A DNA stretch of 50,555 bases from Verrucomicrobiota bacterium. GTDB taxonomy: Bacteria > Verrucomicrobiota > Verrucomicrobiia > Verrucomicrobiales > DEV007. The notes beneath the pieces are model-generated. The model was given only the letters and a program-made list of their open reading frames with translations. It had not been told where the DNA came from and did not search any database. Location of the stretch: positions 1 through 50,555 of the forward strand of contig DAOUQC010000030.1 of NCBI GenBank assembly GCA_030625775.1. The letters are read 5' to 3'. The translations under genes were made by a program, and so were the position numbers. Positions 1 through 50,555 of this stretch are shown here, piece after piece (position 1 is the stretch's first letter; each line of letters starts with the position of its first letter).

Positions 1-2246
1 TGTTGGGATTGCATGCTTTTTTTCGCCAAATCCCGAATCGACATTGGTGTAGAAGAAGCCGCTACCTCTTGTTTGACGGTCTCCTCTTCCTCCGCCGTTT
101 CATCAACAACAGGAGATTCGCTCTCTTCTTCGATATCGAGCGATTCATCTTCATCATCCTCGTCAATCTCAAAGGGCGACAAAGCGGCTTCTTGTTCTTC
201 CGTCTCAGAGGCAGATTCAATCTCGCTCACCACTTCTTCACTAGCATCCGCCTCATCCGTCAATGACAAACCTTCTTCCTCCTTGCTGGCATCGACCGGA
301 GTCAAGCCCAGCAGACTTGCCATTCCCTGGCTTCCCTCCATTGAAGTTTCCTGAATTTCCTCGGCAGCAGCCAGAGCTTCCGCTTTTGCCTCCTCTTCCT
401 CCGCCGCCGCCTTTGCGTCCTCTTCCTTCGCTTTAATTTTTGCTGCGGCCTTGGCTTCTCTTTCCGCCTTTGCCGCTTCCCTCGCTTTTGCCTTTTCTGC
501 CGCTTTGGCTTCTCTTACCGCTTTGGCTTTGGCTTTGGCTTCTTCTCTCGCCTTCGCCTTTACCGCCGCTTTGGCTTCTCTTACCTCTTTGGCTTTAGCT
601 TTGGCTTCTTCTTTTGCTTCTACTTTCGCTTTTGCCTCCTCCTCAGCCCTGGCTTCTTCTTCCTCTTTCGCTTTGGCCTCCTCCTCAGCCTTAGCTTCTT
701 CTTCCTCTTTTGCTTTGGCCTCCTCCTCGGCCCTGGCTTCTTCTTCCGCTTTTACTTTTGCCTCCTCCTCAGCCTTAGCTTCTTCTTCCCCTTTTGCTTT
801 GGCCTCCTCCTCGGCCTTGGCTTCTTCTTCCTCTTTTACTTTTGCCTCCTCCTCGGCCTTAGCCTCTTCTTCCTCTTTTGCTTTTGCCTCCTCCTCAGCG
901 GAAATCTCATCAGCAGCTTGCTCCGTAGCTGCTGATGAGGTTCCCGCTGACTCTCCGTCAGTCGCTTCTTCTTTCCCCTCTAAGAGAGCCCATTCCGGCT
1001 CATCACTGCCCGCCTGGATCGGGTTTTGCCCGATTCCGTCATCCTCCTGCGAGAGCCCGGCTCCGGGCTCAGATTGCAAATCCATTTCACCCGGTGGCGG
1101 AGCCTCGTCTGTGCTTGTCTGCACTTCCTCCCCGCCCTCTGATCCGGCACCACTACCCCCCCCTCCGCTACCATCATCATCCCCATCATCTCCCGAATCC
1201 CCAGCCTTACTCAGCGCTTTTTTTTTATCTTCCGTCGCTTTTTTGCCACCTCCTGACGGCCCTATTTTCTCACTCGACACCGAAGAGATCAAAGTCACTG
1301 CCAAGCTGTTGCCCAGTTTTTTGTCTGTTCCCACACCAAAGAGAATCTGAGCCTGATCACTGACGTGTTTTGACAGCTCACCCATCAGGATTTCAACCTC
1401 ATACAGGGTAAGCGAATCCCCGCCGGAAATGTGTATCAACACATTTTCAGCCGAATCCATCAAATAATTTTTGTCAATCAAGGGGCTCTTCAAGGCCTGC
1501 GCCAAAGCTTCCTGCGCCCTGTTATCTCCTTTTGCCAAACCAAAGCCAAACAGGCAACGGGAGTCGCGGTTTCTCAAGGCCGTCAATAGATCATCCATGC
1601 CCAAGCGAATAATGCCAGGCTGGGTCACCATATTTGTGGTCGCCAGAATGCTCTGACTGATCAACTTGTCCGCTGCTGCAAAAGCTTGCTGAATTCCCTC
1701 CTTGGCAACCAGCAACTCACCCATGCGATCATTCTCAAAAGTCACCACCGCATTGGCAAATTCTCCGATTCCCCTCAAAGCAGAGGTCGCCTGCTGCATT
1801 CGGCGTTTTCCTTCGAAGCCAAAAGGCAAAGAAGTGAACGCTACCAAAAACGCACCTTCTTCCCGCGCAATGCGACAAACTTCCGGGGCGGCCCCCGATC
1901 CGGTTCCGCCACCCAGTCCGACACAGACAAAAACCATGCTGTAACCACGAACAGCATCCCGAATCTCACCTTCAGCTTCCAGAGCGGCCTCACGCCCCAA
2001 CTCCGGGTCACCCCCTGCTCCCATTCCCATCAGCAACTCTTTACCCAACTGGATCTTGTTGCTGGAAACCGAAGTCGATAAAGCCCGGACATCGGTATTT
2101 ATCGTAAGTAAGTCCCCGGCTTCACTACCTTCGAGGGCCATTCGGTCCAGCACATTGGCCCCTGATCCACCTACTCCGATTATTTTGACAGAGAAGCCAT
2201 TTGCTTCTGGGATCTCCGTTTGTTCACTCGCGTTATATTCTATCAT
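1..2246 (-). CDS. ftsZ: Cell division GTPase FtsZ with very long C-terminal extension (partial, 3' end beyond left edge)
   Basis: Tubulin-like GTPase that polymerises into the cytoplasmic division ring. Read on the minus strand, ATG at 2246 is preceded by GGAG and AAAGG, and 748 codons stay open to the window edge. The GTP-binding motif GGGTGSG is at about residues 113-119, with NTDVRAL near 50 and PFGFEG and ENDRM loops further on, so the nucleotide pocket is intact. The T7 loop is unusual: PGIIRLGMDD replaces the normal PG-x-x-N-x-D-F-x-D, losing Asn and the first Asp and keeping only the last Asp. The tubulin-like core ends near residue 320. More than 420 residues follow: a Gly/Ser/Pro/acidic linker, a Glu/Ala/Lys repeat, then another acidic stretch. 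The conserved C-terminal peptide is not in the window. It is the last gene of the dcw cluster, 94 nt after ftsA. Confidence 0.95.
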   Translation of the reverse strand, partial: MIEYNASEQTEIPEANGFSVKIIGVGGSGANVLDRMALEGSEAGDLLTINTDVRALSTSVSSNKIQLGKELLMGMGAGGDPELGREAALEAEGEIRDAVRGYSMVFVCVGLGGGTGSGAAPEVCRIAREEGAFLVAFTSLPFGFEGKRRMQQATSALRGIGEFANAVVTFENDRMGELLVAKEGIQQAFAAADKLISQSILATTNMVTQPGIIRLGMDDLLTALRNRDSRCLFGFGLAKGDNRAQEALAQALKSPLIDKNYLMDSAENVLIHISGGDSLTLYEVEILMGELSKHVSDQAQILFGVGTDKKLGNSLAVTLISSVSSEKIGPSGGGKKATEDKKKALSKAGDSGDDGDDDGSGGGGSGAGSEGGEEVQTSTDEAPPPGEMDLQSEPGAGLSQEDDGIGQNPIQAGSDEPEWALLEGKEEATDGESAGTSSAATEQAADEISAEEEAKAKEEEEAKAEEEAKVKEEEEAKAEEEAKAKGEEEAKAEEEAKVKAEEEARAEEEAKAKEEEEAKAEEEAKAKEEEEARAEEEAKAKVEAKEEAKAKAKEVREAKAAVKAKAREEAKAKAKAVREAKAAEKAKAREAAKAEREAKAAAKIKAKEEDAKAAAEEEEAKAEALAAAEEIQETSMEGSQGMASLLGLTPVDASKEEEGLSLTDEADASEEVVSEIESASETEEQEAALSPFEIDEDDEDESLDIEEESESPVVDETAEEEETVKQEVAASSTPMSIRDLAKKSMQSQ
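355..897 (-). repeat. Glu/Ala/Lys tandem repeat coding tract inside ftsZ
   Basis: About 180 codons encode near-repeats of 13-14 residues such as AKEEEAKAEEEA with K/V, K/R and E/A variations, grading into looser AKAKAREEAK units. Heptad-like charge spacing predicts a long single helix or coiled coil, as in TolA-type stalks. The DNA repeats are imperfect (GCC/GCT, GAG/GAA swaps), so the tract is not a freshly expanded satellite. Confidence 0.85.
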
Positions 2247-2287
2247 AAATCGATTACCTTTCTCCAGCACAAATCAAACAGAGCCTT

Positions 2288-2314
2288 GGGCAATAGATCA
2301 AATCTTTTTTGCCC
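2288..2314 (-). promoter_or_regulatory. Possible hairpin in the ftsA-ftsZ intercistronic leader
   Basis: GGGCAA (2288-2293) is complementary to TTGCCC (2309-2314), and inside lies AGAT-CAA-ATCT (2295-2305), giving a two-part stem with a small internal loop. It sits between the ftsA stop and the ftsZ ribosome binding site. It could be an mRNA processing or attenuation element; only the complementarity is seen. Confidence 0.3.
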
Positions 2315-2340
2315 TTTTTGCTCTTTAAGAAAAACCGTAT

Positions 2341-3561
2341 TCAACGGCCCCCTCCAAATATTCCCGCCATCGCCTGCCCGATCGCCTTGATTTTCCCCTT
2401 GTTAGGGCGCTGCTCATCCAACAATTGAGCATAACGAACCAAGCCAACCGGCGTTGCGTATTGAGGATTTTCAAAAATAGCCGCAGGCCCGGTCATGGTT
2501 GCTGCACTGCCTCTCTGCACGGGAATCCCGAACACATCTTCTGCCAATTCTTCTATTCCATCCATCAAGCTGGTTCCCCCCGTCAGATAGATTCCCTTTC
2601 CCACCCGCTGTAAATACCCCGTGCTGCCCAGACGCTTATAGATAAGCTCCAGAATTTCCCTGAGGCGCATTGAAATCACCTGATTCACCAGTGATTTTTC
2701 GACTTCCCCGCCAGCATAATGGCTCCCAGCTTCAAGATCGACCACGCCTTCCACTTGATTGGCGTCAGTCGCCACACTTCCTTCCTCCAGCTTCAATTTT
2801 TCAGCTTTTGCCATGGGCACCTTCAACACAACTGACAAATCATTGGTGATATGATCCCCGCCCAGCCCCAGGCTTCCCGATGCCACCACCGCACCATCCA
2901 GATACAAAATATAATCCGATGTCCCTCCACCTATATCAATAAGCACTGCCCCTTGCTGTTTTGCTTCCCGATTCAGAACAACCTGTGCCGCAGCCAGTGG
3001 AGAAAATACAATATCCTCCACTTCCATCGGAATCTCACGCACACAGCGAATCGCATTCTGGATGCGATTTTTCACTCCGTGAATAATGTGATAATCGGCC
3101 TCCAGTTTTTGCCCCAGCATGCCGACAGGATTCAGCACCTTTTCCTGACCGTCCACATAATAATGTTGCACAATCGTATGCACCACGGCGTTCTTCTCCG
3201 GGATGGCCACATCCCGGGCAATTTCCTTCACCTCCTCCAGATCTGCCGTAGAAATCTCACTGTTCTCATCCGCCACCCGAATACAACCACGATTGCTCAC
3301 ACTCTCGATATGGGAACCCGTCACCGCTAGGCAGACGCCATCCACCATGATGTCACTGCGGTCTTCCGCATTCACCAGGGCATCGTGCAGACAAGTTTGA
3401 GCAGCACCAAAATCCACAATCTCACCTTTGCGAACACCTGAAGACGGGTGTTGCCCAACCCCGAGGATTTTGATTGCGCCATCTCCACGCACCTCACCAA
3501 CGACTACACAAATCTTTGAAGTCCCAATCTCCAGTCCAACGTAAATATTCGACTTAGCCAT
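2341..3561 (-). CDS. ftsA: Cell division protein FtsA (actin-fold membrane tether)
   Basis: Actin/HSP70-fold ATPase that anchors FtsZ filaments to the cytoplasmic membrane and recruits later division proteins. From ATG at 3561 the protein is 406 residues and begins MAKSNIYVGLEIGTSK, the phosphate-1 loop of the FtsA family. GAVLIDIGGGTSDYILY is the phosphate-2 motif and YLTGGTSLMDG the adenosine motif. The last 20 or so residues (KIKAIGQAMAGIFGGGR) could form the short amphipathic membrane-targeting helix typical of FtsA. An upstream in-frame TTG at 3609 overlaps the ftsQ stop, but the extra 16 residues lie outside the family core, so ATG 3561 is preferred even though no clear Shine-Dalgarno is seen there. 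It sits between ftsQ and ftsZ in the standard order. Confidence 0.93.
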   Translation of the reverse strand: MAKSNIYVGLEIGTSKICVVVGEVRGDGAIKILGVGQHPSSGVRKGEIVDFGAAQTCLHDALVNAEDRSDIMVDGVCLAVTGSHIESVSNRGCIRVADENSEISTADLEEVKEIARDVAIPEKNAVVHTIVQHYYVDGQEKVLNPVGMLGQKLEADYHIIHGVKNRIQNAIRCVREIPMEVEDIVFSPLAAAQVVLNREAKQQGAVLIDIGGGTSDYILYLDGAVVASGSLGLGGDHITNDLSVVLKVPMAKAEKLKLEEGSVATDANQVEGVVDLEAGSHYAGGEVEKSLVNQVISMRLREILELIYKRLGSTGYLQRVGKGIYLTGGTSLMDGIEELAEDVFGIPVQRGSAATMTGPAAIFENPQYATPVGLVRYAQLLDEQRPNKGKIKAIGQAMAGIFGGGR

Positions 3562-3605
3562 ACTTAAGTACGGGACGATAGCCGGATCAGACCAAGTATC
3601 AATAC

Positions 3606-4640
3606 TCAACCCTTCTTAATTGCCTTTTTGCCCGCTTTTTCCTCTCCATCCAAACCCTCATCTCCTTCAAGATTGACAGGTTTGGCCACTGGTGGCTGGT
3701 AGAAAGTCACTGGAATATTCCTTCTCACCCGCAAATTCACAGTCGCCAGCAACTTCCCGTCAGCTCTCGATCGCTCCAGGATCGTCCGCAAATCATTCAA
3801 GGCTGATTCCAAATTCGACAAACCAAAAGTCACTTCCATCCTGTTATTATAAAGAGCGCGTAAAGAATAGGTGTTTTTTGCCATCACCTCAATGATCTCC
3901 AGTCCCTCTCCCTTCAGCGACGAACGACTTGCCTCCATCAGTTTCAAGGCAGCCTGAACAAGCTCGCTATCCATCATCGCCCCCCCCTCCGACACATACA
4001 CGTCCTCCACCCTGATCACAGGAAGTGCCGCCAGGCGTGCCGTCACAAGCTCACATTTCACCAGCCCCCCCTTCTCACCTATCAACCACCCCTCTTTTTC
4101 ACTGAAAGCTTCAATCCCCCGTGCAGAGCAAGACAACCAGGCAACCGGCCTGGCCTCTTCAATGACTATGATCAGCTTATCGGGAAACTCTCTCGATACC
4201 TCCACCCTCGAAACCAAAGGGATCGAAGCAAGCCGGTTACGCATGGCCTCCAGATCGATGGCCATCATCTTCATTCCCTGCTCCACTCCAGCCACCTCCA
4301 GAACCTTGGTTCCCGAGAAGCCCTCCGGAATACCCAACTCAACCTTCTTCAAACAAAAGTCAGGATTGTCAAAAAATGCCCGTTGATAAACCCAATTCCC
4401 AAACGCCGACATACTGACCAAAGACACGGTCACTGCTGCCACCCGCAAAAGCCGCAAACCCCACCGCGATCTCCTCAATTTACGTTTTTTCAGCCCACCA
4501 GTTCGCGCTTCCAATTGATGGATCGGATGATTTCGATCCATCACATCCATCGAATGCAAAGACTCCACCACCTGCCGCTGGGACAAATCAAACGGATCCG
4601 CCTTCCGCCTGGTTTTTGGTGATGATGACCGGGAAATCAT
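3606..4640 (-). CDS. ftsQ: Cell division protein FtsQ (POTRA domain, single-pass)
   Basis: Bitopic divisome protein that links cytoplasmic and periplasmic division factors. The 344-residue product has a long basic cytoplasmic N-terminus (residues 1-60, with KKRKLRRSRW just before the membrane). One transmembrane segment follows at about 61-83, then a POTRA domain at about 93-165 (KKVELGIPEGFSG, IPLVSRVEVSREFPDKLIIVIEE is the diagnostic strand-helix-strand) and the FtsQ beta domain. A charged Lys/Glu/Gly tail ends the protein. The start codon overlaps the ddl stop as ATGA (4637-4640), which indicates translational coupling. FtsQ proteins are poorly conserved, so the call rests on the POTRA segment plus position between ddl and ftsA. 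Confidence 0.9.
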   Translation of the reverse strand: MISRSSSPKTRRKADPFDLSQRQVVESLHSMDVMDRNHPIHQLEARTGGLKKRKLRRSRWGLRLLRVAAVTVSLVSMSAFGNWVYQRAFFDNPDFCLKKVELGIPEGFSGTKVLEVAGVEQGMKMMAIDLEAMRNRLASIPLVSRVEVSREFPDKLIIVIEEARPVAWLSCSARGIEAFSEKEGWLIGEKGGLVKCELVTARLAALPVIRVEDVYVSEGGAMMDSELVQAALKLMEASRSSLKGEGLEIIEVMAKNTYSLRALYNNRMEVTFGLSNLESALNDLRTILERSRADGKLLATVNLRVRRNIPVTFYQPPVAKPVNLEGDEGLDGEEKAGKKAIKKG

Positions 4641-5566
4641 ACGTCTTTGTGTATTATTAAGGATAATTCAATAATTTTCAAGCATAGAGCTGAAAAACTA
4701 TCCCCCGCCTCCCGCGCCGCTTTGGGCAACAAACTGCTTTCAGTCATTCCCGGTATCGTATTAAGCTCAAGGACATAGGGCTCGTTTTCATCATTAAGCA
4801 GAAGATCAACCCGCGAATAAACTTCAACCCCCAAAGCACAGTGAGCCTGCCATGCCAGAGCCTGAACCCTCTCTGTGACCTCACCTGGCAAATCAGCCGG
4901 GCAATGATAATCGGTGCCTCCCTCGTCCAGCAACCAGGGATATTTGTTCTTCATGTCGTAAAAACCGGACTTTGGCTCGATATGAATCACCGGCAGAACC
5001 TGGTCCCCCACTACCCCTACCGTCAATTCCTTGCCCTTGATATACTCTTCAAGCAATATCGAGGAACCATACCGGGCAGCATCCTTAACCGCAGCCTCCC
5101 ATTCATCCTCACTCTGAACAATATGCACCCCTACGCTCGATCCCTCACTGGGCGGCTTGACCACACAAGGGAATAAAATATCATCAGGCTTGTCGCAAGT
5201 CCCTGATAAAGTATGACTAGCGGGTGTTTTTACCTGATTAGATACAAAGCGCTGCTTGCTCTTGATCTTATCAAAAGCCAAACGACTGCTGGTTTCTCTT
5301 GCTCCGGTGTAGGCAATCCCCTGCTTTTCCAGCTCCGCCTGCAAATCACCATCTTCCCCGTAAGTGCCGTGAATCACATTGAAGGCAAGGTCAGTGCCCT
5401 CCGGAAGAGAAAAACCCGGGCCCGCCACATCAACCAGACTAACCCTGCCCACCTCACCCGCCAATGCCGATACCACCGCACGCGCAGATGCCAAAGACAC
5501 TTCCCGTTCCGAACCCGGCCCACCACCCAAAACCGCCACATGTAATTTTTTAAAATCCATCTTCAT
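4637..5566 (-). CDS. ddl: D-alanine--D-alanine ligase
   Basis: ATP-grasp enzyme that joins two D-alanines for the peptidoglycan pentapeptide, in the cytoplasm. The 309-residue length is normal. The N-terminus has VLGGGPGSEREVSLASA, the family signature, followed by NVIHGTYGEDG. The ATP-grasp region carries FPCVVKPPSEGSSVGVHIV and LLEEYIKGKELTVGVVG. The C-terminal metal site is ELNTIPGMTESSLLPKAA, where N-T-x-P-G-x-T is the expected motif. ATG codons at 5566 and 5560 are both possible and neither has a strong Shine-Dalgarno. It follows the murC-murB stop by 57 nt and overlaps ftsQ by 4 nt. Confidence 0.95.
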   Translation of the reverse strand: MKMDFKKLHVAVLGGGPGSEREVSLASARAVVSALAGEVGRVSLVDVAGPGFSLPEGTDLAFNVIHGTYGEDGDLQAELEKQGIAYTGARETSSRLAFDKIKSKQRFVSNQVKTPASHTLSGTCDKPDDILFPCVVKPPSEGSSVGVHIVQSEDEWEAAVKDAARYGSSILLEEYIKGKELTVGVVGDQVLPVIHIEPKSGFYDMKNKYPWLLDEGGTDYHCPADLPGEVTERVQALAWQAHCALGVEVYSRVDLLLNDENEPYVLELNTIPGMTESSLLPKAAREAGDSFSALCLKIIELSLIIHKDV

Positions 5567-5623
5567 ATCTTAAATTTTCAAGCAAGCCGCCGCCTCGTGA
5601 TTCTGGCTCCCTGACTCCCCGTA

Positions 5624-7930
5624 TCAAACAGGTTCCTGTTGCCCCAGCATCTGCACTTCGGTTTCCAAATCAATACCACGCTCCGCCTTCGCCTCCCGCA
5701 CAATCTCTCCGATCAACTGCAACACCTCAGCCGCTGTTGCCCCGCCGTCATTGACAATAAAATTCCCATGCACCTCTGAAACCCGGGCCTGCCCCACCCT
5801 CCTGTTTTTGAAACCTAATTCCTCAACCAGCTTCCCCGCCGGCACCTCGGCGGCATTCTTAAAAATACAGCCCGCACTCGCCGCCACAGGCTGCCCCCCC
5901 TTTCTCTTACGTTTCGATTCCTCTATTTTGTCCGCCACCACCACCGAATCCTCGGGATTTCCCTGAAAAACGGCGGACACCACGTAGCTCTCAGAAAACT
6001 CCGGCACATTACGGTATTGATGCTCAATCTCTTGAGCTGATTTTTCACGTATTTCCCCCTTCTGGTCAACATACTTCACACTGAGCACCCGATCGAAAGT
6101 TTCACTCCCCATGGCCCCGGCATTCATGCGGATCGCCCCACCCACATTGCCCGGGATTCCCTCCATCCACTCCAAACCACCTAGGCCTGCAGCCTGCGCT
6201 GCCGCCGTCAGCCGTTTGAGTCGAACCCCCGCACCGACATAAATCCTCTCCCCCTTCACCTCAATTTTTGCGAACACCCCACCCACCGGGTGCATCACCA
6301 CCCCCGCAATCCCCCCATCACCCACCAGCAAATTGGATCCCCGCCCGATCACCGTCAGAGGCAAGTCATGCTGTCGGCAAAAACCCACCATCCGGGCAAA
6401 ACCCTCAAGCGACGTGGGTTCCACCCAATACTGTGCAGGACCTCCCACCTTCAAGGTCGTATGTCGACTCATGGGCTCAAACAAATCAACCCGTCCCTCC
6501 GCTTCATCCAGCTCGCCACGCAGGGCCTCCAGTATTTGGATATCCTCACTCAAGCGAGAAGTAACCTCGTGAACATCCCCGGCCCCCAGACTTAAAACCA
6601 AATCCCCTGGAATCAGATTTCCTCCCACCACTTGATGGATATTTTTCAAATCCGGACAGGAAACCACCTTTTCCACTGTCCCCAGTTCCCGCACCGCCTC
6701 CACCACGGTTTCCCCACTTATCCCCTGAATCGGAAGTTCACTGGCAGGATAAATGTCCGTGACACACAATACGTCCGCCCCGTCAAAAGCAGTGCCGAAC
6801 TCATCTCTCAACAACTGCGTTCTCGAATAGCGATGAGGCTGGAACACACAAACCAAACGCCCGCGAACCCTCTCCTTAGCTGCCGCGATGGTGGCCGCTA
6901 TTTCGGTCGGATGATGTCCGTAGTCATCCACCACCACATAATCAGAAGATTCATATTTCACTTCGAAGCGGCGCCGTGCTCCACGAAAAGTTTCCAGAGC
7001 TTCCGCAACTGCAGAAAACGAAACGCCCAGCTCACTTGCCAGCGCAGCGGCTGCCAAGGCATTCAATACATTGTGCTTGCCAGGGATATTCAACCGCAAC
7101 TCCCCCACCAACTCACCTGAACGATACCAGTCAAAAGCCGTGCCCGCCCCCGAAACCCTCAAATTTTCAGCTGAATAATCACAAGAGCGCTGCCAGCCAT
7201 AACTGACCGAATCACCACGTCCCTCACACAAGGCGGTCGCCCTCTTGTCTTCAGCACAGTAAACCACCCGCTCTCGCGTCTGATCGAGCAATTGCTGGAA
7301 AACTGCCACAATCGCATCAATCCCATCGTAAAAATCGAGATGCTCCTCCTCCACATTGAGCAAGATGGAGCAAGCCGGGAAAAAATTCACCAGGGTTCCA
7401 TCACTTTCATCCCCCTCCGCCACAAACCATTCACTTTCCGGCTCCCAATGGGCGTTGGCTCCCAGGATGGGGATCTCCGCCCCGACGTAATGGGAAGGTC
7501 TCAATCCCCCCACCCGCAAAAGGTGGGAGAGCATCGCAGAAGTGGTCGTCTTGCCATGAGTGCCCGCCACCACAATCCCCTTGCGCCCGTTCATGATGGC
7601 CGCCAAGGCTTCCGCCCTTTTCAACATCGGCAAACCTGCAGCGAGAGTGGCATCATAAGCCGCATTGCCCGCACGAATTGCTGAAGAACGCACCACCACA
7701 TCCACCCCGTCAACCACCTCGCCCGTATGCGGGCTGGAAAAAATCAAGCCTGCTCCCTGCAGCCGTTCGGTCTCATGCGACGACACCCGGTCCGAACCAC
7801 TCACCCGATGCCCCAGAGCCATGAACAAGGAAGCCAGCCCGCTCATGCCCGAACCCGCCACCCCAATCAAGTGAACGCGCAAGGGAGCTTCCTTCCCCAA
7901 TGCAAATGCCTCTGACCAATCCGTTTTCAA
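5624..7930 (-). CDS. murC-murB: Fused UDP-N-acetylmuramate--L-alanine ligase / UDP-N-acetylenolpyruvoylglucosamine reductase (MurC-MurB)
   Basis: Bifunctional cytoplasmic enzyme of peptidoglycan precursor synthesis: the MurB half reduces enolpyruvyl-UDP-GlcNAc to UDP-MurNAc and the MurC half adds L-Ala. Counted from the first in-frame start (TTG at 7954), MurC spans roughly residues 25-470, with HLIGVAGSGMSGLA at 28-41 and the ATP loop GTHGKTTTS at 131-139. MurB spans about 490-776, with the FAD motif RGSNLL at 538-543 and EGIPGNVGGAIRMNAGAMG at 598-616. The reading frame is continuous. Start choice: TTG 7930 has GGAG 8 nt upstream, whereas TTG 7954 overlaps the murG stop and has no usable Shine-Dalgarno, so I use 7930; the first alternative adds 8 residues. 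The segment SAGCIFKN carries Cys where many MurBs have the proton-donating Ser. Confidence 0.93.
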   Translation of the reverse strand: MKTDWSEAFALGKEAPLRVHLIGVAGSGMSGLASLFMALGHRVSGSDRVSSHETERLQGAGLIFSSPHTGEVVDGVDVVVRSSAIRAGNAAYDATLAAGLPMLKRAEALAAIMNGRKGIVVAGTHGKTTTSAMLSHLLRVGGLRPSHYVGAEIPILGANAHWEPESEWFVAEGDESDGTLVNFFPACSILLNVEEEHLDFYDGIDAIVAVFQQLLDQTRERVVYCAEDKRATALCEGRGDSVSYGWQRSCDYSAENLRVSGAGTAFDWYRSGELVGELRLNIPGKHNVLNALAAAALASELGVSFSAVAEALETFRGARRRFEVKYESSDYVVVDDYGHHPTEIAATIAAAKERVRGRLVCVFQPHRYSRTQLLRDEFGTAFDGADVLCVTDIYPASELPIQGISGETVVEAVRELGTVEKVVSCPDLKNIHQVVGGNLIPGDLVLSLGAGDVHEVTSRLSEDIQILEALRGELDEAEGRVDLFEPMSRHTTLKVGGPAQYWVEPTSLEGFARMVGFCRQHDLPLTVIGRGSNLLVGDGGIAGVVMHPVGGVFAKIEVKGERIYVGAGVRLKRLTAAAQAAGLGGLEWMEGIPGNVGGAIRMNAGAMGSETFDRVLSVKYVDQKGEIREKSAQEIEHQYRNVPEFSESYVVSAVFQGNPEDSVVVADKIEESKRKRKGGQPVAASAGCIFKNAAEVPAGKLVEELGFKNRRVGQARVSEVHGNFIVNDGGATAAEVLQLIGEIVREAKAERGIDLETEVQMLGQQEPV

Positions 7931-7950
7931 TTTCAAAGCTCCTTCTTCCT

Positions 7951-9066
7951 TCAAGATTCCCTGTTCATCATTCCGTATTCCTCCACCCCCTCCACCGCAT
8001 CAGCCACCAACTGCGCAGCATCCATAATCGCAAAGTTATTCATGCTATCACCCATCTGCGCAAGCCTTTCATCATCACCCAGCAAATCAATCAGAACCGT
8101 CGCCAATCCAGCACTGTCTATGTTTTTTTGTTGATACAGCAAAGCCGCAGCACCTCTTTCATAAATTTCTGCATTTTTTGTCTGGTGGTCTTCAGCCGCG
8201 TAGGGATAAGGAATCAATACCGCAGGCAAAGCAAAAGCCGCCAATTCCGCCAGACTCGATGCCCCCGAGCGGCAAAGCGCCACATCCGCCGCCGCATAGG
8301 CCATCCCCATTTCCGAGCAAAACTTCAATACACAACCCGCCTCACCCACCTCATCAAAAGCTTGCTGCACCATCTCCACATCATCGATCCCGGCAATGTG
8401 CAGGATCTGAACCCCTGCTTGTGAATAATCACCCAAAGCCTGACTGACCATCTCATTGATCCCTCTCGCCCCCTGGCTGCCCCCCATCACCAACACCGTT
8501 TTTTTATCCAGCTGCAGCCCAAAATGCTGCAAGGCCTTTGCCTTATCAGGTCGTTCATTCAGTTCGGGCCGTAAAGGCGTTCCCACCACCCGGGTCTTGG
8601 CCCCATCAAAATGTTTCGCACAGGCCTCCAGTCCCAGCAAAACCACATCGCTGAATTTTGCATTGAGACGATTCGCCCGCCCGGGAATCGCATTGGACTC
8701 ATGCACCAAAGTCCGGCATCGCCGCAGACGCCCCGCCATCAAGGGAATGGTCGAAGTGAAGCCCCCCATGCCCATCACCACAGTTGTTTCAAACTTTTTC
8801 AAAATCCCTCGGCACCGCCACAGCCCCGCCAAAGACTTAAAAGCAAAAGGAAGCATCGCCAGTGAGAGCAAACGAGGCATCGGCACTGACTGCACCCGCT
8901 CAAAGGTCAAATGCTCATAACCCTCCACCGCCAGGGAATCGATCTTCTTCTCCGAGATCAATAACAAGACCTGGTGCCCCCGCTTTTGACAAACTTCAGC
9001 TACTGCAATTCCAGGAAACAAGTGCCCCCCGGTTCCACCACAGGCTATCACAATTCGTTCTGGCAT
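7951..9066 (-). CDS. murG: UDP-GlcNAc:undecaprenyl-PP-MurNAc-pentapeptide transferase MurG
   Basis: GT28-type glycosyltransferase on the inner face of the membrane that converts lipid I to lipid II. The 371-residue product starts PERIVIACGGTGGHLFPGIAVAE, the MurG N-terminal glycine-rich loop. VMGGSQGARGINE is the second loop, and CRSGASSLAELAAFALPAVLIPYPYAAEDHQTKNA is the UDP-GlcNAc-binding stretch. GGAAG (minus strand) lies 5 nt before the ATG. It is the first gene of the cluster in this window; ftsW, often directly upstream, is absent, and 330 nt of noncoding DNA precede it, so a promoter for the six-gene unit is expected there. Confidence 0.95.
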   Translation of the reverse strand: MPERIVIACGGTGGHLFPGIAVAEVCQKRGHQVLLLISEKKIDSLAVEGYEHLTFERVQSVPMPRLLSLAMLPFAFKSLAGLWRCRGILKKFETTVVMGMGGFTSTIPLMAGRLRRCRTLVHESNAIPGRANRLNAKFSDVVLLGLEACAKHFDGAKTRVVGTPLRPELNERPDKAKALQHFGLQLDKKTVLVMGGSQGARGINEMVSQALGDYSQAGVQILHIAGIDDVEMVQQAFDEVGEAGCVLKFCSEMGMAYAAADVALCRSGASSLAELAAFALPAVLIPYPYAAEDHQTKNAEIYERGAAALLYQQKNIDSAGLATVLIDLLGDDERLAQMGDSMNNFAIMDAAQLVADAVEGVEEYGMMNRES

Positions 9067-9396
9067 AGATCTTCCAATTTCACATGCAAATTCCCCTATC
9101 CATCGACCACCAGCAAAGAAAATGCAATCCCCCGCTTTCAGGGCGCTTCCGAAAATCTGCTGTTAAAATGAAATACCGGAAAAATTTATGTCGATAAGGA
9201 GTAAGGAGGGGTGCCGTCTTGGGATAGCAAGGTTTTCAGAGGCAACCCGAAATAAGAAAAAATGGAAGGAGCTGAGTTAATTAGTTTGGATAAAATCTTC
9301 GTTTTCTAGGGATCACCTGTCCACTGAACGTTCGATTACAAATTATCACACTATTTGTAATCATGTTATTTTTCGTTTTTTGCCAATATTGGATTC
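9067..9396. other. Gene-free divergent intergenic region between murG and an orphan gene
   Basis: About 330 nt with no open frame of credible length. It should contain the promoter of the murG-to-ftsZ unit (minus) and of the orphan gene at 9397 (plus). No clear -35/-10 pair can be fixed by eye. The only clear structure is the inverted repeat at 9334-9362, listed separately. Confidence 0.6.
9334..9362. promoter_or_regulatory. Perfect 9-bp inverted repeat, candidate operator
   Basis: GATTACAAA (9334-9342) and TTTGTAATC (9354-9362) are exact reverse complements separated by 11 nt. The centre lies about 49 bp before the ATG at 9397. One arm per helical turn (about 20 bp centre to centre) suits a dimeric regulator; there is no following T-run on either strand, so a terminator is less likely. 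Confidence 0.45.
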
Positions 9397-9807
9397 ATGA
9401 GAAAGCGCGCAATACTGAGAATAGCATTGGGAATCTTGATACTGATGCCGATAGTCGTCTTCACACTTCTAGAGTATCGAAGCCAACATATTTATGATGT
9501 GATATCTTATCCTCGCTCAAATAAAGCGGGCTCTATTGTTATCGAGTCCCATTTAGGAGAATTGAATTATTACGTAATGGAGCATTTCCACTCGAAGAAA
9601 TTCACTCGTGTGATTCCTGGGATACCAATGAATCATCCTGGTATTGTAAAGTTTAGAGCTGCAACGTTTCCACCCCAAGTTACCCCAAAGAACTCATTCG
9701 AATGGTCAACATTCCGAAATACCACTCTTGTTTTTGCTATAGTCTTTTACGGTATTTGTCTAATACTGATTTTACGAAGCTATATAGTGAAACCGAAAAC
9801 AGCCTAA
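9397..9807 (+). CDS. Hypothetical two-pass membrane protein
   Basis: A 136-residue protein of no family I recognise. It begins MRKRAILRIALGILILMPIVVFTLLEY, a positively charged start and one transmembrane helix (about 5-26). A soluble segment of about 75 residues follows (RSQHIYDVISYPRSN to FEWSTF), then a second helix at about 110-128 and a short basic tail (KPKTA). By the positive-inside rule both ends would be cytoplasmic and the middle periplasmic. GGA lies 5 nt upstream of the ATG. The gene is clearly more AT-rich than its neighbours and stands alone between opposed transcription units, so it may be recently acquired or fast-evolving. Confidence 0.65.
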   Translation: MRKRAILRIALGILILMPIVVFTLLEYRSQHIYDVISYPRSNKAGSIVIESHLGELNYYVMEHFHSKKFTRVIPGIPMNHPGIVKFRAATFPPQVTPKNSFEWSTFRNTTLVFAIVFYGICLILILRSYIVKPKTA

Positions 9808-10067
9808 CCTTCATATTATAGCTAATCGCTTTAACAAAAATTGAACAAATGCGATTAAGCAAGCTCCAACGACTGGACAGCTGCCGTTCTGCCCAAAAAT
9901 GTTCGCCCAGAAATTTACAGTAGCATTTGTTTTACTGGTATTTTTTTCATACCATCAACTCCAACCGCTCCCCTGTTTCACCTCACTCATTCATCTACTT
10001 TACTTTGTAGCTTCTACAGATCGGCTTCATCCTCTTATCAGTGCTTCGCACCGTGACAGTCTAAACC

Positions 10068-10550
10068 TTACTTCACCACCTCTTTCGACATCAACGGTAA
10101 GCCTTCCCTGACCCAATCCTCGATGCCTCCATTCATGCTGAATAAATATTGATACCCAGCCGCACTCAATTTACTAACCACATCAATGGCATAAAAATTC
10201 TCCTTACTGCCATAGCTTAAATAAACCTTCTTAGCATCATAGTTAGGATGCGCCTCCAATTCCTTTTGAATGGAGGTTGTTTTAAAATCATAAGGGAAAG
10301 AAACAGCGCCTGGCAAATGAGCTTTGTCATATTCTTCAAGCGGCCTCACATCCAATACAATCGCCTGCGGGTTGCTCTCCAGGAAAAAATGAACCTGACT
10401 CACATTCAAATGCGCTGTCGTTTGCTGGGTGGCCGGATCAAAAGGTGGCAAATCCTCGACATCCACCGCCTCCACCACCTTTGGGCCAGCCGGGCGACAA
10501 GCGACCATACTCACCGCAATCAATAACATTATCTGATAAACAATCTTCAC
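10068..10550 (-). CDS. Rhodanese-fold lipoprotein lacking the active-site cysteine
   Basis: From GTG at 10550 the protein opens with a lipoprotein signal (KIVYQIMLLIAVSMVAC, Cys at residue 18). A Pro/Glu-rich linker follows, then a single rhodanese-like domain: VHFFLESNPQAIVLDVRPLEEYDKAHLPGAVSFPYD and, at the C-terminus, FSMNGGIEDWVREGLP. In catalytic rhodaneses the loop after the central strand holds the persulfide Cys; here it reads VYLSYGSKENFYA, with Tyr in its place and no other Cys in the domain. A sulfur-transfer role is therefore unlikely; a binding role is inference. The open frame extends upstream to 10652, but starting there would leave only 23 bp to the divergent gene at 10676; ATG 10601 (GGAAG 4 nt before) is another option. 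Confidence 0.8.
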   Translation of the reverse strand: MKIVYQIMLLIAVSMVACRPAGPKVVEAVDVEDLPPFDPATQQTTAHLNVSQVHFFLESNPQAIVLDVRPLEEYDKAHLPGAVSFPYDFKTTSIQKELEAHPNYDAKKVYLSYGSKENFYAIDVVSKLSAAGYQYLFSMNGGIEDWVREGLPLMSKEVVK

Positions 10551-10675
10551 TCCACAAAGATTAGAGCAGCTTGCCGCTGAATCAAGTGCTGAAGAAAACA
10601 TCTGGCTTCCATTGTTTTTCTCTGGGTAAAGCTTCCATTTCCCCATCGTCATCCATGTGCTAGATTCACGCCATT

Positions 10676-11614
10676 ATGAAAAAGCCCAATCGCAGAAACT
10701 TCCTTAAAACAGCAAGCCTGACCGCCGCAAGTCTGGGCGGAATAGGTCTGGGTGAGCAGGTTTTTGGAGTCAGCGAGCCTTTCAACCGAGCTCCGGGCGG
10801 CGCTCGTTTGAGACTGGCTCTGGCGGCTTATTCCTTCCGCAACCATTTTGCCTGGATGAAAGGCAAGCCGAAGAAAAATCCACAGGATCCGCAAATCACG
10901 ATGAAAGGTTTTGTCGATTTCTGCGCCGAACATGACTGTGGCGGTGCCGAGCTGACCAGTTATTTTTTTCCGGGAGATGCCAGGGAACAGTATTACGCTG
11001 ACATGCGGGCCTACGCCCATCAACGTGGAGTGGAAATTTGCGGCACTGCGGTAGGTAACAATTTTTCCAATCCCAAAGGCTCCGAAGAGCGTGCCAAACA
11101 AATGGAATATGTCCGTTTATGGATTGACCGGGCTGCGCTGATGGGAGCTCCTCACATCCGCGTATTTGCCGGTCGTCACCCCAAGGGAGTGAACGAAGCC
11201 GATGCCGAACGTTTTGCCGCCGAGGCATTGGAGGAAGCCGGTGAGTATGCAGGCAAAAAAGGCATTTTTCTCGGCATCGAGAACCATGACAGTATCTCCG
11301 ATTCCGGCCGTCTGTTGCGGATCGTCAAAGCGGTCAAGAGCCCTTGGGTCGGGGTGAATCTGGACACCGGAAATTTCCGGACGGAAGATCCCTACAAAGA
11401 TATCGCGGAATCCGCGCCCTACGCTGTGAACGTGCAGTTGAAAATGAAAATGCGCGAACCCGCCGCGGGACCAGCTGATCTGGAACGTATCGGCAAAATT
11501 CTTAAGGATGCCAACTACCAAGGTTACATTGTCCTCGAGTACGAGGAGGACGACAACCCTTTCGAGAGTGTGCCCCCGGTACTGGAACGGATGCGCAAGT
11601 TTTGTGACGCTTGA
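10676..11614 (+). CDS. Tat-exported sugar phosphate isomerase/epimerase-like TIM barrel protein
   Basis: Xylose-isomerase-like TIM barrel family, acting on sugars or sugar derivatives; the substrate is unknown. The N-terminus MKKPNRRNFLKTASLTAASLGGIGLG is a twin-arginine export signal (RRNFLK then a mild hydrophobic core), so the folded protein should be periplasmic. Metal-ligand strands of the family are visible: FLGIENHDSISDS (Glu), WVGVNLDTGNF (Asp) and GYIVLEYEEDDN (Glu). Length (312) is normal. It leads a plus-strand run with the GNAT and two DUF1080 genes; the DUF1080 neighbours, whose family is tied to keto-disaccharide breakdown, make a role in sugar catabolism plausible. No clear ribosome binding site is seen. 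Confidence 0.85.
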   Translation: MKKPNRRNFLKTASLTAASLGGIGLGEQVFGVSEPFNRAPGGARLRLALAAYSFRNHFAWMKGKPKKNPQDPQITMKGFVDFCAEHDCGGAELTSYFFPGDAREQYYADMRAYAHQRGVEICGTAVGNNFSNPKGSEERAKQMEYVRLWIDRAALMGAPHIRVFAGRHPKGVNEADAERFAAEALEEAGEYAGKKGIFLGIENHDSISDSGRLLRIVKAVKSPWVGVNLDTGNFRTEDPYKDIAESAPYAVNVQLKMKMREPAAGPADLERIGKILKDANYQGYIVLEYEEDDNPFESVPPVLERMRKFCDA

Positions 11615-11631
11615 TCCCCCCGGCCCCCACC

Positions 11632-12456
11632 ATGAGCATCCGGCTGCGAACCCTGCGCAACGAAGACTTTGTCTTCGCCAACAAGCTGCGTGAGATCGCC
11701 GGATGGAACCAGACGCTTAATGATTGGCAACGCTTCATCTCACTGTCACCGGATGGTTGTTTTGTCGTGGAGTGGAAGGGCGAAGTGGCAGGAACAGCAA
11801 CGACGACCTGTTATGGTCAAGACTTGGCCTGGATTGGCATGGTGCTGGTACACCCCGATTTCCGGCGCCGCGGTCTGGGTCAGGCTTTACTCGAACACTG
11901 CATTCATCATCTGCGCGAGGTCAAAAAAATCCGCTGCGTCAAACTCGATGCTACTCCTGAAGGGCTGCCGCTATACGAAAAACTGGGTTTTAATGCTGAA
12001 TGGAGCCTGAAACGCTGGGTCGGCCATGGCGGCGGCAACACGGAAAACTGCCCGCATGATGAAATCACCGATAAGGCACTGGCACTCGACCGGTCAATTT
12101 TTGCAGCAGATCGAAGCCTTTTACTGAAGTCACTTGTGCAAGGAGGCATGGCGAGCCGGGTGCAGGCCGATGCTTCCTTTGGACTGATGCGCCCAGGAAT
12201 GGCGGCGACCTATCTGGGGGCTCTGAGTCCCGCCAATGAGAATTCCGGACTGGCCATTGCGCGGGAACTGATCGACTGCGCCCCGAAAGATCTTGTGTTT
12301 TGGGATTTGCCCGACATAAACCAGGCAGCCACACAACTCGCAAAAGATTTGAATTTCGAAGCAAAAAGGGATTTGCAAAGAATGTACTTGGGCGACAATA
12401 AACAAGCGGGGGATCCCCGCAGAATGTTTGGCATCTCAGAGCCCGGGCTAGGTTAA
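11632..12456 (+). CDS. GNAT acetyltransferase with two GNAT-like domains
   Basis: The N-terminal half (about residues 1-135) is a clear GNAT fold: MSIRLRTLRNEDF, IGMVLVHPDFRRRGLGQALLEH with the acetyl-CoA loop R-R-x-G-L-G, then LPLYEKLGFNAEWSLKRWVG. The C-terminal half (about 140-274) contains DRSLLLKSLVQ, GLMRPGMAATYLGALSP and ENSGLAIARELID, which matches a second, degenerate GNAT-like domain as in YitI/YjdJ-type proteins. The acceptor substrate cannot be told. ATG 11632 is used; an earlier in-frame TTG at 11611 overlaps the end of the preceding gene. The 18-nt gap to the upstream stop suggests co-transcription, though the function looks unrelated to its neighbours. Confidence 0.85.
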   Translation: MSIRLRTLRNEDFVFANKLREIAGWNQTLNDWQRFISLSPDGCFVVEWKGEVAGTATTTCYGQDLAWIGMVLVHPDFRRRGLGQALLEHCIHHLREVKKIRCVKLDATPEGLPLYEKLGFNAEWSLKRWVGHGGGNTENCPHDEITDKALALDRSIFAADRSLLLKSLVQGGMASRVQADASFGLMRPGMAATYLGALSPANENSGLAIARELIDCAPKDLVFWDLPDINQAATQLAKDLNFEAKRDLQRMYLGDNKQAGDPRRMFGISEPGLG

Positions 12457-12486
12457 ACAAAATGTGAATTTATTAAATTAAAACAA

Positions 12487-13203
12487 ATGAAAACGAAGCT
12501 AATAATCGCAGCGCTGGCAATGATCGGCATGATGGGTGCGCAAGCACAGGACAAAGGCAATACGGGTAAATGGGCCGATCTGTTCGACGGCAAAACCCTG
12601 AAGGGTTGGAAACAGCGTGGTGGCGTTGCCAAGTACACGGTGGAAAACGGCAGCATCGTTGGTACGACGGTTCCCAAAACTCCCAACTCTTTTTTGACGA
12701 CTGAAAAAGATTATGGTGATTTCATTCTCGAGATTGAATTCAAAGTCGCCCCATCGATGAACTCGGGCATACAGATCCGCAGTCATGAATTCAAAGAAGG
12801 AGACAAACAACCGGAAGGTCGGAAAAGCGATCTCAAACCGGGACGTGTTTTCGGTTACCAAGTGGAGATCGATCCCTCCGAGCGGGCCTGGTCCGGCGGC
12901 ATCTACGACGAAGGCCGACGCGGATGGCTCAATGACCTCAAGGACAACCCTGCTGCGCGCAAAGCATTCAAGCAGAATGAGTGGAACAAATACCGCGTTG
13001 AAGCGATCGGAGACCGTATCCGCACCTGGATCAACGGTGTGCCCGCTGCAGATCTCAAAGATGACATGACCGCCTCGGGTTTCATCGCCCTTCAGGTTCA
13101 CGGCATTGGCAAAAAAGAAGGCACCTGGCAGGTGCGCTGGCGCAATATCAGGATCCAGGAAAACCCGAAATCCTCACCGAAGACAAAAAGCAAAAAGAAA
13201 TAG
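12487..13203 (+). CDS. Secreted DUF1080 protein (3-keto-disaccharide hydrolase-like fold)
   Basis: DUF1080 (PF06439) proteins have a concanavalin-like jelly-roll fold; some members hydrolyse 3-keto-disaccharides. A Sec signal peptide is clear ([21 protein letters not shown], cleavage after AQA). The domain starts [15 protein letters not shown] and contains the family landmarks [80 protein letters not shown] and GFIALQVHG. It ends in a basic tail ([11 protein letters not shown]). The next gene is a close tandem paralogue 34 nt downstream, so the two arose by local duplication and probably share an mRNA. Confidence 0.9.
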
Positions 13204-13237
13204 CCTTATAGTTTTCTAACACCCCCTGAAAAAAACT

Positions 13238-14788
13238 ATGAAAACAAAACTACTGATCACTGTGCTGACCTTGCTCGGCACGATAGCTTCACAGTCACAG
13301 GACCAAAAAAATACAGGCAAATGGATCGACCTGTTCGACGGAAAAACGCTGAACGGCTGGAAGCAGGTGAGCGGGAAAGCCAAATACACCGTGGAAGACG
13401 GTGCCATCGTCGGCACGACAGTTGCCAACACTTATGACAACGTCCTGGCAACGGAGAAGGACTATGGCGATTTCATCCTTGAGCTCGAATTCAATGTCGA
13501 TTCGCACTTGAACTCGGGCATCCAGATCCGTTGTCATAAATTCAACGAGGGAGACAAAAAACCGGAAAAGGGGAAATCTGCCCGACCGGGACATGTTTAC
13601 GGTTACTCGATAGAAATCGATCCTTCGGATCGCGCCTGGTCAGGAGGCCTCTACGAAGGCGGTCACCGAGGCTGGCTCAATGATCTCACTGACAACCCCG
13701 CCGCCCGCTATGCCTTCAAACAAAATAAATGGAATCACTTCCGCATTGAAGCCATTGGTGGCCACATCCGCTCCTGGATCAACGGCGTTCCAGCGGCTGA
13801 CTACAAAGACGATGTGACGGCATCAGGGTTCATTGGTATTCAGGTGCATGGCCTGGGAAATTCACAGGACAAATGGCAAGTGCGTGTGCGCAACATTCGA
13901 ATTCAGGAAAACCCCAAACCATCACCGGAAATTAAATCCCCAGTCAAAAGCAGCCTCAGCGCGATTGTTCCTGAAGGCGCCAAAGTCAAAAAACTGGCCG
14001 ACGGTTTCAAATTCACTGAAGGACCGGCACAAGGCCCCGACGGAAAAATTTATTTCACCGACATCCCCAACGAACGCATCATGGTCTTTGATCCGGCTTC
14101 GAAAAAGACGACGGCGTTTCGTGAAAAATCAGGCAAAGCCAACGGCCTGTGGTGGACACCCGCCGATGCTCTATTGGCCTGTGAAGGCGGCAACCGCCGC
14201 TTGACCCGTACTGACGCCAACGGAAACATCGTCGTGCTGGCTGACAAATTCGATGGCAAAAAATTCAACAGCCCGAACGATCTGGTGCAGGATGCGGTTG
14301 GCGGCATTTATTTTACGGATCCTCGTTACGGAAAGCGGGATGACATGGAAATGGAAATCGAAGGCGTGTATTATTACAGCCGCCGCAAAAAAGTCACCCG
14401 TGTGATCGAAGACATCGAAAGACCGAACGGCATCCTTCTTTCCAATGATCGTAAAACACTCTATGTCGCGGATACCGTTGGGAAAAAAATCTACGCCTAC
14501 GATGTGACCGGAGAAGGCACTGTCGGCAATAAGCGGGATTTTGCCCCGATTGGCAGTGATGGCCTGTCTATCGATGAGCGTGGCAACCTCTATGCCACCT
14601 GGCAAGGCAACGTGTGGATTTTTTCCCCGGAAGGCAAGGAACTCGCACAAATCGAATGCCCGGAAGGCCCGGCCAACTGTACGCTCGGCGGCCCCGGAGG
14701 CAACACTCTCTACATCACCGCTCGAACTGGGTTTTATTCAATCGACCTGAATGTGAAAGCGCCAGCTCCCTATAACGGGAGTAAATGA
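13238..14788 (+). CDS. Secreted fusion of DUF1080 domain with SMP-30/gluconolactonase-like propeller
   Basis: 516 residues: a signal peptide (MKTKLLITVLTLLGTIASQSQ), then a DUF1080 domain to about residue 228 that matches the upstream protein almost position for position ([35 protein letters not shown]). After a short Pro/Lys/Ser linker comes an SMP-30/gluconolactonase-type six-bladed beta-propeller at about 245-510. Propeller landmarks are FTEGPAQGPDGKIYFTDIPN, KFNSPNDLVQDAVGGIYFTDPRYG, ERPNGILLSNDRKTLYVADT and SDGLSIDERGNLYATWQG, which contain the usual Glu/Asn/Asp metal ligands. The pairing suggests cleavage of a (keto)disaccharide and lactone hydrolysis in one periplasmic polypeptide; that pathway is inference. 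Confidence 0.9.
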   Translation: MKTKLLITVLTLLGTIASQSQDQKNTGKWIDLFDGKTLNGWKQVSGKAKYTVEDGAIVGTTVANTYDNVLATEKDYGDFILELEFNVDSHLNSGIQIRCHKFNEGDKKPEKGKSARPGHVYGYSIEIDPSDRAWSGGLYEGGHRGWLNDLTDNPAARYAFKQNKWNHFRIEAIGGHIRSWINGVPAADYKDDVTASGFIGIQVHGLGNSQDKWQVRVRNIRIQENPKPSPEIKSPVKSSLSAIVPEGAKVKKLADGFKFTEGPAQGPDGKIYFTDIPNERIMVFDPASKKTTAFREKSGKANGLWWTPADALLACEGGNRRLTRTDANGNIVVLADKFDGKKFNSPNDLVQDAVGGIYFTDPRYGKRDDMEMEIEGVYYYSRRKKVTRVIEDIERPNGILLSNDRKTLYVADTVGKKIYAYDVTGEGTVGNKRDFAPIGSDGLSIDERGNLYATWQGNVWIFSPEGKELAQIECPEGPANCTLGGPGGNTLYITARTGFYSIDLNVKAPAPYNGSK

Positions 14789-14835
14789 TCACTGTCCCAG
14801 CCAAGGATCAGAAACGCCTCGCCTCAGGTCTCAAG

Positions 14836-15009
14836 CTAATTCCTGAGGAAATTCATATGGGCGTCCTGTACTCTGGCCGCATTGTCCGCCCGGTTTGGAG
14901 TTGGATAATTCGGTGCCTCATCGTCACCCTCGGGAGCTGTTGCACAGCCGACAAAAGTCATCACCATCACAGGGGTCAATAAAATTGCGAGTAATACGGA
15001 AGTCTTCAT
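14836..15009 (-). CDS. Small lipoprotein, 57 residues
   Basis: ATG at 15009 (minus strand) to TAG at 14836-14838. The product opens MKTSVLLAILLTPVMVMTF and has the lipobox FVGC with Cys at residue 22, followed by a short acidic, Pro/Asn-rich mature peptide ending AHMNFLRN. It is a bona fide type II signal with a 36-residue lipid-anchored tail; the family is unknown. It converges with the DUF1080-SMP-30 gene, 47 nt away, and diverges from the Bat operon. Confidence 0.7.
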   Translation of the reverse strand: MKTSVLLAILLTPVMVMTFVGCATAPEGDDEAPNYPTPNRADNAARVQDAHMNFLRN

Positions 15010-15147
15010 ATCTCTATCTTCTATAGAATCACTCCTTCGGGATCAAGTGAAATTCGTAAATTTACCCGTCCCCTCTCTTTTCTTGTCATTTTTCATAGCG
15101 ATCAGACGAATTTTCTACCATAGTCCGCTTTTTATATATACTCGCCT

Positions 15148-16065
15148 ATGGCCTTGCCTGCACCCACCAGCTCTGAAGATCAGCAAAACATCTCAGAGAT
15201 CCTGCGTAAAATTCGCAAGATCGAGCTGAAAACCCGTGGTTTGGTACGCGAAAGTGTCGGCGGCGAATACCATAGTTGTTTCAAAGGTGAGGGCATCGAT
15301 TTCGAAGACTTCCGCGAGTACCAGCACGGAGACGAGGTTCGCTCCATCGATTGGAACGTCACCGCCCGTATGCGGCGACCGTTCATCAAGAAATTCACCG
15401 AGCAACGTGAGCTGACTGTAATCCTGGCGGTGGATATCAGCGCCTCCGGAAACTACGGCAGCCATGAACAAAGCAAGCGGGAGCTCATCGCCGAAGTCTC
15501 AGCCCTGTTGGCCTTCAGTGCACTGCAAAATAAAGATAAAGTCGGCCTGATCCTCTTCACTGACCAAATTGAGAAGTATGTACCACCACAAAAAGGCGCA
15601 TCACACACCCTGCGTTTGATCCGGGAAATTCTCTACTGCCACCCCACCCGGCACCAAACCCAGTTAGAAGCCCCTGTCCACATCCTGAGAAATCATATCA
15701 AACGCCGTTCGCTCGTTTTCCTGATTTCAGACTTCCTCTTTGAAGACACCCAGCTCGATGAATTAAAAACCCTCGGACGCCAACACGATCTGATCGCCAT
15801 CCAGGTTGGCGATCCTGCTGAAAAAAGCCTTCCTGCAGTTGGCCCTGTGCGTCTGGAAGATCCGGAAACCGGCGAGCAAATAGAGATCAACACGTCGAAT
15901 CCCAGAATCCGTCAAGCCTACCAGCAGCAAGCTCTCGCCTGGCAGCAACAGCTGGATGCGCATTTTAGAAAATTCGCCATCGATAAAATTGACCTTGTCA
16001 CCGATGAAGAATACCTGCCGGCTCTGCATTCCTTTTTTAAACGCCGTGGAAGAATGGGAAATTAA
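15148..16065 (+). CDS. DUF58 (VWA-like) protein, first gene of Bat operon
   Basis: DUF58 proteins are cytoplasmic VWA-fold partners normally encoded between moxR and the bat genes. The 305-residue product has the family hallmark REYQHGDEVRSIDWNVTARM at about residues 52-70. A VWA-like core follows, ILAVDISASGNYGS (D-x-S-x-S metal-site motif) and LVFLISDFLFED. It reads as a complete protein with no transmembrane segment. The expected MoxR AAA+ ATPase is not upstream: the preceding gene is a small lipoprotein on the other strand, so DUF58 is the operon's first gene here. A ribosome binding site is not obvious; ATG 15148 fits the length of the family. Confidence 0.9.
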   Translation: MALPAPTSSEDQQNISEILRKIRKIELKTRGLVRESVGGEYHSCFKGEGIDFEDFREYQHGDEVRSIDWNVTARMRRPFIKKFTEQRELTVILAVDISASGNYGSHEQSKRELIAEVSALLAFSALQNKDKVGLILFTDQIEKYVPPQKGASHTLRLIREILYCHPTRHQTQLEAPVHILRNHIKRRSLVFLISDFLFEDTQLDELKTLGRQHDLIAIQVGDPAEKSLPAVGPVRLEDPETGEQIEINTSNPRIRQAYQQQALAWQQQLDAHFRKFAIDKIDLVTDEEYLPALHSFFKRRGRMGN

Positions 16066-16101
16066 CCTTCCCCTCCAACTTTAAAATACTTTTCAAACTT
16101 G

Positions 16102-16668
16102 ATGAATCCACTACTCGCAGCACAAACGCTCCCCGCCAATCCGGGCAGCACCGAGCTGCCTGATATCCAGGACATCATCTCGCCGGAAGCACTGCCAAGC
16201 TATTGGTTCATCATAACAATTATCCTGGTCGGATTATTTTTTGCTGGAGTCCTGATATTCCTAATTATTTATCTCATCCGCAAAAATCAAAATGCCACTC
16301 ATCAGATTCCAGCGGGACGAGTCGCTTTAAAAAAACTGGATGAGCTGGAGAAAAAAGCCAATGCTCTCCCGGCCAATGCCTTCAGCTTGCAAGTTTCAGA
16401 TATCTTAAAAGACTATCTGAAAGAACGTTTTCATGATTCCTTTCGCTATGAAACATCAGAAGAATTCATCCATCGCCTGAGCACCGGAGCTTCGAGAACC
16501 CTGCCCTCCCGCCTGCAAAATGATCTGGCCAATTTCGTAGGACTCTGTGACGAGTTGAAATTTGCTCGTTCCGCCAACGCTGAAACCAACAAATTACCGC
16601 TGCTCGAAGAGGCGCGACGAATCATTCGAGAACCTATAAGCATCAATGCCACACCTCCTGTTAGCTGA
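16102..16668 (+). CDS. DUF4381-like single-pass membrane protein of the Bat operon
   Basis: The 188-residue product has a short periplasmic N-terminus (AQTLPANPGSTELPDIQDIISPEALP), one transmembrane helix (about residues 35-58, WFIITIILVGLFFAGVLIFLIIYLI) and a cytoplasmic helical domain. The PDIQDIISPE....YW motif before the helix is typical of the DUF4381 proteins found between DUF58 and BatA in these operons. Later residues, LKDYLKERFHDSFRYETSEEFIHRL, are the other conserved segment. ATG 16102 is used in preference to TTG directly before it. It overlaps batA by 23 nt, a sign of coupled translation. Confidence 0.8.
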   Translation: MNPLLAAQTLPANPGSTELPDIQDIISPEALPSYWFIITIILVGLFFAGVLIFLIIYLIRKNQNATHQIPAGRVALKKLDELEKKANALPANAFSLQVSDILKDYLKERFHDSFRYETSEEFIHRLSTGASRTLPSRLQNDLANFVGLCDELKFARSANAETNKLPLLEEARRIIREPISINATPPVS

Positions 16669-17659
16669 AATCAGTTGGCGCTTCGTCCACCCCTGGACCC
16701 TGCTGCTACTTCTGCTCATTCCCGCCCTTGCGGTGATGAAGGGAAGACGTGGCCCCCAACCCGCCATCGTTTTTTCATCGCTCCACATACTCCGTCGGAT
16801 GGGGCCACTGACCCGCTCCCGGGCAGGCGCTCTCCGCATCGTGCTGCTCTACCTGAGCATTGCCTTGTTGACCCTTGCCCTGGCTCGGCCGCAAAAAGTC
16901 CGTTCTACGGAAAAAATCAGTGAAAGCGGTATCGAGTTGCTCATCGCCATCGATGTTTCGCGATCCATGCAAGTTGCCGATTTTGTGATTGGAGGGCGCA
17001 AGGCCACCCGTTTGCAGGCGGCAAAAAAAGTCACCCGGGACTTCATTCGTGGACGCGAGACTGACCGGATCGGAGTGATCGCTTTTGCCGGGCGCCCTTA
17101 TCTGGTTGCACCTATCACCCTTGACCACGAGTGGATCGAAGACAGCCTGGAACGAGTTCGCATCGGCCTGGTCGAAGATGGCACCGCAATCGGGTCGGCG
17201 ATCGGAGCCACCGCCAGGCGACTGGAAAAACGCCCGGCCAAGAGCAAAGTAGTGGTACTGCTCACCGATGGCGTAAACAACGCCGGCAGCCTCACCCCCG
17301 TCACTGCGGCGAAACTAGCAAAAACCCTCGGCATTAAAATCTATACCATTGCCGTCGGCACATACGGAAACTACACTGTGCAAACGCCGGTTGGCCCGCA
17401 GCATCTGCAACAGGAATTCGATGAAGAAACCCTAAAGGAAATAGCCCGAATCGCAGACGGTGAATACTTCCGGGCCCAGGACACCTCGGGACTGGAACGA
17501 ATATTCGGCCTGATCGATAAGCTGGAGAAAACAGAAATCAAAAAACACGTCACGGTTCATGCTAAAGAATTTTTTGCCTGGTTCGCTATTCCTGCACTGG
17601 CTTTTGCCTTACTGTCTTTAATTGGGGGAGAAACCTTTTGGCGCCGCTTACCTGAATGA
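16646..17659 (+). CDS. batA: BatA, membrane-anchored von Willebrand factor A protein
   Basis: Bat (Bacteroides aerotolerance-type) VWA protein, an envelope component of unknown exact role. 337 residues: an N-terminal membrane anchor (about 13-31, WTLLLLLLIPALAVMKGRRGP), a second hydrophobic segment at about 65-80 (IVLLYLSIALLTLALARPQ), a periplasmic VWA domain, and a C-terminal helix (about 308-326). The metal-ion-dependent adhesion site is complete: DVSRSM for D-x-S-x-S, then DGTAIGSAIG for the Thr and VVVLLTDGVNN for the Asp. The start overlaps the preceding gene and its stop overlaps the next ATG as ATGA, so the set is translationally coupled. Confidence 0.92.
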   Translation: MPHLLLAEISWRFVHPWTLLLLLLIPALAVMKGRRGPQPAIVFSSLHILRRMGPLTRSRAGALRIVLLYLSIALLTLALARPQKVRSTEKISESGIELLIAIDVSRSMQVADFVIGGRKATRLQAAKKVTRDFIRGRETDRIGVIAFAGRPYLVAPITLDHEWIEDSLERVRIGLVEDGTAIGSAIGATARRLEKRPAKSKVVVLLTDGVNNAGSLTPVTAAKLAKTLGIKIYTIAVGTYGNYTVQTPVGPQHLQQEFDEETLKEIARIADGEYFRAQDTSGLERIFGLIDKLEKTEIKKHVTVHAKEFFAWFAIPALAFALLSLIGGETFWRRLPE

Positions 17660-19950
17660 TGCCTACTTTTGCACAACCAGTTTATTTTTGGATGCTACTC
17701 GCTCTGGCACCTCTGTTTTTGCTGCGCTTTCGCGCCCATCGACTCGGTAGCAAAGGCACACCCGGTCTGGTGGCAAACCGCCTGCGGAATGAACTGGTCA
17801 TCGGTACCACCCCGTGGCTGCGCTGGCTGTCATTTACCCTCCACTCACTTGCTCTGACTTTCATCGTTGTCGCCCTGGCCCGCCCGCAATGGGGGCATGA
17901 AGAAGTGGCAACTGAATCCGAGGGCCGCAACATCATTATTGCCATGGACACCTCGCGCAGCATGCTCGCGACTGACCTGCTGCCCGATCGCCTCACCCGC
18001 GCCAGACTGGCCGCACAGGATTTGGTGGAATCATTGCCAGGTGACCGTATCGGCCTGATTGCTTTTGCCGGCCGCCCCTTTCTCCAGGCTCCCCTGACTA
18101 TGGATCACATGGCCATTGTGGAAACCCTCAACCAACTCGATACGGAAATCATCCCACGTGGGGGAACCAACATTAATTCAGCCGTCACCATGGCGATCGA
18201 AACGTTTCAGAAAGCCGACAGCAAAGACAACGCACTGATTCTATTCAGTGACGGTGAAGATCTCGAAGGAGGAGAAGATCTGGCCAAAATAGGAAAAAAT
18301 GCTGAAAATCTCGGTATGATTGTTATCGCCATCGGGGTGGGCACCGAATCCGGCTCGATCATCCCTGATCCAAATGCTACCAGCCCGGGTATTTTCATCA
18401 AAAATGATGAAGGCAACATTGTCCGCTCCCGCCTTGATCCTGCGGCACTGCAACAACTGAGTTCCCGAACCTCACGCGGCCTGTATATGAATCTGGGATC
18501 TGCCAATTCCATTACTGAGATTGTTGGCAAGGCTTTAAAACAAATCGAAGTTTCCCGACATGAGGACGCCGTAAGAAAGCGCCCCATCGAACGTTTTGCC
18601 TGGGCTCTCTCTGCAGCACTGATATTCATGATCGCAGGTTTTCTTCTCCCTGTTTCCCTGCGCAATCAATCGCGCAAAGCCCGCCGCACACCCACTGCTC
18701 CGTCTTCTCCCGGCAAAAAACAGCCCCCGACATCTATCCCCCCACCCCTTCCCACTTCCGCAAACACTGCTGCCCTGGTTTTATTGCCGGGATTTTTTAT
18801 CCTTTGTTTGTCTCCCCTGCAGGCTGAAACCCCAGCCACCGGGATTCCAAAACGCCCCGCTCTGGAATCCTTTCAGGAGGAGGATTACAATACGGCTGTG
18901 ACTACCTACCAGGAGGAAATTGAATCTGCAGAATCCTCTGATAAAAGATCATGGCTGCAATTTGGTTTGGGTTCCGCAGCCTATCGGTCTGGCGACTTCG
19001 AACTAGCCGAACAATCTTTTGGAAAAGTCCTTGAGAGGCAAAATCACAAACAGCTTAATGCCGATGCCCACTACAATCTGGCCAACACCTTGTTCCGCCA
19101 CGGACAAGCCTTACTCAAGGCGAACTCCGCAGCCAGCCCAGCCGCAGCCACCAAGGAAACGGAGAGTGATATGGAAGGAGCAAGTCGTCAATGGAAGGCC
19201 GCTATTGAACATTATAAAGCAGCCCTGGATGTAAAACCCGAGCACACACTTTCCACCCAGAACCTGAACACGGTTGAAAAATACCTCAACCGCCTGCAAG
19301 AGCAGCAAAAACAACAACAGGAAAAGAAAGAGGACGAGGATAAAGATAAAGATAAGGATAAAGATAAGGATAAGGATAAGGATAAGGATAAAGATAAGGA
19401 TAAGGATAAGGATAAAGATAAGGATAAGGATAAGGATAAGGATAAAGATAAGGATCAAAACAAAGACGACAAAAATAAGGGAGAGGGTAATGACCCACAA
19501 CAGAATCCCGAGGACTCCAAGGGGGATCAACCTCCGCCTGAAAATCAGGATGAAAACAAAGACGGAGACAAAGGGGATAATGATAAAAATCAACAACCGC
19601 CGCCTTCTTCTGATTCTAAAAACCCTGATGACCAGAAAAAACCGTCTGACAATTCACAGGACCAAGCCAAGGATCAAAAAAATGGCAAAAATAAACCGAA
19701 TGAACAGCCCCCCGCCGAAGAAGAGCCCCGGCAGAAAGATCCGGAAGGCAACTTGAAAGCCAATCCCAATCAACAACAACCCGCACAAGCTGCTGATGCC
19801 CGTAAGGGAAAAAAAGATCAACAACGCAATCCGGAAACCGGATTCTCTCCATTGGAAGCACGCCGCTTGTTGCAAAGCCTTTCAGATGAAGATCTGAGCG
19901 TCAAACCCCTGATCCGCCCCTCTTCGGCCCAACCTTACAAAAACTGGTGA
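17656..19950 (+). CDS. batB-batC: BatB-BatC fusion: VWA domain, internal signal-like helix, TPRs and Asp-Lys tract
   Basis: 764 residues in one frame. Residues 1-340 are BatB: two membrane segments, then VWA with AMDTSRSM, RGGTNINSAV and ILFSDGEDLEGG, and a helix at about 315-335. A Pro/Lys-rich linker leads to about 370-392 (TAALVLLPGFFILCLSPLQAET), which looks like the former signal peptide of BatC kept inside the fusion. Residues about 400-545 are TPR repeats (DYNTAVTTYQEEIE, AYRSGDFELAEQSFGKVLE, HYNLANTLFRHGQ, AIEHYKAALDVKPEHT). Then come a Gln-rich stretch, 19 Asp-Lys pairs at 562-599, and a long hydrophilic Lys/Asp/Pro/Gln tail ending near LEARRLLQSLSDEDL. BatB and BatC are usually separate proteins. 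Confidence 0.9.
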   Translation: MMPTFAQPVYFWMLLALAPLFLLRFRAHRLGSKGTPGLVANRLRNELVIGTTPWLRWLSFTLHSLALTFIVVALARPQWGHEEVATESEGRNIIIAMDTSRSMLATDLLPDRLTRARLAAQDLVESLPGDRIGLIAFAGRPFLQAPLTMDHMAIVETLNQLDTEIIPRGGTNINSAVTMAIETFQKADSKDNALILFSDGEDLEGGEDLAKIGKNAENLGMIVIAIGVGTESGSIIPDPNATSPGIFIKNDEGNIVRSRLDPAALQQLSSRTSRGLYMNLGSANSITEIVGKALKQIEVSRHEDAVRKRPIERFAWALSAALIFMIAGFLLPVSLRNQSRKARRTPTAPSSPGKKQPPTSIPPPLPTSANTAALVLLPGFFILCLSPLQAETPATGIPKRPALESFQEEDYNTAVTTYQEEIESAESSDKRSWLQFGLGSAAYRSGDFELAEQSFGKVLERQNHKQLNADAHYNLANTLFRHGQALLKANSAASPAAATKETESDMEGASRQWKAAIEHYKAALDVKPEHTLSTQNLNTVEKYLNRLQEQQKQQQEKKEDEDKDKDKDKDKDKDKDKDKDKDKDKDKDKDKDKDKDKDKDQNKDDKNKGEGNDPQQNPEDSKGDQPPPENQDENKDGDKGDNDKNQQPPPSSDSKNPDDQKKPSDNSQDQAKDQKNGKNKPNEQPPAEEEPRQKDPEGNLKANPNQQQPAQAADARKGKKDQQRNPETGFSPLEARRLLQSLSDEDLSVKPLIRPSSAQPYKNW
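19339..19452 (+). repeat. (GATAAR)19 hexamer tract inside batB-batC
   Basis: Nineteen consecutive GATAAG or GATAAA hexamers, all in frame, encoding Asp-Lys pairs. Because the unit is 6 nt, slippage would change protein length two residues at a time without frameshift. The near-identity of units suggests recent expansion. Confidence 0.97.
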
Positions 19951-19961
19951 GAACCCTAGCT

Positions 19962-21770
19962 ATGACTGCCCGCCTCTCTGATCCTGCCTTCCAAATTCAA
20001 ACCAAGTGGCTGAGTTGCCTGGCCCTGGTTTTCACAACCCTCTTTTATTTTTCCCCACTCACTTCACCCGCTCAACAGCCCAATAAAGAAACCAAAATAA
20101 CAGGGCTGCTGCATAGTCGAAAAATCGCAGTCGGCGAAAAAGGGGTTTATGCAGTACAGGTGGACAATGGCACCTTGGATAATGCTCCAAGAGTCATCAA
20201 ATCACCCGGCTTGAACATCGTTTTCCAAGGCCAAAATTCCAACTTGAGAATCGTCAACGGCGTCAGCAGTAATCAGACGATCTACTATTACATGGTCAGC
20301 GGTGAGAGTGAAGGCAGTTTCACCATCCCCTCGATCACCTTGACTGTCCGGGGCAAATCATACTCAACCAAACCTGCCGCCCTGGTCATCTTCAAGCGCA
20401 AAGCCGGCGACCTTACATTGGATGCCTCAAAGCCGTATTTCCTTCGGCTCACCACCCCCAAAACCTCTCTCTATGTCAACCAGATCGTGCCGCTGGAATT
20501 AACCGCCTTTGTTCGTGGTCAGAGCAGCATCTATGAAATCGGAGCACCTGACCTGAAAAATGAGAACATGGTTATCAAACCTTTTCAACGCAATGTAGCT
20601 CAAGGAAATCTGGCGATAGATGGATATGAATATTCCACCGCAAAAATACAAGGTGCTGTTTTCCCCATCCAACCTGGTGAGCAAGTCCTGCAACAGGCCA
20701 ACCTCCGCAGTCGCTTCATTGACCGGTCCACCCGGGTTGGCGGGGGCCTGCGCAGCCTCTTCACCCAAACCGTCACCCGCACTCTGCAAAGCAATTCGCT
20801 TACCTTTAACGTCAAACCTTTGCCCAAAGAAGGCAAGCCCTCCACCTTCTCGGGAGCAGTGGGGCAGTTTGATATGGAGATCAAAGCCTCTCCACTCAAA
20901 CTGCAAACCGGTGACCCCATTTCCGTCGATATCACGGTTAAAGGGACAGGAAACTTTGATGCGCTCTCTGCCCCTGTTTTCCTCATCAAAGACTCGAAAA
21001 ATTGGCGTACTTACGAAGCACGGAAAATCATCGATCCGAATGAACAATCCGATGGAGTTCTACCAGGCAAAAGCACCTTCACTCAAATTGTCATCCCTCT
21101 CAGCGATGCAAGTGAGCTGCCCGCTTTTGAGATCAGTTATTTCGATCCTGAAACTGAAAAATATGTCTCCCGCCGGACGATGCCCATCCCACTGGAAATC
21201 ACCGCTGACACCCGGGCGGCATCCAGCGCATCCGCAGTCGCCGCGGGGGGACAGTCCGCAGGCATTTCAACCACCGCTCCACCAAGCCCGAATTTTGACG
21301 ACATTCTCTTTATCACAAAAGACAGCCCACACCGCCGCCGCATTCAAGCCGCCATCCAACAGCGCACATCATTCTGGTTTAGCCAGATTGTCCCGCTGCT
21401 TTTACTGCTCTGGATTCTAGGTGTCGCCTTGCTGCATTTTGCGAAGACCAAAGGCTTCGGTGCTAAAAAAATTAGCTCCGGTGCTGACTACCGTCAACTG
21501 AGAACAGCTTTGGATGATTCGCCCACCACTCGATCCGGCTATTACAAAAAAATCGAAGAATGCCTCGAAGCCTGGCAGGGACAAACAAAAAAACCGCTCA
21601 ATACCCAGCCGGAAAACGTCAAAGTCGGCTTCAATGCACTGAATTCCAGATGCCAGTGGATTCTTTACGGGGCTCCGGACAAAGACCGGAGCGCCCCCCC
21701 CACTACCCGGGAGACCACTGAAGCAGTCCAGATCCTCGACGCCCTATCCCAACACCTGACAACCCGCTGA
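19962..21770 (+). CDS. batD: BatD-like oxygen tolerance protein
   Basis: BatD proteins are large periplasmic beta-rich proteins with one C-terminal membrane anchor. From ATG 19962 the product is 602 residues: an N-terminal hydrophobic signal (WLSCLALVFTTLFYFSPLTSPAQQ), Ig-like strands (HSRKIAVGEKGVYAVQVDNG, the first BatD domain; RLTTPKTSLYVNQIVPLELTAFVRG; MEIKASPLKLQTGDPISVDITVKGTGNFDAL), a transmembrane helix at about 471-495 (IVPLLLLLWILGVALLHFA) and a helical cytoplasmic tail. A GTG at 19947 overlapping the upstream stop (GTGA) is the other possible start. GGTGAGAA lies upstream of the ATG. It continues the bat operon. Confidence 0.88.
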   Translation: MTARLSDPAFQIQTKWLSCLALVFTTLFYFSPLTSPAQQPNKETKITGLLHSRKIAVGEKGVYAVQVDNGTLDNAPRVIKSPGLNIVFQGQNSNLRIVNGVSSNQTIYYYMVSGESEGSFTIPSITLTVRGKSYSTKPAALVIFKRKAGDLTLDASKPYFLRLTTPKTSLYVNQIVPLELTAFVRGQSSIYEIGAPDLKNENMVIKPFQRNVAQGNLAIDGYEYSTAKIQGAVFPIQPGEQVLQQANLRSRFIDRSTRVGGGLRSLFTQTVTRTLQSNSLTFNVKPLPKEGKPSTFSGAVGQFDMEIKASPLKLQTGDPISVDITVKGTGNFDALSAPVFLIKDSKNWRTYEARKIIDPNEQSDGVLPGKSTFTQIVIPLSDASELPAFEISYFDPETEKYVSRRTMPIPLEITADTRAASSASAVAAGGQSAGISTTAPPSPNFDDILFITKDSPHRRRIQAAIQQRTSFWFSQIVPLLLLLWILGVALLHFAKTKGFGAKKISSGADYRQLRTALDDSPTTRSGYYKKIEECLEAWQGQTKKPLNTQPENVKVGFNALNSRCQWILYGAPDKDRSAPPTTRETTEAVQILDALSQHLTTR

Positions 21771-21782
21771 TCTTTTTTCACG

Positions 21783-22595
21783 ATGCCGTTTTTCACAAAT
21801 AATCTTATTCTTCGGGCCAGTATCTGCCTCCTGCTGGCATCGCTCGCACCTTCTTTGGTCGCAGCAGATTCATCCACCGAAGCTTATCAAAAAGGCAATG
21901 TCCTCTATGAAAAAGGAAAGTATGAACAATCTGCCCACTTGTATCTGAAAAGTTTTCAAGAGGGGCACATCTCCGAAGAACTTTTTTACAACCTTGGCAA
22001 CGCCTTTTTCAAACAGGAAAATTACGGTGAAGCAGCACTCTGGTATCGACGCGCACTCATCCTCAATCCCCGCATGCCGGAGCCTCTTCAGAATCTACGC
22101 GTCTTGAAAAACCGCGTTGGCTTGCTGGATTTTGAAACCAAAGGCATCGAGCAATTCATCTCGTATTTCCGAGAGAGTGAGTTCGTCTCATTACTCACCG
22201 GATGCATCTGGCTCTCTTTGCTTACTCTTGCCTCTGCCCTGTTCACCAAAAAACTGCGCCCCTGGCGCACCCTGTTATTTATTGCCTGCTGCTTCTCCGC
22301 CTGCCTGACTGCCGCCTCCTTTTTTGCTCTCAAAACCTATCGCAACCGCATCGCGGTAGATCACCGGGCAATCATCACAGTAACCGAAGCCATCGCCCAA
22401 ACCGGCCCCGTGCCTGATGCCAAAACCGTCATCGAACTCCCTCCCGGAAGCGAAGTTCGCATAGTAACCAACAGTGGCCCCTGGCAATACATAGACATCC
22501 CCGGAAAAGTGCGGGGCTGGGTTCGCAGTGACGCCCTAAACCTCTTGTGGCCACCAGACAAGCAACAAAAAAAAAGTGATCCAAGTTCGAACTGA
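21783..22595 (+). CDS. batE: BatE-like TPR and SH3 membrane protein
   Basis: 270 residues: a signal peptide (LRASICLLLASLAPSLVAAD), three TPR-type units at about 28-110 (AYQKGNVLYEKGKYEQSAHLYLKSF, LFYNLGNAFFKQENYGEAALWYRRALILNP), two membrane helices at about 135-155 and 162-183, and a C-terminal bacterial SH3-like domain (VIELPPGSEVRIVTNSGPWQYIDI, RGWVRSDALNLL). This layout is that of BatE. TPRs would sit in the periplasm for contact with BatB-BatC. It is the last gene of the operon, 12 nt after batD, and converges on the lipoprotein at 22619. Confidence 0.88.
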   Translation: MPFFTNNLILRASICLLLASLAPSLVAADSSTEAYQKGNVLYEKGKYEQSAHLYLKSFQEGHISEELFYNLGNAFFKQENYGEAALWYRRALILNPRMPEPLQNLRVLKNRVGLLDFETKGIEQFISYFRESEFVSLLTGCIWLSLLTLASALFTKKLRPWRTLLFIACCFSACLTAASFFALKTYRNRIAVDHRAIITVTEAIAQTGPVPDAKTVIELPPGSEVRIVTNSGPWQYIDIPGKVRGWVRSDALNLLWPPDKQQKKSDPSSN

Positions 22596-22618
22596 TTGCT
22601 TTTCTCGGCACAGGCCGT

Positions 22619-23311
22619 TCAAGCTCTGTTTTTAGCTCCTTTCAATTTTGGGGACTTCCCCTTGGATGAATTACTTTTTTTGAAGCTACTTTTTTTACTG
22701 GATGAAGAGTTGCTCTTCTTCGATGACGAGCTGTGTTTTTTAGACGACTTATTTTTTTTATGGGAAGAGGATCCTGATTTGTAAGTCTTGCCTCCCTCAT
22801 CCTTCAAGGTGAAATCTTTCACATTGTAGCCTCTCCCTTTGTACCAATCCAGAGTATGGTAATTTTTCGGATGCCCGCGACCTACATTACTGCCCGTCAG
22901 CTTGTATTTTCCGTCTTTGGATGATTTATTTTTTTTGCTGGATGAAGACTTTTTGTGATCATGATTATCCCGATGATCCCGGTACCCTCGACCTCCATAA
23001 TAAGAACCGTAACCATATCCGCTATTAAGATAACCATACCTTGCCCCATAATCAGAGCGACAGCGGCAGGGATTGTAGTGACAACGGAGGCAAACCGATC
23101 CCGTTCTCCCCGAGGTATGGGATCGCCCTATATCGTACCATGGCTCAGCGGAACGGTAGCCACCTCCGTAAGAATCGCCATAAGCTCCCCAGTTGTCATA
23201 TGAAGAACAACTGCTCAATAAAAACAAAGCTCCGGCAAATAGACTAATAGCCAGCCCTCGAGCTACCCCCTTTGATTGCTTCTGTGCCCTCACCTCTTGT
23301 AAATCTTGCAT
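22619..23311 (-). CDS. Low-complexity lipoprotein with Cys cluster and Ser/Lys tail
   Basis: 230 residues, family not recognised. After a basic start (RAQKQSKGVARG) comes a hydrophobic core and lipobox (LAISLFAGALFLLSSC, Cys near residue 35), so it should be lipid-anchored. The mature part is Gly/Tyr-rich, then has CLRCHYNPCRC, four cysteines in a zinc-ribbon or redox-like spacing. A second Gly/Tyr stretch follows, then a central segment (YKLTGSNVGRGHPKNYHTLDWYKGRGYNVKDFTLKDEGG) that looks folded. A C-terminal third made almost wholly of Ser and Lys ends the protein. A GTG 6 codons in is an alternative start. The poly-Ser/Lys tail is strongly basic and could bind polyanions. Confidence 0.75.
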   Translation of the reverse strand: MQDLQEVRAQKQSKGVARGLAISLFAGALFLLSSCSSYDNWGAYGDSYGGGYRSAEPWYDIGRSHTSGRTGSVCLRCHYNPCRCRSDYGARYGYLNSGYGYGSYYGGRGYRDHRDNHDHKKSSSSKKNKSSKDGKYKLTGSNVGRGHPKNYHTLDWYKGRGYNVKDFTLKDEGGKTYKSGSSSHKKNKSSKKHSSSSKKSNSSSSKKSSFKKSNSSKGKSPKLKGAKNRA

Positions 23312-23457
23312 CAGTTTTATAGACGCAGAAAGAATGGCTTTTATTCAAGCTTTAATCTTTCCCTTAGCTTCTAATTTTTGCAAAATGTCAGGCAAGCCTG
23401 CTCTTGATTTTCTCCCACATCTCTGCAACTCTCATCGTTCGCACCTCTTTCACAAAT

Positions 23458-24609
23458 ATGAAACCTTCCTCCCCACACCTGATCCGTTCCTTTATAGCAC
23501 TCTCTTTTGCCCTCGTTTTTGCCACGTCCTCCCTGCATGCGGCTGATGCTGGCCGGTTTTTCAAGAATGCGCAAAAAGGTGATCCCGGGCTGAAGTCAAT
23601 AGGCCGCCTGGCATTCGGACCGGATGGACTGCTGCTGGTCTCCGACCCCCGGTCAGCATCAATTCTCGCCATCAATACCAGCGATGTCGGCCCCCTTGTT
23701 AAATTGGAAAAAAAAATCGAACACATCGATACTGTTTTGGCTAAAGCCCTCAACATAGAAGCAGAAGCTCTCACCATTATCGACATGGCGGTCAACCCTG
23801 CCAGCGGGCGCATTTATTTCAGCCTGAATACCAAACCCGGTAACAAACCCGTTCTGATAACAATTGATGGCAAGGGGGAAACCCATCGTCCTGAACTGGA
23901 CAAAATGGAATACGTGCGCATGACCCTGCCGGTAGGTGATAAAGGCAAACTGCGGAACGTCACCGATCTGGCCTGGGCCGATTCCAGCGTGGTAGTTGCC
24001 GGCCAGTCGAACGAAGAGTTCGCCAATAAAATTTTTCAGTTCCCCATCCCACTGGAAAATGGAGTGAATGCCCGCTACTTCTCCGCCGAAACTTATCACG
24101 TCGCCCACCGGCGTTGGGAAACCAAAGCTCCCATCCAGTCTTTCATTCCCTATGAAGAAGACGGAGAGTTCTACATCGTTGGTGCTTTTGCCTGCACCCC
24201 GATTGCAAAATTTCCGCTCAATGGCATCGAGTCCGGTGGCAAAATCAAAGGCATCAGCGTGGTCGAGTTGGGCAGCGGCAATCGCCCGCGTGATATGTTC
24301 ACCTACAAAAAGGATGGCAAGGAATGGTTGGTCACTAATACCAAACGCTTCCATGAAAAATTTGGTCCGAGTGCTTACTGGGGAGCCCGGGTGGATATGA
24401 AACACCTCTCTGCCAATAGCCCTGAGAATACCAATGAAAAGGCCATTCGTCGCGACGTGAAAAAAACCAGCGGCCCTGAAGCCAAAGGAATCGAAGTTGT
24501 CGACGCCCTTTACGGTGCGGTGCTGGTCAGTCAGTTGGAAAATGAACACATCATTGTTCTGCGAGAAAACGACAGCTTCCATGATCTGGAACCTGTCACT
24601 CTGCCCTGA
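23458..24609 (+). CDS. Secreted hypothetical protein with propeller-like N-terminus
   Basis: From ATG 23458 the product is 383 residues with a signal peptide (IRSFIALSFALVFATSSLHAAD, cleavage after HAA). The segment SIGRLAFGPDGLLLVSDPRSASILAI has the look of a beta-propeller blade, and later stretches (NPASGRIYFSLNT, VTDLAWADSSVVVAGQSN, FYIVGAFACTPIAKFPLN, WLVTNTKRF, GIEVVDALYGAVLVSQLENEHIIVLREN) repeat a strand-rich pattern. I know no named family; a periplasmic propeller is inference. The open frame extends 18 codons upstream but those residues precede the signal peptide. It is followed 47 nt later by a lipoprotein on the same strand, so the two are likely partners. Confidence 0.75.
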   Translation: MKPSSPHLIRSFIALSFALVFATSSLHAADAGRFFKNAQKGDPGLKSIGRLAFGPDGLLLVSDPRSASILAINTSDVGPLVKLEKKIEHIDTVLAKALNIEAEALTIIDMAVNPASGRIYFSLNTKPGNKPVLITIDGKGETHRPELDKMEYVRMTLPVGDKGKLRNVTDLAWADSSVVVAGQSNEEFANKIFQFPIPLENGVNARYFSAETYHVAHRRWETKAPIQSFIPYEEDGEFYIVGAFACTPIAKFPLNGIESGGKIKGISVVELGSGNRPRDMFTYKKDGKEWLVTNTKRFHEKFGPSAYWGARVDMKHLSANSPENTNEKAIRRDVKKTSGPEAKGIEVVDALYGAVLVSQLENEHIIVLRENDSFHDLEPVTLP

Positions 24610-24631
24610 TCTGTTTCACTTAACAATCGCA

Positions 24632-24647
24632 GCCCGGCAAACCGGGC
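24632..24647 (+). terminator. Short GC-rich hairpin between two co-directional genes
   Basis: GCCCGG (24632-24637), loop CAAA, CCGGGC (24642-24647): a perfect 6-bp stem 22 nt after one stop and 9 nt before the next ATG. There is no T-run, so it may be an attenuator or mRNA stabiliser more than a strong terminator. Confidence 0.3.
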
Positions 24648-24656
24648 ACTCCGGAT

Positions 24657-25496
24657 ATGATCGCTCACTATTTACGGTTCACTCTGGCAGGGAGCATCAT
24701 GTTTTTATTGGCCTTAGCATGCAAAGAGCAGAAACCCACTCCATCGGATGGCCTCACACAAAACTCCCCGAATCCACGCCCCGATGCCGTCCGTATTTTC
24801 CCGCCCGGTGATGTCCTGCCAGCGAACCACTTGAAGTTCTATATCGAATTTCCCGAACCCATGGCGAGGGGTGATATTTTTGATTACTTTCTTTTAATCA
24901 ACAGCGACACCGGCAAACCCGTTCCCGAGCCTTTTCGCGAAATTGAACTCTGGGATGAAAGTAGTCGCCGACTCACTCTCTGGTTTCATCCCGGCCGACA
25001 GAAGCCAGGAGTCAATCTGAATGTCGAAATCGGTCCGATTCTTGAAGAGGGAAAAAACTACACACTGGGCATCTCAGGCAAATGGCAGACCGAATCGGGT
25101 GAAGCCCTAGGCAACAATTCACAAAAACACTTCCGAGCCGGTCCGATGGATAATACCCAACCCGATCCAGACCGTTGGCAGTACCTGCTACCTGCCACCG
25201 GCACAAGCAAACCTTTCAGCATCACGTTTCCCTCCCCCCTCGACTACGCACTGATACCCCGCACCATCCGAATCCAATCCAAATCGAATCCGCATATCGA
25301 CCACAAGCACGACGATCAATCCATCCATTTCACTCCCGCTTCTCCCTGGAAAGCAGGTGAAATAATCATCACCATCGGCCCAAAGCTCGAAGACCTTGCC
25401 GGAAACAGCATCGCCCGCCCTTTCAACCTCGATCTGCAATCAACTCCCAACCTTAACCCGCCCAAGGAAATCATCCGCACTTTCGAGATAAAATAA
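24657..25496 (+). CDS. Lipoprotein with Ig-like (Big_5-type) domains
   Basis: 279 residues starting with a type II signal (RFTLAGSIMFLLALAC, Cys at residue 22). The mature protein has two Ig-like units: VRIFPPGDVLPANHLKFYIEFPEPM to LEEGKNYTLGISGKWQTESGEALG, and SITFPSPLDYALIPRTIRI to IITIGPKLEDLAGNSIARPFNLDL. The phrase pattern x-E-x-x-x-Y-T-L-x-I...G-x-x-L-G-N is that of Big_5 type repeats in surface proteins. It is probably an outer-membrane-anchored partner of the preceding protein. Its stop is only 13 nt from that of the convergent GNAT gene. Confidence 0.8.
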   Translation: MIAHYLRFTLAGSIMFLLALACKEQKPTPSDGLTQNSPNPRPDAVRIFPPGDVLPANHLKFYIEFPEPMARGDIFDYFLLINSDTGKPVPEPFREIELWDESSRRLTLWFHPGRQKPGVNLNVEIGPILEEGKNYTLGISGKWQTESGEALGNNSQKHFRAGPMDNTQPDPDRWQYLLPATGTSKPFSITFPSPLDYALIPRTIRIQSKSNPHIDHKHDDQSIHFTPASPWKAGEIIITIGPKLEDLAGNSIARPFNLDLQSTPNLNPPKEIIRTFEIK

Positions 25497-25509
25497 ATTC
25501 CTAATTAAT

Positions 25510-26091
25510 TCAGTCCCCCACCCCGGTGAATTCTTCATCCGGGATCAAGTTGATCCCCATCAGCACACAATCGTAAGTTTGTCCCTTCATATCCTCGACA
25601 TAGTCTGGAATACGGGACAATTCATCAAAGCCGGCATTGCGAAAAGCATCGATGAATTCCGACTGCCCCCCCATCAATTCGGATTCCAAACGCATCAGCC
25701 CCGCATGCTTCCCCAGGCCTACCAAACTGCGAATCAAAAGGTGCACCAATCCGTGTCCCGAATAATCAGAGCGAACCATCATATTCAATGAGCCAATATG
25801 ACGCTTCCACCCCCCTTGTCGTTGGTGCAGAATCCCCAAGGCAACGATCCTGCCATGCTCCAGGGCGAGTAGCGGTAAATTGCAGTCGTAATCCACGCTA
25901 TGACACCAATCCATGAACAAATCAGCACTGGAACACGGCCCCTTGATAAAAAGGCGCTCTTCCGGCTCCAAAGCCAACATAAAGTCACATAAAGCAACTT
26001 CATCTTCTTCTCGCAGCGGACGCACCGTGCACATCAACTCGTGCTCCAGCTCCACTCGCTGCGGAAACTCCTCCAAGGCAAAATCCAACAT
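25510..26091 (-). CDS. GNAT family N-acetyltransferase
   Basis: 193 residues. After a short N-terminal lead, MCTVRPLREEDEVALCDFMLALEPEERLFIKGP opens a GNAT fold. LPLLALEHGRIVALGILHQRQGGWKRHIGSLNMMVRSDYSGHGLVHLLIRSLVGLGKHAGLMRLESELMG contains the beta4-alpha3 acetyl-CoA loop (RSDYSGHGLV in place of R/Q-x-x-G-x-G/A). FRNAGFDELSRIPDYVEDMKGQTYDCVLM completes the fold. A strong Shine-Dalgarno, AAGGAGGGAG, lies just upstream of the ATG at 26091, the best in the window. The acceptor cannot be named. Confidence 0.85.
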   Translation of the reverse strand: MLDFALEEFPQRVELEHELMCTVRPLREEDEVALCDFMLALEPEERLFIKGPCSSADLFMDWCHSVDYDCNLPLLALEHGRIVALGILHQRQGGWKRHIGSLNMMVRSDYSGHGLVHLLIRSLVGLGKHAGLMRLESELMGGQSEFIDAFRNAGFDELSRIPDYVEDMKGQTYDCVLMGINLIPDEEFTGVGD

Positions 26092-26150
26092 TATAACTCC
26101 CTCCTTTTTTATAAAGAGAGTAATCAGACCACTGAGAAAATGGCAAGATA

Positions 26151-26174
26151 AATATTCTCAAATGTGAGAATATT
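26151..26174. promoter_or_regulatory. Perfect 10-bp inverted repeat upstream of the GNAT gene
   Basis: AATATTCTCA (26151-26160), loop AATG, TGAGAATATT (26165-26174) are exact reverse complements; the right arm also contains the self-palindrome AGAATATTCT. It lies 60-83 nt before the GNAT ATG and 30 nt after the small lipoprotein stop, both on the minus strand. It could be an operator for the GNAT gene or an AT-rich terminator of the lipoprotein gene; no long T-run follows. Confidence 0.45.
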
Positions 26175-26203
26175 CTAAAATCTGAAGAATTATCCCTCCG
26201 AAA

Positions 26204-26383
26204 TCAAAAAGACAATCTCCGAATCGTTCTGGCTTGCTCTTCCTGAATACCCAGACGGCTGCTTCCCGGAGTCGGCTGAGGAGTAATGCCCTGGGATGTA
26301 CCGGAATCACTTTCAGAAGCACAGCTCATCAAAAAAGTAGCTCCCAAAATAGCCAGACTCAGTCGTAAAATACCCTTTTTCAT
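26204..26383 (-). CDS. Small lipoprotein, 59 residues
   Basis: From ATG 26383 (GAGG 7 nt upstream) the product is MKKGILRLSLAILGATFLMSC followed by ASESDSGTSQGITPQPTPGS and a basic tail RTIRRLSF. The lipobox is LMSC with Cys at residue 21. The mature 39 residues are Ser/Thr/Pro-rich, so it is probably a small surface or periplasmic tethered peptide. The family is unknown. It stands alone, divergent from the DUF1549 gene. Confidence 0.7.
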   Translation of the reverse strand: MKKGILRLSLAILGATFLMSCASESDSGTSQGITPQPTPGSSRLGIQEEQARTIRRLSF

Positions 26384-26539
26384 GTCACAACCTCTATCAC
26401 AGACCACTCGGAAGGGAAAGGGTTTTTCGCATTTCCTCTATGTCCATGATCATAAATTTGCAGTTTAAATTCAACAAATCCCCTCTCCCCCTGTCACAAA
26501 CAGATAGCCACCTGCCCGCCTGCACCCCCATTCAAAGAA

Positions 26540-29212
26540 ATGAGCCCATACCGCCTGCTTTCCCCTGGATTCCCTGCCTTGTTTCTTGTCGCCCTGTTGC
26601 CAGACTTTATGCCCCGGGCAAGCTCTGCTGAAAATAAACCGCCCGTATCAAAAATCACCTACGAACAACACATTCGTCCTATCCTGAAAGCTAATTGTTT
26701 TCAGTGCCATGGAGAAGGTGAAAAACTCAAAGGCAATCTCGATCTGCGACTACGGCGCTTTATGGTGAAAGGTGGAGAAACGGGTGCCGCCATCGTACCC
26801 GGTAACCTGAAAAAAAGCCTTCTCCATAAACAGCTCATCGAAGGCGAAATGCCACCCGAAGACAAACATCTCAAACCCGCGGAAATCGCCCTGATCGGTA
26901 AATGGATCGCAGCCGGAGCTCCCACACTCCGGGATGAACCCGATACCATTTCCGGCTTCGTGATCACTGAAGAGGAACGCAACTTCTGGTCCCTTCGCCC
27001 AGTTCAATCGCCCAGGCTTCCGAAAGTAAAACACCCCGACCGGGTGGAGACCGCCATCGACACATTCCTGTTAAAAAAGCTCGAAAAAGCCGGACACACA
27101 TTCAATCCTGTCGCAGCCAAAGGAATTCTGATTCGTCGTATCACTTACGACCTGACGGGACTGCCCCCATCGTTGGAGGAAATCGATAACTTTCTCGCTG
27201 ACAATGCACCCGGTTCTTATGAACGTCTCGTTGATCGCTTGCTTGCCTCGGAGCACTTCGGCGAACGTTGGACTCGCCACTGGCTCGACGTCGCCGGTTA
27301 CAGTGACTCGGAAGGTTACACCACCAGTGACACCGTTCGCAACTGGTCATGGAAATACCGCGATTACATCGTGCAAGCATTCAACAACAACATGCCCTTT
27401 GACCAATTCATCCGTGAGCAACTGGCGGGTGATGAAATGGTCAAACCTCCTTATAAGGATCTCACGACTGAGCAGCAATCCAAACTCGCTGCCACTGGTT
27501 TTCTGCGCATGGCCCCAGACGGCACCGGATCCGGGCCGGATGACCAGAACATCGCCCGCAACCAGGTCGTGGCGGATACGCTCCAGATTGTCTCAACCAG
27601 TTTGCTCGGCACTACGATGCTTTGTGCCCAGTGCCACAATCATCGTTATGATCCGATTTCGCAGAAGGACTATTACCAGATGCGAGCCATCTTCGAGCCA
27701 GCTCTCGACTGGAAACATTGGAAAAGCCCTGCAAGCCGTCGCATTTCACTTTATACGGATCAGAACAAAGCTGACGCGGCCAAAGTCGAAAAGAAAGCCA
27801 AAACCATGGACGCCGAGCGCCTTAAACTTCAGACAAAATACGTCAATGAAGTGGTCGAAATCGAGATTGCCAAGTTACCGAAAGATATTCAGGATGCGGC
27901 TCGGGTTGCCCGAAATACGGAAGAGAAAAAACGCACAGAAGCCCAGAAACTGCTGTTGAAAGACAACCCCCGCATCAAAAAAGCCTCGGGAGGATCACTC
28001 TATCTCTACAACCGCAAGCACGCTGATGAAATTAAAAAACTAGCGGCCGATATCGCAACCGTGCGTGCCACCAAGCCGCCGGAAAATTACATTCGCGCGC
28101 TCTGGGAACAACCGGGCGGCAAACTCCCTGCAACCCACCTGTTCAATCGTGGCGATCATGAACAACCGAAGGAAATTCTCCATCCAAGTGGACTTGCTGT
28201 TCTTGGCGAATGGGGTGCCGGTGAAATTGCTGACAACAATCCTGACCTGCCAACCAGCGGTCGCCGCCTAGCCTACGCCCGGAAAATCACCAACGGCAAA
28301 CACCCTCTTTTGCCACGAGTGCTAGTCAACCGATTCTGGTCGCACCTTTTCGGCAAAGGCATCGTCACCACTCTCGGAGACTTCGGCGCACTCGGCACCG
28401 AACCCAGTCATCCTGAACTGCTCGACTGGATGGCCGCCGACTTCACCGATAACGATTGGGATTTCAAACACACGCTCAAGCAAATGCTCATGTCATCCGC
28501 CTACCGCCAATCTTCCGACCGCAAAGCCGACCTGAATGAAATTGATCCGGACAATAAATTGATCGGGCGCATGGCCATAAGACGCCTCGATGCCGAATCC
28601 ATCCGCGATTCGGTGTTGGTGATGAGCAAAAAATTTAATGACGAACTCTACGGCAAACCCGTGCCGGTGATGGAAGATGGAGTGGGGCAGATCATTGTTG
28701 GCAAGGAAAACAAAGACGGTGAAGGCAAACCCGGCAAAACGGTCGGGCTCAACGGACAGGAATACCGTCGCAGTCTTTACATCCAGGCTCGCCGCAGTCG
28801 ACCTCTCGCGGTTTTGCAATCCTTTGACCGCCCCGATATGACGGAAACCAATTGCACCGAACGCACCTCGTCAACTGTCGCGCCCCAATCCCTGATGTTG
28901 ATGAACAGCCAGTTCATCACCGATTTCTCTGGCCACATCGCCAAGCGCCTGCAACGCGATCACGCCAAGAACCTGCCCGCCCAGATTGATCTCGCCTGGC
29001 GCCTGATCTACGGGCGACCCCCTTCGGACACGGAAGCCTCTGATGCCCGCTCCTTTCTCGAAAACCAGCAACGCGTTTTGCCGCCAAAGCCCGTCGCTCA
29101 AAAACCGATCAAAGGCCAACCCTCTCCCCTGGCTCTGGACGCCGCCACGCTTTCACTCGCCACATTTTGCCAGGCCCTGCTCAGCTCCAACGAATTCCTC
29201 TACGTGAACTGA
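26540..29212 (+). CDS. Secreted cytochrome-like protein with PSCyt1, DUF1549 and DUF1553 domains
   Basis: 890 residues, a PVC-group family usually paired with a DUF1501 gene. A signal segment (LLSPGFPALFLVALLPDFMPRASSAE) is followed by a cytochrome-like domain with the haem motif CFQCH at about residues 52-56 (ITYEQHIRPILKANCFQCHGEGEKLKGNLDLR). DUF1549 follows at about 165-370 (DTFLLKKLEKAG, RRITYDLTGLPPSLEEI, RWTRHWLDVAGYSDSEGY, MLCAQCHNHRYDPISQKDYY with a second CxxCH). A Lys/Glu-rich helical insert precedes DUF1553 at about 570-880 (LLPRVLVNRFWSHLFGKGIVTTLGDFG, RRLDAESIRDSVL, DRPDMTETNCTERTSSTVAPQSLMLMNSQF). The substrate is unknown; a haem or electron-transfer role in polysaccharide breakdown is inference. 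Confidence 0.92.
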   Translation: MSPYRLLSPGFPALFLVALLPDFMPRASSAENKPPVSKITYEQHIRPILKANCFQCHGEGEKLKGNLDLRLRRFMVKGGETGAAIVPGNLKKSLLHKQLIEGEMPPEDKHLKPAEIALIGKWIAAGAPTLRDEPDTISGFVITEEERNFWSLRPVQSPRLPKVKHPDRVETAIDTFLLKKLEKAGHTFNPVAAKGILIRRITYDLTGLPPSLEEIDNFLADNAPGSYERLVDRLLASEHFGERWTRHWLDVAGYSDSEGYTTSDTVRNWSWKYRDYIVQAFNNNMPFDQFIREQLAGDEMVKPPYKDLTTEQQSKLAATGFLRMAPDGTGSGPDDQNIARNQVVADTLQIVSTSLLGTTMLCAQCHNHRYDPISQKDYYQMRAIFEPALDWKHWKSPASRRISLYTDQNKADAAKVEKKAKTMDAERLKLQTKYVNEVVEIEIAKLPKDIQDAARVARNTEEKKRTEAQKLLLKDNPRIKKASGGSLYLYNRKHADEIKKLAADIATVRATKPPENYIRALWEQPGGKLPATHLFNRGDHEQPKEILHPSGLAVLGEWGAGEIADNNPDLPTSGRRLAYARKITNGKHPLLPRVLVNRFWSHLFGKGIVTTLGDFGALGTEPSHPELLDWMAADFTDNDWDFKHTLKQMLMSSAYRQSSDRKADLNEIDPDNKLIGRMAIRRLDAESIRDSVLVMSKKFNDELYGKPVPVMEDGVGQIIVGKENKDGEGKPGKTVGLNGQEYRRSLYIQARRSRPLAVLQSFDRPDMTETNCTERTSSTVAPQSLMLMNSQFITDFSGHIAKRLQRDHAKNLPAQIDLAWRLIYGRPPSDTEASDARSFLENQQRVLPPKPVAQKPIKGQPSPLALDAATLSLATFCQALLSSNEFLYVN

Positions 29213-29246
29213 GTCCTTACATTTATCACTTTTTGATTGTTCCCGC

Positions 29247-30680
29247 ATGAGTACCAACCGTAGAGATTTTTTAAGCCGTAGTGGAATGGGCATGGGCTCC
29301 GTCGCTCTTTCATGGTTGCTGCAACGTGAAAATTCTCACGCCCGACCTTTCCCCGGCGAAAAAGAGTCCTTCAATCTCACTCCAAAAGAGCCCTTCGGAC
29401 GACCAAAGGCCAAGGCGATGATTTCCATGTTCATGCAGGGTGGCCCCAGCCACATCGATCTGATGGATCCCAAACCCCTGCTGGACAAATACGCTGGCAA
29501 AATTTTCCCAGGGAAAATCAAATACGACAACGCCGCCCAGGCAAGTTCGACCGTTCTTGCCTGTCCGTGGAAATACAGTCGATGCGGTGAATCCGGCATG
29601 GAGATCTCCGAACTTTTGCCACACCTGCAAACCATCGCCGATGACATCACTATCATCCGCTCCATGACCACGGGTGTGAACAACCACGGTCAGTCTATTT
29701 TTGCCCTTAACACTGGTCGTGTCACTCCAGGCAACCCTGCTCTTGGTGCATGGCTTTCCTACGGCCTTGGCAATGAAACCGACGAACTGCCATCTTTCAT
29801 TGTCTTAAAAGATCCTCGCGGGCTCCCTGTAATAGGCGTGCAAAACTGGAGCAATGGATGGTTGCCCTCTCTTTATCAAGGCACCGTCGTCCGCTCCCAG
29901 GAACCCCGCATTGCCAACCTCGATGCTCCGACCCACCTCAAGGGCGAACCGCAGAGGCGTTACCTCTCTTACCTCGACCAACTCAATCGCCAGCACCTCA
30001 ATCAACATCCTGGCGAACTCGAACTCGAAGCCCGCATCAGCTCTTACGAACTCGCCGCCAAAATGCAAACTGCCGCCAAGGAGGCTCTCGATATTTCCAG
30101 CGAATCCAAAGCTACCAAACAACTCTACGGCATCGATGACCCGGCCACCGAAGAATTCGGCACCCGTTGCCTCATCGCCCGTCGACTCGTCGAACGTGGC
30201 GTTCGCTTCGTCCAGCTATTTACCAAAAACCAGTATTGGGATCACCACGGATCCATTCGTAAACGCCTACCCGAATCCTGCAAGTACATCGATCAACCTG
30301 CCGCAGCTTTAGTGCAAGACCTGAAAGGCCGCGGATTACTCGACAGCACGCTTGTTCACTGGGGCGGTGAAATGGGCAGACTTCCAGTTATCCAAAACGA
30401 CACCGGCCCCGACAAAGTCGGACGCGATCACAACACTTACGGCTTCAGCATGTGGCTTGCTGGCGGGGGCGTTCGCGGCGGTTATGTTCACGGCGCCACC
30501 GATGAATGGGGTCACCACGCCGTGATCGATAAAGTCACCCAGCACGACTACCACGCCACCCTGCTTCACCTCTTCGGGCTCGGCGATGGAAAACTCAATT
30601 TTAAACGCAACGGTCTACCTGTCGGCCTCATTCCTCCGACCGACAGCGGCGAAGTCATCAAAGCTATTTTGAAAGGCTAG
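29247..30680 (+). CDS. Tat-exported DUF1501 protein (sulfatase-like fold)
   Basis: 477 residues with twin-arginine signal STNRRDFLSRSGMGMGSVALSW. The DUF1501 core follows: KAKAMISMFMQGGPSHIDLMDPKP, a Ser/Asp site, then TIIRSMTTGVNNHGQSIFALNTGR, and near the C-terminus VHWGGEMGRLPVIQ, GRDHNTYGFSMWLAGGGVRGGYVHGATDEWGHHAV and HDYHATLLHLFGL, which hold the conserved His and Asp of the alkaline-phosphatase superfamily. It follows the DUF1549/DUF1553 gene by 34 nt; this pairing recurs in PVC genomes, so the two are probably exported together and act on one substrate. Activity is unassigned. Confidence 0.92.
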   Translation: MSTNRRDFLSRSGMGMGSVALSWLLQRENSHARPFPGEKESFNLTPKEPFGRPKAKAMISMFMQGGPSHIDLMDPKPLLDKYAGKIFPGKIKYDNAAQASSTVLACPWKYSRCGESGMEISELLPHLQTIADDITIIRSMTTGVNNHGQSIFALNTGRVTPGNPALGAWLSYGLGNETDELPSFIVLKDPRGLPVIGVQNWSNGWLPSLYQGTVVRSQEPRIANLDAPTHLKGEPQRRYLSYLDQLNRQHLNQHPGELELEARISSYELAAKMQTAAKEALDISSESKATKQLYGIDDPATEEFGTRCLIARRLVERGVRFVQLFTKNQYWDHHGSIRKRLPESCKYIDQPAAALVQDLKGRGLLDSTLVHWGGEMGRLPVIQNDTGPDKVGRDHNTYGFSMWLAGGGVRGGYVHGATDEWGHHAVIDKVTQHDYHATLLHLFGLGDGKLNFKRNGLPVGLIPPTDSGEVIKAILKG

Positions 30681-30777
30681 AAGGGGAAGGTGGTAGGAGT
30701 TTAGGCTATAGGCTGTAGATCTCTGTAGTCCAAAGTTTCCCCTTGAACTCAGATCTCCGGAGGGTCTATTCCTTTCC

Positions 30778-32334
30778 GTGACTTCTAGCGTCCAAGCAAC
30801 ACCCCCTACCAACAACGACGCCCCTCCCCGTCGGCACAGTTTCTGGCGCACAGCGAACAAAATTGTCCTCGCCCACCTGATTCTCATTCTCACCATACTG
30901 GTTCCCTTCGGCATCCACGAAAACCGTCAAGCTCAACGCGACTGGGACGATTTTAAAATGCACTGGGAAGCCAAAGGAGAAATTTTTGACCTGGAAAAAC
31001 TCATTCCTCCGGAAATACCCGACAAAGAAAATTTTGCTGCCACCCCGATTATTGCGGAGATATTCACTGATCCGGATAATAATCGCCTCACCTCCATTGA
31101 TATAAATGAACTGCCCGGTTTTAGTGAGATTACCATCTCTTCTAAAAATACAAATCGTGTTTTAGGTGGGTTTAAAAACAAGCTCACTGACTACCTGAAA
31201 AATCCAAAAGACTTTCCTGCCGACCAAAAAGCCGCTGAAATCATCCTTCAATTATTAGAACCTCTGGAACCATTACTGAACGAGCTCGAACAAGCTTGCC
31301 AACGCTCCCAAGCCAGATATCCACTAGACTATTCAAACCCCATCACTGCAGACTACCCCCATTTGACCGCCTTGGTTAGCGTTTCAAAACCCCTGCGGTT
31401 ACGCATACGCGCTCACATTATTTTAGGAAATTCTGACTCTGCTCGCAGCGACATACAATTACTATTGCACACCGCTTACACTCTCGAAAATGAAAGCTCA
31501 TTAATCTCTACCTTGGTTGCTTCCACTCTAATCAATCAAGCACTCACCGCCATCTGGGAAGGCCTTCGTTTGCGCATATTCAAACCCAAGGATCTGGTCT
31601 TACTTGAAAAATCACTTCATAGAATAAACCTGAAACGAAGTTTTGTTTCAGCTATCCGCCATGAAAGGGCGGACAACCTCTCTATGCTTGAAAACGACCC
31701 CACAAACTATTTTGAACTCTTAGACGGCGACATCACTTCCGGCTACATGGACATCAAAACCCTTGCAAAAATGTTCCAACTACTGGGTTTTGGACAAACC
31801 TTTGTCATAAAAAACAAACTCAACTACTGTCAGTTTTATCAGCAACATTTTTTATCTACGAAAGGTAAAATTAACACCGAGTGGATCGACTTGGATACAG
31901 TCTCCGAGATAGAAAAACATCTCGCAGCCCTCCCAACATCCTCCTTCTTCTCCAACCATCCCTACACAGTCTTTTTGTCCGAAGGGAGTGCTTCGGCCTT
32001 TATCGCGATCACCGAGCGAACCGCCCAAACTGCTACCCGAATCGACCTCGCACGCATCGCCGTCGCACTCGAACTCTACCGACGCAAACACGGCAACTAC
32101 CCAAGCACACTCGCCCCACTCGCCCCCGCCCACCTCGAGACCATTCCCCGCGACCTCATCACCGGCGATGCGCTACATTACCGCATCAAAGCCGACGGCA
32201 CCCCCATCATCTACTCCGTCGGCCTCAACAAAACCGACAACGGCGGCCAGCTCAAAGAAGATCACCGCCAAGGCGACTGGGTCTGGCAATACACCCTACC
32301 CCCGGATTTCAACGAAGCCGACTGGAGCAAGTAA
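30778..32334 (+). CDS. Hypothetical membrane protein with pseudopilin-like C-terminus
   Basis: 518 residues; start is GTG at 30778 with GGAGG about 14 nt upstream, rather far. A Pro/Asn-rich cytoplasmic lead is followed by one transmembrane helix at about 30-45 (IVLAHLILILTILVPFGIHE). A long, largely helical periplasmic part comes next (LLEPLEPLLNELEQACQRSQARYPLDY, RLRIRAHIILGNSDSARSDIQLLLHTAYTLENES, LINQALTAIWEGLR). The last 80 residues read RIAVALELYRRKHGNYPSTLAPLAP, LITGDALHYRIKADGTPIIYSVGLNKTDNGG, which resembles the C-terminal portion of type II secretion pseudopilins. Codon 300 onward is more GC-rich than the first half. Function unknown; planctomycete-type relatives exist. Confidence 0.75.
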   Translation: MTSSVQATPPTNNDAPPRRHSFWRTANKIVLAHLILILTILVPFGIHENRQAQRDWDDFKMHWEAKGEIFDLEKLIPPEIPDKENFAATPIIAEIFTDPDNNRLTSIDINELPGFSEITISSKNTNRVLGGFKNKLTDYLKNPKDFPADQKAAEIILQLLEPLEPLLNELEQACQRSQARYPLDYSNPITADYPHLTALVSVSKPLRLRIRAHIILGNSDSARSDIQLLLHTAYTLENESSLISTLVASTLINQALTAIWEGLRLRIFKPKDLVLLEKSLHRINLKRSFVSAIRHERADNLSMLENDPTNYFELLDGDITSGYMDIKTLAKMFQLLGFGQTFVIKNKLNYCQFYQQHFLSTKGKINTEWIDLDTVSEIEKHLAALPTSSFFSNHPYTVFLSEGSASAFIAITERTAQTATRIDLARIAVALELYRRKHGNYPSTLAPLAPAHLETIPRDLITGDALHYRIKADGTPIIYSVGLNKTDNGGQLKEDHRQGDWVWQYTLPPDFNEADWSK

Positions 32335-32416
32335 CAAGGAAGGCTGTAGCGATTTAGACTATAGGGCTCCCGCCTCGGTTTCATTCTTCAGCTACATCGC
32401 GGCAAATTCTAACTCC

Positions 32417-33049
32417 TCACTCCTCACTCCTGACTTCTCCCTCAAGCATCCCCCCATCGATCAACTTCTGTTTTTCACTCGGCGGGTAAACCCCGCTCAC
32501 GTAACGCCCGTGTTTAAAAACCGCATCCCACATCACCGTGCCATCTTCATGCACATCTTTCACCGGCCCATCCCATAACAAATTTTCAACAAAATTTCCT
32601 GAAAACCGCAAGCGCCCATCTTCAAACCACTTCAAGTGACGTCCAAAGGCCGCTCCGTCCTTCATCATGGCATCGATCTCTCGCTTGCCGTTTTCAAACC
32701 ACTCGCGATGGCGAACTTTCTCACCGCGTTCGTAGTCGAGCATCTTCTTCATCCCGCCACCTTCATACCAGCGCATTTCCGCTCCATGCAGTTTTCCTTT
32801 TTCATAGTTGGCAAAGTATTTCATCTGCCAGTTCTTGTTCCGGCTGATGATCACACCGGTATAGGGCTCGGTTTCCCCTTTCAAATAAGCCAGGTCGTCT
32901 TGCTTTCGATTTTCAATATCTCCCTGTCTTGGAAACCCTGTTTTCTTGGCAGTTTTGTCCACCCGCTCTTCACCTGCTTTCTGACAGGCGTGCGAACCAA
33001 AAGAAAAAATCACCAACCCCAATATAGTTATACAACGCATCGATATCAT
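32417..33049 (-). CDS. Secreted MORN/YwqK-like repeat protein
   Basis: 210 residues. The N-terminus CITILGLVIFSFGSHAC may be a lipoprotein signal (S-H-A-C is an imperfect lipobox). The body has MORN_2/YwqK-like repeats: PYTGVIISRNKNWQMKYFANYEKGKLHGAEMRWYEGGGMKKMLDYERGEKVRHREWFENGKREIDAMMKDGAAFGRHLKWFEDGRLRFSGNF, with the G-x-x-x-x-W/Y-x-x-G-x-x rhythm of about 22 residues, five units. Such proteins are called YwqK family antitoxins in some annotations, but no toxin gene is adjacent and the signal makes a structural envelope role more likely. GAAG lies 8 nt before the ATG. Confidence 0.8.
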   Translation of the reverse strand: MISMRCITILGLVIFSFGSHACQKAGEERVDKTAKKTGFPRQGDIENRKQDDLAYLKGETEPYTGVIISRNKNWQMKYFANYEKGKLHGAEMRWYEGGGMKKMLDYERGEKVRHREWFENGKREIDAMMKDGAAFGRHLKWFEDGRLRFSGNFVENLLWDGPVKDVHEDGTVMWDAVFKHGRYVSGVYPPSEKQKLIDGGMLEGEVRSEE

Positions 33050-33073
33050 GAAACATCTTCAACGAAACCACGC

Positions 33074-33098
33074 CTAAACGCAATGGTATTGCGTTTAG
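33074..33098. terminator. Perfect 11-bp inverted repeat between two minus-strand genes
   Basis: CTAAACGCAAT (33074-33084), loop GGT, ATTGCGTTTAG (33088-33098). The stem is perfect and lies after the creatininase-type gene stop (33165) and before the MORN gene start (33049), both minus strand. No T-run follows on the minus strand (next bases are GCGTGG), so it could be a rho-independent-like hairpin or an operator for the MORN gene. Confidence 0.45.
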
Positions 33099-33164
33099 CA
33101 GCCGCCCTTCTTATCAAACACAAAAAATAAAGCAGACAAAAACCTCCATAACAATACCAGCAGC

Positions 33165-33893
33165 TCACGGATGATAAGACGGCGTCTCGGATCGCTGGCT
33201 TCCATTGATCATCGCTTCCGCAATCACACTTACCCGATCAATCGCACGATCCAAAAACTCCTGCCCCTTCTCAGCAGTGGCCAAAGATGGTTTTTGATCC
33301 TCCTGATCCTTCCACATATCCGTCCTGACATTCTCCGGAAACGCTGCCAGACCCACCGCGGTTTCAAACTCCTGGGCATGACCGGGTAAATCCTCCGGCA
33401 AGCGCGATCCACTTTCCAGTAATTCTTCCGCATCCGATTTGTCATACACATCCCAGTAGGACATGAAATGCATGTTCACCGGCGAAAACTCACGCAGATA
33501 CTGATCCCAAACTCCCTTGATCGGCGCGACATTGCCGCCGTGCCCGTTCAGCACCAGCACATTTTCGAATCCCGCTTCCACCACACTTCGGATCAGATCA
33601 TTCAATACCGCCATGAAGGTGCCCGGCCTTAGCGTCAGCGTGCCCGGATGTTTCATATGATGCTCGCTGATCCCCGCCATCAATCCCTCCGCAACCAGAA
33701 TCTGAGGACTCAGCCGACTGGCCACGCCTTCGGCCACCATCTTCACACTTCGCCAGTCGTGCTCCATCGCCAGATGCTCCAGATGCTGCTCGATCGCCGC
33801 GATCGGCAATACACAAAGCTTCAACTCACCCGATGCCATCCGCTCACGAAACTCCCGCCGTGTCAATTTCCTCAATAAATTTTTATCACTCAT
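33165..33893 (-). CDS. Creatininase family amidohydrolase
   Basis: Creatininase/FAPy deformylase-type metalloenzyme (PF02633), which hydrolyses cyclic or formylated amides using two metals. The 242-residue product from ATG 33893 has the metal-binding segment IAAIEQHLEHLAMEHDWRS (Glu, His, Asp), a core GLMAGISEHHMKHPGTLTLRPGTF, and the hallmark ENVLVLNGHGGN near the middle; PGHAQEFETAVGL supplies the later His/Glu. The usual G after E-x-H is Leu. A GTG three bases upstream is possible. It starts within 10 nt of the stop of the Tat protein at 33900, so they form an operon. Substrate not assignable. Confidence 0.85.
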   Translation of the reverse strand: MSDKNLLRKLTRREFRERMASGELKLCVLPIAAIEQHLEHLAMEHDWRSVKMVAEGVASRLSPQILVAEGLMAGISEHHMKHPGTLTLRPGTFMAVLNDLIRSVVEAGFENVLVLNGHGGNVAPIKGVWDQYLREFSPVNMHFMSYWDVYDKSDAEELLESGSRLPEDLPGHAQEFETAVGLAAFPENVRTDMWKDQEDQKPSLATAEKGQEFLDRAIDRVSVIAEAMINGSQRSETPSYHP

Positions 33894-33899
33894 CACTCA

Positions 33900-35282
33900 T
33901 CATTTTCCCAATACGGCTTCAATTCCTCTCGGCTGTTCCATGTCTTCAGTTATAATTTTCCAGGTCCCCCCCATCTCACGCATCGTTTCAAAATTCCTCG
34001 CCTGATAAGCAAACTGCAACTGTGGTGTTGGTAATGCCACTCCCCCCTTATCGCGCGACTCCATCGCCGCTCCCAGCAGGCCTGTCGTCAGCAAAGTTCG
34101 CTCCACCGGATACGGTGACTGCCCCTCCCGAAAAAGTGACTGAATCGAATAAGACAAAGCTCGAAACAAATTGCGGTTATTCCACGGACCAACATGAAAA
34201 CGTGTAGTCAGCAGCTTCGCTTTCCCTGCGATCTCACAGGCAAAATTCCAGCGAATCCCGTCATTGCCAACTTTCAACACCGTCCCGCGTGTTCCGTCTT
34301 TGTAGCTGACTAAAATTCCGTAAAAATCTGTATCCGAAAACCTCGTTGCGCACATTTCCTTCAGCGATCGTTTGTCATCGGGAAATTCTGCCCGCATCGC
34401 CGCTTCCGCCAGGCCCACCGACCAGCGCCCCTCATCCGCTGCTTTCCACAATGCCTCTCCTTCCAGAAATTGCACTTCCCTCACCCCACTTTCATTGCCC
34501 TTGCGCCCCTCGACCAACGACTGCAACACTTCAAAGCCGTGAAAATCATAACGCTCCACCGGGCCACCATGAATTGACACGGCTTCCACTATTTTTGCCC
34601 CGGCAGGAATTTCCATCGGTGCCCTGCGCTCAGCCAAAGGCACAGAACTGCCCGCCATCAAACCAAATCCCATCTTGCGCGAGCTGTCATACATCGCCTT
34701 CGCCTCTTTCCACGAATGCGACAAATGTTTGTCAGTATAAACCGGAACCACGCGTCCACTTTTATCAAATACCGCTACGGTCTCATCAAAAAACTTCTTC
34801 TTCGGATACAACTCCTGTCCCTTATCATTAAAAGGATACTTTCCGTGCTCACCGATGATCAACACCGCATCGACCGACAGTTTTTCACCCCCCAGACACA
34901 ATGCCCCGTCGATCGTTTCATACACCGGAATATCAAACTCTTTTGCCACCTCCTGCGACATATCCGAGGCATTGCCCTCCAATCCTTCTTTCTCCGCGAT
35001 CTGATCTACAAAAAAACTAGCGATCTCGAACTCCTCACGAGGATCAACCACCTTCCCGTTGAACAAATAAGGCTGGAGAAAATTCTCAAGAATCACATGT
35101 GCATGAGAACGATAAAAAAAAGTCGTCATCACCACCGCCACCTTGATCTTCTTTTTTCCAACCTCCTTGGCTTTACAACCGGACAGTCCGCTCATCATAA
35201 CAGGCAGTGAAACACCCGCCATCCACATAAAGCACCGTCGCGAAAATCCTTCACTCCCCCATTCGTGTTTATTGGTCTCCAT
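33900..35282 (-). CDS. Tat-exported protein of unknown function
   Basis: From ATG 35282 (GGAGG 4-5 nt upstream) the product is 460 residues. The N-terminus METNKHEWGSEGFSRRCFMWMAGVSLPVMMSGLSGC holds a twin-arginine signal with a Cys that may also be a lipobox (LSGC). The mature protein has a Rossmann-like first half (IKVAVVMTTFFYRSHAHVILENFLQPYLFNGKVVDPREEFEIASFFVDQ, VDAVLIIGEHGKYPFNDKGQELYPKKKFFDETVAVFDKSGRVVPVYTDKHLSHSW). EFPDDKRSLKEMCATRFSDTDFYGILVSYKDGTRGTVLKVG follows later. It resembles a PVC-group protein set often called hypothetical; no catalytic motif is identified. It heads a two-gene unit with the creatininase-type enzyme. The first 26 nt of the gene overlap a dispersed repeat. 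Confidence 0.8.
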   Translation of the reverse strand: METNKHEWGSEGFSRRCFMWMAGVSLPVMMSGLSGCKAKEVGKKKIKVAVVMTTFFYRSHAHVILENFLQPYLFNGKVVDPREEFEIASFFVDQIAEKEGLEGNASDMSQEVAKEFDIPVYETIDGALCLGGEKLSVDAVLIIGEHGKYPFNDKGQELYPKKKFFDETVAVFDKSGRVVPVYTDKHLSHSWKEAKAMYDSSRKMGFGLMAGSSVPLAERRAPMEIPAGAKIVEAVSIHGGPVERYDFHGFEVLQSLVEGRKGNESGVREVQFLEGEALWKAADEGRWSVGLAEAAMRAEFPDDKRSLKEMCATRFSDTDFYGILVSYKDGTRGTVLKVGNDGIRWNFACEIAGKAKLLTTRFHVGPWNNRNLFRALSYSIQSLFREGQSPYPVERTLLTTGLLGAAMESRDKGGVALPTPQLQFAYQARNFETMREMGGTWKIITEDMEQPRGIEAVLGK

Positions 35283-35327
35283 TTGCCTCCGGCTGTCTCG
35301 TTTTAATCTCGGCTGTGGTTCTCTTTC
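35261..35327 (+). repeat. Copy of a dispersed intergenic repeat overlapping a gene start
   Basis: Read on the plus strand, 35261-35286 matches the repeat also seen at 36736 in 22 of 26 positions, and 35317-35327 holds the following GGTTCTCTTTC element after about 30 extra bases. On the minus strand the overlapping part encodes the first residues (METNKHE) and the ATG of the gene ending at 33900. Confidence 0.6.
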
Positions 35328-35362
35328 TTGATAGTTGCATGCAACCACACCATATAGTGAAC

Positions 35363-36559
35363 ATGATTTCCCCCATACGTTCAAAAGCCCGTCTCAGTTT
35401 TATCATCATAGCCCTGCTGGCACTTGTTTTTCCAATCTCCTCGCCTGCTCATGAAATACGCACAACTGCCCAGATCGCCAAGCAACTGGAGGCCGGAAAC
35501 AAGACAGTTCGCATCGTCTGCTTTGGTGACAGCATCACCGGTGTATATTATCACAGCGGCTCAGCCCGAGCCTGGACTGACATGCTGGGCATCACTCTGA
35601 AACAGGTTTATCCCAAGGCAAAACTCGAGATGATCAATGCCGGCATCAGCGGCCACACCACGATCAACGCACTGGCGCGAATCGAGAAGGATGTCATCAC
35701 CAAAAAACCGGATCTGGTGGTCATCATGTTCGGCATGAACGATGTGACCCGGGTCAAAATTGACGACTACGAAAAAAACCTGCGCAACATCACCCAACAA
35801 TGCCTCGATGCCGGAGCGGCCGTCATGCTCTGCACCCCAAACTCAGTTTACGAAAACCCCGCACGCTCAAATGAAAAACTCAACGATTACTCTGATCGTG
35901 TTCGAAGCATAGGCCATGACTCAAACCTCCCCGTCGTTGATTTTTTCAAGGACTGGAGCGAACTGCATCAAAAAAACAAAACTGCCTGGATGCTTCTCAT
36001 GAGCGAAACCATTCACCCCAACATGAACGGCCACAAGCGCTTCGCCAGACTCATCACTCAATCGCTCAGCGAAAAAAAAATCGAAGCGACAAGTATCCCT
36101 CCTGCTCCCGATCCCCTGCAAAACACCCTGAAACTTCTCCGTGCCAATCAACCAATCAAACTGGTCGCCATGCCTCCCTACGACAAAGTCATACCCGAAG
36201 CTCTGAAAAAGGAATTCCCCAATGCCAAAATTGAAGTCACCCCCTGGCCGGTGAAAAAGCAAAGCCTGGCCGAGGTCAGAAAATGGTCGCAGAAGATCCG
36301 CAAGATGTCCCCCAACCTCGTCATCATCAACGTCCCGCCGGCCACCCTCGCCCATCCCAACGATGCCGATTTCATCCGCGACTACCAGTGGATCCTCAAC
36401 AACAGCTTCCACTTCGGCAAACGCCAATGGGACGTATTGTCCTTCCTGCCAGTCAACGGGGCCCTCCCAGCCCAACGCCTTCACCTCGCACGCCAGGTTT
36501 CCTTCGGCAAAGACATCCCCCCTCTCTCCCGCCTGCCCGATGACCTGATTGCGAAGTGA
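35363..36559 (+). CDS. Secreted SGNH/GDSL hydrolase with unknown C-terminal domain
   Basis: 398 residues from ATG 35363, with a signal peptide (LSFIIIALLALVFPISSPAHE). The SGNH esterase domain runs to about residue 225: block I IVCFGDSITGVYYHSG, block II MINAGISGHTTI, block III VIMFGMNDV, and block V ETIHPNMNGHKRFA, so the Ser, Gly, Asn and His of the oxyanion hole and triad are all present. The second half (KLLRANQPIKLVAMPPYDKVIPEALKKEFPNAKIEV, WSQKIRKMSPNLVIINVPPATLAHPNDADFIRDYQWILNNSFHFGKRQWD) looks like a second Rossmann or SGNH-like unit without a triad. Substrate is likely an acetylated carbohydrate or lipid; that is family knowledge, not shown here. Confidence 0.85.
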   Translation: MISPIRSKARLSFIIIALLALVFPISSPAHEIRTTAQIAKQLEAGNKTVRIVCFGDSITGVYYHSGSARAWTDMLGITLKQVYPKAKLEMINAGISGHTTINALARIEKDVITKKPDLVVIMFGMNDVTRVKIDDYEKNLRNITQQCLDAGAAVMLCTPNSVYENPARSNEKLNDYSDRVRSIGHDSNLPVVDFFKDWSELHQKNKTAWMLLMSETIHPNMNGHKRFARLITQSLSEKKIEATSIPPAPDPLQNTLKLLRANQPIKLVAMPPYDKVIPEALKKEFPNAKIEVTPWPVKKQSLAEVRKWSQKIRKMSPNLVIINVPPATLAHPNDADFIRDYQWILNNSFHFGKRQWDVLSFLPVNGALPAQRLHLARQVSFGKDIPPLSRLPDDLIAK

Positions 36560-36591
36560 TCAATATTCAGAGTTGAGGAGCTCCTCCGACT

Positions 36592-36662
36592 GTGGAGGCA
36601 GATTTCCATATCTGCCTCCTGTAGCTTACGTCTTCCCCAGCAGATATGGAAATCTGCCCCAC
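36592..36662. repeat. Paired REP-like palindromic element, copy 1
   Basis: Left unit: GGAGGCAGAT, loop TTCCAT, ATCTGCCTCC (36594-36619), a perfect 10-bp stem headed by GTG at 36592. Right unit, inverted: GCAGAT, ATGGAA, ATCTGC then CCCAC (36640-36662). The two units face each other about 20 nt apart, and each carries the same hexanucleotide loop. The same structure occurs at 45118-45198. Confidence 0.8.
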
Positions 36663-36735
36663 TTAAACATCACTTATTTACAATCAGGAACACCATCACT
36701 TTCGTCCACCCCCCTCACCTTTCCCACTTCTCTAA

Positions 36736-36771
36736 TTCGCGTTTATTGGCGTCCATTCGCGGTTCTCTTCT
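36736..36771 (+). repeat. Dispersed 36-bp intergenic repeat, copy 1
   Basis: Begins ATTCGCGTTTATTGGCGTCC and ends CGGTTCTCTTC. It matches 41002-41037 in 32 of 36 positions and the start-overlapping copy at 35261 in part. All three copies have the same orientation. Confidence 0.7.
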
Positions 36772-36994
36772 TCCTTTTTCGGCTTCAGCTAATTCGACGA
36801 ATCCGCAGGGACGCGTCGCCCTTCACCGCTGTGACTTTTGACCAATTATTCTATTCCTTTTCCCCACTTCATATCCTCCATGCTCTTCATGGTGACATTT
36901 TCCGCATTAATTCGCGCCCATCCCGACCGCCATAGCTTTACTAGCGGTAGCTCTCTTCCTTTGCGCTCTTTACGCCTTGGTGAGATCCCCATTC

Positions 36995-39790
36995 TCACTT
37001 CACCGTCGTCAGAAACTCCAACAAATCCGCCACATCCTGCACCGTCAATGCCGCCTCCAATCCCTCGGGCATCAGCGACATGCCGATCCCCTTCATGCCC
37101 GCAATATCCTTTCGCGTCACTTTTTTCTCCACTCCAAATGGCTGCCGAATCGTCACCTCAGTCGAGGACTCATTGGCAATCATCCCCACCACCACTTCGC
37201 CACTTTTCAAAGTGAACGCGTAAGTCTGAAACTGCGGAGCCACTTCCTTATTTGGATCAAACAAATTTCCCAGAATCGATTCTTTACCCGCAGCAACAAA
37301 GGTCACCACATCAGGCCCCAGGACAAAACCTTTCTCCCCGTAACGGTGACAGGAAATACAAACCGCTTCATATTTCATCTGCCCCTTCTTTGCGTCACCT
37401 TTCATGTCCAACGCTTTCTGATAACGCGCGACCACCGACGCACGCGACTCCTTTTTCTCTACCGGAAATACCACTAATGCCAACTTTTTCACCCGTGCAT
37501 CCCGATGACCTCGCAACAGATCCACCTGATTCGCCGACAAATCCATCTTACCAATTTTTTTATCCTGCACCGCTTTCAAGAGACTCGTCGAACGATCCGG
37601 TCTAGCCAAAAATAAATCCATCGCCGCTGCGCGCACCTGCGGGTTCCACCCTGACCATTTTTCCACCAATACCGTTTTCAACTCCACCGCATTTCGACGC
37701 CCCAAAGCATTGAGCAAAGCCAGTTGCAATTGGGCAGAGTCCGTATCCTTCAAAGCCGACGCCAACATTGCCGACGTCTTCGATTCAGGAGAAAAAGCAC
37801 ACAACTTAACAGCTTGAATCCGGCTAACTTCCGTTGCTTTTGTATCAGCCGCAGTCGCCAATGATTTTGCAAACACCGGTTCCAACACCTTGCCCTTGTC
37901 AGCTTTGGCCAAGGAATTTTTTACACGCGCCAAGCCTGTTCCCAAATGCTCGATCAAAGCCAGGCCGGTCGCATTCTCCGAATTTTTGACTGCCACCGCC
38001 AGCACTTCCTCGATCGCTTTTTCATCATTGGTTTTGCCAACCACTTCCGCCAGTTGAGCCAAAAAGGTACCATTCGCATCCGTATCCTTCGCCAAAGCAA
38101 CAAACAAAGCACGCGCTTCCACCCCATTGCCGATCGCATTCAGTGCAGCAGCCTCCACCCACATATCACCTCGAGATTTATTCACCAAGCCAGCCAGCTC
38201 TGCAGCCTTGCCTTTGCCATCTTCCTTTGCCAGTGCCAAGGCACGATGAAATCTCCCCCCAGCCGTATCCGTATCCGGCGCCACACCCCAGCCCCCGCCC
38301 GCACGTTTGTCGCCGCGTTGCCACAACAACCGCTGGGCCGTCACACGATGCCACCCGTTGGGATGTTTCAACAAGGCCGCCAACTCATCATTAGAAGCCT
38401 TGCTTAATTTCACCGTCTTGCGGCGCTCAAAATTTTCAGGTTTTATTCGGTACACCCGCCCCTGATCGGTTCCACTGTTCAAATCGAGGAACTTCTTAAT
38501 CCCTGGCGGCAAAGACCAGGGATGCTCAATCGCCTCGCGGGACATATCGACTACATAGAGACAACCGTCCGGCCCATTCGCCGAAGCCGTTGCACGAAAC
38601 CAGTTATCAGTCGACGCCAGGAACTCCACTTCCGTTTCATCACTTGGCCGCGTTGCGATCAGGGCCGCCTCATCCTTTTTGTGCTTCACTATTTTGCGGT
38701 GCACCAGATTGCTTCCCGCGTCTCCAGTAAAAGCATTGTCTACAAAATCAGATCCCAGTGCATCGCCCGTATACATAGTGACCGCGGTTCCCCCCGTAAA
38801 GTAACCCGAGACTCGCCCTCCCCCTTCGGCGCCACCTCTCACCACACCGGCCACCCGCCAGCGAGTACGAATGATACGCCAGGGTTCGTCAGGGCTGATC
38901 CGATATACCGGGCAAGCCCCTCCATCATCAGCGATACCCACCAATGGGTTCGGCAGGGAAAAATACTTGCCCGGCTGGGTCCAGCCCTTCTCCCACATCA
39001 CAGCAATAATATGATTGCTGTTGCTGCTGACAAAACGCCGCCCCTTTGAATCAAAGCTCAAGCCATACTGAGCAGTTCCGTTTTCGGTTTGAAAATCCAA
39101 GGTTTTTGGATCGAAGGAAAAATCGCGACCATTAACCGAGATCTCTTCCGACTCGGCTTGATCAGGACGTCTTATGCTACCCCCGGTGCCCGCCGTTGCT
39201 CCCCAAATTCGATTGTCAGGCCCCCAACGCAAACTGTTGGCAAGCGCCTGCATGTTAAGCCGATCCTTGCCTTTACCAAAACCGGTGAACACCACCTTCT
39301 TGATATCCGCCACTCCATCTCCATCGGTATCCTTAAAATAAAACAGATCCGGTGTGGCGATGACAAAAACTCCCCCATCGTAACACACCGCCCCGGTCGG
39401 CCACTTCAACCCCTGCGCGTAAATTGTCGCTTTATCAAAAACTCCATCGTCGTCCTCATCCACCAGCATACGGATCCGTCCGCGATCTTCGTCACGACGC
39501 TCGGAGTATCCACGCATCTCCACCGCAAACATCCGCCCGTCCTCATCAAAATCAATCGCCACCGGATCCATCACCAAGGGCTCACTGGCAGCAAGCTCAA
39601 TCTCAAAACCCTTCTTCACCTCAAAAGTTTTCACTGCCTTTTTTGGAGAAGTCGCCGGAATCCTCGGCATATCTTTGGCATTCGCTTCCGGCCCATCCGG
39701 ATCACCTTTGTAGTCAACGGCTGATAGAGAACTGACCAAAACGGCTGATATAAAAGTTACGAAACAGAGAAGTTTTTTGTTGTTGTTCAT
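36995..39790 (-). CDS. PVC-type membrane-bound dehydrogenase / haem-binding HEAT-repeat protein
   Basis: From ATG 39790 the product is 931 residues with a signal peptide (NNNKKLLCFVTFISAVLVSSLSA). The N-terminal half is a beta-propeller dehydrogenase-like domain (GFEIELAASEPLVMDPVAIDFDEDGRMFAVEMRGYS, MLVDEDDDGVFDKATIYAQGLKWPTGAVCYDGGVFVIATPDLFYFKDTDGDGVAD with Asp-rich calcium-like loops). HEAT-like helical repeats fill about 480-800, and a C-terminal cytochrome-like domain carries CISCH with RYGEKGFVLGPDV. The remaining tail (MIANESSTEVTIRQPFGVEKKVTRKDIAGMKGIGMSLMPEGLE) is typical of the PVC family. It converges on the SGNH gene across the repeat region and diverges from the Tat amidohydrolase 94 nt away. 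Confidence 0.9.
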   Translation of the reverse strand: MNNNKKLLCFVTFISAVLVSSLSAVDYKGDPDGPEANAKDMPRIPATSPKKAVKTFEVKKGFEIELAASEPLVMDPVAIDFDEDGRMFAVEMRGYSERRDEDRGRIRMLVDEDDDGVFDKATIYAQGLKWPTGAVCYDGGVFVIATPDLFYFKDTDGDGVADIKKVVFTGFGKGKDRLNMQALANSLRWGPDNRIWGATAGTGGSIRRPDQAESEEISVNGRDFSFDPKTLDFQTENGTAQYGLSFDSKGRRFVSSNSNHIIAVMWEKGWTQPGKYFSLPNPLVGIADDGGACPVYRISPDEPWRIIRTRWRVAGVVRGGAEGGGRVSGYFTGGTAVTMYTGDALGSDFVDNAFTGDAGSNLVHRKIVKHKKDEAALIATRPSDETEVEFLASTDNWFRATASANGPDGCLYVVDMSREAIEHPWSLPPGIKKFLDLNSGTDQGRVYRIKPENFERRKTVKLSKASNDELAALLKHPNGWHRVTAQRLLWQRGDKRAGGGWGVAPDTDTAGGRFHRALALAKEDGKGKAAELAGLVNKSRGDMWVEAAALNAIGNGVEARALFVALAKDTDANGTFLAQLAEVVGKTNDEKAIEEVLAVAVKNSENATGLALIEHLGTGLARVKNSLAKADKGKVLEPVFAKSLATAADTKATEVSRIQAVKLCAFSPESKTSAMLASALKDTDSAQLQLALLNALGRRNAVELKTVLVEKWSGWNPQVRAAAMDLFLARPDRSTSLLKAVQDKKIGKMDLSANQVDLLRGHRDARVKKLALVVFPVEKKESRASVVARYQKALDMKGDAKKGQMKYEAVCISCHRYGEKGFVLGPDVVTFVAAGKESILGNLFDPNKEVAPQFQTYAFTLKSGEVVVGMIANESSTEVTIRQPFGVEKKVTRKDIAGMKGIGMSLMPEGLEAALTVQDVADLLEFLTTVK

Positions 39791-39884
39791 CACAATTGGG
39801 GATTGGTTTCTAACTGACATAGACATAAGCTGGTGATCGACAAGTTCCACTAGTTTTTCAAAATACCCTCAACACCCGCTAATC

Positions 39885-40820
39885 ATGAAACGCCGCGATT
39901 TCCTCACAAAAACTACTCTCGCCGCCCTGGGCTCATCTCCCCTCATCCCGCTTGCCTCACAAGCACAGGAAAAGGAGTTCATCATCGATATTCATCAGCA
40001 CCTGGCCTTTCATGAACGGGATGATACCATCTTCATGAAGCACCAGGATGCCATGGGCATCGGTAAAACCGTGCTGCTACCAGCTGGCAGGCCAGTCAAA
40101 AGACCCTCCACCCGTAACGGCAGCGCCAATGGGCTCGCCGCAAAAGTTTCTGGCAATGAACCTGCGGCCGCACTCGCCGCCAAACATCCGGACAAATACA
40201 TCTACTTCTGCAATGAAGTTCCGGATTTACCCGAAGCCAAAAGCGTGCTTGAGAAGTGGCTCAAAAAAGATGCACGAGGCATTGGTGAACAGAAATTTCA
40301 TCTTGAGTGTGATTCAAAAGAAATGCAGCTCATTTACCAGATCGCCAAAGAATTTGATGTGCCCGTGCTGATGCACATCCAGCACAATACTTACAATCTC
40401 GGCTTCGAGCGCCTCCACAAAATGCTGGAAAAATACCCCACCGTCACCTTCATTGGTCATGCCCAGACCTGGTGGGGCAATGTCGATAAAAACCATGACC
40501 AAAAAGCCATGTATCCAAAAGGCAAAGTTGCTCCTGGAGGCCTGACCGATAAACTGCTCGCCGATTATCCCAATATTTACGGAGACCTCTCAGCTGGATC
40601 CGGTCACAACGCCTTCAAACGTGACGAAGAGCAAGGCGCCGCCTTTCTGCGTCGCCACCAAGACAAACTCTGTCTCGGAACCGACTGCGCCGATGATGTA
40701 GGCGAAGGCGGCAAGTGCTCAGGTGCCCAACAAATTTCCATCGTCCGCAAACTCGTTCCCGAAGCCGACGTGCGGAAAAAAATATTCTCTACCAACGCAC
40801 AAAAGATCATCCGGTTTTGA
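39885..40820 (+). CDS. Tat-exported amidohydrolase (amidohydrolase_2 family)
   Basis: 311 residues starting MKRRDFLTKTTLAALGSSPLIPLASQAQ, a clear twin-arginine signal. The metal site of the amidohydrolase TIM barrel is visible: IIDIHQHLAFHERDD (H-x-H), MHIQHNTYNLGFERL, FIGHAQTWWGN and LCLGTDCADDVG (His and Asp ligands). The family includes decarboxylases and lactonases as well as amidases; which applies cannot be told. It diverges from the PVC dehydrogenase gene, with 94 nt between the starts that must carry both promoters. Confidence 0.87.
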   Translation: MKRRDFLTKTTLAALGSSPLIPLASQAQEKEFIIDIHQHLAFHERDDTIFMKHQDAMGIGKTVLLPAGRPVKRPSTRNGSANGLAAKVSGNEPAAALAAKHPDKYIYFCNEVPDLPEAKSVLEKWLKKDARGIGEQKFHLECDSKEMQLIYQIAKEFDVPVLMHIQHNTYNLGFERLHKMLEKYPTVTFIGHAQTWWGNVDKNHDQKAMYPKGKVAPGGLTDKLLADYPNIYGDLSAGSGHNAFKRDEEQGAAFLRRHQDKLCLGTDCADDVGEGGKCSGAQQISIVRKLVPEADVRKKIFSTNAQKIIRF

Positions 40821-41001
40821 AGATTATCTGATTCGGTTCACAAATTTTCTTCTTATTGCAGGAACACTAGCAATTGTAACATTAATGACCGCTTACATTG
40901 CTGCAACCCGGCTCTAATACACGTTAGTCACCACCGCTCCCCTACATATTTATATCTTCCCCTCCCGGACGAGCTTCTCTTTCCCTCTCTTTCCCTCTCT
41001 T

Positions 41002-41072
41002 ATTCGCGTTTATTAGTGCCCATTAGCGGTTCTCTTCCTCTCTTTGCATCTCTCCGTCTCTGCGTGAGCCAT
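41002..41072 (+). repeat. Dispersed intergenic repeat, copy 2, with tail
   Basis: 41002-41037 is ATTCGCGTTTATTAGTGCCC plus ATTAGCGGTTCTCTTC, 32 of 36 identical to 36736-36771. It continues CTCTCTTTGCATCTCTCCGT then CTCTGCGTGAGCC (to 41072), a tail also traceable, degenerate, near 36955-36990. Confidence 0.7.
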
Positions 41073-41093
41073 CTTCCTCTTCGCTGTCCATTT

Positions 41094-42146
41094 TTAATTC
41101 TCCATTGTCGATGCCACTGGTGCCGGCCCCAGCAAAATCGCCAGCCACTGCGTTTGCTGAGACCCTTCAGCAACAATTTTCACCACCATCGTCAGCGGCA
41201 CCGACAACAACATCCCCACCGGCCCGAACAACCAGCCCCAGAAGATCAGGGACAGGAAAACGAACAAGGTAGACAATCCCACCCGCTTACCCATGAGCAT
41301 CGGCTCGATAATATTTCCCATCCCCACGTTTATTGCCACATAGATACCTGCGACCACCAACGCTATGCCCGAATTAAACTGCAACAAGGCCAATAAAACG
41401 GCCGGCACTGCTGCCATAATCGATCCGATATTGGGAATGAAATTCAATGCAAACGCCAGGAAAGCCCAGAGAATGGCAAAATCCAGGCCAACTACTTTAA
41501 GACCAATCCAGACCAGGCTGGCCGTGATCAAGCTGACAAAAGTTTTGGTTCCAACATACTGGTTCATGCTCTCCATGATTCGTGTCATGCGCTGAACCGC
41601 TATCTCCCCGGAGTCAGCTCTCATGAGTGCCAACTTGCGAGGGAAACCTTCCGCCTCTAGCAGAATCATCATCACCGTAAAAATGATCAACAAGGCATTG
41701 CTCATCACTCCTGCAAGGCTTCCGATCATCGTATTCACAAAACCCATCGCCAATCCGGGATTTAGAACTTTCTGAATACCGGCTTTGCTGACATCCATCC
41801 CATGCCCAGCAAGCCAGCTTATTAATTTTTCGGTTTTCTGGGTCAAACTCGCCTGATAACCCGGCAAGGACTGATTAAATTGATCGACCGTTGCCCCCAG
41901 CATCACCGCAATCAGAACATTCAAACCAACGACTACCAATATAACCACGCCCACAGCCACTGCGGATGGCAATCCCCGCTTTTTCAGCCAGTCGATCGGA
42001 CCAAGCGCAACCACCGCAATGAATAAGGCGAGCAGGAAAGGCACCACAATATCCGCAGCGTAACGTGCGCTGAACAAAAGTGCAGCGACGCACGCCAGAG
42101 TCACAATTCTGTTATGCAAATCCGATGTTTTATTGCCTTCGCTCAT
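41094..42146 (-). CDS. AI-2E family membrane transporter (TqsA/YdiK-like)
   Basis: From ATG 42146 the product is 350 residues of a multi-pass permease in the AI-2E/UPF0118 family (PF01594). It has pairs of transmembrane helices at the N-terminus (IVTLACVAALLFSARYAADIVVPFLLALFIAVVALGPIDWLKKRGLPSAVAVGVVILVVVGLNVLIAVML), an extracytoplasmic loop, and a C-terminal block with the family signature FALNFIPNIGSIMAAVPAVLLALL, GNIIEPMLMGKRVGLSTLFVFLSLIFWGWLFGPVGMLLSVPLTMVVKI. Members export AI-2 or ions; specificity is unknown. The ATG overlaps the stop of the preceding oxidoreductase by one base (TGATG), so they are coupled. Confidence 0.9.
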   Translation of the reverse strand: MSEGNKTSDLHNRIVTLACVAALLFSARYAADIVVPFLLALFIAVVALGPIDWLKKRGLPSAVAVGVVILVVVGLNVLIAVMLGATVDQFNQSLPGYQASLTQKTEKLISWLAGHGMDVSKAGIQKVLNPGLAMGFVNTMIGSLAGVMSNALLIIFTVMMILLEAEGFPRKLALMRADSGEIAVQRMTRIMESMNQYVGTKTFVSLITASLVWIGLKVVGLDFAILWAFLAFALNFIPNIGSIMAAVPAVLLALLQFNSGIALVVAGIYVAINVGMGNIIEPMLMGKRVGLSTLFVFLSLIFWGWLFGPVGMLLSVPLTMVVKIVAEGSQQTQWLAILLGPAPVASTMEN

Positions 42147-43495
42147 CACACTTTTGGATACACCCACGGCGCCCGGTATTCCCTGCGCAACAATCCATTC
42201 GCCTCCTCATCTCCAATAATCTCCTCTTTAGCACCGTCCCATTCAACACTGCGCCCTACCTTTAACGACAACATACCCAGCAAACTAAGATTCGTTGCCC
42301 GATGCCCGATTTCAATATCGGCGACCGGCTTCCGCCCCTGCTCGATTGCATCCAGAAAATCCTTGTACAAGGGCGGCACATTGTGACCGTCTTTTTCGTG
42401 ATCAAATTTTGGATCCTGATGAACCACTTCAGCGCCCTTTTTAACCGGATAAAAATTCCAGCCATCACGCCATCCCATGTGAAAAACCCCCTTGGTGCCG
42501 TAAAAATAACAACCGACACGTGATTTCTCCACGTCATTGCCTCCAAAACGCCGGTGCTCCCAAACCGCAGTGAACTGATCGAACTCGTAAGTCGCCACCT
42601 GGTGATCGGGCGCGTCCGTCGTCTGCTCCTTGTCGTTAAGAATCGGCTTGCCCTTAATCGGTCGTCCCCCGGTGCTGTAGATTTTTTTCGGATAAGGTTC
42701 GTCCGACCACCACAAGACCTGATCCAGCCAATGCACCCCCCAGTCTCCCAGTGTCCCGTTGGCAAAGTCGAGGAAGTTACGAAAGCCCCCCGGATGAATT
42801 CTCCGATTGAATGGCCGCATCGGCGCAGGACCACAATACATATCCCAATCCATGCCCTCTGGAATCTCACTGTTAGGCGTTGGTTTTTCCGGCCCTCCAC
42901 CACCATGGGAAAACATCCGCACCATACCGATCTGACCCGCGCCGCCATCTTTCAAAAACTTCATGCCCGAAATGTGATGCGGCCCGATCCGTCGATGCAG
43001 GCCAACCTGCACAACACGATCCGTTGCCCTCGAAGCATTCAACATTGCCCGACTCTCTTCGACTGTGTGCCCCGTTGGTTTTTCAATGAACACATGCGCA
43101 CCCGCCTGCACCGCCGCGATGCCCTGAAGTGCATGCCAGTGATCCGGTGTGGAAATGATCACCACATCGAGCTGCTCTTTTTCGAGCATCTCCCGGTAAT
43201 CTTTATACATCTTGGGAGTCGAGCCGGTCATGCCATCCACTTCATCGGCTGACACCTCCAGTGCATCCGCATCCACATCACACAGGGCCACCACTTGTGT
43301 GCGGCCCTCTTCGAGCGCCACCCGCAAAATATTCATCCCCCACCAACCGGTTCCGATCAGAGCCGTGCGGTATTTCTTACCTGATTTCTCCGCTGCTCCA
43401 TGAATCAAAGGCATTGATCCCATCGCCGCAATTGCGCCGCTAGTCGTACTGAGAAAATTTCGCCGATTCAGTTTCAATGGTTTGTCCTTTATCAT
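42146..43495 (-). CDS. Tat-exported Gfo/Idh/MocA-family oxidoreductase
   Basis: NAD(P)-dependent oxidoreductase of sugars or inositols. From ATG 43495 the product is 449 residues; the start LNRRNFLSTTSGAIAAMGSMPLI is a twin-arginine signal. The Rossmann fold is RTALIGTGWWGMNILRVALEEG (G-x-G-x-x-G), DVVIISTPDHWHALQ, and AGAHVFIEKPTGHTVEE contains the E-K-P motif. FANGTLGDWGVHWLDQVLWW supplies the catalytic Asp/His region, then GRRPVADIEIGHRATNLSLLGMLSLKVGRSVEWD. The earlier in-frame start at 43564 overlaps the PQQ gene and is less likely. It lies between a PQQ-propeller gene upstream and the AI-2E gene downstream. Confidence 0.92.
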   Translation of the reverse strand: MIKDKPLKLNRRNFLSTTSGAIAAMGSMPLIHGAAEKSGKKYRTALIGTGWWGMNILRVALEEGRTQVVALCDVDADALEVSADEVDGMTGSTPKMYKDYREMLEKEQLDVVIISTPDHWHALQGIAAVQAGAHVFIEKPTGHTVEESRAMLNASRATDRVVQVGLHRRIGPHHISGMKFLKDGGAGQIGMVRMFSHGGGGPEKPTPNSEIPEGMDWDMYCGPAPMRPFNRRIHPGGFRNFLDFANGTLGDWGVHWLDQVLWWSDEPYPKKIYSTGGRPIKGKPILNDKEQTTDAPDHQVATYEFDQFTAVWEHRRFGGNDVEKSRVGCYFYGTKGVFHMGWRDGWNFYPVKKGAEVVHQDPKFDHEKDGHNVPPLYKDFLDAIEQGRKPVADIEIGHRATNLSLLGMLSLKVGRSVEWDGAKEEIIGDEEANGLLRREYRAPWVYPKV

Positions 43496-43533
43496 CACTT
43501 GAAGGTTTGCAGTCAACGCTTGGTAAGCTCTGC

Positions 43534-45096
43534 TTAATTTTCGCTCTTCGCAAGACGATAACACACCACCTCCCGATCATTTCTCACCAGTAAATAGCGT
43601 CCAGCCAAAGCAGGAACGTTCCAGGTCATGTGACTCAGGGCCTGAATCCGTGCCAGCTCTTCATGACCCGAAGGATCCGCTTTAACAATCACAAGTTCGC
43701 CCTGTTCCGCCTGCACCAGCAAGCGATTACCCACCAGTAATTGCTGCCCAAAACCATAACGCCCCCCCTTCCAGACTTTTTTTCCCGTTTTGAGATCGAT
43801 GCAGGCCGCAATCCCTTCATCCAATCCGTAAGCATACCCATCAAGAAGTGAGGCCGAACTGAATTTTGTTTTCAAGCGTGTGGTTTTCCATACCCGCTCT
43901 ACTGACCACTCATCATCCTTTTTTTGGATTTTCAATAGATGGCTACCTACCCCATAACTTGCTGTCACCAATACTTGATTGTTACCCACCAACAATGGCT
44001 GCCCCACTTTTGGAAATTTCCCCGGCCAGTCAAAGCGCCACAACTCCTCTCCCGTCGATGGATTATGACCCGTCACATCCTTGGCATTCACGCTGACAAT
44101 TTGTTTCACCCCGTCCACTTTTAATAAATTCGGGGAGCTGTAACTCGATCCATTACCCTTATACCCCCATACATCTTTCCCGCTTTCCGTATCAAAAGCC
44201 AGTAATGTTGACCCGCTGCCTTCCGCCCCGGATATGATGACTAAGTTCTCAACTACCAAGGGCGAAGTGCTTTTACCCCATTCAGGAAAATGCCCCGCCA
44301 TACGGGGCCCAATATCCTGAGACCAGATCAGTTCTCCACTTTGCAAATTCAAACAGTTCAGTATTCCTGTGCCTCCAAAGGCATACACTTTGTCCCCGAC
44401 AATGGTCGGAGTCGAACGCGGACCCAATCCTCCCATGCTTGCCTCCAAGCGAGCACGATCACTGTGAACCCACAACAGATCACCGGTCAGCAAATCGTAA
44501 CAACTTACCAGTTCGTCCTCCCGACGCTGCTCCAGAGTCAGCGCTCGCCGTCCGACCACTGCAAAGCTCGACCATCCCGCTCCAATCGGCTGACGCCACA
44601 ACTCTTCAGGCGGGTATTTTTTCCAATCGAAGGAAGCTTCCGACTCCACCCACACCCCATCCCGATTCGAACCGAGAAACTGAGGTGAATCCTCCACGCC
44701 TTCGATCTCGCTTTGCCCTCCGCTTAATCCGGATGCTACGGGCTTCGCAGAAGCAATGCCTGCATCCACCTCTGGTGCCCACCTCCAGACAAATTTCGGT
44801 AGTGAAGTCCCCCCTGTCGAGCCTTCATATCGAGTGAGCGCAACCAACAGCACACCTGCAAATATCAGCAAGACCACAAAAATTCCAAAATGCCTAAAAC
44901 GAGTCTTCCATGGTCCCGGCCCCATCGCCGCGTACCAGAGCGCGAGCAAAACCACCCCGACAATCGGTGCCATCAAGTAGACCCAGTAGCGGGCAAAGTG
45001 TTCGCTTGCACTCGCATACAGCATCCAGAGCGGCGCAACGGCGGCGCACAGCACACCAATTGTAATTCGTATTATCTTCAAAAAAATTCCCCTCAA
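43534..45096 (-). CDS. Membrane-anchored PQQ-like beta-propeller protein
   Basis: 520 residues. Three N-terminal transmembrane helices are predicted (about 7-28, 37-56 and 69-87; VYLMAPIVGVVLLALWYAAMG and FGIFVVLLIFAGVLLVALTRY are the clearest), then a periplasmic PQQ/BamB-like propeller. Repeated tryptophan-docking units are visible: ELVSCYDLLTGDLLWVHSD, GILNCLNLQSGELIWSQDI, TLLAFDTESGKDVWGYKG, GHNPSTGEELWRFDW, AACIDLKTGKKVWKGG. It lacks a quinoprotein catalytic domain I can name, so a scaffold or sensor role is as likely as dehydrogenation. Minus strand ahead of the Gfo/Idh gene, gap 38 nt, probably one operon. Confidence 0.87.
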   Translation of the reverse strand: MRGIFLKIIRITIGVLCAAVAPLWMLYASASEHFARYWVYLMAPIVGVVLLALWYAAMGPGPWKTRFRHFGIFVVLLIFAGVLLVALTRYEGSTGGTSLPKFVWRWAPEVDAGIASAKPVASGLSGGQSEIEGVEDSPQFLGSNRDGVWVESEASFDWKKYPPEELWRQPIGAGWSSFAVVGRRALTLEQRREDELVSCYDLLTGDLLWVHSDRARLEASMGGLGPRSTPTIVGDKVYAFGGTGILNCLNLQSGELIWSQDIGPRMAGHFPEWGKSTSPLVVENLVIISGAEGSGSTLLAFDTESGKDVWGYKGNGSSYSSPNLLKVDGVKQIVSVNAKDVTGHNPSTGEELWRFDWPGKFPKVGQPLLVGNNQVLVTASYGVGSHLLKIQKKDDEWSVERVWKTTRLKTKFSSASLLDGYAYGLDEGIAACIDLKTGKKVWKGGRYGFGQQLLVGNRLLVQAEQGELVIVKADPSGHEELARIQALSHMTWNVPALAGRYLLVRNDREVVCYRLAKSEN

Positions 45097-45117
45097 TATT
45101 TCTCTTTTGTAATCACT

Positions 45118-45198
45118 GTAGGACAGATTTCCATATCTGTCTCATATCGACACTACAGTGGCAATCTAATCAGAGACAGATATGGAAATCTGTCCTAC
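45118..45198. repeat. Paired REP-like palindromic element, copy 2
   Basis: Arms 45118-45143 and 45173-45198 are exact 26-nt reverse complements separated by 29 nt. Each arm is itself a hairpin: GACAGAT, loop TTCCAT, ATCTGTC, headed by GTAG. Compared with copy 1 (GGCAGAT/ATCTGCC) the stem differs by a compensated base pair while the loop is unchanged. The TAG of the GTAG head is the stop codon of the metallophosphoesterase gene. Confidence 0.9.
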
Positions 45199-46379
45199 TC
45201 AGAATCTCGAAATTTCTTACTTAGAGTAATATTGCGCTCCGCCTTCTCATACCACCCGGCCTTGGCATGCTGATTGGTATGCAAATAACATTGCGTGCGA
45301 ACCTCTCCACTTCCCGAAGTAAATGTCAGCAACCGTGACATCGGCACGTTGGCGATATTCACATGATAGCGAGTGAGTGCACTGCAATTCACAAACCAGG
45401 CCCCCCACTTTTTCTCAATGTGACTGCGCCCTCCATAAGTATCATCCGGACTGGTATGGGTATGACCTCCGATCCACATATCGATCGCCCCGGGATGTTC
45501 GGCGAGATATTTTTCAAAAGCCTGGGCATCCGGTTTATCGTCGAGCCAATACAAATAGGACGAACCCATGGGACCTCCCTTTGGATAATAACCGTGATAA
45601 TGCTGCTTCCAGCCGCCATCGGCTTTTTTGCGAAAACCTTCCCACGGCCCTGAGGCCACTGTCGTTTCGCGCAGCATGTGGTGATGCGCGCAAATAATGA
45701 TGCTGTCCTGATTGCTCTCAACCTGCTCCTTCCACCAGGCAAACGTCTCACTGGTCACCGCTCCGGCCGGATAGCCCCCACGTTCACCGCGACCAACAGG
45801 CGGCCCCACATCATTGCGATCACTCATGATGAGAAACAACAGGTTGCCGACACGAAATGAATAACGTTCCCAGGTTCCAATTACCGGAAATTTTCGCCGT
45901 TTGTTGTCCACACCTGAAGTCGCCGTATTTTCACCCGTAGGGTCAATCCATTTACGAAACCACCACTGGGTTTCTTCATCCTCAAACGAGGCATCGTGAT
46001 TTCCCGCGAGAGAGTAAAAATCCTCACGCCGATGTTTTTTCATCGCACCCAATTGTTTGATGACCTCTTCGCCCTCGCCATCTTTCGGTGCTCCTTGATT
46101 GCCTGAAAAATCTCCGACGTGAAGAGCGATATCCCAATCAAAGGAAGGCGCACCACGATCTCCGAACTCCGACTGGCGAATCGCATCCGCCAGAGATTCC
46201 CGTCCGCGTTTTTTGTCCGTGCCCACATGGCTGTCCCCCGAAGCCCAAAGGCTAAAATATTTCTGTGGTGGAGGGTCGGTAGCATTGGCACAAACCGCAG
46301 AGAAAGCAGCCGCTGAGCCCTGGGCTAGAAAAGTGCGTCGTTTTAGCGAATGTTTGATTGGGGATTTGTTGTCACTCAT
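45195..46379 (-). CDS. Tat-exported metallophosphoesterase
   Basis: 394 residues with twin-arginine signal SLKRRTFLAQGSAAAFSAVCANA. The calcineurin-like two-metal site is complete: WASGDSHVG (D-x-H), IALHVGDFSGNQG (GD), YSLAGNHDASFEDE (GNHD), IIICAHHHML (H) and WIGGHTHTSPDD (G-H-x-H). Substrate is not known. Its last codons (RDSE, then TAG) run into the REP-like arm, so the repeat inserted or expanded right at the stop. It starts 230 nt from the sulfatase gene, which is divergent. Confidence 0.92.
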   Translation of the reverse strand: MSDNKSPIKHSLKRRTFLAQGSAAAFSAVCANATDPPPQKYFSLWASGDSHVGTDKKRGRESLADAIRQSEFGDRGAPSFDWDIALHVGDFSGNQGAPKDGEGEEVIKQLGAMKKHRREDFYSLAGNHDASFEDEETQWWFRKWIDPTGENTATSGVDNKRRKFPVIGTWERYSFRVGNLLFLIMSDRNDVGPPVGRGERGGYPAGAVTSETFAWWKEQVESNQDSIIICAHHHMLRETTVASGPWEGFRKKADGGWKQHYHGYYPKGGPMGSSYLYWLDDKPDAQAFEKYLAEHPGAIDMWIGGHTHTSPDDTYGGRSHIEKKWGAWFVNCSALTRYHVNIANVPMSRLLTFTSGSGEVRTQCYLHTNQHAKAGWYEKAERNITLSKKFRDSE

Positions 46380-46460
46380 AATTAAATTACAGCTTCTGCA
46401 TAATGAAGAATTCTGATAGGGCTACAAGAAAATACTGAATCCTCAAATACCTCCATCTTC

Positions 46461-46534
46461 ACTATCAGAATTGCAATCAGTATCAGAATCGATTTTTTCG
46501 ATTGGGATTGCGATACCGATACCGATACCGATAC
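46461..46534. repeat. Hexamer tandem repeat and hairpin upstream of the sulfatase gene
   Basis: (CGATAC)4 at 46511-46534 follows a hairpin AATCGA, five T, TCGATT (46487-46503), and before it the same hexamer rhythm continues imperfectly (ATCAGAATTGCAATCAGTAT). It lies between divergent metallophosphoesterase and sulfatase starts, about 75 nt before the sulfatase ATG. Confidence 0.75.
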
Positions 46535-46609
46535 TGGCATTGTATACTGGACTCAGCCGCAAATACGTACCTTGTTGATGATCCAGCCTTCACAAATCTT
46601 TACCCACCC

Positions 46610-48145
46610 ATGAAACTAAAACGCCTCTCCTTACTTTTTGCTTTCAGCATAACGTTCTCACTTCTACTCACGCCACTCAAGGCAGCCGAACGCAACATCA
46701 TCTTCTTCATCACCGATGACGAATCGCCCACTCTGGGATGTTATGGCGACAAATCAGCCAAAACACCCAACATTGATTCCATCGCCGCAGACGGCGCAGT
46801 TTTCTTAAACGCCTTCGCCACCACAGCCAGCTGCGCGGCCAGTCGTTCAGTTGTCATGTCCGGTCTGCATAATCACCGCAACGGCATGTATGGCCACCAG
46901 CATGGTTTCCACAAATTCGCCTCCTGGCACAATGTCGTCTCTCTTGCCCTGCCACGGGTTCTGGCTAACGAGGGATACCGCACTGCACAGATCGGCAAAT
47001 ATCACGTCGCACCGGAAGAAGTTTATCATTACGAAACCTACATCAAAGGCAACAGTCGCAATGCGCCCTCCATGGCGGATGCTGCCAAGGATTTCATCAC
47101 TGACAAATCCGATGACCGGCCATTCTTCCTCTATTTTGCCACCTCTGATCCACACCGTGGCGGAGGCACAGACGAGACCTCCAAACGCAAACTCAAACCC
47201 GACCTCTTCGGCAACAAAGCCAACAAAGGTTCTCATCAGGGAGTGAACGAAGTGTTTTATAATCCCTCCGAAGTCACCATCCCCCACTTCCTGCCTGACA
47301 CTCCCGAAACCCGTGAGGAACTCGCCCAATATTATCAATCCATCGCCCGCATCGATCAGGGTGTCGGGCGACTGGTCGAGATTCTAAAAGAAGCGGACCT
47401 CTACGACAAAACCCTGATCGTTTTCACCGCCGATCACGGCATGGCCTTCGCCGGCGGAAAAACCACCGTTTACGAGGGCGGCCTGCGCGTTCCCTTTGTC
47501 GTCCGCAATCCTTACGAAAAGAAACGTGGAGTCAAACTCAATGGCATGATCAGTCACATCGACATCACTCCGTCGTTACTCGACTTCGCCGGCGGTCTCG
47601 ATCCAAAAACCAACGGCCCGAAAAAATGGATCGATCCCAATAAATACTGGAAAAACAAAGACTACGCGAACAAGGAAAACCGTGGACCACGAAAAGAGAA
47701 ATTTGATTCCTACCACGGCAAATCATGGATCTCCATTCTCGGCAAAGCAAACGCCGAACACTGGGAGACCATTTTTGCCTCACACACCTTCCACGAGATC
47801 CAGATGTATTACCCGATGCGTGTAGTGCGTGATAAAAAATACAAACTCATTTGGAACATCGCCCACGGCCTGCCCTATCCCTTCGCTTCAGACCTCTGGG
47901 CAGCCTCCAGCTGGCAGGCGCAATTCCAGCAGAGCCTCGATGCTCCCTACGGACAGAAAACCGTCGGCCAATACATCAACCGACCCAAGTTTGAACTCTA
48001 CGACATCGCCAATGACCCCGACGAATCCAACAATCTTGCAGCCGACCCGGCCTTCGCCAAAACCCTTGATGAGTATCAGAAAAAGATAAAAGCCTTCCAG
48101 AAAAAATTCGACGATCCCTGGATTATGAAGTGGGACTATGAGTGA
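46610..48145 (+). CDS. Secreted sulfatase (alkaline phosphatase superfamily) with CAASR core
   Basis: 511 residues from ATG 46610, signal peptide KRLSLLFAFSITFSLLLTPLKAAE. Sulfatase landmarks: NIIFFITDDESPTLGCYG (metal-binding Asp-Asp), ASCAASRSVVMSGLHNHRNG where Cys near residue 75 begins C-A-A-S-R, TAQIGKYHVAPEE (Lys/His), SDPHRGGGTD (His), VFTADHGMAFAGGKTTVYEGGLRVPFVV (Asp-His and Lys). The Cys must be converted to formylglycine. Its core has Ala in place of the more usual Pro (C-x-P-S-R). Residues 340-511 match the C-terminal subdomain ending FELYDIANDPDESNNLA. Aryl or carbohydrate sulfate release in the periplasm is expected; no maturase gene is in the window. Confidence 0.93.
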   Translation: MKLKRLSLLFAFSITFSLLLTPLKAAERNIIFFITDDESPTLGCYGDKSAKTPNIDSIAADGAVFLNAFATTASCAASRSVVMSGLHNHRNGMYGHQHGFHKFASWHNVVSLALPRVLANEGYRTAQIGKYHVAPEEVYHYETYIKGNSRNAPSMADAAKDFITDKSDDRPFFLYFATSDPHRGGGTDETSKRKLKPDLFGNKANKGSHQGVNEVFYNPSEVTIPHFLPDTPETREELAQYYQSIARIDQGVGRLVEILKEADLYDKTLIVFTADHGMAFAGGKTTVYEGGLRVPFVVRNPYEKKRGVKLNGMISHIDITPSLLDFAGGLDPKTNGPKKWIDPNKYWKNKDYANKENRGPRKEKFDSYHGKSWISILGKANAEHWETIFASHTFHEIQMYYPMRVVRDKKYKLIWNIAHGLPYPFASDLWAASSWQAQFQQSLDAPYGQKTVGQYINRPKFELYDIANDPDESNNLAADPAFAKTLDEYQKKIKAFQKKFDDPWIMKWDYE

Positions 48146-48175
48146 AATACGCTGGATTTGACCACCAAATAGTTG

Positions 48176-48442
48176 TTATCCAGCCTTTTCCTCTCTTCCG
48201 AATATATCCTTTTGGAACAAAAAGCAGTTTAGCTTATGCGTAAAACTATTGGTCAGATCAAAATCCGTATTGCGTGCGATGAATGCTGTTACTAGAGAGT
48301 ATTTTTCGTTAGTTGCAGTCACAGTGAAAATTCTGCCAGTTGCTTCTATTTCGATCATAGGCCTGCCTGGACCATACTCTTTCATCCTCAATACTGGACA
48401 AAGAAATACTCTCCCATTGGCACCACGCATGTTTACGCCCAT
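48176..48442 (-). CDS. Hypothetical small protein, possibly frameshifted
   Basis: ATG 48442 has GGGAG 5 nt upstream and yields 88 residues (MGVNMRGANGRVFLCPVLRMKEYG, then PMIEIEATGRIFTVTATNEKYSLVTAFIARNTDFDL), a plausible compact fold of no family I recognise. A second frame opens upstream at ATG 48536, which overlaps the nucleotidyltransferase stop (ATGGCTGA), and reads MAEKNKNLKGLTGFYEMSCLIDNLKVERGSLYG before drifting out of protein-like sequence where the first frame begins. The two may be one gene split by a 1-nt indel. Confidence 0.4.
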   Translation of the reverse strand: MGVNMRGANGRVFLCPVLRMKEYGPGRPMIEIEATGRIFTVTATNEKYSLVTAFIARNTDFDLTNSFTHKLNCFLFQKDIFGREEKAG

Positions 48443-48528
48443 ACAGGCTCCCTCTCTCGACTTTCAGATTGTCTATTAAACAGCTCATTTCATAGAATCC
48501 AGTCAACCCCTTAAGGTTCTTATTTTTT

Positions 48529-48990
48529 TCAGCCATCAGGGCTAGGCAAATTTTCGAGGTCTAGAATATCTTTGGTGCGTCCACTTGCTTTTTTATTCAC
48601 TATCAAATCATCAAAGCAAATAAATGGAACGACAAAACCCCCATCAACTTCAACCTTCACGGCCCTGTTTGCCACTTGATCAAAGTTCAGATCGCCGGAA
48701 ATGCTGTTTAATATTTCTATTCGTAGCGGCTCTCGACCCATTCTCGTCATTCTCGCAGGATCGAGAAACATTTCTTTACTGAGCTCAGGCAGATCAAATC
48801 CGAAATCCTTCAAGGCCTGAACAATTCTCTCCGAATTTGCATCACTGATCGCAATCCAAACATCAAGATCTCCCGTATATCGAGGATATCCGTGAAAAGC
48901 CACAGCGTGGCCTCCTACGATCACGTATTCAGCCCCACGGGCACTCAACGCTTTCAAGAACTCGACAAAGTCTTTGGGTAGTCTCTCCAT
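48529..48990 (-). CDS. Small nucleotidyltransferase-fold protein
   Basis: 153 residues in the AbiEii/DUF6036-like group of minimal nucleotidyltransferases. The fold's hallmark, EYVIVGGHAVAFHGYPRYTGDLDVWI, is present at about residues 21-46: G-G-x-A-x-x-x-H-G then T-x-D-L-D with the two metal-binding Asp. Later comes RMGREPLRIEILNSISGDLNFDQVANRA, and FVVPFICFDDLIVNKKASGRTKDILDLENL closes the fold. It overlaps the small upstream gene by 62 nt, the usual arrangement of such pairs. Members act as toxins that modify tRNA or proteins, or as antitoxin-like enzymes; which one here is open. Confidence 0.85.
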   Translation of the reverse strand: MERLPKDFVEFLKALSARGAEYVIVGGHAVAFHGYPRYTGDLDVWIAISDANSERIVQALKDFGFDLPELSKEMFLDPARMTRMGREPLRIEILNSISGDLNFDQVANRAVKVEVDGGFVVPFICFDDLIVNKKASGRTKDILDLENLPSPDG

Positions 48991-49123
48991 TGGATCCGGG
49001 GCTGTATGATCGCAAGTGCTCGAGAACTTCCAAACGTTCAGTCGGACTCATCTCCCACCTCTCCCGACGCTCAGCTGTTTCAGCGTCTTCAAAGCTGTTA
49101 AAAGTCTCAAGTTCTTCAATCAT
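48929..49123 (-). CDS. Small partner protein of the nucleotidyltransferase
   Basis: 64 residues: MIEELETFNSFEDAETAERRERWEMSPTERLEVLEHLRSYS, then TTQRLCRVLESVECPWG. The pattern (acidic start, x-M-S-P-x-E-R-L-x-x-L-E-x-L-R, then x-x-R-L-x-R-V-x-E) is that of the short proteins encoded just before DUF6036-type nucleotidyltransferases, so I take it as the cognate partner, probably an antitoxin or regulator. The overlap of 62 nt with the next gene means the two are translated from one mRNA. No ribosome binding site is evident. Confidence 0.65.
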   Translation of the reverse strand: MIEELETFNSFEDAETAERRERWEMSPTERLEVLEHLRSYSPGSNGETTQRLCRVLESVECPWG

Positions 49124-49301
49124 GAATCGCTGTTAAAGTAACATTTATTCTGTATTTCCTCAAGTACACAATCCCCCTGCCATTCTCTTCTTCATGAACT
49201 TCGCGTGATGCCTCAGTCAGTCAAATTCGGCTGTTTGCCTAAGATCTATCTCCACTTCGTTCCGGTTCAGCTTCGCCTCGGCACATGGTAGAATCTTTTA
49301 C

Positions 49302-49976
49302 TTACTTTGCCTTGAGTGTCGTTGCAATCACATCAGCCACTTGTTTGGCCTGGAGTTCAACCGCCACTTTTTTGTAGTGGTAAGGATCCGAGTAATATTC
49401 GGGATGCCCTTTTGAGATCGAATGCAGATCATTGAGCTCCGCGTTATACTTTTTCGCCAGAGCCCGGACGATTCTATTTCTTTTGTCAACCCGGGGATTC
49501 AGCTCATGTTTTTTGCTGGTTGATTTTAAGGGAGTCGACAAAGCCAAAATTAATTTTGTGGAAGGCGATTTTTTCTTTATATGCCGAAGCACTTTTTCAT
49601 AACCCGTTTGATATTCTTCCTCGGTGTAAGCAAAACCATGCAAACCATTGTTGAAATGAATGACAGTAAATTCATATTGGCTGAGCAAAGCATCCAGCTG
49701 TTTCAAAAATGCGGGGTCGGCAACGCAGGCGGATGTGGTAAGCTTGGCCCCATAAGCCTTTTCTGCCAGAGCTTTGCTCGCCTCATTATAATAAGCATTG
49801 GCAATTGAATCCCCAACCATCAAGACACGAGCTTTGTCCTTCAAGTGAGCTGAATCCACCCAAGTATTGCTCCACTCCTTCGCCTCTCTCTCAATTTCCT
49901 TCTCAGGCTCCGCCCGACCGTTTTGCAACAATGCTGCCTGGCTGAGTAGCATTGAAAGAATAATTATCTTTTTCAT
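49302..49976 (-). CDS. Small secreted SGNH hydrolase
   Basis: 224 residues with a signal peptide (IIILSMLLSQAALLQNGRAE). Block I is VLMVGDSIANAYYNEA (Ser), block III-like FTVIHFNNGLHGFAY (Asn), and near the C-terminus DPYHYKKVAVELQ (Asp and His of the triad). ILALSTPLKSTSKKHELNPRVDKRNRIVRALAKKY matches the SGNH helix between blocks III and V. It is the second SGNH protein in the window, unlike the one at 35363 in length and domain layout. Substrate unknown; such secreted forms often act on acyl groups of polysaccharides. Confidence 0.87.
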   Translation of the reverse strand: MKKIIILSMLLSQAALLQNGRAEPEKEIEREAKEWSNTWVDSAHLKDKARVLMVGDSIANAYYNEASKALAEKAYGAKLTTSACVADPAFLKQLDALLSQYEFTVIHFNNGLHGFAYTEEEYQTGYEKVLRHIKKKSPSTKLILALSTPLKSTSKKHELNPRVDKRNRIVRALAKKYNAELNDLHSISKGHPEYYSDPYHYKKVAVELQAKQVADVIATTLKAK

Positions 49977-49986
49977 ACATTTTTAT

Positions 49987-50555
49987 TTAGTAATTTTGCA
50001 CACCAACAACTTCCTTCACAACGCTACCTTTCAACAAGGACACCAAAGCCCTCAGTGCTTCCGTCTCGTCCTCTTTCCGCCACACCGCCGAGGATACGAG
50101 GGTAAACTTGGGACGCTTCAATTTGATGAACACCATCCGCGCATGAGGCAACTGATCGAGATCTGCAGGCACCAACGCGACTCCTGCTCCTCCGCCGACA
50201 AGCCCGAGTAATTCCGAGAGGCCCGCAGCTTTAAGGGAAACCCTTGGAGAGATGCCCGCTCGATCAAACATTTCCTTCATCATCTCTTTGCGCCCCGGAA
50301 AATTCTTCTCGTGTAAACTCAAAAAAATATCGTCAGCCAACTCAGCAAGGTCGATCGATTTGCGAGCCGCCAAACGGTGATCATCAGGCAGCGCCACCGC
50401 CATCAAAACTTTGCGAATTGCTTCCACGCGAAAACACTTCTCCAATTCAGGACAGGCATTTCCCAGCAATGCCAGATCAATCTCACCATCCCTCAACGCC
50501 GTTTCCTGCCGCCTCGGAGACATCTCAAAAATTTGAACACAAACATTAGGATGAA
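49987..50555 (-). CDS. LysR-type transcriptional regulator, C-terminal part (5' end beyond right edge)
   Basis: The frame is open to the right edge and ends at 49987. The visible 189 residues are the effector-binding domain: HPNVCVQIFEMSPRRQETALRDGEIDLALLG, LMAVALPDDHRLAARKSIDLAELADDIFLSL, and GLSELLGLVGGGAGVALVPADLDQLPHARMVFIKL, the last being the signature G-x-G-x-x-L-V-P of LysR family regulators. The winged-helix DNA-binding domain lies off the window. It is on the same strand as the small SGNH gene 10 nt downstream, which it may regulate or be co-transcribed with. Confidence 0.88.
   Translation of the reverse strand, partial: HPNVCVQIFEMSPRRQETALRDGEIDLALLGNACPELEKCFRVEAIRKVLMAVALPDDHRLAARKSIDLAELADDIFLSLHEKNFPGRKEMMKEMFDRAGISPRVSLKAAGLSELLGLVGGGAGVALVPADLDQLPHARMVFIKLKRPKFTLVSSAVWRKEDETEALRALVSLLKGSVVKEVVGVQNY

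Follow-up and report, generated by a model that had tools for sequence, protein, structure and literature searches.

The window, a 50,555-nt stretch of a Verrucomicrobiota genome, carries two inverted pairs of REP hairpins, REPIN copies 1 and 2. Copy 1 occupies positions 36592–36662, between a GDSL-lipase-like gene on the plus strand (35315–36559), which ends 32 nt before it, and a convergent DUF7133 gene on the minus strand (36995–39850) that has a weak cytochrome c match just below cut-off. Direct reading of the sequence confirms the inverted hairpin pair that a preliminary description had noted here, and the second one at 45118. Specifically, the left REP of copy 1 (36592–36619, plus strand; hairpin GTGGAGGCAGATTTCCATATCTGCC) comprises the foot GTGG, the core CAGATTTCCATATCTG and a 10-bp stem, GGAGGCAGAT/ATCTGCCTCC, while the right REP (36640–36662, minus strand) forms the hairpin GTGGGGCAGATTTCCATATCTGC. 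The two contain a perfect 19-nt inverted pair, 36597–36615/36640–36658, with a separation of 24 nt, and the spacer of the REPIN (36620–36639) is similar to those of the class 1 mini-transposons described below. Positions 36663–36713 (minus strand) correspond to a class 1 arm with a worn terminal repeat, GGGGGTGGACGAAAGTGAT, at its end (36695–36713, 3 mismatches); the opposite class 1 arm (36557–36591) is truncated at the stop codon of the upstream gene and has no recognisable terminal repeat. Copy 1 is the core of a worn class 1 mini-transposon with a single recognisable end, a feature that the preliminary description overlooked. Another dispersed repeat, AATTCGCGTTTATTGGCGTCCATTCGCGGTTCT, adjoins the mini-transposon at 36730–36771 and has tens of short matches in two genomes of the same genus.

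Copy 2 occupies positions 45118–45198, with the feet GTAG and a perfect 26-nt inverted pair (45118–45143/45173–45198, separation 29 nt). Its left REP (45118–45142, plus strand) reads GTAGGACAGATTTCCATATCTGTCT, and the GTAG foot of its right REP (45174–45198, minus strand) overlaps the end of a minus-strand phosphoesterase-like gene and supplies the stop codon TAG (45195–45197) of that gene. A terminal-repeat scan found neither class's terminal repeat at copy 2 or at one further locus (L010), and a weak one-sided class 1 flag at L018, another short match in the locus alignments. Copy 2 is a bare REPIN. The stem is GGCAGAT/ATCTGCC in copy 1 and GACAGAT/ATCTGTC in copy 2, and both share the loop TTCCAT, so that the compensated pair first noted between them, a G-C to A-T change, is real.

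Chance palindromes were ruled out as an explanation by window shuffles and by genome-wide counts with controls at 0. With up to 3 mismatches allowed, CAGATTTCCATATCTG matches the window five times where 0.47 matches are expected: exactly at the four REPIN arms, and with 3 mismatches at 42306. Five or more were found in 0 of 100 shuffles. Folded-DNA z-scores are −9.9 for copy 1 and −11.2 for copy 2. At gathering scores, Rfam gives no match anywhere in the window.

The hairpins belong to a family dispersed over the source genome (G000), which, like the two same-genus genomes G001 and G002, is a draft. The exact core occurs 24 times in G000, and 57 sites match it at up to 2 mismatches, with no match to the reversed-pattern control in either count. 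One of the 57 is probably counted twice, as two contig ends share sequence (141 identical bases, C29:1–141 and C89:36859–36999). GT[AG]G lies exactly six bases before the core at 48 of the 57 sites and at 23 of the 24 exact cores; the sole exception among the exact cores is the left arm of window copy 1, which reads GTGG-A-GG, with one extra base between foot and core. The compensated change CAAATTTCCATATTTG is present in 20 of the 57 sites (one of the 20 being the probable contig-end duplicate), and 7 inverted pairs account for 14 of the 24 exact cores. When the pattern is broadened to include the CAGAACTCCGATTCTG form and up to 1 mismatch is allowed, G000 has 78 matching places and G002 has 106, with controls at 0. 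Within this family, window copy 1 is an ordinary, worn member, unexceptional in itself.

Covariation of the stem was analysed on 68 distinct REPs from G000 and G002, 25-mers chosen by a regular expression that restricts some stem letters, sets no condition on pairing and does not constrain the two outer pairs; three 25-mers from five of the six records of unrelated genomes (see below) had been excluded from an initial 71. In this set 97.3% of stem cells are paired, against 84.0% in shuffles and 33–56% in slid structures, and 69 cells are changed on both stem sides, against 19.6 in shuffles, a value matched by 0 of 500. Double changes occur in 5 of 7 stem pairs, a weak measure, equalled in 25 of 500 shuffles, and the number of pair types is likewise a weak measure, equalled in 68 of 500. 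The family thus has a GTAG/GTGG foot beside a short hairpin, many dispersed copies, mainly extragenic by a heuristic gene call, and a covarying stem, as in the GTAG superfamily of REPs, and its paired members consist of two inverted REPs and a spacer that form one joint hairpin, as in REPINs. It is a REP/REPIN family, of a known kind but in an unusual nested form. The structured repeat family proposed in the preliminary description is borne out, and its proposed genome-wide count and RAYT search returned many copies instead of two, a conserved head and a RAYT gene; the proposed GTGG/GTAG head is conserved at most sites of the family, and among the exact cores it is displaced only in the left arm of copy 1.

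The exact core is found in 2 of 76 genomes, the source genome included, the other being G002 with 20 copies; the remaining 74 relatives, among them the same-genus G001 (73% complete), have none. A GTDB scan returned 15 stretches, of which nine lie in the MAG Verrucomicrobia bacterium Dive96_bin10.62, with match positions that agree with G002. The other six, with one match each, come from Elusimicrobium, Campylobacteraceae, Gluconacetobacter, Anaerolineales and two Acetobacter, and are taken as chance or separate origin. As far as searched, the family is confined to one Verrucomicrobia genus. Relatives of the genes flanking copy 1 occur in both G001 and G002, in different neighbourhoods and with DNA identities of 74–86%. 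The fetched loci around these relatives lack a TTCCAT REP at up to 3 mismatches, so copy 1 looks specific to the source lineage.

Alignment of the loci shows that many REPINs are central in longer elements, mini-transposons of roughly 140–230 bp that are of two kinds. Class 1 elements have the ends GGGTGTGAATGAAAG and a length of 107–229 bp. Among the seven class 1 copies with both ends, four have a 9/9 target duplication (GGCTCTAGC, TCATCACAC, CCAAACACC and GAATTAACT), one has a 7/9 duplication, and the remaining two show no duplication at the called ends. Class 2 elements have the ends TAGTG...CTTAARATGRTGG and a length of 138–198 bp, and a scripted search found 13 copies in G000 and one in G002. 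A TA duplication is present at both ends in 8 of these 14, at the left end in 12 and at the right end in 10. Sister copies of class 2 are about 90–97% identical over 158–183 bp, among the 110 of 181 alignments listed. Both classes thus combine terminal inverted repeats with a target duplication, as MITEs do. Among the places listed for the three same-genus drafts, no two facing ends leave enough room between them for a transposase gene, and a class 1 consensus is unmatched in plasmid records. Three class 1 units without a REPIN (C57, C89 and C141) still have one foot, which comes from one side in two of the units and from the opposite side in the third; this resemblance to footprints of REPIN loss in Pseudomonas is suggestive, and simple hairpin deletion would look the same. 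Class 2 identity and the perfect target duplications make a recent spread of the family plausible, which is as much as can be kept of the original wording 'still-active or recently active': 'still active' is unsupported. The recent spread of mini-transposon-borne copies can be attributed to the surrounding mini-transposon.

The REP loops themselves come in two lengths, short (6 nt) or exactly 30 bases longer, with an insert of about TTGMCTCCGKCTRTCTNCGYTACRCTCCGG. All four combinations are seen in class 2: short/long (L194), long/long (L197), long/short (L200) and short/short (L206). At up to 3 mismatches, the module has 52 matches in G000, 18 in G001 and 15 in G002, with controls at 0, and no matches in three genomes of other genera. 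Examples are at L197, L200, L294 and L302 in G000 and at L221, L231 and L245 in G001 and G002. By script, 27 of its 50 distinct contexts in G000 are REP-like hairpins, 25 of them with a GT[AG][AG] foot and one (L232) apparently false; the other 23 lie elsewhere and include a REP with a broken stem (L049). The letters of the module are unmatched in the open-licence literature.

The source genome has seven Y1_Tnp genes: five paralogues of 344–381 aa, a separate gene of 348 aa on contig C77, and one RAYT on contig C10. The C10 RAYT is a 235-aa frame with HVH and YI-NP motifs, as read by eye, and sits among repeated GTAAAACGGATTGCCAATCCGTTT and GTAATACGCAATGCCATTGCGTT hairpins. The REP stems around it, GTAAAACGGATTGCCAATCCGTTT and GTAATACGCAATGCCATTGCG, are unlike the TTCCAT REP stem, and their feet mostly read GTAA. 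The locus (L064) has the form of a small REPtron, a RAYT gene amid alternating copies of two other REP types with a period of about 131 bp. The first of these types, at up to 1 mismatch, occurs at 24 places in G000, 18 in G002 and none in G001, and the TTCCAT REPs of G002 approach it as closely as GTAAAACAGATTTCCATATCTGTTT. The NCBIfam REP transposase model gives the C10 protein 65.6 bits and four other Y1 proteins 50.8–62.2 bits, all below its cut-off of 80, and so fails to set the C10 protein apart; among solved structures the C10 protein has no match beyond one at E = 0.39. Homologues of the protein are found in 31 of 47 genomes, its own included. The match in G002, a genome about as rich in REPs as G000, is incomplete: it lies at a contig end and contains one internal stop. 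The C10 RAYT region is unmatched in plasmid records.

Some RAYT loci keep company with hairpins of this design. A pair of similar GTRG hairpins lies in the flanks, about 400 nt per side, at 11 of 30 RAYT loci and is absent from those of the other 19, with gene ends approximate for 18 of the 30. As controls, 10 shuffles of each locus gave no such pair, and neither did any of 36 other Y1-family loci, the latter being fixed slices, partly missing in short loci, with one (L102) being the G002 RAYT stretch. The C10 locus itself scores 0 in this strict test because its feet read GTAA. Some RAYT homologues from other genomes of the order have neighbouring REPs that resemble the TTCCAT REP, such as GTAGGACAGGTTTCCAACCTGT (G062) and GTGGGGCGGATTTGCAATCCGCC (G027). 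G000, G001 and G002 have 39 Y1 places between them. At 37 of these, the fetched flanks (up to 1.5 kb per side, shorter near a contig end) lack any TTCCAT REP with 2 or fewer mismatches. At 3 mismatches, there are three matches near Y1 places (L027, L107 and L108), the one at L107 with a GTAG foot and 1.5 kb from the Y1 gene match. The arrangement that defines a REPtron, a RAYT flanked by the same REP, was not found for the TTCCAT stem in these flanks. Judged from sequence, hairpin design and kinship point to a RAYT; the proposal of a RAYT-mobilised REP appears right in kind, and the genome does have a RAYT gene, but one flanked by different stems, which leaves the C10 RAYT as a candidate mobiliser only.

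The C77 gene and the five paralogues were rejected as the transposase of the TTCCAT REP, which is missing from their fetched flanks. GGGGACAG or GGGGTCAG lies upstream of three of these six genes (L025, L030 and L031), and another of the loci (L028) starts at a contig end. A GGGGWSAS motif is described upstream of TIR-flanked Y1 ('TIRYT') genes in the available part of PMC3733652, and since GGGGACAG and GGGGTCAG fit it, the six genes resemble TIR-type Y1 genes more than RAYTs. Multicopy Y1 transposase-like genes of about 344–418 aa number five in G000 (C37, C110, C61, C35 and C82) and many more in G002, which has 28 Y1 places in total; some of the multicopy genes have GGGGACAG upstream.

We weighed three explanations for the dispersal of the hairpins. 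We hold with good confidence that this is a REPIN family with a GTRG foot and a covarying stem, most likely mobilised in trans by a RAYT, with mini-transposons as a second means of spread. Under this explanation, two inverted REP hairpins, each with a GTRG foot, a 7-bp covarying stem and a TCC-containing loop, would fold as a single strand, and this folded form is most probably what a RAYT (TnpA_REP, a Y1/HUH nuclease of single-stranded DNA) acts on; the best candidate enzyme would be the RAYT of C10 or a close relative since lost. In a second route of spread, the REPIN would travel as the core between the terminal repeats of two mini-transposon families, the 9-bp and TA target duplications indicating unit insertion by transposases that leave such duplications. 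Any present activity would likewise be an extrapolation from these features.

Alternatively, the hairpins could be mere palindromic centres of MITEs, spread by a terminal-repeat transposase without a RAYT, with the bare copies being MITEs with degenerated ends. The hairpins do occur in two classes of MITE that have both terminal repeats and target duplications, and no RAYT flanked by the TTCCAT stem turned up in the flanks fetched at 37 of 39 Y1 places. Yet the same core sits in two terminal-repeat families that differ in ends and in target duplications, so it is either older than they are or moves on its own; copy 2 and L010 show neither class's terminal repeat in the scan; and the GTRG feet and the likeness to RAYT-flanking REPs of the same order also speak against this explanation. 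We consider this explanation improbable.

Selection of the hairpins at gene ends, as transcription terminators or stabilisers of mRNA 3′ ends, is very improbable: 37 of 48 merged elements lie between genes, and copy 1 lies 32 nt past a stop codon between convergent genes, but intrinsic-terminator-like sites are absent at both window copies, on which ground the terminator reading was rejected, a TTCCAT hairpin is missing, with up to 3 mismatches allowed, from the fetched G001 and G002 loci of related genes (although the neighbourhoods there differ), and many copies bear terminal repeats and target duplications. A heuristic ORF call places the 48 elements in tandem (17), convergent (15) or divergent (5) intergenic positions, inside ORFs (3, two of them without a foot) or in undetermined positions (8). 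A role as terminator or stabiliser may be secondary.

Returning to the REPIN family with its overlaid mini-transposon spread, we tentatively suggest, as a possibility short of an even chance, that one REPIN core was taken up by two unrelated mini-transposon families of one genome, that single-strand (HUH) and double-strand (target-duplicating) parasites carry each other, and that the 30-base module, which would enter and leave REP loops and also occurs outside REPs, is a third and smaller mobile layer.

Target duplications are also a feature of the ERIC, NEMIS and Nezha MITEs. These three are named as bacterial MITEs in PMC3733652, as far as its text was available, and resemble the present mini-transposons in their terminal repeats and in having no coding sequence noted; the core here differs in being the REPIN of a separate, single-strand system. 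In the portions consulted of Bertels and Rainey 2011 (PMC3116915), the REPINs of Pseudomonas fluorescens SBW25 are inverted REPs with a spacer that form one long hairpin with compensatory changes, RAYT action in trans is proposed, and REPIN losses are reported in which the final few bases of one end stay behind. The present family is like them in inverted REPs, spacer, long hairpin and compensatory changes, and three class 1 units resemble the loss remnants; it is unlike them in that its cognate RAYT is only a candidate, there are tens of exact copies, and MITEs enclose many of the copies. GTAG-tagged REP families, according to the sections available of Di Nocera et al. 2013 (PMC3733652), include GTAG repeats in O. 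terrae, also of the Verrucomicrobia, and REP dimers inside longer palindromes in A. variabilis and H. neapolitanus. The present family shares with them the GTAG/GTGG foot, short stem, dimers, heterodimers and loop-length variants, a likeness to their 24 families that is by description and not by consensus sequence; the passages on the outer palindromes mention neither target duplications nor MITEs. For TnpA_REP/RAYT and REPtrons, the excerpts seen of PMC6006769 and PMC8266576 give GT[AG]G as the canonical foot, and the C10 RAYT, with REPs within 1 kb, is like the REPtrons described there; it is unlike a REPtron of the TTCCAT stem in that its flanking REPs have other stems and mostly GTAA feet.

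Thus, REPINs, GTAG repeats, heterodimers, loop-length variants and REP dimers within longer palindromes are already in print, to judge from the parts seen of these papers. A search of the open-licence literature found neither TnpAREP elements with terminal repeats and target duplications nor REPINs nested in miniature inverted-repeat elements. With the present family, the known REPs gain a representative from a genus of Verrucomicrobia, and one in which two mini-transposon families, both showing clear target duplications, carry the REPIN. It offers a natural test of REPINs moving by themselves against REPINs riding other elements, and, through the exact 30-base loop difference with stems kept, a natural test of REP loop tolerance.
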